The translations under genes were made by a program, and so were the position numbers. From positions 1 to 32,353 of the forward strand of contig JACNJL010000066.1 in the NCBI GenBank assembly GCA_014382585.1: a stretch of DNA of 32,353 nt. The letters run 5' to 3'. Positions 1 through 32,353 of this stretch are shown one piece after another (the stretch's first letter is position 1; each line of letters begins with the position of its first letter). The notes beneath the pieces were generated by a model. It was not told where the DNA came from and did not search any database. It worked only from the letters and a program-made list of their open reading frames with translations. The DNA comes from Limisphaerales bacterium (lineage in GTDB: Bacteria; Verrucomicrobiota; Verrucomicrobiia; Limisphaerales; UBA1100).

Positions 1-1723
1 AGCTAATGCCAAGTGCCAATTCCTCAGGCTTCTTCCAACTCTCGTCCACCCCCGCATTCGCCGCCGCATACGCCGCGTAATCCTTCACCCGTGTCTCCCA
101 AATGCAAAACTGCACCTCTGTCCCCTGAACCGGCACAAACTTCATGCCGAGCGTGTTGGTGAAGAATTTGGGAGGAGTGGGCTCCTTGTCCTTCGTCACC
201 ACCGCCACAGCGGCCACAGCGACCACAGCGGCCACAGCAGCCACCCACTTGAGCATCCCGCCAGATTTTTCAGGTTCGGGCTGGGCGGTCGCGTGCTGTG
301 AAGTCGAATGACTCTCCCTCTTCCGGGCCCTTTCCTGTTGAGGTTGCCGCTGGGCGCGGGGGGAAGGGGCGGCGGGCTTGGTTTTTTCGGGTGGCTTGGC
401 TGGAATTCGTTGCACTTCCGGCTGCACGGGCGGACTCGCGGGCTCGTCCCTCCAAGGAGCCGGTTCGTCGGTTGGGCTGTCATTGGAGGGACGAGCCTGC
501 GAGTCCGTTTCAACAACTTCCGCCTCCGCCACAGGCGTGGCAAAGCTCTCCACTTCCAGCGCCTGTTTGATTTGATTGAGCGCGGGCCGGTCAGCGGGTT
601 CGTCCTCCAGGCATTGCTCGATGAGGGCTGCCCACGCGGGCGGGCAGTCGGGGCGTTGGGTCTGGATTTTCAAGCGTCGTCCGGGGCGGCGACTGGTGAG
701 TAGCTCGTGCCAAATAACGCCCAAGGCAAACACATCCGTGGCGGCAGTGATCTCCATCCCCTCGGCCTGTTCCGGCGCCATATAATGCATCGTGCCGGCA
801 AAGGTGCCGGTGCGGGTGAGCACGGTACTTTGCTCGCCGCCGACTTGCTTGGCCAACCCAAAGTCGGCCACCTTCACCCCGCCATCCTGACCCACCAATA
901 AATTCCCGGGCTTGAGGTCGCGATGCACGATGCCGTGCGCGTGTAAATTGACGAGCCCTTCGACCACTTGCTTGAGCACGAGCTGGATTTCCTGTAAGGG
1001 CATCGGCTCGCTGGCGTTTTTGTAAACAGTCAGTCGTTCGCCCACCGTCCAGCCTTCCACCCAATCCATCGCCATCCAATGCAGCTCGCCCTCGGTGCCC
1101 GCATCCTGCAAGCGCACGAGGTTGGGATGCACCACGCTTTTGAGCGTCCGTACCTCCTGCTCAAAGCGCTTGAGCCATTGGTGATCCTTGTTCAAGTCCG
1201 GCGTGGGCAGCTTCACGGCGGCGGGTTGCGCGGTGTCCTCGTGGATGCCCTGCAACACGATGCCCATCCCGCCGCGCGCGACAAACTTCCGGATTTCATA
1301 CGGCCCAATCTTCTTCGGCAAATCGCCATTAAACGAGGCGTGCTCCACTTTGAACCGTTCCCCGCCCGCGGCATCGGCCCAGTAATCATCGCTCAACGCA
1401 CCCATCCCGCTCACGCGCCGACGGCACCGAAGGGTCACCCCGCCCAACACCAACGATAGCCCCGGAAACAATTCGGTTTCCTCCACCTCCCCCGGTTCCG
1501 GATCCAACAACGGCAACTTGGCCGGTGGCTCCGCCCGCAGCCAATAGGCATCCCCCCGCTTCACCACCTTCGCGTGAATGCGATCCACATCGGGGTGGTC
1601 GATGTGGATGGTATTGGACTTGGCCCGACCGATGCTGAGGGCGACTTGCGCAAAAAATTCCTCCGCGGTGCCCGATTCGCTCTCCACCACCAACGTGAGG
1701 TCGCTGGAGGAACTGGAGGGCAT
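1..1723 (-). CDS. FHA - Ser/Thr protein kinase - TM - FGE-sulfatase domain protein (partial, 3' end beyond window)
   Basis: This is a membrane-bound Hanks-type Ser/Thr kinase read on the minus strand; 574 codons are visible and the frame stays open through base 2. The start is the ATG at 1723, since an in-frame TAG lies about 20 codons upstream. Residues about 10-50 look like an FHA domain (SIGRAKSNTIHIDHPDVDRI). The kinase has a glycine loop (ARGGMG, near 153-158), Lys171, HRDLKPGN (267-274, catalytic Asp269), DFG (287-289) and APE (316-318). A Pro/Glu-rich linker follows, then one hydrophobic segment (about 490-510). The last visible part (FTNTLGMKFVPV...ETRVKDYAAY) is the start of an FGE-sulfatase/SUMF1-type domain. 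The architecture is common in PVC bacteria and suggests an intracellular kinase coupled to an external sensing domain. The linker contains an inverted-repeat element (432-506). Confidence 0.9.
   Translation of the reverse strand, partial: MPSSSSSDLTLVVESESGTAEEFFAQVALSIGRAKSNTIHIDHPDVDRIHAKVVKRGDAYWLRAEPPAKLPLLDPEPGEVEETELFPGLSLVLGGVTLRCRRRVSGMGALSDDYWADAAGGERFKVEHASFNGDLPKKIGPYEIRKFVARGGMGIVLQGIHEDTAQPAAVKLPTPDLNKDHQWLKRFEQEVRTLKSVVHPNLVRLQDAGTEGELHWMAMDWVEGWTVGERLTVYKNASEPMPLQEIQLVLKQVVEGLVNLHAHGIVHRDLKPGNLLVGQDGGVKVADFGLAKQVGGEQSTVLTRTGTFAGTMHYMAPEQAEGMEITAATDVFALGVIWHELLTSRRPGRRLKIQTQRPDCPPAWAALIEQCLEDEPADRPALNQIKQALEVESFATPVAEAEVVETDSQARPSNDSPTDEPAPWRDEPASPPVQPEVQRIPAKPPEKTKPAAPSPRAQRQPQQERARKRESHSTSQHATAQPEPEKSGGMLKWVAAVAAVVAVAAVAVVTKDKEPTPPKFFTNTLGMKFVPVQGTEVQFCIWETRVKDYAAYAAANAGVDESWKKPEELALGIS
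432..506. repeat. 23-bp inverted-repeat element, copy A (inside the kinase gene)
   Basis: The left arm (432-454) and right arm (484-506) are inverted copies matching at 22 of 23 positions, with a 29-base spacer. The arm core is CTCGTCCCTCCA, ending outward in GGACTCGC. The same arms occur at 22688, 31582 and 31857. Here the element lies in frame in the kinase linker, where the two arms encode TDSQARPS and WRDEPASP (about residues 406-431). Confidence 0.9.
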
Positions 1724-1751
1724 TGGGTTGGAGCCGGACACGGGGGAATGG

Positions 1752-1772
1752 TCAACTATCAACTATCAATTG
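1752..1772. repeat. Heptameric tandem repeat
   Basis: Three consecutive 7-base units are visible: TCAACTA, TCAACTA, TCAATTG. They lie in the divergent intergenic region (1724-1894) just upstream of the kinase start, so they could influence its promoter, although no convincing -35/-10 pair was found on either strand here. Confidence 0.6.
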
Positions 1773-1894
1773 ACAAGTATCATTGAACGGAGCAGGGGCA
1801 AGGGTTAATGACTGGGGAAGGGCCAAACCCTAATGATCAATGCGTAAACCCCAAAATCCTTCCCCTTTCCAGTCCTTTATGCTCCACTGCGCCC

Positions 1895-2062
1895 ATGAGC
1901 TTGACCAACGAGCAGATCGAGGAACAATTGCTGCAACTGGCCGATGCGCTGGCGCAGATGAGCGAAATGACCGCCAGCGCCTTTGAGCAGCGCGATGAAG
2001 ACTTGAAGACACTCAAGGCAAAAGTCGCCGCGCTGGAGGCCAAACTGGGTAACCGCGGTTGA
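1895..2062 (+). CDS. Small coiled-coil protein, unknown function
   Basis: This 55-residue ORF (MSLTNEQIEE...LEAKLGNRG) has no recognised family. It is strongly acidic, lacks a signal peptide and transmembrane segment, and is heptad-like throughout (LLQLADALAQMSEM...LKTLKAKVAALEAKL), so a short coiled coil that oligomerises is likely; SlyX-like proteins have a similar look. The ATG at 1895 was chosen because the coiled coil begins there. The frame is open back to 1808, but those residues look like non-coding sequence. It stands alone, diverging from the kinase and 106 bases ahead of the sigma-factor operon. It could be a stand-alone gene of the SlyX type or a false ORF, though its composition favours a real gene. 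Confidence 0.6.
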   Translation: MSLTNEQIEEQLLQLADALAQMSEMTASAFEQRDEDLKTLKAKVAALEAKLGNRG

Positions 2063-2168
2063 CCCGACGGGGGGTGGCATATTCACAGGCTTGTAACCAA
2101 ACGCCGCTCCGTGCGTATTCGGGAATAACTGTGCATAAACGGGCCCATTGCCCAAACGACGCATCACA

Positions 2169-3164
2169 ATGAAAACGTATCTATTAATGTTCCTGATGAG
2201 CGCCAGCGGGGCGGGAGGCGCGTGGGCGGGAGAGTTTGACACCAAACAAGTGCCGGCCGGCGTGCATTGGTTTTTACATTTGGACGTGGGCGGATTTAAG
2301 AAGACAAAGCTGGGCCAGTTCACGCTCAAACAGGCGAAGCAAGCCGGACCGGAACTGGATCAACTGGCCAAGCTGCTGCAATTTGATTTTCGCAAAGATT
2401 TGGATAGCGCGACGCTTTTCGGACAAGGCGATGGTCAAAAGCAATGGGCCCTGCTCTTACAAGGCAAATTCAAAAAGGCACCCTTGCTGGCCGCATTAAA
2501 GTGGAAAAGTGGATTCAAGCGACTGAGCGAAGCCGGCCACGAGATTCTCACGTGGCGCGATGGCAAAGGGGAGACGCAGGAAACGCACTTTGGCACGATC
2601 GTTAACGAAGGCCTCATCGCGATGGGGAGCTCAAAGCAACGGCTCGTGCAGGCGCTCAACGTGCTCAAGGGTAAAGCGCCCGCGCTGCAACCCAAACAAC
2701 TCGGCGGGTTAAAACTCAACAAAGGCAGCTACTTCCTCGCCGGCGGGGTGAACGTGAAAGACCTCCCCATCCCGCCCGAGGCGCAGGCGTTTAAGGTGCA
2801 GAGCATTGGGTTTCGCTTGGGGGAGCAGAACAACAATATCATAGCCCATCTCCATCTGAATTCCGCCGATGCGGAAGCGGGCCTCCAAATCCAGCAAATG
2901 CTGCAGGGCCTGCTGGCGATGGGGCAGATTCAATTGGCCACTACCGAAAACCCCGAGGCGATGACCTTCGCCGCAATGCTGAAAAACCTCAAGATCGCCC
3001 GCGCCAATAATGTGGTGCAGGTAGACCTGGCCTTTCCCGTGGACAAACTGCTGGAGCAACTGAAGTTGAATGTTCAAAAACGAACAGATGATCAACCCGG
3101 CAAAGTGGAATTGAAATTTGGAATCCAAGGCGGCCCGCAAAAGAAAAAAAAGCAAGACCGCTAA
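2169..3164 (+). CDS. Secreted hypothetical protein ahead of an ECF sigma factor
   Basis: The 331-residue product starts with a clear signal peptide (MKTYLLMFLMSASGAGGAWAG), which is why the ATG at 2169 is preferred over the one at 2148. The mature part is an alpha/beta protein beginning FDTKQVPAGVHWFLHLDVGGFKKTKLG. It resembles proteins of PVC bacteria that are loosely DUF3352-like, but this is a weak resemblance and no catalytic motif is visible. The C-terminus is a basic tail (QKKKKQDR). It is 14 bases upstream of the sigma factor, so it is probably the first gene of that operon. Its position suggests an envelope protein whose state is linked to the sigma/anti-sigma pair; that role is inference from context. 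Confidence 0.8.
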   Translation: MKTYLLMFLMSASGAGGAWAGEFDTKQVPAGVHWFLHLDVGGFKKTKLGQFTLKQAKQAGPELDQLAKLLQFDFRKDLDSATLFGQGDGQKQWALLLQGKFKKAPLLAALKWKSGFKRLSEAGHEILTWRDGKGETQETHFGTIVNEGLIAMGSSKQRLVQALNVLKGKAPALQPKQLGGLKLNKGSYFLAGGVNVKDLPIPPEAQAFKVQSIGFRLGEQNNNIIAHLHLNSADAEAGLQIQQMLQGLLAMGQIQLATTENPEAMTFAAMLKNLKIARANNVVQVDLAFPVDKLLEQLKLNVQKRTDDQPGKVELKFGIQGGPQKKKKQDR

Positions 3165-3178
3165 CCTGTCCGTAATCA

Positions 3179-3811
3179 ATGGCAGACACCCCGGCCATCA
3201 ACGACCAGCAACTCGCCCGCGACGCCCAAGACGGCTCGCTCGATGCGTTTGAGGAATTAGTGCGTCGCCACGAATCGCGGCTGTTCCACTTCCTCTGCCA
3301 AAAATTGCCCAGCCGCGAGGACGCCGAAGATATGGCCCAGAAATCACTCATTACCGCCTGGCAAAAACTCCATCTCTATCGATCCGAAGCCAGCTTCGCT
3401 ACGTGGCTTTACACCATCGCCCGCCGACTCGTCATCAGCCATTATCGCAAGCACGGCAAAGTCACCCTTTGCGAACTCGAAGCCGCCGAATCCGTACTGG
3501 TGGAAACCGATACCCCTGCCGACGAATACCACCGCACCGAGGAACAGGCCACTCTTTGGCGCGTCGCCCGCGAAACGCTCAAAGACGAGGCCTACGATAT
3601 GCTATGGATGCGCTATCGCGACCAACTCAGCATCGCCGAAATCGCCACCGCGCTCGAACGCACAAACACTTCCGTGAAAGTGATGCTCCATCGCACCCGC
3701 AAAACCCTCGCCCGCGCACTCGAAGCCGAGGCGGATGCCGAGGTCTCCGCCACAAGCGCAAATGAACTGAAATCACTGCGCACTCCAATGACCATTCTGA
3801 ACCCCTGCTAA
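3179..3811 (+). CDS. RNA polymerase sigma factor, ECF/sigma-70 family
   Basis: The 210-residue protein has the two-domain layout of ECF sigma factors. Region 2 is about residues 20-95 (DAFEELVRRHESRLFHFLCQKLPSREDAEDMAQ, then AWQKLHLY, SFATWLYTIARRLVISHYRK). Region 4 is about residues 140-185 (YDMLWMRYRDQLSIAEIATALERTNTSVKVMLHRTRKTLARAL), with the helix-turn-helix that contacts the -35 element. It directs RNA polymerase to an alternative promoter set. It lies 14 bases after the secreted protein gene and 2 bases before a zinc-finger anti-sigma gene, the usual arrangement for a sigma factor held inactive by its membrane partner. The last 25 residues form an unstructured tail beyond region 4. The target promoters cannot be told from this window. 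Confidence 0.95.
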   Translation: MADTPAINDQQLARDAQDGSLDAFEELVRRHESRLFHFLCQKLPSREDAEDMAQKSLITAWQKLHLYRSEASFATWLYTIARRLVISHYRKHGKVTLCELEAAESVLVETDTPADEYHRTEEQATLWRVARETLKDEAYDMLWMRYRDQLSIAEIATALERTNTSVKVMLHRTRKTLARALEAEADAEVSATSANELKSLRTPMTILNPC

Positions 3812-3813
3812 TT

Positions 3814-4353
3814 ATGTTTTGCTTTTTACAACGCTGGAATATCGACCGCGCACTTGACGAAGGCGATATACTCGCCCCCCGCACCAAAGCCCACGTGGCC
3901 CGCTGCGCCGATTGCCGCCTTCATCACGAACAACAACGCGCCATCGTCAACCGCCTTGAACAATCCGCGCAACTACCCGTGCCCAACGCGCCCGCCTTTC
4001 TCCGCCACCGCGTGATGAACGCCCTGCGCGACGAACAATCTGCGCCACTCCCCGTCCGCTGGGGCATCGCCGCCTGGGCGCCCGTCGCCATCGTGGCCGC
4101 CATTGCGATGGCCGGCATTTTGCAAACCGATCCGCAGCCCACGCCCCAGCCGAGCCCCAACCCTCCCATGGCCGAAGCACCGGCAGCGATGCCCGCGATG
4201 CCCACGATGAATCTGCAGGCCGCACTCCAAAATGTACCGAGCCAAATTGCCGCACCTTATAATCGCGAGTTGCAACATCTCCAAAACGATCTCAAGTCCG
4301 CCGGCAAATACCTCGGCGATATCGTCGGCTACAAACTCGCCTCCAGCAAGTAA
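3814..4353 (+). CDS. Zinc-finger anti-sigma factor, single-pass membrane protein
   Basis: This 179-residue protein follows the sigma-factor stop codon by two bases. It carries the HxxxCxxC signature of zinc-associated anti-sigma factors (His27, Cys31, Cys34 in HVARCADC). One transmembrane segment follows at about 84-104 (WGIAAWAPVAIVAAIAMAGIL), then a Pro-rich outer part (PQPTPQPSPNPP) and a C-terminal helix with no recognisable sensor domain. It most likely binds the upstream sigma factor in the cytoplasm and releases it when the periplasmic portion senses a signal. The gene order, spacing and motif agree, so the assignment is strong; the signal is unknown. Confidence 0.85.
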   Translation: MFCFLQRWNIDRALDEGDILAPRTKAHVARCADCRLHHEQQRAIVNRLEQSAQLPVPNAPAFLRHRVMNALRDEQSAPLPVRWGIAAWAPVAIVAAIAMAGILQTDPQPTPQPSPNPPMAEAPAAMPAMPTMNLQAALQNVPSQIAAPYNRELQHLQNDLKSAGKYLGDIVGYKLASSK

Positions 4354-4414
4354 GCTACATTTAACCCGCACTTCGCGCTTTGCAAAAATCCGCCGCGCCG
4401 CTTACTCTCGGCGG

Positions 4415-5596
4415 ATGAGATTCCTCTCCACGCACTTAATCGCCCTCGTGATTTGTTGCGCCGCAAATGCCGCCGACATTTCCGATTCCCTCAAAACCAT
4501 CCGCGCCGTTGGCCCCGAAGGCAAAGGCAACGCCGCCGCCGCACAAGCGTGGCAATCCCTCGCCCAAGCCGAGCCCGCTAAGCTGCCACAAATCCTCGCC
4601 GCGATGGATGGCACCAACCCGCTTGCGGCAAACTGGCTCCGCGCCGCTGTGGACACTATTGCGGGTCGCTCCAAAGATTTGCCGCAAATGGAGTTGATGA
4701 AATTTATCGCCAATCAAAAACACGACCCGCGCGCGCGGCGGCTGGCTTATGAGCTAATCAAAAATGCCAACCCAAAACTTGCCGCCAAGCTCATCCCGGG
4801 ATTACTCAACGACCCCAGCGTGGAGCTGCGGCGCGACGCCGTCCAACGCGTGATGGACGAAGGCGCGAACCTGAAAAAAATCAACAAACCCGACCTCGCC
4901 CAAAAGCAATATCGCAAAGCCCTCGATGCTGCACGCGACATCGACCAAATCAAAACCATCACCACCGCCCTCCGCGCGCTCGGACAGAAGGTTGATCTCC
5001 CACACCATTTTGGTTTTCTGATGCAGTGGACCGTCATCGGCCCTTTCGACAACACGGATCGCACAGGCTTTGCAAAAATTTTCCCCCCCGAACATAAAAT
5101 TGACCTCACCGCCAACTACGATGGCAAAACCGACAAAGTGAAATGGAGCCCATTCGTCACCGCAAACGAATACGGAATGGTGGACATCAACAAAGCCTAT
5201 CCCGGCCCCGGCGATGGGTTGAAGGAAGTAACCGCCTACGCCTACACCGAGTACCACACCGCCGACGCGCGCGCGGTGGAGCTACGGCTCGGCTGCAAAA
5301 ACGCCTGGAAGATTTGGCACAACGGCAAGCTCATCTTCGGACGTGACGAATACCACCGCGGCATGCGCATCGATCAATACAAACTAAACGTCCAACTCAC
5401 CAAAGGCCGCAACACGCTGCTCGTCAAACTCTGCCAAAACGAACAGGAACAGGATTGGACCAAAGAATGGCAATTCCAACTCCGAGTGTGCGACGCCACC
5501 GGCACAGCCATCCTTGCCGCCGACCGGCCGCCCACGCCCAAAACCGGCACTGACAACAATCAACCCGCCAATCCCACTCGCAAACCCCGCAAATAG
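4415..5596 (+). CDS. Secreted HEAT-like / carbohydrate-binding-like hypothetical protein
   Basis: The 393-residue protein has a signal peptide (MRFLSTHLIALVICCAANAAD), fixing the start at 4415 although the frame is open back to 4232. Residues about 20-190 are helical with HEAT-like repetition (ARRLAYELIKNANPKLAAKLIPGLLNDPSVELRRDAVQRVMDEG). From about 225 a beta-rich domain begins (WTVIGPFDNTDRTGFAKIFPPE), typical of galactose-binding-like or PA14-like modules in PVC secreted proteins (LRLGCKNAWKIWHNGKLIFGRDEYHRG...GRNTLLVKLCQNE). There is no visible active site. It is 61 bases after the anti-sigma gene and 4 bases before the PQQ-like propeller gene, so those last two are surely co-transcribed and may work together outside the cytoplasmic membrane. 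Confidence 0.8.
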   Translation: MRFLSTHLIALVICCAANAADISDSLKTIRAVGPEGKGNAAAAQAWQSLAQAEPAKLPQILAAMDGTNPLAANWLRAAVDTIAGRSKDLPQMELMKFIANQKHDPRARRLAYELIKNANPKLAAKLIPGLLNDPSVELRRDAVQRVMDEGANLKKINKPDLAQKQYRKALDAARDIDQIKTITTALRALGQKVDLPHHFGFLMQWTVIGPFDNTDRTGFAKIFPPEHKIDLTANYDGKTDKVKWSPFVTANEYGMVDINKAYPGPGDGLKEVTAYAYTEYHTADARAVELRLGCKNAWKIWHNGKLIFGRDEYHRGMRIDQYKLNVQLTKGRNTLLVKLCQNEQEQDWTKEWQFQLRVCDATGTAILAADRPPTPKTGTDNNQPANPTRKPRK

Positions 5597-5600
5597 TTTT

Positions 5601-6788
5601 ATGAAACACTTCATCGCACTCACCCTCACCCTCACTCTTCAAGCCACCGCTGCGGATTGGAAACAATTCCGCGGCCCCCAAGGCAACGGCGTCACCACGG
5701 AACAAAATTTACCGGTCACGTTAAATGAAAAAAACCTCAAGTGGAGCATCCCGCTTCCCGGCCGCGGCTTGTCCGGCGCGTTGGTGATCGGCGAAAAAAT
5801 CATCATCACCTGCAGCAGCGGCATCACCCAAAACCGGCTGCACATTCTTGCGCTGAACGCCAAGGACGGCAGCCTCATTTGGCATCGGCAATTTTGGGCC
5901 ACCGGCCGCACAATGTGCCACGGCAAAACCAGCGTGGCCGCGCCCACCCCGTGCAGTGACGGCAACAAAATCTTCGCCGTGTTTTCCTCCAACGACGTCA
6001 TTTGCCTCGACCTCGATGGCAACCTCCAATGGCTGCGCGGCCTCACCGCCGATTACGCCAACGTCAGCAACAGCCTCGGCATGAGCAGTTCGCCATTGCT
6101 CATTGGCAGCGCCGTCATCGTGCAAGTGGAAAATGACAGCGAATCCTACACGCTTGCCCTCAATCAACGAACCGGCATCAACCTCTGGAAACTCAACCGC
6201 CCCAAGGCCGCCAATTGGACCTCGCCCGTGCGCCTCACCAACACCCTCATTGGGCTGCAATCCAAAAACGGCATCGACGCCATCCGCGCCGCCGACGGCA
6301 GCAAGGCGTGGAGCTACGACGGCGGCGCATCCACCATCCCCTCCAGCACCCTGCACGGCGGCGTGCTGTATATCCCCTCCCACGGCATCACCGCGCTAGA
6401 GCTCAATGAGGCCGATGCCGAAAACACGCCTAAAGAACTCTGGCAAAGCCGACGCCTTTCGCCCGGCACCGGAAGCCCCGTGGTATTGGGTGACAAGGTC
6501 TTTACCACCAACAACGCCGGTGTGCTTACGGCGGGAAACCTCAAGACCGGTGAACGCCTTTGGCAAACACGATTAAAAGGTCCATTCAGTGCAACCCACG
6601 TGGCCACCGCCACCCATCTATATTGTGTCAATGAAGCAGGCCTCTTGCAGATCGTGGACACCCGAGGCAAAGAAGGCGAAATCACCGGCACCCTCAATCT
6701 CGACGACCAAATCCTCGGCAGCCCCGCCGTAGGCGGCGGCGCGATTTATGTGCGGAGCAATGCGAAGATTTATAAAATTAGTGAGTAG
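5601..6788 (+). CDS. PQQ-binding-like beta-propeller repeat protein, secreted
   Basis: The 395-residue product starts with a signal peptide (MKHFIALTLTLTLQATAAD), then the WKQFRGPQGNG motif that opens many PVC PQQ-like propellers. Repeated blades are visible, for example LHILALNAKDGSLIWHRQ, VICLDLDGNLQWLRG, YTLALNQRTGINLWKLN and LTAGNLKTGERLWQTR, each with the A-x-D/N-x-x-[TD]-G-x-x-x-W pattern. Such proteins resemble BamB/quinoprotein propellers, but most in this group have no shown enzymatic role. It is 4 bases downstream of the HEAT-like gene and ends the probable five-gene sigma operon. The stop codon TAG at 6786-6788 lies inside a heptameric repeat. Confidence 0.9.
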   Translation: MKHFIALTLTLTLQATAADWKQFRGPQGNGVTTEQNLPVTLNEKNLKWSIPLPGRGLSGALVIGEKIIITCSSGITQNRLHILALNAKDGSLIWHRQFWATGRTMCHGKTSVAAPTPCSDGNKIFAVFSSNDVICLDLDGNLQWLRGLTADYANVSNSLGMSSSPLLIGSAVIVQVENDSESYTLALNQRTGINLWKLNRPKAANWTSPVRLTNTLIGLQSKNGIDAIRAADGSKAWSYDGGASTIPSSTLHGGVLYIPSHGITALELNEADAENTPKELWQSRRLSPGTGSPVVLGDKVFTTNNAGVLTAGNLKTGERLWQTRLKGPFSATHVATATHLYCVNEAGLLQIVDTRGKEGEITGTLNLDDQILGSPAVGGGAIYVRSNAKIYKISE

Positions 6789-6811
6789 GGAATAGGGGGT
6801 AGCGAGTAGCA
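6784..6811. repeat. Heptameric tandem repeat spanning a stop codon
   Basis: Four adjoining 7-base units can be read: AGTAGGG, AATAGGG, GGTAGCG, AGTAGCA. The first contains the TAG stop of the PQQ-like gene. Units share the pattern xxTAGxx, so this is a degenerate tandem array rather than chance. Confidence 0.6.
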
Positions 6812-6844
6812 ATTGGCCCGAAGGGCAACCGCCCGCCAACGAAT

Positions 6845-6893
6845 TGTAGCCCGGGCCGGTGGCCCGGGACCCGGCCCACCGGGCCGGGCTACA
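6845..6893. terminator. GC-rich palindrome between convergent genes
   Basis: Arms TGTAGCCCGGGCCGGTGG... and its near-inverse ending CCGGGCTACA pair at about 20 of 22 positions around a short loop. It sits between the converging ends of the PQQ-like gene (6788) and the transporter gene (6908), so it could stop transcription both ways, but there is no T-run. It may instead be a dispersed palindromic repeat. Confidence 0.6.
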
Positions 6894-6907
6894 TTAGAAT
6901 GCCCTAC

Positions 6908-8746
6908 CTAATCGCCGCCGGCCGGTTCGGCTCTTCCCGGCAATTCCAATTCGTCGGATTGGAAAAAGCTTTGGTAGAGGCGCGGGATCAGAAATTTCAA
7001 CACGCTCGCCACGGGGACGGCGAAGATCATTCCGGCAAGACCGGCGAAGAGGCCGCCTAATAATACCACGATGAGTGTCTCCAAAATATTGAGGCCCAGC
7101 GCTTCGCCGACGAATGCGGGATAAAGGAAGAGTTGTTCAACAATCAAATTCATCGTCACGTACGTGGCTCCGACAAGCCCGAGCAGCGTGAGATCCGCAT
7201 GGCCGGTGATGACGCAAACGCCGATAGTAAGCACCACGCTAACCAGCGGCCCGAGGAAAGGCAGCAGCACGGTGAGGCCCGCCACCATCCCGAGCGGCAC
7301 GGCGTAGGGCACACCGAGCAACAGAAAAACGGAAATGTAAATTGCGGTTTCGATGATGATGATCCACAGATAACCGCGCACCCAGGTTTTGAGTTTGAAG
7401 AAAACTTCATTGATGACTTCGGCGGCGCTGCGGAGGGTTTCCTCGCTGGTGGTGGGCAGCCACGAGGTTTCGAAAAGGCTTTGCACGAGGTAATCGCCTT
7501 CTTTGGTGTCGGCGCTGTCAGCACTGTGGCGGCGATGGTACGCGGCCATTTTGCCGAGGAAAAATGAGAAGAAGAAAATCGCCAGCAGCGTGTTGAGTAA
7601 AAAATTTCCAATCGTGCCAAGGATGGAGGCCGCGGCGGCCAAGGCTTTGCCGGTGCTGCTCATCACGGATTTTTTTTCGCCGGCACTTTCGCCGGAGCCA
7701 CTCATAAATTTCTCTTTTAGATTTTCAAATGCTTTCGGGTCGTCGAGGGTGGTTTTGAGTTCCTTGGCCGCATCGCCGATGAGCGGCACACCGGTGGCTT
7801 TGCCCACGAGCCCCGCGAGTTGGGTGCGGGCTTTGTCGGCGTCAATTTCCTTGGGCTTCACGCTAATCGTCACCACCACCAAACCTCCCACAATGAGCAA
7901 TAGCGCCAACACCACCGAGAGCACTGTGGCATGGCACGCGCGACCAATAGCCACTTGAACGCGCTCATCTTCCGTCTCCGGTTTAGGCTTGATCTTTTTG
8001 CTTTTCCGGAAGATGCCACTCACCGTGCCCATCACCCACGCAAAGGGTTTCACGAGTAAACAATTCGCCAAACCGAAGAGCTTAGCGAGGATTCCATTTT
8101 CCAAAAAACTGCGCGTGTAACGCTGCTGCAACGGCAGGAAAAAATACGCCAGAATAAGCCCGAACAAAACCGCCTTCAAAAAAGTAGCGGTGAGAATAAA
8201 AATGCCGATGACCACCACCGATGCAATGAGGCCGGTGCTGCTGCGCACGAGCTTCATCCGGCGGTTGTGCTGCTCCAACGCGGCGGCTTCCTCGCGCTGG
8301 AAGGTTTCCTCGGGGATGCCCAACGCGCGCGCGATGCGGTGCATACAGTCTTCCTCGGCCTTGGCGTATTGGTTGTCAGCAAAGGCGGCGGTGAACAGAG
8401 CGCGCAGGAGGATTTCCTTTTCCTCAGCCGTCAACGAATCCAATCCTGCGCACACGGCGGCGAGATCGGGTTCCTTGTCTTCGGCCAGCATTTGCTGGAG
8501 CTGTCCGGCGGCCGCTTCGCCATACACATCGCGCACCAACGTGGCCACGGCCTGTTGTTCGGTGGACGACACCGTGCCATCGGCGCGCAGCACGACGACA
8601 AAAAGTTGCAGCATATTTTGCAGCAACAATTTTTCATCCGGATCGCCCGCGTGATGCGCGATGACTTCGCGCACGGAATCGACTGCTTTGGATAGCGGGT
8701 TCACCAGCGTACCGGTGGCCCGCGAAAAAAACGACGGTGTCTCCAT
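6908..8746 (-). CDS. TerB-like domain fused to an AI-2E family transporter
   Basis: This 612-residue protein joins two modules. Residues about 35-155 form an acidic helical TerB-like domain (KLLLQNMLQLFVVVLRADGTVSSTEQQAVATLVRDVYG ... AAFADNQYAKAEEDCMHRIARALGI), with the paired acidic loops seen in TerB/DjlA-type metal-binding domains. The rest is a multi-pass AI-2E (PerM/YdiK) family transporter with about 7-8 hydrophobic segments. Its C-terminal family signature is clear (PYAVPLGMVAGLTVLLPFLGPLVS, then NLIVEQLFLYPAFVGEALGLNILETLIVVLLGGLFAGLAGMIFAVPVASVLK). Family members export small molecules or sodium, so the substrate is uncertain. The gene is 79 bases ahead of the lipoprotein gene's 3' end on the same strand and converges with the PQQ-like gene. 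Confidence 0.88.
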   Translation of the reverse strand: METPSFFSRATGTLVNPLSKAVDSVREVIAHHAGDPDEKLLLQNMLQLFVVVLRADGTVSSTEQQAVATLVRDVYGEAAAGQLQQMLAEDKEPDLAAVCAGLDSLTAEEKEILLRALFTAAFADNQYAKAEEDCMHRIARALGIPEETFQREEAAALEQHNRRMKLVRSSTGLIASVVVIGIFILTATFLKAVLFGLILAYFFLPLQQRYTRSFLENGILAKLFGLANCLLVKPFAWVMGTVSGIFRKSKKIKPKPETEDERVQVAIGRACHATVLSVVLALLLIVGGLVVVTISVKPKEIDADKARTQLAGLVGKATGVPLIGDAAKELKTTLDDPKAFENLKEKFMSGSGESAGEKKSVMSSTGKALAAAASILGTIGNFLLNTLLAIFFFSFFLGKMAAYHRRHSADSADTKEGDYLVQSLFETSWLPTTSEETLRSAAEVINEVFFKLKTWVRGYLWIIIIETAIYISVFLLLGVPYAVPLGMVAGLTVLLPFLGPLVSVVLTIGVCVITGHADLTLLGLVGATYVTMNLIVEQLFLYPAFVGEALGLNILETLIVVLLGGLFAGLAGMIFAVPVASVLKFLIPRLYQSFFQSDELELPGRAEPAGGD

Positions 8747-8825
8747 CCCAACCTCCTTGGACGCAGCTTAAGCGCCGGACTCACTCAAACAAGGGCGCAT
8801 TATTCACAGGAGAGATTTGATCCCG

Positions 8826-9728
8826 TTATTGTTTCAAATATCGCGCATCGCTGTCCTTGAGAAATTTGGCGCGCGCCTTGGCGGGATTGAAATCCTTCGC
8901 AAGACCGTAACGCCCAGAAACCGCGCCCGTGGCATTCGGCTGGTATGCGACTTCCGGCAGTTTGACGGTGGTGGCAGTTTCTTTTGCCTTCACTTTGCCG
9001 GCAGTGACGATGAGCAAATTATCTTTGTGCTCAAAGGTGATGCCTGCATTCTGAAAAACTTGAATATCATTCGCATCCAATTCGCGGTAAGCATCTTGGG
9101 TCATTGGTAATCGAAATCGCAACTGCTGACCTTCGAGCGTGAGATATTTCATTTTGTCGTGAGCCGATTTTTCGAGTAATTCAATGTTAGGGTCACCTTC
9201 TTCCAAGTCGCCGAACGGACCGTTTCCATTCAAAATCTGGCCGCGGATCAGGGTATTGGTTTCACGAATTATTTTTGCCGCATTGCGAACGGTGACTTGT
9301 TGCGTGGCGGAGAGTTGCCTTTTCTCATTGAGATAAAATGGGCCGTTTTTGACGGTGACACTTTTTTGAATGAGTTTGGCCAAGCCCAAAAGTTGACGCG
9401 CCTGCTCCGCTTTGGCCTTGGGTTCGATGCCCGCCTGCAGTGCGGCTTCGGCCTCCTGAATATATCTGTCGATGTCTTTGGCGTTAAATTCAAAGGCCCA
9501 ATTGGCAAAGAAAAATGTGCGTTGGCCATTGACTATGGAGTGGAGTTGTTCGCGTTCAGATTCGCTGAGGCCGTGCTCTTGGTCTTCGCCGTAGATGCCT
9601 TCGTAGTGTTGCCAAATGACGAGGGTATCGGCCTTGGGATAATGGCGAAAGACGAGGGTTTGTTTTTCAAATTCAATGCAGCCGGGAAGGAACAGCACAG
9701 CGAGGCAGGTAACGAGTTTCTTCATCAT
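8826..9728 (-). CDS. Lipoprotein, unknown function
   Basis: The 300-residue product begins MMKKLVTCLAVLFLPGCIEF, a lipoprotein signal with lipobox LPGC and acylation site Cys17. The start at 9728 (or the next Met, 9725) is preferred because the frame's upstream extension to 9899 has no signal features and overlaps the divergent gene. The mature part is largely helical and charged (LSESEREQLHSIVNGQRTFFFANWAFEF; IDRYIQEAEAALQAGIEPKAKAEQARQLLGLAKLIQKS), with a C-terminal part that reads LPMTQDAYRELDANDIQVFQNAGITFEHKDNLLIVTAGK. No known domain is recognised. It lies upstream of the TerB/AI-2E gene on the same strand and 79 bases from the divergent Sel1/LysM lipoprotein gene, so the two lipoprotein genes may share a promoter region. 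Confidence 0.75.
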   Translation of the reverse strand: MMKKLVTCLAVLFLPGCIEFEKQTLVFRHYPKADTLVIWQHYEGIYGEDQEHGLSESEREQLHSIVNGQRTFFFANWAFEFNAKDIDRYIQEAEAALQAGIEPKAKAEQARQLLGLAKLIQKSVTVKNGPFYLNEKRQLSATQQVTVRNAAKIIRETNTLIRGQILNGNGPFGDLEEGDPNIELLEKSAHDKMKYLTLEGQQLRFRLPMTQDAYRELDANDIQVFQNAGITFEHKDNLLIVTAGKVKAKETATTVKLPEVAYQPNATGAVSGRYGLAKDFNPAKARAKFLKDSDARYLKQ

Positions 9729-9807
9729 GAAAAAAGAATGCGGGCGGGCGGAGCGACGGGCAAGGGGAAAACTTGCGGTGCAGCGGTTGTTCCCGTAAGG
9801 TGGCGAT

Positions 9808-10752
9808 ATGATGACGAGGGGTAAATGGAATTCAAAAAAAAGGAATTCAGCGAATTTGGTGCTGCTGGTGGCGGTGCTTTCGAGCGCGTGGGGCTGCAAG
9901 AAACCGGACTACGACGGTAACCGCGTAAAGGATGCCGCGTCGGGGCATCGTCCCAGCCAGATTGAATGGGGGAATATTTTTCTGGAAGGGAACAACAAGA
10001 AATATCCGCAAGACTCCGTGAAGGCCGCACAGTGGTTTATGTTGGCGGGCACAGAAACAAATTACACGGTGAAAAGCGGTGAATCGCGGTGGCAAGTCAA
10101 CGACCGGTTTGGCATCCCGCTGGAACTGATTCGCGAGGCCAATCCGGAAGTGGATATGAACCGAATTAAGGGCGGTGAAGAAATCACCATCCCCGGCGCA
10201 CGCATCGCACAGTTTAATTTGGGGATGCTCTACGAACAAGGCAAGGGGGTTAAAAAAGACCACGCGCTCGCGGCGGAATGGCACACGCGCGCCGCCAAAG
10301 CCGGGCTCGCGGATGCACAGTTTGCGCTAGGCTATTTGCTGGAAAAAGGCACCGCGAGCGGCACGGTGCTGGATACGCCGGATTTCTCGGGGGCCGTACA
10401 CTGGTACAGCCGCTCCGCTAATCAGGGTTTCGGTCCGGCGCAGCAAAATCTGGCCCAACTTCATTTGAAAGGACAGGGCACCTCACGCGACCTCACGTTG
10501 GCGTACAAATGGTTTACCCTCGCAAAACGCAACGCCAAGGAATATCAAATGACACCCTCAACCAAGGCGCGGTTTAAAAAGGAATTATCTGATAAGGAAT
10601 GGGCCGCAAAAGTGAAGCATGACGAGATGCTGAAGGAGACCGAAAAAAATATGGAAACCGCCACGGATCGGCTGGAGGGCACAATGCCTGCGGCAGATGT
10701 TACCCGCGCCAAACAACTGGTTGAGACCTTCGTGGCCAAGCGCGAGAAATAA
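9808..10752 (+). CDS. Lipoprotein with Sel1-like repeats and an embedded LysM domain
   Basis: The 314-residue protein has a lipoprotein-type signal ending SSAWGC (Cys30). It carries Sel1/TPR-like repeats: a first about 50-81 (IEWGNIFLEGNNKKYPQDSVKAAQWFMLAG), then about 133-167 (AQFNLGMLYEQGKGVKKDHALAAEWHTRAAKAG), 168-209 (AQFALGYLLEKG...AVHWYSRSANQG) and 210-241 (AQQNLAQLHLKGQGTSRDLTLAYKWFTLAK). A LysM domain sits between the first and second repeats at about 85-129 (NYTVKSGESRWQVNDRFGIPLELIREANPEVDMNRIKGGEEITIP). LysM binds peptidoglycan or related glycans, and Sel1 repeats are protein scaffolds, so an envelope scaffold role is likely. The C-terminus is charged and helical. It is 24 bases ahead of a MscS channel gene. 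Confidence 0.85.
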   Translation: MMTRGKWNSKKRNSANLVLLVAVLSSAWGCKKPDYDGNRVKDAASGHRPSQIEWGNIFLEGNNKKYPQDSVKAAQWFMLAGTETNYTVKSGESRWQVNDRFGIPLELIREANPEVDMNRIKGGEEITIPGARIAQFNLGMLYEQGKGVKKDHALAAEWHTRAAKAGLADAQFALGYLLEKGTASGTVLDTPDFSGAVHWYSRSANQGFGPAQQNLAQLHLKGQGTSRDLTLAYKWFTLAKRNAKEYQMTPSTKARFKKELSDKEWAAKVKHDEMLKETEKNMETATDRLEGTMPAADVTRAKQLVETFVAKREK

Positions 10753-10776
10753 ACGCGGCGCGCTCGCCTGAAGACA

Positions 10777-11889
10777 ATGGACTTTTGGAACGTACACATC
10801 CTGCCACGCCTCTCGGCAGTCGAAGTCATCGAGTGGTTCACATTTGCAGTGAACATTCTCGTCTATCTTTTTTCCAAAAACATCGCCTCACGTTACGGCG
10901 CCATTCAGGAAGAGGCGCGGATGAATTCGCGCCTGCGAATTTTGCACGGGTTTAATCTAATCGTGTTCATCACCTTCATCCTTTCAGTCGCCATCCACAG
11001 CACGCGATTCCCCGCCGAGCAAATCAGCCAAACCTGCCTCACGCTGCTGTGCGCCTACCTCGTCACCAATCTGGCCGAAGTCCTGTTGCTCAAAAGATAC
11101 GGGAAGGCAACCCCCGTGATGGGATTTACCCGCCGGGTGGAAACCGCCACCTCACGCACGCTGGAATTGCTGGCGCACTTTATTATTCTGGTGGGTGCGG
11201 TGGTCGTGCTGGTCAACGTGTGGGGACTCACCAGTTCCCTGCAAACCACCGGCGTACTCGGATTCCTCGCGTTGCTGGTGTTCATCACCAAAGATTATTG
11301 GATGCGCGATTTTCTCAGCGGCATCTTGCTCATCAGCAGCGAACGGATCGAACGCGGTGATGTGATTGCTATCCCCGCCGAGGACGTGCTCGGCATTGTA
11401 CTTGATATCCGCGCGCGCCAAACCCACGTGCGCGATCTCGTGCACGGCCACGACATGATGCTGCCCAACGCTTTTTTGCTCACCCACCGAGTAGATCTTT
11501 ACAAACAAAACACCGGCGGGCCCTTCAAGGATTATGTCGATTTTAAAATTGCCTACGGCACGCCCGTGACAACCGTGCACGACTTTTTGCAAGCCGTGCA
11601 CCAACAAGCCGCTACCGCTGGCGAAGGCATGGATGCAAATCAGGACACCCACATCGCCCTCAAAGAAAATGGCGACCACGCCGCGCGCTGGCGATTGGGT
11701 TATGTATTAAACACCCCGGAAAAATTACTGGCCGTGCGCGACGCGGTCAATCTCGCCGCTTATGAATTACAGGAAAAATTCGGCCTCGACATCAGCACGC
11801 CCACCACTCACAGAGTGGAATCACGCTCCGGCAATTTGGCCAGCACTTCGAGCAGTGTGGAGCGCACCAAGTCGCCGGATAAATCGTAG
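10777..11889 (+). CDS. Mechanosensitive ion channel, MscS family
   Basis: The 370-residue membrane protein has several N-terminal hydrophobic helices (at about 18-35, 55-75, 85-105, 135-155) and then the MscS pore helix and beta domain (GVLGFLALLVFITKDYWMRDFLSGILLISSERIERGDVIAIPAEDVLGIVLDIRARQTHVRD...GHDMMLPNAFLL). MscS channels open on membrane tension and release solutes during osmotic down-shock. The start ATG at 10777 is 24 bases after the Sel1/LysM gene, consistent with an operon of envelope genes. The C-terminal 27 residues (from about HRVESRSGNLAS) have low-complexity Ser/Thr composition and lie antisense to the 3' end of the convergent gene (overlap 11808-11889), so the tail is probably not a conserved part of the channel. 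Confidence 0.9.
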   Translation: MDFWNVHILPRLSAVEVIEWFTFAVNILVYLFSKNIASRYGAIQEEARMNSRLRILHGFNLIVFITFILSVAIHSTRFPAEQISQTCLTLLCAYLVTNLAEVLLLKRYGKATPVMGFTRRVETATSRTLELLAHFIILVGAVVVLVNVWGLTSSLQTTGVLGFLALLVFITKDYWMRDFLSGILLISSERIERGDVIAIPAEDVLGIVLDIRARQTHVRDLVHGHDMMLPNAFLLTHRVDLYKQNTGGPFKDYVDFKIAYGTPVTTVHDFLQAVHQQAATAGEGMDANQDTHIALKENGDHAARWRLGYVLNTPEKLLAVRDAVNLAAYELQEKFGLDISTPTTHRVESRSGNLASTSSSVERTKSPDKS

Positions 11890-13253
11890 TCGCAGGTAGT
11901 CACCCACGCATCGTACGATTCGTTACCGGTGGGATGCTTCTCGCCGTGCACCACGCGGGCGAGCACTTTCTCCTCCGTGTTCGCCGGCTCAAAAGGTTCA
12001 TCCGGAATCCAGCCTTTCAACCCGTGCACCACGCCGGGGCGCGGATCCACCATATGCAACGCGCAGGAATTGCTGTACGGCATTACGTAACTGTCGCACA
12101 GGCTGAAGCACGCCAGCGCCTCAGTGAATGAACGCCCCACTGCATCGATAATGCGCGCATCGGTTTGCAAAATTTCATCCGCGCTCCCGCGCACATCGCC
12201 CATGCCGTCTATGATGAATGCCGCGCGCGGATATTTTTCGGTAACCGCCTCGACTAACCGGCTCAAGTGCGCCCCTTCGTCCACCCACTTGCGATTGTGC
12301 GCGCGCAGTGTGAGCCACACCACCGGCCAACGATCGCGCAGCTCCGCCCGCATTTGCGCGTACTCGGCCGGATGTCGCTGCCGAAAGCCTTGCTGCAACG
12401 CTGCCTGCATCTCCGCGGGCATGTGCGAGCTGCAGCCCATGCGGCCCACCAACAAGGCTCGCTCCAGCACCGCATCAAAAAACGTGACCGCCCACGGCAC
12501 TTCCGATTCATCCAGTGAAATGTCTTCGCGCGCTATTTCCGCAGGCAATTGTTGTGACAAGCCGAGGACATCGAATGGCCCTGTTAACACCGCCGCAGCG
12601 GCGTTGTTTTGGCTAAAGAGCTTCCACAGCATCGGAAATTCCTCGCGCAGTTGGTGACCGGCGTTGGGATGAAACGATTGTGTGAGCACCAGCCGATGAT
12701 TCGCTTCATCCGCGCAGTAGGCGGCCACGTCTGCCTCGCGTCCGTGCATTAATTCCTGAAGCATGCGGCAGCTCATCGCCAGCCGCGCCGGTTCCCAGCC
12801 TTGCGCCAGCACCGGGTGCGCGTGGTTCATAATGCTCACCACCTGTTTGCGTTTGGGAAAATAAAAACCCACCAAGCGCGGTGGATGAAAACCGATGATT
12901 AAATAATGCTCCTCCGGCTCGTCGAAGCGATAGAACACCGGATTCAAAACCGTATCGCCATGGGCCGGGAGCGAACAGCGCGTGGTGATGGCCCGACCGG
13001 TCTCGAGATGGAAGGATTGCAAATAACCGCGCTGCAACAGATCGATTTGAAACCGATACACCCCGTGCCGCCAATCGGCGTGCGGGAGGTCCGGTTCCAT
13101 TTCCTGCAAATGCGCCAGCGCGCGGCGTAGACCTTGCGCGTAGGGAATGTCTGTGCGCCACGGGGTGCGGTTGGCTTCGCCAAATGAAACGCCCGGGCAA
13201 CTGGAAAAATCAAACGCCTCGAGCACCGCGATGTCTGTCGGCGCATCGCTCAT
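11808..13253 (-). CDS. Hypothetical protein, possible GT-B glycosyltransferase, coupled to hemB
   Basis: The 481-residue soluble protein is not recognised with certainty. It has no signal peptide or transmembrane segment. Its C-terminal half looks Rossmann-like and glycosyltransferase-like: PVVWLTLRAHNRKWVDEGAHLSRLVEAVTEKYPRAAFIIDG, then IIDAVGRSFTEALACFSLCDSYVMPYSNSCALHMVDPRPGVVHGLKGW, which recalls the nucleotide-sugar half of GT-B enzymes. The N-terminal half (RTDIPYAQGLRRALAHLQEMEPDLPHADWRHGVYRFQIDLL...FYRFDEPEEHYLIIGFHPPRLVGFY) is unfamiliar. The start ATG overlaps the hemB stop by four bases (ATGA, 13250-13253), so it is translated with hemB. Its 3' end overlaps the mscS-like gene by 82 bases. 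Function is uncertain. Confidence 0.75.
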   Translation of the reverse strand: MSDAPTDIAVLEAFDFSSCPGVSFGEANRTPWRTDIPYAQGLRRALAHLQEMEPDLPHADWRHGVYRFQIDLLQRGYLQSFHLETGRAITTRCSLPAHGDTVLNPVFYRFDEPEEHYLIIGFHPPRLVGFYFPKRKQVVSIMNHAHPVLAQGWEPARLAMSCRMLQELMHGREADVAAYCADEANHRLVLTQSFHPNAGHQLREEFPMLWKLFSQNNAAAAVLTGPFDVLGLSQQLPAEIAREDISLDESEVPWAVTFFDAVLERALLVGRMGCSSHMPAEMQAALQQGFRQRHPAEYAQMRAELRDRWPVVWLTLRAHNRKWVDEGAHLSRLVEAVTEKYPRAAFIIDGMGDVRGSADEILQTDARIIDAVGRSFTEALACFSLCDSYVMPYSNSCALHMVDPRPGVVHGLKGWIPDEPFEPANTEEKVLARVVHGEKHPTGNESYDAWVTTCDYDLSGDLVRSTLLEVLAKLPERDSTL

Positions 13254-14266
13254 TTGCTTATTGCGATTTCGAGGGCAATTTCCTTTGCGAAATAAGTAAG
13301 GATGAGATCCGCACCCGCGCGCTTGATGGCCAGCAGCGATTCATCGCGCGTGGCAGTGAGGTCCAGCCAACCCCGCTCAGCGGCCGCGTGAATTTGTGCG
13401 TACTCGCCGGAAACTTGATACGCCGCCAATGGCAAGTCCGTCATTTGGCGCAACCGGCAAAGAATATCGAGATACGCTCCGGCGGGTTTCACCATCAAAA
13501 TATCCGCGCCCTCTGCAATATCCAGCGCGGCTTCCACCATACTCTCGCGCGAGTTGGCGGAGTTAAGTTGATACGTGCGTTTGTCGAGATACGCTCCGTC
13601 GGTGGCCGATTGGCTGCCGACGGCATCGCGGAAGGGCCCGTAAAACGCCGAGGCGTATTTTGCAGAATACGCGAGAATGGAAACGCCTGTGTGGCCAGCG
13701 GCATCCAACGCCGCGCGGATGGCCCCCACGCGACCGTCCATCATATCCGAAGGTGCCACCCAATCCACACCGAACTCCGCGTGGGCCACGGCCATTTTGG
13801 CGAGGATGTCCACCGTGGCGTCGTTGTCCACGTCCGTGCCTTCGGCGTCCAGCACGCCATCGTGACCGTGAGTGGTGTACGGATCCAGCGCCACATCGGT
13901 GATCACCAATAAATCCGGCAGCGCTCTTTTCAATTCGCGCACCGCACGCAGTACAAGACAATCGGGATTCAACGCTTCGTCGCCGGAATCATTTTTCAAT
14001 TCCGCGGGCGTCACCGGAAACAACGCCACCGCGTTGATGCCCGCCTCGCTCGCCTCACGGCATTCCTCCACCAAACCCGCAATCGAATGCCGCAGCACCC
14101 CGGGCATCGAAGGCACGGGCTCAGCCTCGCCCGCGCCGTCCTTCACAAAAAGCGGCCAAATCAAATCATCCACCGTCACCCGCGTCTCCTGCAACAGCGC
14201 GCGTGTGGCCGCATTACGCCGTAGACGGCGCGGGCGGTGAACTAAATTATGGTCGGCGTCAGCCAT
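13250..14266 (-). CDS. hemB: Delta-aminolevulinic acid dehydratase (porphobilinogen synthase)
   Basis: The 338-residue enzyme condenses two 5-aminolevulinate molecules into porphobilinogen, the second common step of haem and other tetrapyrrole synthesis, in the cytoplasm. Signature blocks are RPRRLRRN (11-18), WPLFVKDG, SMPGV, WVAPSDMMDGRVGAIR, YSAKYASAFYGPF (catalytic Lys203) and LMVKPAGAYLD (Schiff-base Lys260), followed by YQVSGEY and LILTYFAKE. The metal loop reads DVALDPYTTHGHDG, with Asp or Ala where zinc enzymes have the three Cys (DVCLCxYTSHGHCG). This is therefore the Asp-type, magnesium- or potassium-supported class. The length is normal. It diverges from the pseudopilin gene and overlaps the downstream unknown gene by four bases. 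Confidence 0.97.
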   Translation of the reverse strand: MADADHNLVHRPRRLRRNAATRALLQETRVTVDDLIWPLFVKDGAGEAEPVPSMPGVLRHSIAGLVEECREASEAGINAVALFPVTPAELKNDSGDEALNPDCLVLRAVRELKRALPDLLVITDVALDPYTTHGHDGVLDAEGTDVDNDATVDILAKMAVAHAEFGVDWVAPSDMMDGRVGAIRAALDAAGHTGVSILAYSAKYASAFYGPFRDAVGSQSATDGAYLDKRTYQLNSANSRESMVEAALDIAEGADILMVKPAGAYLDILCRLRQMTDLPLAAYQVSGEYAQIHAAAERGWLDLTATRDESLLAIKRAGADLILTYFAKEIALEIAISK

Positions 14267-14324
14267 TATAAATTAAATTGCGGGCACAAGCTCAACTCCT
14301 TTGGTGGCTGGGAAGCTACTTAAT

Positions 14325-14348
14325 AAACGCCTTAATTTCAAGGCGTTT
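14325..14348 (+). terminator. Terminator-like hairpin in the hemB / pseudopilin divergent region
   Basis: Perfect 9-bp arms (AAACGCCTT at 14325-14333, AAGGCGTTT at 14340-14348) enclose a six-base loop and are followed by TCTTGTGT on the plus strand. No gene ends into it from the left on that strand, since hemB starts at 14266 on the other strand. It thus lies in the leader of the pseudopilin gene, 48 bases before its start, or is a stray terminator. Confidence 0.65.
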
Positions 14349-14361
14349 TCTTGTGTAACTC

Positions 14362-14390
14362 TTGCTAAACCGTCCCTTTCGAGGTATCTT
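14362..14390 (+). promoter_or_regulatory. Candidate sigma-70 promoter for the pseudopilin gene
   Basis: TTGCTA (14362-14367) and TATCTT (14385-14390) are separated by 17 bases and match the -35 and -10 consensus at four of six positions each. The -10 ends only six bases before the ATG at 14397, so transcription from here would give an essentially leaderless message. GAGG at 14381-14384 could instead be a distant ribosome binding site. Confidence 0.35.
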
Positions 14391-14396
14391 TTTCTT

Positions 14397-15533
14397 ATGA
14401 TCAAACTTCGAGCGCCCAAGCCCAAAGGCTTCACCCTAATTGAGATGCTCGTCGTCATTGCCATCATTGGCATCCTCGCCAGTATGCTGCTCCCCACCCT
14501 CGCCCGCGCCATGGCCAAGGCCAAACGCATTCAATGTATGAGCAACCTCAGCCAACAAGGCAAGGCACTGATCATGTTCGCACTCGATAACGATGACCGG
14601 CTACCGTGGCAGCTCACCCCCAGCGGACAAGCCAACCATTTCGGCGGAAATTTCTCGCCTGATCCCGGTTCGGTTTACGGAACCCGCGACCTTAAACGCG
14701 ATGTGGTCACCGCAAAAATTTTATGGTCCCCCTGCGATGCCACCCGCGAAGCCGCCAACGAACAAGCGGTTATGGATTGGAAAAGCTACAACACCCGTGA
14801 TGGCCGGCCGATCCCCAACAACGCACTCAGTTACGTCTTTATCCAAGGTGGCGACATTGGTCGCCCAACCACAGTACTGGCCGCCACACGCAATCTTTCC
14901 TCGCAGGATCTCGTCACCGCCCACTGGGCCGGAAGCGATGAGGAGGATGATCAAGGCAACCCACCGCCCACCGCCATGACCAGCCTCTTCGCCGGGCAAG
15001 GCCAGATGGTTATGGCCGATGGCAGCGCCAAACTGTGCAATGACGGCGACCTCAGCAGCGCCGGCATGGTGGTTAAGCCGCACATTGAATCCATCGGCGG
15101 GGTCACCCTTGGCAAAGCCAGCACCCGCGTGCTGCATGGCTATGGCAAAACCGACCAAACCGAAAAAGTCTTGAGCGGCCTCACCGCTTCACTCGCCCGC
15201 GCTAAGGAAGAAAACAAAAATGTATACCTGCTGTTCACCGGCTCAGATTGGTGCCCCCCTTGTATGGCGTTAGAAAAAACCGTGCTAAATCATCGTCTTT
15301 GGACAGCCTTCGCTTCGGAAGGATTGGTGATTCATATTTGTGATTTCCCAATCAACCGCGGCGTAAACCCCGACACGGAACGGGAAAATGACCAACTCAA
15401 AGCCAGCTTTGGCGTGCAAAATTTCCCCACCCAAATCATCCTCAACGGCGAAACCGGTAAAGAAATACGCCGCCGCACCGGCTACACCCGCGGCCCCGTC
15501 ACCCCCTACGTTGCCTGGGCTAGAGGCCAATAG
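14397..15533 (+). CDS. Type II pseudopilin / prepilin-like protein fused to a thioredoxin domain
   Basis: The 378-residue protein starts MIKLRAPKPKGFTLIEMLVVIAIIGILASMLLPTLARA, a classic prepilin leader: cleavage after Gly11, mature Phe12, Glu16 at the +5 position, then a hydrophobic helix. The middle part is like the DUF1559-type pseudopilins typical of PVC genomes (QCMSNLSQQGKALIMFALDNDDRLPW ... GQMVMADGSAKL). The C-terminal 115 residues are a thioredoxin-fold domain with a CPPC active site (GSDWCPPCMALEKTVLNHRLW, Cys286 and Cys289) and a likely cis-proline (NFPTQIILN). The frame is uninterrupted. It would place a redox-active domain on a membrane-anchored or pilus-like protein outside the cytoplasm. 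The start at 14397 was chosen for the leader; the frame is open to 14301. A TAXI-type protein gene follows 10 bases on. Confidence 0.9.
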   Translation: MIKLRAPKPKGFTLIEMLVVIAIIGILASMLLPTLARAMAKAKRIQCMSNLSQQGKALIMFALDNDDRLPWQLTPSGQANHFGGNFSPDPGSVYGTRDLKRDVVTAKILWSPCDATREAANEQAVMDWKSYNTRDGRPIPNNALSYVFIQGGDIGRPTTVLAATRNLSSQDLVTAHWAGSDEEDDQGNPPPTAMTSLFAGQGQMVMADGSAKLCNDGDLSSAGMVVKPHIESIGGVTLGKASTRVLHGYGKTDQTEKVLSGLTASLARAKEENKNVYLLFTGSDWCPPCMALEKTVLNHRLWTAFASEGLVIHICDFPINRGVNPDTERENDQLKASFGVQNFPTQIILNGETGKEIRRRTGYTRGPVTPYVAWARGQ

Positions 15534-15543
15534 TTGACTGAGT

Positions 15544-16899
15544 ATGGGAACCGAGTCCATTCGTAACCGGCTCATCGCCGTGGGTCTGTTGATCGTTCTG
15601 GCCGTGGGCTTGACAGCGCGACATTGGTTTACCCCGGATGAGACGACCCTCATTTTTGCCACCGGCCAACGCGGCGGGCTATACCACGAGTTGGGCCAAG
15701 CCATTGCTGACGAGGTACAACAGGCCCACCCGCACCTTCGCATTCAACTGGTGGAAACCACTGGAAGCCTCGACAACGCTAATCGGTTGCGCAAACAAAC
15801 CATCCACCTCGCCCTCCTGCAAAACGATACCCAAGCCGGCGCGCACGTGCGCAGCCTCACCGCTATACATCCCGAATTGCTGCACTTCCTGTGCCACCGC
15901 GAAGCGGGCATTGGTTCCCTTCGCGATCTCGTTGGCAAAACCGTTGCCCTCGGCCCCAAAGGCAGTGGTTCGGAAAAATTCACACGCGAGTTTCTTCGCT
16001 TTGCCGGTTTTAACGAAAGCCAACTCACTCTGGTAAACCTCCCGCTCAAAGAAGCCACCAGCCAACTCATTGCCGGGAACGTGCACGCACTCCTCTTCCT
16101 CTCCGGACTTGATAATGACGCCTTCAAAAGCGCCCTGCAATCCGGCCAAGTACGCCTCACCCCGCTGATCCCCCTCACGCATTCCACTTCAATTTCCCCA
16201 AATAATCTGGGTGATGCAAACGATGAAGCGCGCGCTTTGGTCGATGGATTTCGCGTACATTACCCGAATGCCTCTGCCCATACCATTCCGTTGCTGGCCT
16301 ATCCCGGCCAACCGATTCAACCCATCGGCACTGTAGGTGTGAAAGCCGTACTCGCGTGCCATCCGAGTTTGCCCAATGAAATCGCCGAACTCATTACTCG
16401 CACACTTTATGGGCATCGTGCCGCCTTATCTCAAAAACATTCCACCTTCAGCAGCCTTGATGAACAAACCTCCACCACGCACCTGCAATTTCCGCTGCAT
16501 CCCGGGGCGGAACATTATTTCCAGCGCACCGATCCCGGTTTTTTTGAAAAATACGTTGAGATTATGAGCTTCATCCTCACCCTGATATTGATCCTGTGGA
16601 GTGTGATCATCTGGGCCCAACGATGGTTTCTGCAACGGCGAAAGAATCGCATCGACACCTATTATGAGGAGATCGACAAAGTCATCAATCGCCTACACGA
16701 CGGCACGGATTTGGAGGAGATCAACAAACTTGAAACTCAACTATTAAAAATCCGCCAGCGCGCCTTGGCCGAATTGGTGAAAGAAAAACTCGCTGCTGAC
16801 GAGTCATACATCATTTACCAAAACATGCTCAACGGCTGCGAGTCGATGCTGGTGCGCCTGCGCGAAAAAATTCAGGCGTCCTCCGAAAAGGACGCCTGA
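15544..16899 (+). CDS. TAXI-family solute-binding protein with C-terminal membrane anchor and cytoplasmic helical tail
   Basis: The 451-residue protein has an N-terminal signal-anchor (IRNRLIAVGLLIVLAVGLTARHW) and a TAXI/TRAP solute-receptor domain of about residues 34-330 (LIFATGQRGGLYHELGQAIADEVQQ, TGSLDNANRLRKQTIHLALLQNDT, LVGKTVALGPKGSGSEKFTREFLRFAGF, GNVHALLFLSGLDNDAFKSAL). A transmembrane segment follows at about 338-360 (EIMSFILTLILILWSVIIWA), then a cytoplasmic, highly charged, probably coiled-coil tail (361-451). Usual TAXI proteins bind carboxylic acids or amino acids for TRAP transporters. No TRAP membrane subunit is present here, so this may be a sensor or orphan binder. It is 10 bases after the thioredoxin-pseudopilin gene, so co-transcription is likely. 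Confidence 0.85.
   Translation: MGTESIRNRLIAVGLLIVLAVGLTARHWFTPDETTLIFATGQRGGLYHELGQAIADEVQQAHPHLRIQLVETTGSLDNANRLRKQTIHLALLQNDTQAGAHVRSLTAIHPELLHFLCHREAGIGSLRDLVGKTVALGPKGSGSEKFTREFLRFAGFNESQLTLVNLPLKEATSQLIAGNVHALLFLSGLDNDAFKSALQSGQVRLTPLIPLTHSTSISPNNLGDANDEARALVDGFRVHYPNASAHTIPLLAYPGQPIQPIGTVGVKAVLACHPSLPNEIAELITRTLYGHRAALSQKHSTFSSLDEQTSTTHLQFPLHPGAEHYFQRTDPGFFEKYVEIMSFILTLILILWSVIIWAQRWFLQRRKNRIDTYYEEIDKVINRLHDGTDLEEINKLETQLLKIRQRALAELVKEKLAADESYIIYQNMLNGCESMLVRLREKIQASSEKDA
16863..16898 (-). terminator. Intrinsic terminator for the minus-strand DUF1080 genes, embedded in the TAXI gene 3' end
   Basis: Arms CAGGCGTCC (16873-16881) and GGACGCCTG (16890-16898) form a perfect 9-bp stem. On the minus strand the stem is followed by AATTTTTTCG (16863-16872), the shape of a Rho-independent terminator. 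It lies 23 bases beyond the end of the DUF1080 gene (16922) and inside the last codons of the convergent TAXI gene, whose TGA overlaps the stem. Confidence 0.75.
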
Positions 16900-16921
16900 G
16901 CGCAATTGATGTTCACCGGAT

Positions 16922-17554
16922 TCAGTCCAGCCGCTTGATCCGCACATTGCGAAACGCCACCGCCGCGCCGTGGCCGGCGAAGCCGAAGTGGCCTTCGGTG
17001 CGGGTGCGACCTTTGTATTTGGCGAGAGGCGCCATCGTCTTTTCCGCTTTGCTCAAATCACAGTCGAGAATAATTTCGCCATTGAGCACCACATTGATGG
17101 TGGAGCCTTTCACGGTCACTTCCTGCACATTCCATTCACCGGGCTTTTTCAGGAATCCGCGCTTGGCGGGAAACATCCCATAAGCCGAACCGTGATATTG
17201 CGCCGGATGCAGCTTGGCATATTTCGGCGAGGTGTTGTCAAGAATCTGCAATTCGCACATTCCCACATAAGCCGTATCGCCCTGCCCGGGATAACGAATG
17301 GCCAGGCCATTGTTCCCGCCTTCTGGCAACAGGAATTCAAACCGCACCACGAAATCTCCGTACACTTCCTTCGTGTAAACCGTGCCCCCCTTGCCGGGCT
17401 TGCACCGCAGCGTACCATCCACGGCTTGATAATTCTGAACGGGTCCCGCCCAACCGGTGAGATCCTCGCCGTTAAAGATTTGTTTAAAACCCTTCTCGCC
17501 GGCATCCGCACCGAGGGCCAACAACAATGTGAGTGCAATGAATTGTTTTTTCAT
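16922..17554 (-). CDS. DUF1080 domain protein (secreted concanavalin-like)
   Basis: The 210-residue protein has a signal peptide (MKKQFIALTLLLALGADAG) and a DUF1080 domain (now usually described as 3-keto-disaccharide hydrolase-like): FKQIFNGEDLTGWAG, GDFVVRFEFLLPEGGNNGLAIRYPG, MCELQILDN, GEWNVQEVTVKGSTINVVLNGEIILDCDL. These are jelly-roll (concanavalin-like) proteins that act on, or bind, sugars outside the cytoplasm. The start at 17554 was chosen because the signal peptide begins there; the frame's earlier start at 17587 adds 11 unrelated residues. Its ATG overlaps the upstream paralogue's TAA by one base (TAATG), so the two are translationally coupled. A terminator lies just after it. Confidence 0.85.
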   Translation of the reverse strand: MKKQFIALTLLLALGADAGEKGFKQIFNGEDLTGWAGPVQNYQAVDGTLRCKPGKGGTVYTKEVYGDFVVRFEFLLPEGGNNGLAIRYPGQGDTAYVGMCELQILDNTSPKYAKLHPAQYHGSAYGMFPAKRGFLKKPGEWNVQEVTVKGSTINVVLNGEIILDCDLSKAEKTMAPLAKYKGRTRTEGHFGFAGHGAAVAFRNVRIKRLD

Positions 17555-18252
17555 TAATTCAGTTCCTTGATGTAAATGTTGCGCCACGAAATTTCGCCGC
17601 CGTGGGTTTGTAGTTGAATGGGGCCGCGCTTGGGCAGGCCGCCTTTGCGGTTGAAATAATTCTCCATACGCGCGTTGTCCACCACCAGTTTGCCATTGAG
17701 ATGCACGGTGACCTTTTCGCCCACCAACCGAATGCGGAAGCTATTCCACTGGCCAAATGGTTTGTCCGCCAGCACCAGCGGATCTTTGCCCTTCGCGCCT
17801 TTGCTGTTATTCCAGAGACCGCCCGAGCCTTTATCGCCGCCGATGTTGAATTTTTTTTCATCCGTGTAATCCCAAATTTGAACCTGCGGGACGCCACGCA
17901 AGTAAATCCCACTATCAGCCTTTGCCACGGTTTTGTAATCCACCCACAACTCAAAGTTGCCGTAGTTTTTCTCTGTGGTCAGGTACATCCCGTGGCCGTC
18001 GTTGATGAGGATGCCGTGCTTCACGCTCCAATGCTGATGAATGTCCTTGATGCTCTTCGCCTTTTTATCGGCAAACGCTTTCTTGTCCAGCGCCATCCAC
18101 TTGGCCGGATCCTCCGTCCTGGCCCCCCACCAGCCGGTGAGGTTTTTGCCATTAAAAAGCGCCTTGAAGCCCTTGGGCGGATGGTTGAGTTCTCCCGCCG
18201 AAACGGTGAATGCTGCAATGAGTAAAACCGGGATGAGTCGAATGATTTTCAT
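17554..18252 (-). CDS. DUF1080 domain protein (secreted concanavalin-like), first of a tandem pair
   Basis: The 232-residue protein begins with a signal peptide (MKIIRLIPVLLIAAFTVSAGE) and is a clear DUF1080 member: FKALFNGKNLTGWWG, NFELWVDYKTVAKADSGIYLRGVPQVQIWDY, GQWNSFRIRLVGEKVTVHLNGKLVVDN, RGPIQLQTHGGEISWRNIYIKELN. It is probably an extracytoplasmic glycan-acting or glycan-binding protein. Relative to its downstream paralogue it has an insert near 40-75 (ARTEDPAKWMALDKKAFADKKAKSIKDIHQHWSVKHG), which is the form found in most PVC members. It precedes the second copy by a TAATG stop/start overlap. Upstream is a 115-base gap that carries a palindromic repeat (18312-18366), then the ROK kinase gene on the same strand. 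Confidence 0.88.
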   Translation of the reverse strand: MKIIRLIPVLLIAAFTVSAGELNHPPKGFKALFNGKNLTGWWGARTEDPAKWMALDKKAFADKKAKSIKDIHQHWSVKHGILINDGHGMYLTTEKNYGNFELWVDYKTVAKADSGIYLRGVPQVQIWDYTDEKKFNIGGDKGSGGLWNNSKGAKGKDPLVLADKPFGQWNSFRIRLVGEKVTVHLNGKLVVDNARMENYFNRKGGLPKRGPIQLQTHGGEISWRNIYIKELN

Positions 18253-18311
18253 AAGATTAAATGTTTAGAAACGCCGATGATGCCCCGCCCACGAATGATT
18301 GCAAGCGCGAA

Positions 18312-18366
18312 GGTAGGGCGTGCTCTCCGGGCGCGCCTTGGCCAACCCCGGAGAGGCGGCCCTGCC
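18312..18366. repeat. Dispersed palindrome, family 2, copy 1
   Basis: The sequence begins GGTAGGGCGTGCTCTCCG and ends GAGGCGGCCCTGCC, forming an imperfect hairpin. It matches the reverse complement of 31775-31828 closely over most of its 55 bases, so both are copies of one dispersed repeat. It fills the gap between the ROK kinase stop (18368) and the DUF1080 start, where it could act as a weak terminator. Confidence 0.75.
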
Positions 18367-18367
18367 A

Positions 18368-19762
18368 TCACCCGATCTTCGGCAAACTTGCCGCTGCGAT
18401 TGCCTGCCCGTGGCGCTTTTCCATCTCATCGGGGATATGAAACTTGATACGCTCTGCCAACTCGGGGAATTCCGCCGCCATCACTTCCTTGGAACGCGCG
18501 ATGATATGCTCCCCGCCCGGGCCGGAAGTCACGCGACCAAGCAGCAGCACATACTCGAAATCATAAAACTCCGCGTAATGCGCCAGTGAATAGCCGAGGT
18601 AAATGCCGATGGCATCGTAAATTTTCAGCGCGCGTTCATCGCCCGTGTCCATCGCTGCCTGCACTTTTTTTAATTGCTCGGGCAAGCTCAAGCCGGCGTC
18701 GTACTCGATGCCCGAAGCGGGCAGCAAACGGCCCACCGCTTGTTGCGAAAAATACTGCGCGCCGCATCCGAGATCGCCACTCCATTCGTCGGCCGGCGCT
18801 TCCGGATGCAAATCAATCGGCGCGAACGCCAGCTCGCTGAGCCACGGGGTGAGGTTGCCGTCCATGTCAATGTAGCCGCCACCCTGACTCGTGCCCATCG
18901 CGATGCCGAGCACGCCGTTTTTGCCAATCGCCATTGAGCCCGCCAGCGCCGTCACTTCGCCGTCGTTAATGACTTCCAACGGCGCATTCCATTCCTCTGC
19001 GATGCGCAAAAACATGCCGCGCACTTTCGCCTCAAAATCCTCCGGACTCACGCCGCGAAAGAGCGAGGCCCATGTCACGCGATTGTGCGAGTAGCAACCC
19101 GCCGCACTTCCGCCGATGGCATCTACCCGGGGCAAATGCTCCGCCGCGCGCTTGAGCGAATCCATAATGCCTTCGTAATGATAATCCGGGTTCGGCTCGA
19201 AATAGGGATCCCAAACAATTTCTTCGCTGAACTTCACCTCACCATCAATCACCGCCGCCGCCTTGCGATCACTGCCGCCGAGATCAAACCCAATCCGGCA
19301 ACCATCCAGGTGTCTTCCAATCGGACGGGCACCGGATTTCTCCGCAGGCAATTCCGTGCACCCCAACACTTCAATTGCGCGCCCATTGTTTTTGACGCCA
19401 ATGACATCGTCATCAAATTTGCCAAACGCATTCGTCCGATAATATTCCTGCAACCGCGCCACATAACTTTCCGCGCCGCATAAATGAATCCGCCAACCGC
19501 CCCGTTGCCACAGCAAAAATTTCACCAACCGCTCCAGATGCCGAAAATTATTTCCCGCCAACGTGTGGTCCTCGGAAAACAACACCGTCCGTGAATGAAA
19601 TACCGATCCATCCGCCTGCTCCAGCGCGATGCCAACCTCTGCCGCCGCGCCACTATCGCGGGCCGCCGCTTCAAAGGCACGATTCACCAGCACCGCCGGG
19701 CGAAAGGTGGGGTGCAATTCAGGAACAAACTTCGGTTCGGGCAATAAATTAGAACTACTCAT
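18368..19762 (-). CDS. ROK-family (sugar kinase-like) protein
   Basis: The 464-residue protein is longer than typical ROK kinases. The actin-like ATPase motifs are present: a phosphate-1 motif at about 157-172 (RIGFDLGGSDRKAAAVIDGEV) and a phosphate-2 motif (NGVLGIAMGTSQGGGYIDMDG). Between them is VDAIGGSAAGCYSHNRVTWASLFRG. Substrates of the family are hexoses or N-acetylhexosamines, but the canonical zinc-binding Cys cluster is not evident, and the first 150 residues do not match a known domain. The N-terminus (MSSSNLLPEPKFVPELHPTFRPAVLVNRAF) has no signal peptide, so it is cytoplasmic. Its ATG overlaps the upstream hydrolase stop by eight bases (19755-19762), so the two are likely co-translated. 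Context suggests glycan-derived sugar uptake and breakdown. Confidence 0.85.
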   Translation of the reverse strand: MSSSNLLPEPKFVPELHPTFRPAVLVNRAFEAAARDSGAAAEVGIALEQADGSVFHSRTVLFSEDHTLAGNNFRHLERLVKFLLWQRGGWRIHLCGAESYVARLQEYYRTNAFGKFDDDVIGVKNNGRAIEVLGCTELPAEKSGARPIGRHLDGCRIGFDLGGSDRKAAAVIDGEVKFSEEIVWDPYFEPNPDYHYEGIMDSLKRAAEHLPRVDAIGGSAAGCYSHNRVTWASLFRGVSPEDFEAKVRGMFLRIAEEWNAPLEVINDGEVTALAGSMAIGKNGVLGIAMGTSQGGGYIDMDGNLTPWLSELAFAPIDLHPEAPADEWSGDLGCGAQYFSQQAVGRLLPASGIEYDAGLSLPEQLKKVQAAMDTGDERALKIYDAIGIYLGYSLAHYAEFYDFEYVLLLGRVTSGPGGEHIIARSKEVMAAEFPELAERIKFHIPDEMEKRHGQAIAAASLPKIG

Positions 19763-20720
19763 TTTTTGGGGTGCGCATCCTCTGTTGTTTTGCCAGCCAT
19801 TGCAAGGCTGCGGACGGGATGATTTCGTGGCCGCCCTGAAAAATGGTCACCCGTGCCGAGCCGGAATGCCGCCGGAAAAGCACGCGCTTTGCGCCATACG
19901 TTTTATCGGTCGGCAACGCATATTCGAGCGAAGCGGGCACTTTAGCCGTGCGAGTGAATTCAGAAATCTGTTTCGCGCTCAATCGATCCTTCACCGCCGC
20001 CACCAAATTAAACGCGTCCAGCGTGTGACTAATCGGCACGCTTCCGGTATGGCCATCGTCGATCCCCGCGTTGATGTCCAGCGCCACCCCCCTCGCGTGT
20101 GCGAGATAAGTGACCGGCGAGCGTTTCATAGCTTCCGCCGCTGCTTCCGATCCCGGCACGGGTTTGCCGCCGATGGATGTTTCGATTTCGCGCGCATATT
20201 TCAATTTGCGTTTTGACGTTTGCGCGTGCCACTGGGCTAAATCCAATATCGGCACCCACGCCGACACACCCGCCCAAACTTCCGGCGCCCGCCCCGCCAT
20301 CAACAACGCCGCATAACCACCACCCGAGGCACCCAGCAAATAAACCCGTGTTTCATCCACCGCCCCGTTTTTCTTGGCAAACTCCACCGCGCTAAGGATA
20401 TCTTTGACCACTAATTCCGATCCCGTCGCCTCCCGCCTGCGATTCGGCCCGCGAAAATTCGGGTGGATAAAATTCCATTTCTTCTCAATACACCATTTGC
20501 CGTAGAGCGAATTATTCTGCCGATAGTTGCTCGACCACGAATGCAGCCCCACCAACAACGGCCGAGGCTCGCCCCGCACGGTGGGCGCATAAAACAGCGC
20601 GGGCTGCTTTGTGTTATCGGCCTTGCTGAGATAGTTAATTTCCCGAATCTCCTGCGGCCAGCCCTTCGGCGCGGCGGAAACCGAAACGGCATACAACAAT
20701 AAAACGAAAGCAGTTCTCAT
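19755..20720 (-). CDS. Secreted alpha/beta hydrolase (prolyl-oligopeptidase / esterase-like)
   Basis: The 321-residue protein has a signal peptide (MRTAFVLLLYAVSVSAAP), which sets the start at 20720 rather than 20822. It has an alpha/beta-hydrolase fold: oxyanion region LVGLHSWSSNY, nucleophile elbow GASGGG (Ser132), an Asp within AGIDDGHTG (about 221-222) and His298 (FQGGHEI). Such secreted hydrolases cleave esters, often acetyl or feruloyl groups from plant or algal polysaccharides, or act as S9-type peptidases; which one cannot be told. It overlaps the ROK kinase gene by eight bases and diverges from the Rieske gene. The pairing of a secreted hydrolase with a sugar kinase and DUF1080 proteins fits glycan use. 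Confidence 0.85.
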   Translation of the reverse strand: MRTAFVLLLYAVSVSAAPKGWPQEIREINYLSKADNTKQPALFYAPTVRGEPRPLLVGLHSWSSNYRQNNSLYGKWCIEKKWNFIHPNFRGPNRRREATGSELVVKDILSAVEFAKKNGAVDETRVYLLGASGGGYAALLMAGRAPEVWAGVSAWVPILDLAQWHAQTSKRKLKYAREIETSIGGKPVPGSEAAAEAMKRSPVTYLAHARGVALDINAGIDDGHTGSVPISHTLDAFNLVAAVKDRLSAKQISEFTRTAKVPASLEYALPTDKTYGAKRVLFRRHSGSARVTIFQGGHEIIPSAALQWLAKQQRMRTPKNE

Positions 20721-20841
20721 GCGCCCAGTGTGGCACGCCCAACCTGAGGCAAAAGAAAAATCGGCGGAACGGCAGGGACATGCTACGCACGTTCCCACCA
20801 ATGAGCTTCCGTCCTTCATCACTTCCCATTATCATCCCGTC

Positions 20842-21186
20842 GTGACGCGCATTCGCATTGCAGCATCGGAAGAAATCGAGGAAGGGAAAACAATCACGTT
20901 TTCCTTCACGCGCGATGACCGCCCGCAGGAAGGCTTCGTCGGCCGTTTCAAAGGCAAACTCTTTGCGTACGAAAACACCTGCCGTCACATCCCCATCACG
21001 CTCGACTACGGCGACAACCGCTTCTTCGATTCCAAGGGCAAAACCCTCATCTGCCAAACCCACGGCGCCGTTTATGAACCCGACACCGGCCTCTGCACGC
21101 GCGGTCCCTGCGCCGGGGCCAGTTTGTTTGCGCTGGAAATTGTTGAGGAGGACGGCGCGGTTTGGTTTAAAGAAGAATCAAGCTAA
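20842..21186 (+). CDS. Rieske [2Fe-2S] ferredoxin-like protein
   Basis: The 114-residue cytoplasmic protein has the two Rieske ligand pairs: Cys47-x-His49 (CRH) and Cys71-x-x-His74 (CQTH), separated by 21 residues, so it should bind a Rieske-type 2Fe-2S cluster and carry electrons. Extra Cys85 and Cys90 follow the second pair. The preferred start is the GTG at 20842, giving MTRIRIAASEEIEEG. The frame is open to an ATG at 20719, but that extension (MRPVWHAQPEAK) overlaps the start of the divergent hydrolase gene and looks non-coding. Stand-alone Rieske ferredoxins serve oxygenases and other redox enzymes; no partner enzyme is adjacent. Its last nine bases overlap the end of the convergent DUF1501 gene. 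Confidence 0.88.
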   Translation: MTRIRIAASEEIEEGKTITFSFTRDDRPQEGFVGRFKGKLFAYENTCRHIPITLDYGDNRFFDSKGKTLICQTHGAVYEPDTGLCTRGPCAGASLFALEIVEEDGAVWFKEESS

Positions 21187-22635
21187 CACGCCCTTCACCA
21201 CTTTACCGTGCACATCAGTCAGCCGATATTTGCGGCCTTGGAATCGGTAGAATAATCGTTCGTGGTCGAAACCGAGTTGGTGGAGAATCGTGGCTTGGAG
21301 GTCGTGGACGTGCACTTTGTCTTCGGCGATTTTGAAGCCAAGCTCGTCGCTGGCGCCGTGGGTGATACCGCCTTTCACGCCGCCGCCGGCCATCCATTGG
21401 GTGTACACATCCGGATAATGATCGCGCCCGAGCACCTTGCTTTTGGCCGTGCGCCCTTCGCGGAAGGGCGTGCGGCCGAACTCGCCGCCCCACACGATGA
21501 GCGTGTCATCAAAGAGCCCCCGCTGCTTGAGGTCCTTAATCAACGCGGCGATGGGCTTATCCATTGTTTTGCATTTGTTACGCAGACCCTCGCCGAGGCC
21601 GGTCCCCGCGCCGGTGCCGTGGAAATCCCAGCCCCAATCGAAGAGGTGCACAAAGCGCACACCTTTTTCCACCAGCCGCCGCGCGAGCAAAATGTTGTTG
21701 GCCAAACTGCCCGCGCCGGGCTTGGCGTCGTAAGCATCGAGGATGTGCTTGGGCTCCTTGGAAATATCCATCACCTCCGGCACGCTCGCCTGCATGCGAA
21801 ACGCCATCTCGTATTGCGCGATGCGCGTGAGCGTCTCGGGGCTGCCGAGTTCCGCGGCTTGAATGCGATTCAAATCATTGAGCGCATCGAGGCTCTTGCG
21901 GCGCAGCTCGCGGCTCATGCCTTTGGGATTGGAAACGTAAAGAACCGGATCGCCCTTCGAGCGACACTGCACGCCCTGAAACACGCTCGGCAAAAATCCG
22001 TTGCCAAAAGAATTCTTGCCGCCATTGGGTTGCACGCCGCTGGAAATCAGCGCTACGAATCCTGGCAGGTTTTGGTTTTCGCTGCCCAGTCCGTACGTTA
22101 CCCACGACCCCATGCTCGGCCGGCCCTCGCGTGCGCTCCCAGTGTACAGCAGCAACTCCGCCGGGGCGTGATTAAACTGATCCGTCGTCATCGAGTTGAT
22201 GAACGCGATGTCATCCGCCTGTTTGGCCAACTCCGGAAGCGCGTCGCTCAGCCACGCGCCGCCTTGGCCGTGTTGCGCGAATTTGTGCGGCGTGCCCATC
22301 AGCTTCGGGACGCCCGAGGTGAAGGCAAACCGCCGCCCCTTTAAAAATTCATCCGGACAATTCTGCCCCTCGCGCTTCACCAATTCCGGTTTGTAATCAA
22401 ACAAATCCAAACCCGGAGGCGAACCGGTCATATGCAAATAAATCACACTCTTCGCCTTGGGCGCAAAATGCGGCTTGCGCGCCCGCAACGGCTGCGAAGG
22501 ATCGAACGCCACATCGGCCCGCGCGGCGCCAGCATTCATCAACGACGCAAACGCCGCCGCGCCCAACCCCATGCCGGCCTCGCCCAAAAATTGCCGCCGC
22601 GTGTGGTGTTGCAGTTGTTCGTGTTGTAAGTTCAT
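21178..22635 (-). CDS. DUF1501 protein, Tat-exported, partner of the larger PSD1 gene
   Basis: The 485-residue protein begins with a Tat signal (TRRQFLG at 12-18, then GMGLGAAAFASLMNAGAARA). It is a member of the DUF1501 family, an alkaline-phosphatase/sulfatase-like fold, with FDPSQPLRARKPHFAPKAKSVIYLHMTGSPPGLDLFDYKP, MTTDQFNHAPA, MGSWVTYGLG, IVWGGEFGRTPF and GRDHYP. The end HERLFYRFQGRKYRLTDVHGKVVKGVLA is conserved in its paralogue at 26077. DUF1501 genes are nearly always next to PSD1 (DUF1553) genes in PVC bacteria and are thought to be part of extracytoplasmic systems for complex-carbon use; the reaction is unknown. It lies 116 bases after the PSD1 gene's stop, with inverted-repeat copy B in the gap. 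Confidence 0.93.
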   Translation of the reverse strand: MNLQHEQLQHHTRRQFLGEAGMGLGAAAFASLMNAGAARADVAFDPSQPLRARKPHFAPKAKSVIYLHMTGSPPGLDLFDYKPELVKREGQNCPDEFLKGRRFAFTSGVPKLMGTPHKFAQHGQGGAWLSDALPELAKQADDIAFINSMTTDQFNHAPAELLLYTGSAREGRPSMGSWVTYGLGSENQNLPGFVALISSGVQPNGGKNSFGNGFLPSVFQGVQCRSKGDPVLYVSNPKGMSRELRRKSLDALNDLNRIQAAELGSPETLTRIAQYEMAFRMQASVPEVMDISKEPKHILDAYDAKPGAGSLANNILLARRLVEKGVRFVHLFDWGWDFHGTGAGTGLGEGLRNKCKTMDKPIAALIKDLKQRGLFDDTLIVWGGEFGRTPFREGRTAKSKVLGRDHYPDVYTQWMAGGGVKGGITHGASDELGFKIAEDKVHVHDLQATILHQLGFDHERLFYRFQGRKYRLTDVHGKVVKGVLA

Positions 22636-22687
22636 CGGTTGATTTTAGTTCAGCAAAATTAAAAAATAAATCCTGTCGTCGGTTTCC

Positions 22688-22744
22688 GGATTCGCAGGCT
22701 CGTCCCTCCATGGGTTGCGCTTGGAGGGACGAGCCTGCGAGTCC
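22688..22744. repeat. 23-bp inverted-repeat element, copy B
   Basis: Left arm 22688-22710 and right arm 22722-22744 are inverted copies (22 of 23 match; GGATTCGC replaces GGACTCGC on the left), with an 11-base spacer. It is in the intergenic gap between the PSD1 stop (22751) and the DUF1501 start (22635), so it could form a hairpin that separates the two genes' expression. Confidence 0.9.
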
Positions 22745-22750
22745 GTTCGT

Positions 22751-25700
22751 TTAACGTTTCATAAACATCTCATCCAAATTCAAAATCACATTGCCCACGA
22801 TCGTCCACGCGGCAAGCTCCTCCGCCTTCATTTCGGCGGGCAACGGCCCGAGTGGGTCGGTAGCCATTAGCTTGGCGGCGGCGGGGTCTTTTTGGTAATC
22901 AGCGCTTAACACGGTGTAAAGCGTGACGAGCCGCGCCACTTCCGCGCGCTTGGGTTCGCGGCTTAGGCAAATTTTCAGCCCAAATGCCACGCGCTCGTGT
23001 GGCGTGGAGCCACCTTCCTTCACCATCCGCCGGGCGAGCGCCTGCGCGGCCTCGATGTAGACGGGGTCGTTCATCGTCACCAACGCCTGCAGCGGCGTGT
23101 TGGTAGGCACTCGGCGCACGGTGCACACGTTTCGATTGGGCGCATCGAAGGCGGCCATCGAGGGGTACGGGTTGGTGCGACGCCAGTTCGTGTATAAACC
23201 GCGGCGATATTTGTCTTCGCCGGCGCTGGTCTTCCAGTCGATGCCGCTGCCGAACGCCGCCTTAATGCCGAGGTTGGGTTGGTACGGTTTCACCGGCGCG
23301 CCGTACATTTTGGTGCTGAGCAATCCGCTCACGGCGAGCGCTTGGTCGCGAATCATTTCGGCGGATAACCGCAGCCGCGGGCCGCGCGCGTAAAAACGAT
23401 TGGCGGGATCGTTTTCAATATGCGCGGGCGTGGTGCGGGCGGATTGCCGATACGCCGCGCTGGTGACAAGCAGTTTCACAAACGCTTTTGTATCCCACTT
23501 AAGCCGCACCAATTCTGTGGCCAGCCAATCGAGCAATTCCGGATGCGTGGGCAGTTCGCCTTGCGAGCCAAATTCCTCGCTCGTGCGCACGATGCCGGTG
23601 CCAAAAATCGATTCCCAGTATCGATTGGCAATCACGCGGGCAGTCAGCGGATTCCGCTCGTCCATCAACCATTTCGACAGCGTGAGCCGGTTGATTTTTT
23701 TGTCAACCGCTGGCACCGCAAACACCGCCGGCACGCCCTCGGTCACGCGCCCTTCTTTCACTTGATAATTTCCACGCACTTGAATATGCGTTTCGCGGCC
23801 CTTGGCCAGCTCGCGCATCACGGGCACGGTGGTGGTGCCTTTCATGCCGGCGAATTGTTTCCTGGCCGTGTCCAGCTCTTTTGCCTTGGCGAGCGTCTTG
23901 GGGTTGTTGGCGGCGTAATAATCCTTGAGCCGCTTCACCTGCCCGTCATTGCGCTTGGCCGCCGGCGTGCTGAGGAGGCCGTGCACGTCCTTGGGCAGGG
24001 CCGCGTCCAGCTTCGGCGTGGCACCGGCCACGATGGAGATGATCACGTCTTCTGTGGCCTTGAGATTCTTGACGATCACCTCCACCCCATCGCCGTCATT
24101 CGCCGTAAACGGCGTCGGGAATTGCAGCAGGCCCGGCACGAAGGTGTTGGGCACCGGCACGAAGGGCAACAGCCGCGCGCCGTCGAGCGCGTAGTCCACG
24201 TTGATTTTGAAGACCTTGTTGGATTCCTGTTTCCACACCACCTTCCGGTTGGCGTCCAACACCTCCACGCGGTGCACCTTCAAGCGCTCGGCCAGACCGG
24301 AACCAGTGCGGTTCCAGAGCGCGAGCTTCTCGATGGGCAGTTCCTTGCCGAGATCCACCTCCCACCACGGGTTGTTTTCCTGGCCGGTGTGGGTGACTGT
24401 CTTCTTCGCAAAATCGCCGCTGGTGTTGCCGTCGTTTCCGTATTGGGCCGGCCCGCCGAAATCCGTGCTGCTCTGCTTGGCCTTGCCCTTGGGCGCCACG
24501 TTTTCGCCGTTACTAAAAACCTGCACCTCGGCCAGATGCAGAAACACACCCTTGCCCACATTGGTGACGCGCACGAAGCGGCCCTTCAAATCCTGCTTGC
24601 CGCGCGGCCGCAGCTTCAGCGTCACGCGCGCTGGATCCACGCCCGCCACCTGCAGGGCATCCTGTTTCCGGCCCGGCAACTGCACGGAGAGTACGTTCTT
24701 CTCACGCTTGATCCGCAACCGCTTCACCGGCACATGTTGCTCAAACGCCTTGGCCCACGCCTCGAAACCATCCAGCGCCGTGCCCTTTAACTGGCTCAAT
24801 TCCTTTTCCAGCACAGCCACGCGCGCCTCGGTATCGGTCCGTTTCTTTTTCTGTTCGTCACTGAAGACACTAATAATCGGCGCCTCGTTGCGCTTGTCGC
24901 TGTCCTCGGAGTTATTGAAAATGGCAAACATCTCAAAATATTCCTTTTGGCTCAGCGGGTCGTACTTGTGATCGTGGCATTGGGCGCAGGCGAGGGTGGT
25001 GCCCATCCACGTGGCCATCGTGGTGTTCACGCGGTCGACCACCGCCACGTTGCGAAACTCCTCATCGTCCGTGCCGCCTTCGCTGTTGGTTTGCGTGTTG
25101 CGATGGAACGCGGTGGCGATAAGTTGATCGGGTGTGGGTGCGGGAAGTAAATCGCCCGCGAGTTGGTCGCGCGTGAATTGGTCGAACGGCTGATTGCGGT
25201 TGATGGCGCGGATGACCCAATCGCGATACGCCCAAATCGTGCGCGGCGGATCGTCGGCGTAGCCCGCGCTGTCGGCATAACGTGCGAGGTCCAGCCACTG
25301 CCGTGCCCAATGCTCGCCGTAAGTCGGCTTGGCCAAAAGTCGGTCGACGAGCTTGGAGTAAGCATCGGGCGATTTGTCGGCGATGAACGCTTTCACCTCC
25401 GCCGGCGTGGGCGGCAGTCCCGTGAGATCCAGCGCCAGGCGCCGAATGATTGTAAACTTGTCCGCCTCGGCAGATGGCTTCCAGCCGCGCTGATCGAGTG
25501 CTGCGAGAATGAACCGGTCCACCGCATTGCGGCTCCACTTTGCGTCCTTCACTTTCGGCAACGCCGCGCGCTTGGGCCGCACGTACGCCCAGTGCGGTTC
25601 GTACTCTGCGCCTTCGGCCACCCATTGTTTGAGCGTCGCCTTTTGCGCCGCCGACAATTTCATTTTCGATTCCGGCGGCGGCATCACTTCATCCGCGTCG

Positions 25701-25969
25701 TCAGCCAAAATCCGATACACCAATTCGCTCTCCGCCACATCCCCCGGCACAATCGCAAACGCGCCGCCCTTGCGTTCCTTCACCGCCTCCGCGCGCACAT
25801 CCAGCCGCAGCTTTGCCTTCCGCGCCTTCGCATCCGGCCCGTGACACGTATAACAATTCTCCGACAGAATCACCCGCACATCGCGGTTAAACGAAACCGG
25901 AGCCGGCGCGGCTCTTAACGAAACCGTGGCGAACAAACACACACTCAAAATGATTGGAATTTTTTTCAC
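22751..25969 (-). CDS. PSD1 / DUF1549-DUF1553 cytochrome-domain protein with discoidin-like insert
   Basis: The 1072-residue protein is a PVC-specific secreted multidomain protein. It starts with a signal peptide (VKKIPIILSVCLFATVSLRA, GTG at 25969; the frame is also open to an ATG at 26041). A PSCyt1 domain carries CxxCH (Cys39, Cys42, His43 in [19 protein letters not shown]); DUF1549 (LRLTGLPPTPAEV-like blocks, LDLARYADSAGYADDPPRTIW) follows with a second CxxCH (CAQCHDHKYD). An F5/8 type C (discoidin)-like domain lies centrally (GRFVRVTNVGKGVFLHLAEVQVF ... PWWEVDLGKELPIEKLALWNRTG). DUF1553 (PSD1) is C-terminal (ERNPLTARVIANRYWESIFGTGIVRTSEEFG...PNRNVCTVRRVPTNTPLQALVTMND). Haem-binding and periplasmic location are likely; the reaction is unknown. 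Confidence 0.93.
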   Translation of the reverse strand: MKKIPIILSVCLFATVSLRAAPAPVSFNRDVRVILSENCYTCHGPDAKARKAKLRLDVRAEAVKERKGGAFAIVPGDVAESELVYRILADDADEVMPPPESKMKLSAAQKATLKQWVAEGAEYEPHWAYVRPKRAALPKVKDAKWSRNAVDRFILAALDQRGWKPSAEADKFTIIRRLALDLTGLPPTPAEVKAFIADKSPDAYSKLVDRLLAKPTYGEHWARQWLDLARYADSAGYADDPPRTIWAYRDWVIRAINRNQPFDQFTRDQLAGDLLPAPTPDQLIATAFHRNTQTNSEGGTDDEEFRNVAVVDRVNTTMATWMGTTLACAQCHDHKYDPLSQKEYFEMFAIFNNSEDSDKRNEAPIISVFSDEQKKKRTDTEARVAVLEKELSQLKGTALDGFEAWAKAFEQHVPVKRLRIKREKNVLSVQLPGRKQDALQVAGVDPARVTLKLRPRGKQDLKGRFVRVTNVGKGVFLHLAEVQVFSNGENVAPKGKAKQSSTDFGGPAQYGNDGNTSGDFAKKTVTHTGQENNPWWEVDLGKELPIEKLALWNRTGSGLAERLKVHRVEVLDANRKVVWKQESNKVFKINVDYALDGARLLPFVPVPNTFVPGLLQFPTPFTANDGDGVEVIVKNLKATEDVIISIVAGATPKLDAALPKDVHGLLSTPAAKRNDGQVKRLKDYYAANNPKTLAKAKELDTARKQFAGMKGTTTVPVMRELAKGRETHIQVRGNYQVKEGRVTEGVPAVFAVPAVDKKINRLTLSKWLMDERNPLTARVIANRYWESIFGTGIVRTSEEFGSQGELPTHPELLDWLATELVRLKWDTKAFVKLLVTSAAYRQSARTTPAHIENDPANRFYARGPRLRLSAEMIRDQALAVSGLLSTKMYGAPVKPYQPNLGIKAAFGSGIDWKTSAGEDKYRRGLYTNWRRTNPYPSMAAFDAPNRNVCTVRRVPTNTPLQALVTMNDPVYIEAAQALARRMVKEGGSTPHERVAFGLKICLSREPKRAEVARLVTLYTVLSADYQKDPAAAKLMATDPLGPLPAEMKAEELAAWTIVGNVILNLDEMFMKR

Positions 25970-26076
25970 CGCAAAAGAATAGTCTGCGCCCAAAAATAGT
26001 CGCTGTAAAGATTGGACAGGGTCAGCACAAGAATGATTCATGGTTGAGTGAATGATCTGGCGTGAAGAAGCGGAGT

Positions 26077-27528
26077 TTACGCCAAAATTCCCTTCACCAA
26101 TTTCCCGTGCACATCGGTTAACCGGAATCGGCGACCTTGGAATTTGTAGGTGAAGCGCTCGTGGTCGATGCCGAGGAGGTGCAGGAGGGTTGCCTGAAAA
26201 TCATGGACGTGGACGGGGTTTTCAGCGGCATTCATGCCGAGGGCGTCGCTGGCACCGTAGGTGATGCCGGGCTTCACGCCGCCGCCGGCCATCCAGGTGG
26301 TAAACGCATAGGGGTGATGATCGCGGCCCCATTGCTTGCGGTTTTTAAGATCGCCCTGCAGGAAAGGGGTGCGGCCGAATTCGCCGCCCCAGATGATAAG
26401 CGTGTCCTCAAGCAAGCCGCGTTGCTTGAGATCGGTCAACAATCCGGCGCTCGGCTGATCGGTGTCTTTGCACTGCGTGTAAAGTTCAGTGGTCACGCTA
26501 CGGTGTTGGTCCCAGCCCGCGTGCATCACCTGCACAAACCGCGTGCCGCGCTCGAGCAATCGCCGCGCCATGAGGCAATTGTACGCGAAGGTGCCGCGCT
26601 CTTTCACTTGCGGCCCGTAGAGATCCAGTACGCTTTTGGGTTCAGTGGAAACATCCGTCAACTCCGGCACGCTCGTTTGCATGCGGTAGGCCATCTCATA
26701 CTGCGCGATGCGCGTGAGGATTTCCGGGTCGCCAAATTCCGCGTGTCGCATTTGGTTGAGCTGCGCGAGGCCATCAAGCATCCCGCGCCGCGTGCTGCCT
26801 GTGATGCCAGCGGGATTTTTCAAATACAAAACCGGCGCACCGCCGCCGCGAAATTTCACGCCCTGAAAACGCGTCGGTAAAAATCCACTGCCCCAATAGT
26901 AGTCATAAAAAATCTGCCCGCACGTCGTGCCTTTGCTCACGCTCGTCATGGCGACAAACGCCGGCAGATTTTCCGTATCGCTGCCGAGGCCGTAGCTGAG
27001 CCACGCGCCCATCGTTGGCCGGCCGGGCATCTCGCCGCCGGAAAGAAAAAACGACACCGCCGGCGCGTGGTTCACCTGCGTGGTGTGCATGCTTTTGATG
27101 AAGCAAATATCGTCCGCCGCCGCGCCGATGTGCGGCATAAAGTTGCTCACCCACGCGCCGCTCCGTCCGTGCTGCTTGAACGGCTCAATCGGCGCGAGCA
27201 TCACCTTGCCCTTTGGGTTGCCCGTCATCGTGCTAAACCGTTTGCCTTCCACAAACGACTGCGGCACCGGTTGCCCGTGCATCTGTTTTTGCAACGGCTT
27301 GTAATCAAACAAATCCGTATGCGTCGGCGCGCCATTCATGAACAGGTAAACCACCCGCTTCGCCTTGGGCGCAAAATGCGGCAACCCCGCCAGCCCGCCC
27401 AGCGCCGTCTCGCCCATCCCGTCCCGCGCCAGCAATCCTCCCAGCGCCGCGCCCCCAATCCCCACCGCCGACCGCCCAAAAAACTGCCGCCGATTGGTCA
27501 TGAGCTGGTTTTCGGTGATGGGGTTCAT
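26077..27528 (-). CDS. DUF1501 protein, Tat-exported (second paralogue)
   Basis: The 483-residue protein shares most blocks with the DUF1501 protein at 21178: LPHFAPKAKRVVYLFMNGAPTHTDLFDYKP, MHTTQVNHAPAVSFFLSGG, MGAWLSYGLGSDTENLPAF, IIWGGEFGRTPFLQG, GRDHHPYAF and the C-terminus HERFTYKFQGRRFRLTDVHGKLVKGILA. It has a Tat motif (NRRQFFG at 12-18) and hydrophobic stretch (GRSAVGIGGAALGGLLA). The start at 27528 is favoured; 27501 and the longer 27606 frame are alternatives. Its function is probably the same as its paralogue's, on a different substrate. It would be expected directly after a PSD1 gene; here the candidate partner (31528-29234) is separated from it by the HNH and toxin-antitoxin genes. 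Confidence 0.92.
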   Translation of the reverse strand: MNPITENQLMTNRRQFFGRSAVGIGGAALGGLLARDGMGETALGGLAGLPHFAPKAKRVVYLFMNGAPTHTDLFDYKPLQKQMHGQPVPQSFVEGKRFSTMTGNPKGKVMLAPIEPFKQHGRSGAWVSNFMPHIGAAADDICFIKSMHTTQVNHAPAVSFFLSGGEMPGRPTMGAWLSYGLGSDTENLPAFVAMTSVSKGTTCGQIFYDYYWGSGFLPTRFQGVKFRGGGAPVLYLKNPAGITGSTRRGMLDGLAQLNQMRHAEFGDPEILTRIAQYEMAYRMQTSVPELTDVSTEPKSVLDLYGPQVKERGTFAYNCLMARRLLERGTRFVQVMHAGWDQHRSVTTELYTQCKDTDQPSAGLLTDLKQRGLLEDTLIIWGGEFGRTPFLQGDLKNRKQWGRDHHPYAFTTWMAGGGVKPGITYGASDALGMNAAENPVHVHDFQATLLHLLGIDHERFTYKFQGRRFRLTDVHGKLVKGILA

Positions 27529-27577
27529 GGTAAGGGAATGTGAGCTTGGTTTTTGACGCACATGATTCGACCTCGCT

Positions 27578-28009
27578 TCAATTCTCCCTTGCCGCCAGCC
27601 ATTCATCCGGCGTCATGACCGTCACTGCGTTGGCTGCGCGCTTCACCATTTCCCCGTCCAAAGTGATGAGGGTGGATTGGGATGTCATCGCCGTGGCCAC
27701 ATAAACCGCATCGGCCCCACGCAGTCGAAGGTCTGCGGCCAAGCTCGTCGAGATGTGTGCCGCCTCCTCGTCCAGTGGATGAAAATGAATGCCAGGAAAT
27801 TCGTTCAAGATGTGTCGAGTGCCCGCGACTTCCGTGGACACTTGTTTGCGACGGGCAACAGCGCCCGCAATCTCAACGGGCAACAATGTCGGTTGGTGAA
27901 GCGGAATTTCATCGGCCGCCGCCCTCGCGAGCAGTTCCAGCGACGATTCATGATTGACCTCATTGGGAAACTGAGCGCCAACCCACACATTGGCATCAAT
28001 CGTCAGCAC
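27578..28009 (-). CDS. PIN-domain toxin (VapC-like)
   Basis: The 143-residue protein has a PIN fold with the acidic residues of the family in place: Asp5 (TIDANVWV), Glu46 (PVEIAGAVAR), Asp100 (RGADAVYVATA) and Asp118 (LITLDGEMVKRA). PIN toxins are metal-dependent ribonucleases that cut RNA, usually tRNA or rRNA, when freed from their antitoxin. The start is a GTG at 28009, and the first seven bases overlap the antitoxin gene's end (28003-28009), so the antitoxin is read first. It ends 50 bases before the DUF1501 start. The pair is probably a VapBC-type module, brought in with the neighbouring HNH gene. Confidence 0.88.
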   Translation of the reverse strand: MLTIDANVWVGAQFPNEVNHESSLELLARAAADEIPLHQPTLLPVEIAGAVARRKQVSTEVAGTRHILNEFPGIHFHPLDEEAAHISTSLAADLRLRGADAVYVATAMTSQSTLITLDGEMVKRAANAVTVMTPDEWLAAREN

Positions 28010-28266
28010 CGCTCACGGCCTTTCCGAATTTCATCCACTACCCCCGGTTCCTTGGAGGGTGAGGCCGCCTCAATTTTCCGACCGAGTTCCAACCACTTTT
28101 CTACCCACTCCTTGCCGGTCAACTTTTTGCATGACGTTTTTTCGACATCGTCCAAACCTCTTTGCAGCAATTCGGGAATCAAATCCTTCAATTTCCGGTC
28201 TTCTCGAGCGGCACGAACCTTCACCTCACGCATCAAATCATCCGGCAAATCCAGTGTCGTTTTCAT
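28003..28266 (-). CDS. Ribbon-helix-helix antitoxin (VapB-like)
   Basis: The 87-residue protein starts MKTTLDLPDDLMREVKVRAAREDRKLKDLIPELLQRGL, a ribbon-helix-helix DNA-binding domain that pairs into dimers, then a charged C-terminal part (KEWVEKWLELGRKIEAASPSKEPGVVDEIRKGRERC) that would wrap the PIN toxin. Antitoxins of this class neutralise the toxin and repress their own promoter. It is upstream of, and overlaps by seven bases, the toxin gene. The region ahead of its start (28271-28308) is AT-rich with three CCATAA repeats that could be the operator. Confidence 0.88.
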   Translation of the reverse strand: MKTTLDLPDDLMREVKVRAAREDRKLKDLIPELLQRGLDDVEKTSCKKLTGKEWVEKWLELGRKIEAASPSKEPGVVDEIRKGRERC

Positions 28267-28270
28267 GCGT

Positions 28271-28308
28271 CCATAAAACCATAATTATGTAATTCTGGCA
28301 AACCATAA
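28271..28308 (-). promoter_or_regulatory. AT-rich candidate promoter/operator of the toxin-antitoxin pair
   Basis: Three CCATAA repeats (28271-28276, 28279-28284, 28303-28308) and the palindrome CATAATTATG (28280-28289) lie directly upstream of the antitoxin start on the minus strand. TTGCCA followed 17 bases later by TTTTAT is a weak promoter candidate. Repeats here would suit autoregulation by the ribbon-helix-helix antitoxin. Confidence 0.4.
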
Positions 28309-28329
28309 AAATGGGTGGATATTTGGGGT

Positions 28330-29241
28330 TCATTCGAATTTATGATTGGAACGATGCCATTTTAAATTTGCTCGATCTGGCCAAAACATTTTGTTTCGAG
28401 GCAGGAATACTTTCTCACCGCTGCGAGGCTTCAACAATAACGCGTTTTCTCCATCTTCTTCAAATCGATCATTGTCCACCAAAATACAAAAATCATCATC
28501 GATGCTCCAATAGCCTTGATCAAAAAGCCAATGTGCATTTTTTGATAGTGCCAAACCGTTAATTGGATGACAAAGGCCTCCTTTCTTGAACTGTCTGATA
28601 TGTGCCGCATCCAAAGGGCAAGATCCCGATAAAGACACCATCCGGTAATTTGTCAACGCGCAGGTGAAATCATACGCCGGTAAGACTCGAGCTGAGAATT
28701 TTGTGTCTCGCTTCCTTGGCGAATCGTTCAACACTAAATATTTGCCAGCATCCGAATCAACAATCGCCTGAGGAGGAACTTCCAAATTGCACATTTCAAA
28801 CAATTCATATCTTTCACTCCCTTCAAAGTATCGAGCGATTATTGTGCGGCGAAGTTCGGCCCTGAATTCATTGGTCTGCAGGCTGATCAATAGCGATGCA
28901 TCAATTTGGGCATTTTTTGCATTTTTTCGGTTGTCCGTTTTTATGCCCTCAGAATCCAGCGGAATCCAGAGTCCGTCGGAATGCATATGGAAAAACGGCA
29001 GCATCACATTGGGCCGTGTACGCCTCCGATTTGAAACTACAGTCCAATAACTATTGAAACGGAACGCCAATGCTCCATTGCGCTCGATCAATCCATTTGC
29101 AACTAAGTCCTCATCAACAAGATCACAAAGCACCAAAAGTAACAGTGGCTTGTGAGGAGCTGGACCACGAGAGTGATCAACCTTCAATCGACTGATGCAC
29201 TCCAACCAACGGAGTTGTTCGCTGGAAAATTTGTTACTCAC
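28330..29241 (-). CDS. HNH endonuclease with N-terminal sulfur-binding-like domain (putative type IV restriction)
   Basis: The 303-residue protein has an HNH_2-type nuclease domain at the C-terminal side: AAHIRQF (His214 after Asp211), then PINGLAL (Asn228) and NAHWLFDQGYWSIDDDF (His237). The N-terminal part has GPAPHKPLLLLVLCDLVD (26-43) and MLPFFHMHSDGLW (80-92), motifs I associate with sulfur-binding domains of ScoMcrA-like enzymes that cut phosphorothioate-modified DNA. The SBD assignment is inference and needs a profile search. The start is a GTG at 29241 overlapping the preceding PSD1 gene's TAA by eight bases (GTGAGTAA). Expression may thus depend on the PSD1 gene. GC content is lower than in neighbours, and no dnd modification genes are in the window. 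Confidence 0.8.
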   Translation of the reverse strand: MSNKFSSEQLRWLECISRLKVDHSRGPAPHKPLLLLVLCDLVDEDLVANGLIERNGALAFRFNSYWTVVSNRRRTRPNVMLPFFHMHSDGLWIPLDSEGIKTDNRKNAKNAQIDASLLISLQTNEFRAELRRTIIARYFEGSERYELFEMCNLEVPPQAIVDSDAGKYLVLNDSPRKRDTKFSARVLPAYDFTCALTNYRMVSLSGSCPLDAAHIRQFKKGGLCHPINGLALSKNAHWLFDQGYWSIDDDFCILVDNDRFEEDGENALLLKPRSGEKVFLPRNKMFWPDRANLKWHRSNHKFE

Positions 29242-31528
29242 GCGTGATGACCTCGTCCAGATTCAAAATCATGTTGCACAACACAGTGAATGCCGCGTGG
29301 TCGGTGGGGTTCAGTTTTTCGTCGCGTTTGGATTCGCCGATGGCTAGCAGGGCTTTGGTTTTTTTGGGGTCTTGGGCGTAGGTGGCGCGGAGTTTCTGGA
29401 TGCTCTGGAGGAGCACGGCGGCTTCCTTCGGCTTGGGGGCGCGGGCGGTGGCGAGGCGGAAGGCGTACGCGGTGCGTGCCTTGTCATCCGCTCCGCCTTC
29501 TTTTATCACACGCTGGGCCAGGGCGCGGGCAGCTTCTACATAAGTGGTGTCGTTTAATATGATGAGCGCGTGCAGCGGGGTGTTGGTGAGGCTGCGGCGG
29601 ACTTGGCAGGTTTGGCGTTTGGACTCGTCAAAGAAAATCGTCGGGCCGATTATGCGCCGCCAAAAAGTGTAGAGGCTGCGGCGATATAAATCCTCGCCTT
29701 TGCCGCGGGCATATTTCTTTTTGCCAAAAGTAGCCTCAGCCCAGACGCCGGCGGGTTGGTAGGATTTCACGGAAGGACCGCCACGTTTCTCAACTAGCAA
29801 ACCGCTGATGAAGAGCGCTTGGTCGCGAATCATCCACGAGGGCAAACGCTGGCGGGTCATGCGGGCGAGCAGGCGGTTCTTGGGATCGCGCTCGCGCAGC
29901 GCGGGAGTCACGCGCGAGGTTTGCCGATAGGTCGCGCTGAGCACGATGCGTTTGTGCAGCGCCTTCACGTCCCAACCGCTCTCGATGAATTCCAGCGCCA
30001 GCCAATCGAGCAACTCCGGATGGCTCGGGCGCTCGCCCTGCACGCCGAAATCCTCCGGCGTCTTCACGAGGCCAGTGCCGAAAAACTGCTGCCAAATGCG
30101 GTTTACTGTCACGCGCGCGGTGAGTGGGTGCCTGTCATTGACAAGCCACTGCGCGAGATGAAGCCGGTTAGGGGTGCCCGATTGCGCGTTCGCGCCAAAC
30201 ACGGTCGGCCATGCGGAAGTCACGGTCACATTGCTTGGATTATTATACACGCCACGCACCAGCACTTTGGTGGTGCGCGCTTTGGCCTGCTCCTGCATCA
30301 CCATCACTTTGGGAAATTTTTTACGGAGGTCGGCGATGCGTTTTTTGGCAGCGTCGATTTTCGGTTTTTCTTTCAGCGATTGAATTTTTTCCTCCAGTTC
30401 TGAAATTTCCTTTTGTTGCGCAGCCGATGCCACCGCGAGTACGGGTGCAGTTTGGCCGCTGCCGCCGCCGCCGTTCACAGGCGTGTTATTAAAAAACGCA
30501 AACAGACCGTAGTAATCACGCTGCGTAATGGCATCAAACTTGTGATCGTGGCAGCGACTGCAGGTCATCGTGGCGCCCAGCCAAAGGGTGCTCATCGTTT
30601 CCATTTGGTCGAAAATATATTCCACGCGATTCTCCTCCGCGATGCGGCCACCCTCGCCGTTAATCATGTGGTTGCGATTGAACGCCGTCGCCAGCCGCTG
30701 CTCGTCCGTGGCCTTGGGCAACAAGTCGCCCGCGAGTTGCTCGATGGTGAATGTGTCGTACGGCACGTTGGCGTTGAGCGTGCGCACCACCCAATCGCGC
30801 CACGGCCACATCGTGCGATCGTTGTCGCCCTGGTAGCCGTTGCTATCCGCATAACGCGCGGCCTCGAGCCAGTCCCAAGCCATCCGCTCGCCGTAACGCG
30901 GCGAAGCCAACAGCCGGTCGACCACATTTTTAAATGACGATTTTGGATTTTCGATTGACGATTTCAGGAAATCATCGGCCTCTTTCAGCGTAGGCGGAAG
31001 ACCGGTGAGATCGAGGGTAACGCGGCGAAGCCAAGTAATCTTGCCCGCCTCGGCCGAAGGCTTCAGCCTTTCGCGCTCCAGACGCGCGAGGATGAAACGG
31101 TCAATCCCATTGCGCGGCCACTTTGCATGGTTCACTTTTGGCAAGGCCGATCGGCGCGGCGGTTCGTACGCCCAATGCTTGCCCCACTTCGCGCCGGCAT
31201 CCACCCAGGCCTTGAGCGTGGCCTTTTGCTCGGCGGTGAGCTTGAGCTTCGAATTCGGTGGCGGCATCCGCTCGTCGGGGTCGCTGGAAAAAACCCGCGC
31301 GATTAATTCGCTCGCCGCGCTCTTGCCCGGCACAATCACCTCCGCCTTCGCGTCCTTTTCGCGGTCCAGCCGCAGCTTCGCCTTACGCGCATTCGCATCC
31401 GGCCCGTGGCAGGCAAAGCAGGTATCCGAAAGAATCGGCAACACGTCCCGGCTAAAATCCGGCGCGGCTTTCGCGCCATTTACAACAAAAGGCAGCAGCA
31501 ATATCGTGATGAGCAACAAGCGCGGCAT
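29234..31528 (-). CDS. PSD1 / DUF1549-DUF1553 cytochrome-domain protein (shorter paralogue)
   Basis: The 764-residue secreted protein begins with a signal peptide ([21 protein letters not shown]). Its PSCyt1 domain has CxxCH (Cys37, Cys40, His41 in [19 protein letters not shown]), then DUF1549 ([36 protein letters not shown]) with a second haem-type motif ([10 protein letters not shown]). DUF1553 forms the C-terminal half ([51 protein letters not shown]). Compared with the 22751 paralogue it lacks the discoidin-like insert. Residues about 188-197 come from an in-frame heptameric repeat. The C-terminus (NLDEVITRE) is normal, so it seems intact. It is probably the original partner of the DUF1501 gene at 26077, now separated by the HNH and toxin-antitoxin genes. 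Confidence 0.93.
30939..30966. repeat. Heptameric tandem repeat inside a PSD1 gene
   Basis: Four adjoining 7-base units (GATTTTG, GATTTTC, GATTGAC, GATTTCA on the plus strand) lie in frame in the PSD1 gene. The coding strand reads as [10 protein letters not shown]. The aligned stretch of the paralogue (IADKSPDAYSKLVDRLL) has no such repeat and is slightly shorter, so the array looks inserted. Confidence 0.65.
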
Positions 31529-31581
31529 CGGCGCTAGTGTGGCGGACCAACGAAGTTTGTCCAGTCGGGAGCGTCGGCAAC

Positions 31582-31642
31582 GGACTCGCAGGCTCGTCCC
31601 TCCATAGGCGCGCTCGGACTGGAGGGACGAGCCTGCGAGTCC
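31582..31642. repeat. 23-bp inverted-repeat element, copy C
   Basis: Left arm 31582-31604 and right arm 31620-31642 are perfect inverted copies (23 of 23), with a 15-base spacer. It lies about 55 bases upstream of the PSD1 start. The flank on the right, GATTCTCAC, is also found after copy D. Confidence 0.92.
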
Positions 31643-31657
31643 GCTAGATGATTCTCA

Positions 31658-31681
31658 CGCAGAGGCGCGGAGGCGCAGAGA
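31658..31681. repeat. 8-base tandem repeat
   Basis: Three units CGCAGAGG, CGCGGAGG and CGCAGAGA follow one another. The motif resembles a short repeat widely seen in environmental bacterial genomes, but its role is unknown. Confidence 0.7.
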
Positions 31682-31740
31682 ATTTAATCGAAGCCCAAGA
31701 GGGACGAATTCCACCTCGCCCCTATCTGGTTTAACTCCGC

Positions 31741-31759
31741 GCCACGGGCGCGCCGTGGC
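31741..31759. repeat. Short GC palindrome
   Basis: GCCACGG (31741-31747) and CCGTGGC (31753-31759) are perfect inverted copies around GCGCG. It may be part of a larger repeat within this gene-free interval. Confidence 0.5.
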
Positions 31760-31774
31760 TGGCCACAGTGCTGA

Positions 31775-31828
31775 GGTAGGGCGGTTTCTCCGAAACCGCC
31801 TCGGCGCGCTCGGAGAGCACGCCCTACC
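31775..31828. repeat. Dispersed palindrome, family 2, copy 2
   Basis: Its reverse complement begins GGTAGGGCGTGCTCTCCG and ends CCGCCCTACC, matching the palindrome at 18312-18366. The ends are inverted copies (GGTAGGGCG and CGCCCTACC with a small offset), giving a hairpin. Confidence 0.75.
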
Positions 31829-31856
31829 AGTTAGTGGATTGGCGCTTGACGATAGC

Positions 31857-31920
31857 GGACTCGCGGGCTCGTCCCTCCATTGACAACGGGGCCGCAATGG
31901 AGGGACGAGCCTGCGAGTCC
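31857..31920. repeat. 23-bp inverted-repeat element, copy D
   Basis: Left arm 31857-31879 and right arm 31898-31920 are inverted copies (22 of 23 match; GCGGG versus GCAGG), with an 18-base spacer. It abuts the stop codon (31922-31924) of the dioxygenase remnant, and on the minus strand follows it like a terminator. Confidence 0.92.
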
Positions 31921-31921
31921 G

Positions 31922-32131
31922 TTAACTGATTCTCACCGCCTGCGCCGGATCATACGCCAGCGCCGGGTTCACCAACCGCGCGTCATTCCGCAAAAAATGA
32001 AAGGTCACCGCCCGGCGCGGTTGATCGCTGCGGTTGGCGGAGGATTGATGCAGCGTATTGCCGTGATGGATGGACACCCCACCACGCGGCACCGGCGCCA
32101 TCAACTGCCCGTCACGCCGGAAGGCTTCCTG
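31922..32131 (-). pseudogene. 5'-truncated phytanoyl-CoA dioxygenase (PhyH) family remnant
   Basis: The minus frame from 32131 to a TAA at 31922 encodes about 69 residues: QEAFRRDGQLMAPVPRGGVSIHHGNTLHQSSANRSDQPRRAVTFHFLRND and AYDPAQAVRIS. The GGVSIHHGNTLH part has the distal iron-binding His and the conserved Arg-containing segment of the PhyH (Fe(II)/2-oxoglutarate dioxygenase) fold, at its C-terminus. Complete members are about 250-300 residues. An in-frame TAA (32132-32134) stands just upstream and the sequence beyond becomes AT-rich and unrelated, so the first three quarters are missing. It is either a decayed gene at a rearrangement breakpoint or an artefact of assembly. A shorter ORF from ATG 32104 (60 residues) is unlikely to be functional. 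Confidence 0.65.
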
Positions 32132-32191
32132 TTATTCGGCACCTGACATCAGCTTATTAAAAATGTCTTGACTAATATCGGATCCCCCCAT

Positions 32192-32353
32192 TTGATCTCG
32201 CCATGCATTTTAAACCCAAATTACTACCTTATTATTATCTCTATTTTTTGGTTCGGCTGCGCTACGCCTAATTCAAAGACGGGTGCAGATTACGGCGCAT
32301 CTTTAGTGCCTGCAGATTCTAACGTTGTGATGAAAGGGAGCATTGGGGAATTT
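32192..32353 (+). CDS. Possible lipoprotein gene, start only (cut by right edge)
   Basis: The frame from a TTG at 32192 reads ISPCILNPNYYLIIISIFWFGCATPNSKTGADYGASLVPADSNVV and is open to the edge of the window. The hydrophobic stretch (YYLIIISIFWFGC) ends in a lipobox-like FWFGC, followed by the polar, Asn/Ser-rich start of a mature protein, the shape of a lipoprotein signal. The N-terminal part before it lacks the usual positive charge and has no ATG, so the start is uncertain (an upstream TTG at 32168 is also in frame). The gene is AT-rich, unlike the rest of the window. Only the first 54 residues are visible. Confidence 0.45.
   Translation, partial: MISPCILNPNYYLIIISIFWFGCATPNSKTGADYGASLVPADSNVVMKGSIGEF

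Follow-up and report, generated by a model that had tools for sequence, protein, structure and literature searches.

A palindromic repeat with copies in frame inside protein genes of a Limisphaerales bacterium and its congeners

The genome of a Limisphaerales bacterium harbors a dispersed family of palindromic repeats whose copies lie mainly between genes and, in several cases, in frame inside them. We consider it likely that this palindromic repeat is REP-like and non-autonomous, and that it spreads in the form of single arms or inverted pairs. In PutA, a sugar kinase-etherase fusion, PcrA/UvrD and PabB, close orthologues are empty at the site, and insertion into coding sequence is therefore shown for these proteins. 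In-frame palindromes as a phenomenon are already known; the repeat family studied here is undescribed. A literature search for the letters of the repeat returned unrelated papers only, and an Rfam search of the window, by which we mean the whole stretch of 32,353 nucleotides analysed here, gave no match.

The kinase element and its repeat family

The window contains eight arms that make up four elements, and no match was found in 100 dinucleotide shuffles. The features are:

2..1723, minus strand: host ORF with FHA (aa 30-63), Ser/Thr kinase (aa 142-387), a Pro/Ala-rich linker with the element (aa 406-431), TM and the start of FGE
431..454, minus strand: first arm as seen on the plus strand, CGGACTCGCGGGCTCGTCCCTCCA, 24 bp; read second in the minus-strand gene, encodes WRDEPASP
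455..483, no strand: spacer, 29 nt
484..507, plus strand: second arm, TGGAGGGACGAGCCTGCGAGTCCG, 24 bp; read first in the minus-strand gene, encodes TDSQARPS
22687..22745, no strand: intergenic element, GGAG ends of the arms inwards, 11-nt spacer
31581..31643, no strand: intergenic element, 15-nt spacer, both arms perfect
31856..31921, no strand: intergenic element, 18-nt spacer, both arms perfect

The two arms in the kinase gene are copies, one base apart and in inverted order, of a 24-bp arm with the consensus TGGAGGGACGAGCYYGCGAGTCCG. Both are perfect and match the young subfamily of this genome exactly. The element reads VVE-TDSQARPS-NDSPTDEPAP-WRDEPASP-PVQ; its 29-nt spacer is 2 mod 3, and hence both arms fall into the same TDSQARPS/WRDEPASP frame. 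An earlier note on this DNA, made from the letters alone, had described an inverted-repeat element encoding these two peptides in frame inside the FHA-kinase gene, and this is confirmed. It had placed 23-bp arms at 432-506; the location is right, while each arm is one base longer on the outside (431-507). Its further copies between genes near 22688, 31582 and 31857 are the three intergenic elements listed above. The note had also called the kinase, TM and FGE domains unbroken. This holds for the kinase, which like FHA is intact by Pfam, and for the TM stretch, which is visible in the translation; the FGE domain is truncated at window base 1, where the contig ends, and only its beginning is present. 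That beginning is real, since full-length FGE paralogues in the same genome match it.

The 77-nt stretch in the kinase gene folds at a z of about -8 to -9 against shuffles. Kinase orthologues with and without the insert had been proposed as a check. Among 20 genomes of the family none spans the linker (best 30-39% identity), and a scan of GTDB gave only an N-terminal fragment, 82-83% identical and ended by a contig end. Since no orthologue covers the linker, we infer the insertion in this gene, and the empty sites come from orthologues of other genes. The fragment lies in PBOU01000133.1, a MAG labelled Planctomycetaceae bacterium RS383, whose label and size of 6.3 Mb suggest a mixed bin. Lack of an orthologue would also suit the view that the repeats in the linker arose by chance, or that the ORF is a fusion artefact, and the hexamer coding signal is indeed weak in the low-complexity linker past the element (aa 421-480). 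However, no stops occur across the linker, a strong coding signal is regained afterwards in the same frame, and chance does not account for an inverted pair of perfect 24-mers from a family of 96 copies. We therefore regard this view as highly improbable.

The source genome (G000; 3.70 Mb, 95% complete) was compared with the relatives G002 and G003-G007. At up to three mismatches it holds 96 arms versus none for the reversed pattern used as control, and thus the arms are not mere chance matches and the dispersed, mobile-like palindrome of the earlier note stands. The arms group into 53 elements, mainly pairs with the GGAG ends inwards (36, termed TT), a few outward pairs (6, termed HH) and some single arms. 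Paired elements are mostly 58-77 nt in total. The spacers of inward pairs differ in sequence and are most commonly 15-16 nt long, while those of outward pairs are exactly 19 nt in 10 of 18 cases, several of these being alike. Whole elements fold at a z of about -8 to -10, the inverted pair with its conserved ends forming one hairpin as expected of a REPIN. A single arm reaches -2 kcal/mol (z 0.20), which 113 of 200 shuffles equal or surpass, and is thus not a stem-loop unit of its own. Target-site duplications of at least 3 nt, as expected of a MITE, were seen in 2 of 66 cases, compared to 2.5 in shuffles.

The elements lie preferentially within tens of bases past the 3' ends of genes. With gene calls from a custom hexamer model, only 6 of 55 element clusters lie inside called genes, though about 88% of the sequence is coding. 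In four genomes, 77 elements lie between codirectional, 18 between convergent and 10 between divergent genes; between codirectional genes the median distance is 24 nt past the 3' end of the upstream gene. A second palindromic repeat, GTAG-tagged (GGTAGGGCG..CTCTCCG..CGCC), adjoins studied elements at 31776-31828 and 18312-18342 of the window and looks like a classical GTAG REP.

Copies inside protein genes and their reading frame

The earlier note had likened the repeat to palindromes that insert into protein genes, as known from Rickettsia, and the comparison of orthologues bears this out. PutA of G000 and G002 carries 20 element-encoded residues past the aldehyde dehydrogenase domain, while PutA of G007 and G004 has a short linker at the same site and lacks the element. 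The interdomain linker of a fusion protein, a BadF-type sugar kinase joined to a SIS-domain MurQ-like etherase, contains the element in G000, G002 and G003, and the site is empty in G005 and G006. Of the PcrA/UvrD helicases only that of G002 carries the element, an outward pair that lies past the helix following motif Ia and ahead of the TFHS motif. In the five congeners G000 and G004-G007 the site is empty and its flanks are near-identical, and the solved PcrA structure 1pjr has a short loop there. AlphaFold places the insert of the helicase in a low-confidence loop, yet many other parts are of low confidence too; the model as a whole is poor (pLDDT 59.6, pTM 0.36) and was rejected as evidence. 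Two sites in PabB carry one arm each, and the second arm is present only in G002 and G007. In G007 the reading frame of PabB is interrupted close to the N-terminus (around aa 35/36), away from the element, by pseudogene formation or an assembly error. In the glycogen debranching enzyme of G002, G007 and G003 a copy separates GDE_N from GDE_C; in G000 this copy is decayed. In a membrane protein of G000 the element lies just past the conserved start; it is absent from G003, where the MN-x-N start is kept. In three species the C-terminus of PyrD is ADSQARPSK or ADSQARPSR.

The net gain in length is often smaller than the element, namely 39 of 57 nt in PcrA, 51 of 59 nt in PutA and 39 of 68 nt in the sugar kinase-etherase fusion, and local bases were therefore lost or trimmed. 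The insertion is thus not clean or was trimmed later, and the filled and empty sites show the element entering ORFs in place of short linker stretches.

In-gene copies and their frames were also to be counted according to the earlier note. Among 15 in-gene arms, 11 are read in the frame of the kinase (TDSQARPS / WRDEPASP) where 5 are expected (p about 0.002), and none is read as RTRRLVPP or EGRACES; without the kinase the count is 9 of 13 (p about 0.009). Of six paired events inside genes, five have a spacer of 2 mod 3, compared to 27 of 73 events elsewhere (Fisher p 0.037); these counts are small and depend in part on how an event is defined. Owing to uncertain start codons, two start-proximal elements (L087 and L088) that also look in frame were omitted from the frame count. 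No forward frame of the arms contains a stop codon, and hence stops do not dictate the frame. Other frames are used in the debranching enzyme, PcrA and the second PabB arm, and given these exceptions the frame rule is a preference. It is most simply read as selection among insertions in favor of a peptide that is polar and resembles a linker. As such, the peptide most likely has a near-neutral effect.

For the kinase, the element would have entered the gene at the Pro/Ala-rich linker between kinase and TM. It may have been retained because its length together with the spacer preserved the frame, because the arms are free of stops whichever forward frame is read, and because the frame in use yields a polar, disorder-prone peptide in a linker that would tolerate it.

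Spread among congeners and possible ways of copying

Of the relatives, G002 holds 105 arms and about as many elements as G000, two further congeners hold 21 and 15 arms, and the remaining genomes of the genus have none or one. In a class-wide draw of 384 genomes, arms are present in five. Perfect arms differ between the two richest genomes: their cores are 55 CT, 8 CC and 7 TT in G000 (CCTGC in 55 of 70) and 59 TT, 15 CT and 4 TC in G002 (CTTGC in 59 of 78). Elements common to both are mainly those with mismatches, i.e. decayed ones, and among the loci compared perfect elements are mostly unshared. Young copies thus form species-specific subfamilies, and each lineage therefore had a separate burst. 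At alignable intergenic sites of G000 the relatives carry nothing or another palindrome, GTGCTGCCGGCATCTTGCCGGCAG, a family with 109 arms in G002 and 10 in G000. Inverted pairs of this third family occur in G002 at C17:103940-104003 and C17:128666-128740, sites orthologous to studied elements of G000.

The earlier note had read the conserved arms as a sign of recent insertion or ongoing spread. Lineage-specific young copies and the perfect arms of the kinase element agree with this; perfect arms alone are no proof, as the PutA copy has no difference in 48 arm positions between two species and 11 of 80 in its flanks. Gene conversion as a general way of keeping arms identical was considered and rejected: most shared copies decay, and only PutA hints at it.

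Copying would proceed via a single-stranded hairpin in trans, by a putative HUH-type (IS200/REP-like) transposase or by replication and repair. The varying sequence and length of the spacer would not be explained by a simple cut-and-paste unit. A mobilising gene flanked by arms, be it a RAYT or another transposase, was not found in these genomes, which are 93-95% complete, so that this absence is not final. G000 has a single Y1 transposase and G002 has four. By score, the ones tested belong to the IS200 type and stay below the RAYT cut-off. Arms come near a Y1 transposase only at locus L097 of G002, beyond a tRNA and the transposase's own repeats. IS200-type TnpA genes of about 150 aa, at L097:1320-2040 in G002 and L067:3500-4720 in G000, are flanked by two unrelated short repeat families (AGCCCTG-AAGGGCG / CCCGGGGCAACGCCCCGGG; CCGCGAAGCGGCGACAGC).

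The family might be a canonical GTAG-type REP/REPIN moved by its own RAYT that is missing from the assemblies, which we hold to be possible rather than likely. Inverted dimers in both orientations would fit, as would the variable TT spacers and the mostly 19-nt, partly alike HH spacers, a pattern described by Di Nocera et al.; GGAG is followed by an imperfect palindrome, GGAC-GA-GC..GC-GA-GTCC, and REPs of E. coli also have stem mismatches. However, the tag is GGAG instead of GTAG, a single arm folds like its shuffles, and the tested Y1 transposases are of the IS200 type and have other repeats at their sides. The dispersed long inverted repeats and their overall length would also suit a MITE of a DDE insertion sequence with 24-bp terminal inverted repeats. 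This origin is unlikely, as target-site duplications are absent, single arms and outward pairs are common, the spacer is not conserved and no insertion sequence with such ends occurs among the loci read. A selected RNA or DNA hairpin, i.e. a signal for mRNA stabilisation, processing or termination that is kept by its function, with the coding of in-gene copies being secondary, would account for the position close to upstream 3' ends and the rarity between divergent genes, and we hold it, too, to be possible rather than likely. At some orthologous sites a different palindrome family is found, as if a hairpin was wanted, and the arms of shared copies show fewer differences (76/960) than their flanks (219/1431) or spacers (64/331), a figure that is biased since copies are found by their arms in a consensus-based search.

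Yet the hairpins lack a T-run of the kind seen in intrinsic terminators, several orthologous sites are empty (loci L063 and L082 against G005-G007), a functional hairpin gives no reason for copies within compact enzymes, and species-specific bursts fit spread. One may also imagine that unrelated palindrome families alternate at the same loci and overwrite each other together with short linkers, arms being copied and spacers not, coding copies being filtered for one polar frame and no dedicated transposase being involved; we think this rather unlikely. Spread of a REP-like, non-autonomous repeat remains our preferred reading. That arms spread while spacers do not bears on how such repeats copy.

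Comparison with known palindromic repeats

With these data, core enzymes (PutA, PcrA/UvrD, PabB and the glycogen debranching enzyme) of a bacterial genus outside Rickettsia provide orthologous sites with and without a coding palindrome. Neutrality of the insert, retention as a hairpin and selection of the peptide thereby become testable against each other.

The earlier note had taken in-gene palindromes to be new for PVC bacteria. This does not hold, as in-frame REP dimers were described in 2013 in genes of the verrucomicrobium Opitutus terrae, with variable TT and conserved HH spacers (Di Nocera et al. 2013, PMC3733652). The repeat studied here resembles the GTAG REPs of O. terrae in its palindromic TT and HH inverted dimers, with HH spacers more alike than TT spacers, in its position mostly 3' of genes and in some in-frame copies, which add 20-30 aa and have repair genes among their hosts. 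The phylum is the same, as far as the congeners tell. Many dispersed and mainly intergenic copies, often as inverted dimers, are likewise expected of a REP and were found here in 53 elements. In contrast to O. terrae, GGAG takes the place of the GTAG or CGTC tag, for which the arm was searched with GGAG as the nearest match, the sequence is different, the stem of the single arm is weak and no RAYT is flanked by the studied arms. Because of the GGAG tag and the weak single-arm stem we do not class the family as a GTAG REP.

The REPINs of Pseudomonas fluorescens (Bertels and Rainey 2011, PMC3116915) share the inverted conserved ends with a spacer and the species-specific populations, but here no RAYT was found, the spacer of the inward form is not conserved and the GGAG ends point inwards. 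MITEs such as NEMIS, ERIC and YPAL (PMC2229807) are also non-autonomous inverted repeats that in part lie in frame in ORFs. They differ from the present family in target-site duplications, a parent insertion sequence, which was not seen among the loci read, and the solitary arms found here in addition; with no target-site duplication the family is not classed as a MITE.

Rickettsia palindromic elements are palindromes of 105-146 nt (reviewed in PMC2229807). Their mode, in-frame insertion with orthologues that lack it, was found in PutA, the kinase-etherase fusion, PcrA/UvrD and PabB. Common to both are copies in frame in unrelated proteins, additional intergenic copies and tolerance of the peptide. 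The present family belongs to another phylum, is unrelated in sequence, shows a frame preference only and includes single arms. Since its paired elements, mostly 58-77 nt, fall outside 105-146 nt, it is not classed with the Rickettsia palindromic elements, whose way of entering protein genes it shares.

Follow-up and report, generated by a model that had tools for sequence, protein, structure and literature searches.

A dispersed family of probable REP-like inverted dimers with fixed arms and variable spacers in a Limisphaerales bacterium and its relatives

The window, which is the whole stretch of DNA analysed here, comprises 32,353 nt of contig JACNJL010000066.1 of a Limisphaerales bacterium, whose own genome is labelled G000. 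Distributed along it are four copies (A–D) of a hairpin repeat with 24-nt arms, which we refer to here as F1. Arms were searched for at up to three mismatches, with 100 dinucleotide-preserving shuffles of the window as control; the eight matches in the window form four inverted pairs, and the shuffles give none. The 23-bp cores of the pairs lie at 432–454/484–506 (A), 22688–22710/22722–22744 (B), 31582–31604/31620–31642 (C) and 31857–31879/31898–31920 (D), with one mismatch each in the left arms of A, B and D and none in the other arms. A sequence-only reading had described four copies with arms of at most one mismatch around differing spacers of 29, 11, 15 and 18 bases, which this search confirms. 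The copies and the repeats around C and D are as follows.

431–507: copy A; arms 431–454 and 484–507, spacer 455–483 (29 nt)
22687–22745: copy B; arms 22687–22710 and 22722–22745, spacer of 11 nt
31581–31643: copy C; arms 31581–31604 and 31620–31643, spacer 31605–31619 (15 nt)
31644–31658, plus strand: right flank of copy C; ends in GATTCTCAC and resembles the right flank of copy D at 31922–31936
31699–31939: composite repeat of about 240 bases holding the second palindrome and copy D; matches contig C53 of G000 at 93%
31775–31828: second palindrome, between C and D; GGTAGGGCGGTTTCTCC.../...GGAGAGCACGCCCTACC, 77% complementary, of the GGTAGGGC family
31856–31921: copy D; arms 31856–31879 and 31898–31921, spacer of 18 nt

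Copy B is intergenic, with a PSD1-domain gene on one side and a DUF1501 gene on the other (minus strand). The spacer of copy C includes GGCGCGCTCGGA, a piece of the adjoining GGTAGGGC repeat family, and copy D sits within the composite repeat that recurs on C53. Right arm and flank of C and D together form a 44-nt direct repeat (89%). The likeness of these two flanks had been noticed in the sequence-only reading and stands, whereas the common target that it hinted at does not: the GATTCTCAC flank occurs in two of the 45 paired G000 copies read, C and D, and at no other, and looks like a local duplication. Adjoining copy C at 31652–31690 is a GATTCTCACGCAGAGGCGCGGAGGCGCAGAGAA stretch, which resembles the CACAGAG-type palindromes that nest other F1 copies. 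Elsewhere in the window, a PIN-domain gene (27578–28266, E 1.9e-10) overlaps a small upstream gene (87 aa, without a Pfam match) in a toxin–antitoxin arrangement, and an HNH_2 gene (28330–29241) adjoins this pair in a stretch low in G+C (0.448).

In an alignment of all copies, each arm carries one further conserved outer base (C...G), so that the arm is 24 nt long rather than 23, with the sequence C-GGACTCGC-AG-GCTCGTCC-CTCCA. Its conservation stops abruptly at both ends. The F1 unit is composed of a TGGAG end, an imperfect palindrome GGACGAGC-CT-GCGAGTCC and a final G; the unit ends are CGGAC and CTCCA, and the TGGAG end is present in nearly all arms. Arm variation is confined to positions 9 and 10, the midpoint of the imperfect palindrome GGACTCGC/GCTCGTCC, in which a tandem G.A pair accounts for the mismatches. 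Position 9 varies in 13% and position 10 in 24% of 100 G000 arms, with all others at ≤5%; the corresponding values in 77 arms of the sister genome G004 are 6%, 25% and, elsewhere, ≤6%. This arrangement of tag (TGGAG), stem, small loop and stem may be the plan of a REP unit. A single F1 arm folds weakly as DNA (−2.0 kcal/mol, z 0.2), and tandem G.A pairing may be poorly modelled by fold prediction; the arms of two other palindrome families, F2 (GTGCTGCCGGCATCTTGCCGGCAG) and F6 (GGTAGGGACGCGCTGTGCGCGTCC), fold well (−11.8 and −10.7).

Paired elements in the regions read number 45 in G000 (38 with TGGAG inward, 7 outward) and 36 in G004 (27 and 9). Spacers of inward pairs are 10–40 bases long, with one of 94, and those of outward pairs 11–21. 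As each element consists of two inverted units, mostly with the TGGAG ends facing the spacer, one strand folds into a 24-bp hairpin. Folded as single-stranded DNA, copies A–D give long hairpins of −31.3 to −36.2 kcal/mol (z −9.4 to −11.5). The whole window contains no Rfam match at the gathering score, and six sub-threshold microRNA matches at 31500–32000 all fall far below it; the copies therefore do not align with conserved RNA genes, and that identity for them is rejected.

The genome holds many more copies than the window. Across the 3,696,680 bases of G000 (70 contigs), 47 arms on one strand and 49 on the other match at ≤3 mismatches, 96 in all, whereas the reversed arm pattern used as control has no match; the copies are dispersed over about fifty places. 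At ≤2 mismatches, F1 arms occur in eight of 58 genomes searched, the own genome included: 86 arms in G000, 95 in its sister G004, 15 each in G005 and G006, two to six in three further genomes of the same family and a single pair in G020, which belongs to another family. The sisters G001–G003 have no F1 arms at this threshold. At least 120 stretches in the species collection contain a match, and among the loci listed all 80 titles are Verrucomicrobiota by name. Viral contigs gave no F1 arm match, and a virus origin is rejected.

Gene context, including that of the gaps in relatives, was read from ORF calls made by a codon-usage script trained on this window, and G004 was represented by 40 regions of at least about 44 clusters. 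Seventy of the 81 paired elements in the two genomes are intergenic, 56 lying between co-directional, 9 between convergent and 5 between divergent genes; 8 are in long frames and 3 at edges. Median distances in the two genomes are 21.5 and 24.5 bases to the upstream stop and 51.5 and 48 to the downstream start; F1 lies nearer the stop than the start, a difference that reaches significance in G004 (p 0.017) and not in G000 (p 0.28), and the shortage between divergent genes, counted by cluster, is not significant (p 0.24). The flanks are mutually inverted (score ≥15) in 3 of 44 G000 and 4 of 36 G004 elements, with 0.5% and 0.2% in swapped-flank controls, which places such elements in the loop of another palindrome. 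Pairs with a common spacer indicate that some elements moved together, which lowers the number of independent events.

One of the in-frame copies is copy A itself, located in a protein kinase gene (2..1762, minus strand) at a linker position that follows the kinase domain (Pkinase, residues 155–400 of 587, E 8.3e-46) and read as TDSQARPS-NDSPTDEPAP-WRDEPASP. An orthologous DNA match to the copy A stretch is absent in six sister genomes. The TDSQARPS...WRDEPASP reading is also found in a PutA-like gene, in a sugar kinase/MurQ-like fusion and at C21:40, and L147 and L126 read F1 in other frames. In the linker of the kinase/MurQ-like fusion (named by eye), F1 is in frame in G000 and G004 (L045), and the same linker in G001 and G002 (L381, L382) contains a CCCTCAA-type repeat, also in frame.

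The PutA-like gene, which has Pro_dh and Aldedh domains in its G020 copy, is without F1 in G005 and G003, where the site is empty and the frame is kept. In G000, G004 and G020 its F1 arms are identical and equal to the family sequence; the DNA around them differs from that of G000 by 8% in G004 and 21% in G020. Between these arms, G020 has the G000 spacer in exactly inverted form, as its reverse complement, and G004 has another spacer; G020 contains no other F1 copy at ≤2 mismatches. Template switching is known to invert loops while leaving the stems intact, as described in PMC8794818. The family-perfect arms suggest that conversion or re-insertion may have acted here besides template switching.

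Spacers are seldom shared between sites: similar pairs number 5 of 946 in G000, against 0.4 in shuffles, and 4 of 630 in G004, against 0.05. Three of the five G000 pairs are copies duplicated with their surroundings or located in paralogous stretches (C57, C37, C53/D), one belongs to a shared composite (C15/C46) and one lies inside another repeat (C16/C30). In other Verrucomicrobiota MAGs, pooled from genomes picked by eye, 40 of 300 spacer pairs are similar, many around TTTTGCGCTTGGCT, so that the spacer travels or is inherited there. F1 arms in such MAGs (L290, L294, L295 and similar) often enclose TTTTGCGCTTGGC-type spacers, with GCTTGGCCAAGC palindromes nearby; this recurrence indicates that spacer conservation differs among lineages. 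Old copies common to G000 and G004 mostly retain their spacers, with arms of up to three mismatches: 21 of 21 spacer bases are kept at C28:173297/L124, and few have changed at C45/L131, C20/L141 and C23/L145. Orthologous spacers are unlike at C40/L154 and C57/L150, which counts against simple loop inheritance.

Two origins of the spacers were rejected. Former target DNA with an arm inserted on either side does not fit, since the spacers of B, C35:102154 and C49:22179 are unlike the empty-site stretches tested; comparison of the PutA spacer with two empty sites gave p 0.013 and 0.007, but its 11 bases are too few to carry weight. Copying from elsewhere is disfavoured because no clear source is present in 249,954 bases (overlaps included), with the exceptions of C (the GGTAGGGC family piece), the C15/C38/C46 composites, which match one another, and D, which matches C53; in addition, the 15-base spacer of C28:78614 matches a stretch on C67.

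Orthologous sites in the relatives are empty, filled with F1 or filled with other palindromes. Aligned by its flanks, site B is empty in G005 and G006 and occupied by F2 in G004 and G001, with two unrelated spacers. At C35:102154 the site is empty in G001 and G006, whose two genes overlap there as TAATG; G001 has a CACAGAG-type palindrome at C35:104521; and C49:22179, where G004 has F2, is empty in G001, G002 and G005. At C49:24720, all six genomes examined are filled, by at least three families: besides F1 in G000 there is F2 in G004 and G002 (with a similar spacer), a decayed F2 in G005, F6 in G006 and F6 within F2 in G001. A strict palindrome finder detects a long palindrome in 10 of 113 gaps read in five relatives: 6 of 16 gaps at G000 F1 sites versus 4 of 97 others (p 0.0005), a comparison in which the 16 gaps were assigned by hand, the relatives are not phylogenetically independent, decayed or nested palindromes missed by the finder (C49:24720 in G001, G002 and G005) counted as absent, and the C35:102154 sites of G001 and G006, both included in the 16, consist of overlapping genes and may lie outside the 113.

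Empty orthologous sites, and unrelated families at others, support the mobility of F1, whose movement we infer from this presence and absence. Together with the 96 arms in the genome, the empty sites in sisters uphold the sequence-only proposal of a dispersed, REP/MITE-like and presumably mobile family in which the ends are fixed and the middle is free. The target duplications that comparison with empty sites was expected to reveal did not appear: none exceed chance, 30 of 38 G000 and 24 of 27 G004 elements having no abutting direct repeats, the longest measuring 3 bases and longer ones occurring only in swapped controls. Compared with empty sites, the inserted blocks sometimes carry extra bases beside the hairpin.

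Candidate transposases were sought as Y1_Tnp genes (Pfam PF01797). The one clear Y1_Tnp gene of G000 lies at C30:96043-96384 (E 2.0e-29), and the repeats on its flanks are of the GCTGACGTCGCTTCGCGACTA type, not F1. A second, weak match below the cut-off (L032, G000:C49:9320-9547, 20.4 bits) is followed about 100 bases further on by an exact GGTAGGGCGTGCTCTCCGAGCGCGCC repeat, with which it may form a cognate pair. Eleven of the 22 genomes searched have Y1_Tnp genes, as do 3 of 11 further F1-bearing genomes; G005 and G006, each with 15 arms, have no match in their incomplete assemblies. None of 60 Y1_Tnp loci in G000, its relatives and other F1-bearing genomes is bracketed by F1 arms. An arm lies in the flanks of two of the 60, at L212 outside the gene's own terminal repeats and at L357 as a single arm with three mismatches. 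A further palindrome family, F3 (TGTAGCCCGGGCCGGTGGCCCGGG), serves as a positive control: mismatch-free F3 copies stand on either side of the Y1_Tnp gene of G004:C58. Two F3 dimers in G004, at L219 1273-1370 and 1892-1989, form with the Y1_Tnp gene that they bracket a typical RAYT/REP pair (RAYT, REP-associated tyrosine transposase). The suggested link of the copies to a RAYT/TnpA-REP gene, and with it a RAYT as the cognate enzyme of F1, is thus not supported: the G000 gene is flanked by a different repeat, and none of the 60 Y1_Tnp loci is bracketed by F1 arms. An F3 palindrome (TGTAGCCCGGGCCGGTGGCCCGGG) is also present in the window, at 6845–6893 between convergent genes, with one base between its arms and GTAG-type ends outward.

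PMC3733652 describes GTAG- and CGTC-tagged REPs, Verrucomicrobia included (Verrucomicrobium O. terrae), with GYAG, GYRG, GTRG, GTMG and GTGG as variants of the GTAG tag. In its terms, dimers with the tags inside are TT, and it offers the rule of thumb that spacers vary in TT dimers and are conserved in HH dimers; the REPs it describes lie behind co-directional and convergent genes and also inside genes. F1 resembles these TT dimers in its short tagged unit, imperfect palindrome, inverted pairing and variable spacers between inward tags, and in its location behind co-directional or convergent genes and occasionally in frame within genes. It is also like REPs in its many dispersed, mainly intergenic dimers and in its 24-nt unit, which falls within 20–40 bases. 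This plan suggests that F1 works like a REP TT dimer. It differs from the TT dimers in the weak predicted folding of the single arm, the predominance of inward dimers (38/45, 27/36) and the lack of a linked Y1_Tnp gene among those found. Its tag, GGAG, is outside the variants published in PMC3733652 for the GTAG superfamily, and its unit ends, CGGAC and CTCCA, are unlike the CGTC, TGTC or CCTC of the CGTC superfamily given there. By tag and by the RAYT criterion, F1 is outside the published REP superfamilies as PMC3733652 describes them. Inward tags with variable spacers are already published; F1 differs in its GGAG tag, its missing transposase and its site exchange.

The REPINs of Pseudomonas fluorescens, as presented in PMC3116915, are conserved at their ends and less so in the spacer, and are linked to RAYTs. 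F1 shares with them the inverted pair, the conserved ends around a less conserved spacer and the single long hairpin; unlike theirs, its spacer length is not fixed (10–40, one of 94) and it brackets no RAYT (0/60). Like the Rickettsia palindromic elements mentioned in PMC3733652, F1 is a palindromic repeat found in frame in protein genes, with the TDSQARPS...WRDEPASP reading shared by several unrelated ones, but it belongs to a different phylum, differs in sequence and length, and is mostly intergenic. With MITEs it has in common that it is short, non-coding and dispersed, with terminal inverted arms (24 nt); it is unlike them in having no target duplications, no common internal sequence and no parent among the Y1_Tnp genes searched.

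F1 is probably a REP-like inverted dimer, that is, a short non-autonomous mobile repeat, for which we propose spread in trans. Copies would move as hairpins of single-stranded DNA, acted on by an enzyme that recognizes the arms and ignores the loop; the 60 Y1_Tnp loci yielded no such enzyme linked to F1. The route would be HUH, IS200/IS605-like, as proposed for REPs, and an insertion would settle where it is tolerated. Loops may later change through replication errors at the hairpin, including template switching that can invert them, and through other repeats inserting into them.

A REPIN proper, whose dimers would be moved by a linked RAYT, would share the REP-like anatomy and finds support in the Y1_Tnp genes of G000 (one clear, one weak) and of 11 of 22 genomes, as well as in F3, which does bracket such a gene in G004. 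We nevertheless consider it unlikely for F1, because the tag differs from GTAG, none of the 60 loci is bracketed and the two with an arm in their flanks do not have it beside the gene, and G005 and G006 have 15 arms each with no Y1_Tnp match, albeit in incomplete assemblies. Still less probable is that F1 is not mobile and that selection retains it, site by site, as a conserved regulatory hairpin (a terminator or an element of mRNA stability). The hairpins are long and stable and lie mostly between co-directional or convergent genes, and the corresponding gaps of sisters contain other palindromes, as though a hairpin were called for at these places. Several orthologous gaps are nonetheless without a hairpin, 8 of 81 copies lie in long frames, Rfam gives no match, and the arms of old copies decay without matching changes. 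At least six T in the nine bases after the stem occur in 4 of 38 and 2 of 27 inward-tag copies, and with so few T-runs an intrinsic terminator is rejected.

Segmental duplication with gene conversion among older copies, and no transposition at all, clearly accounts for some copies, namely the surroundings of D on C53, the C37 and C57 pairs and the C15/C38/C46 composites, and the perfect arms at the old PutA-like site suggest conversion. As an explanation of the whole family it is very unlikely: most copies share neither flanks nor spacers, yet have exact arms, and several sister sites are empty with nothing missing beyond the element and some tens of bases. Least probable of these explanations is an ordinary MITE, with arms that are the terminal inverted repeats of a DDE-type transposon moved by cut and paste with target duplications. 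Perfect inverted ends, a free middle and dispersal are as expected of such an element, but abutting direct repeats do not exceed chance, no arm-bracketed gene was noticed (the systematic search being for Y1_Tnp), and outward-facing pairs also occur (7/45).

Why the ends of REP-like dimers stay perfect when their middles are arbitrary, and whether their sites are chosen or merely tolerated, has to our knowledge not been settled. A bolder reading, which we regard as doubtful, is that copying reads the stem only: arms would be renewed to the family sequence at existing sites, with the loop left to undergo inversion, replacement or invasion, and between sister species one palindrome family would take over from another at a restricted number of chromosomal sites. 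If true, the PutA-like gene would be the type case of stem-only renewal, and C49:24720 that of a site passing between families. F1 is also a REP-like family in which exact copies are numerous and for which 60 Y1_Tnp loci yielded no linked RAYT. Its chief interest is in the exchange of families at shared sites and the behaviour of loops between fixed stems; with the same sites empty, filled or differently filled within one genus, insertion, loop turnover and family exchange become countable.
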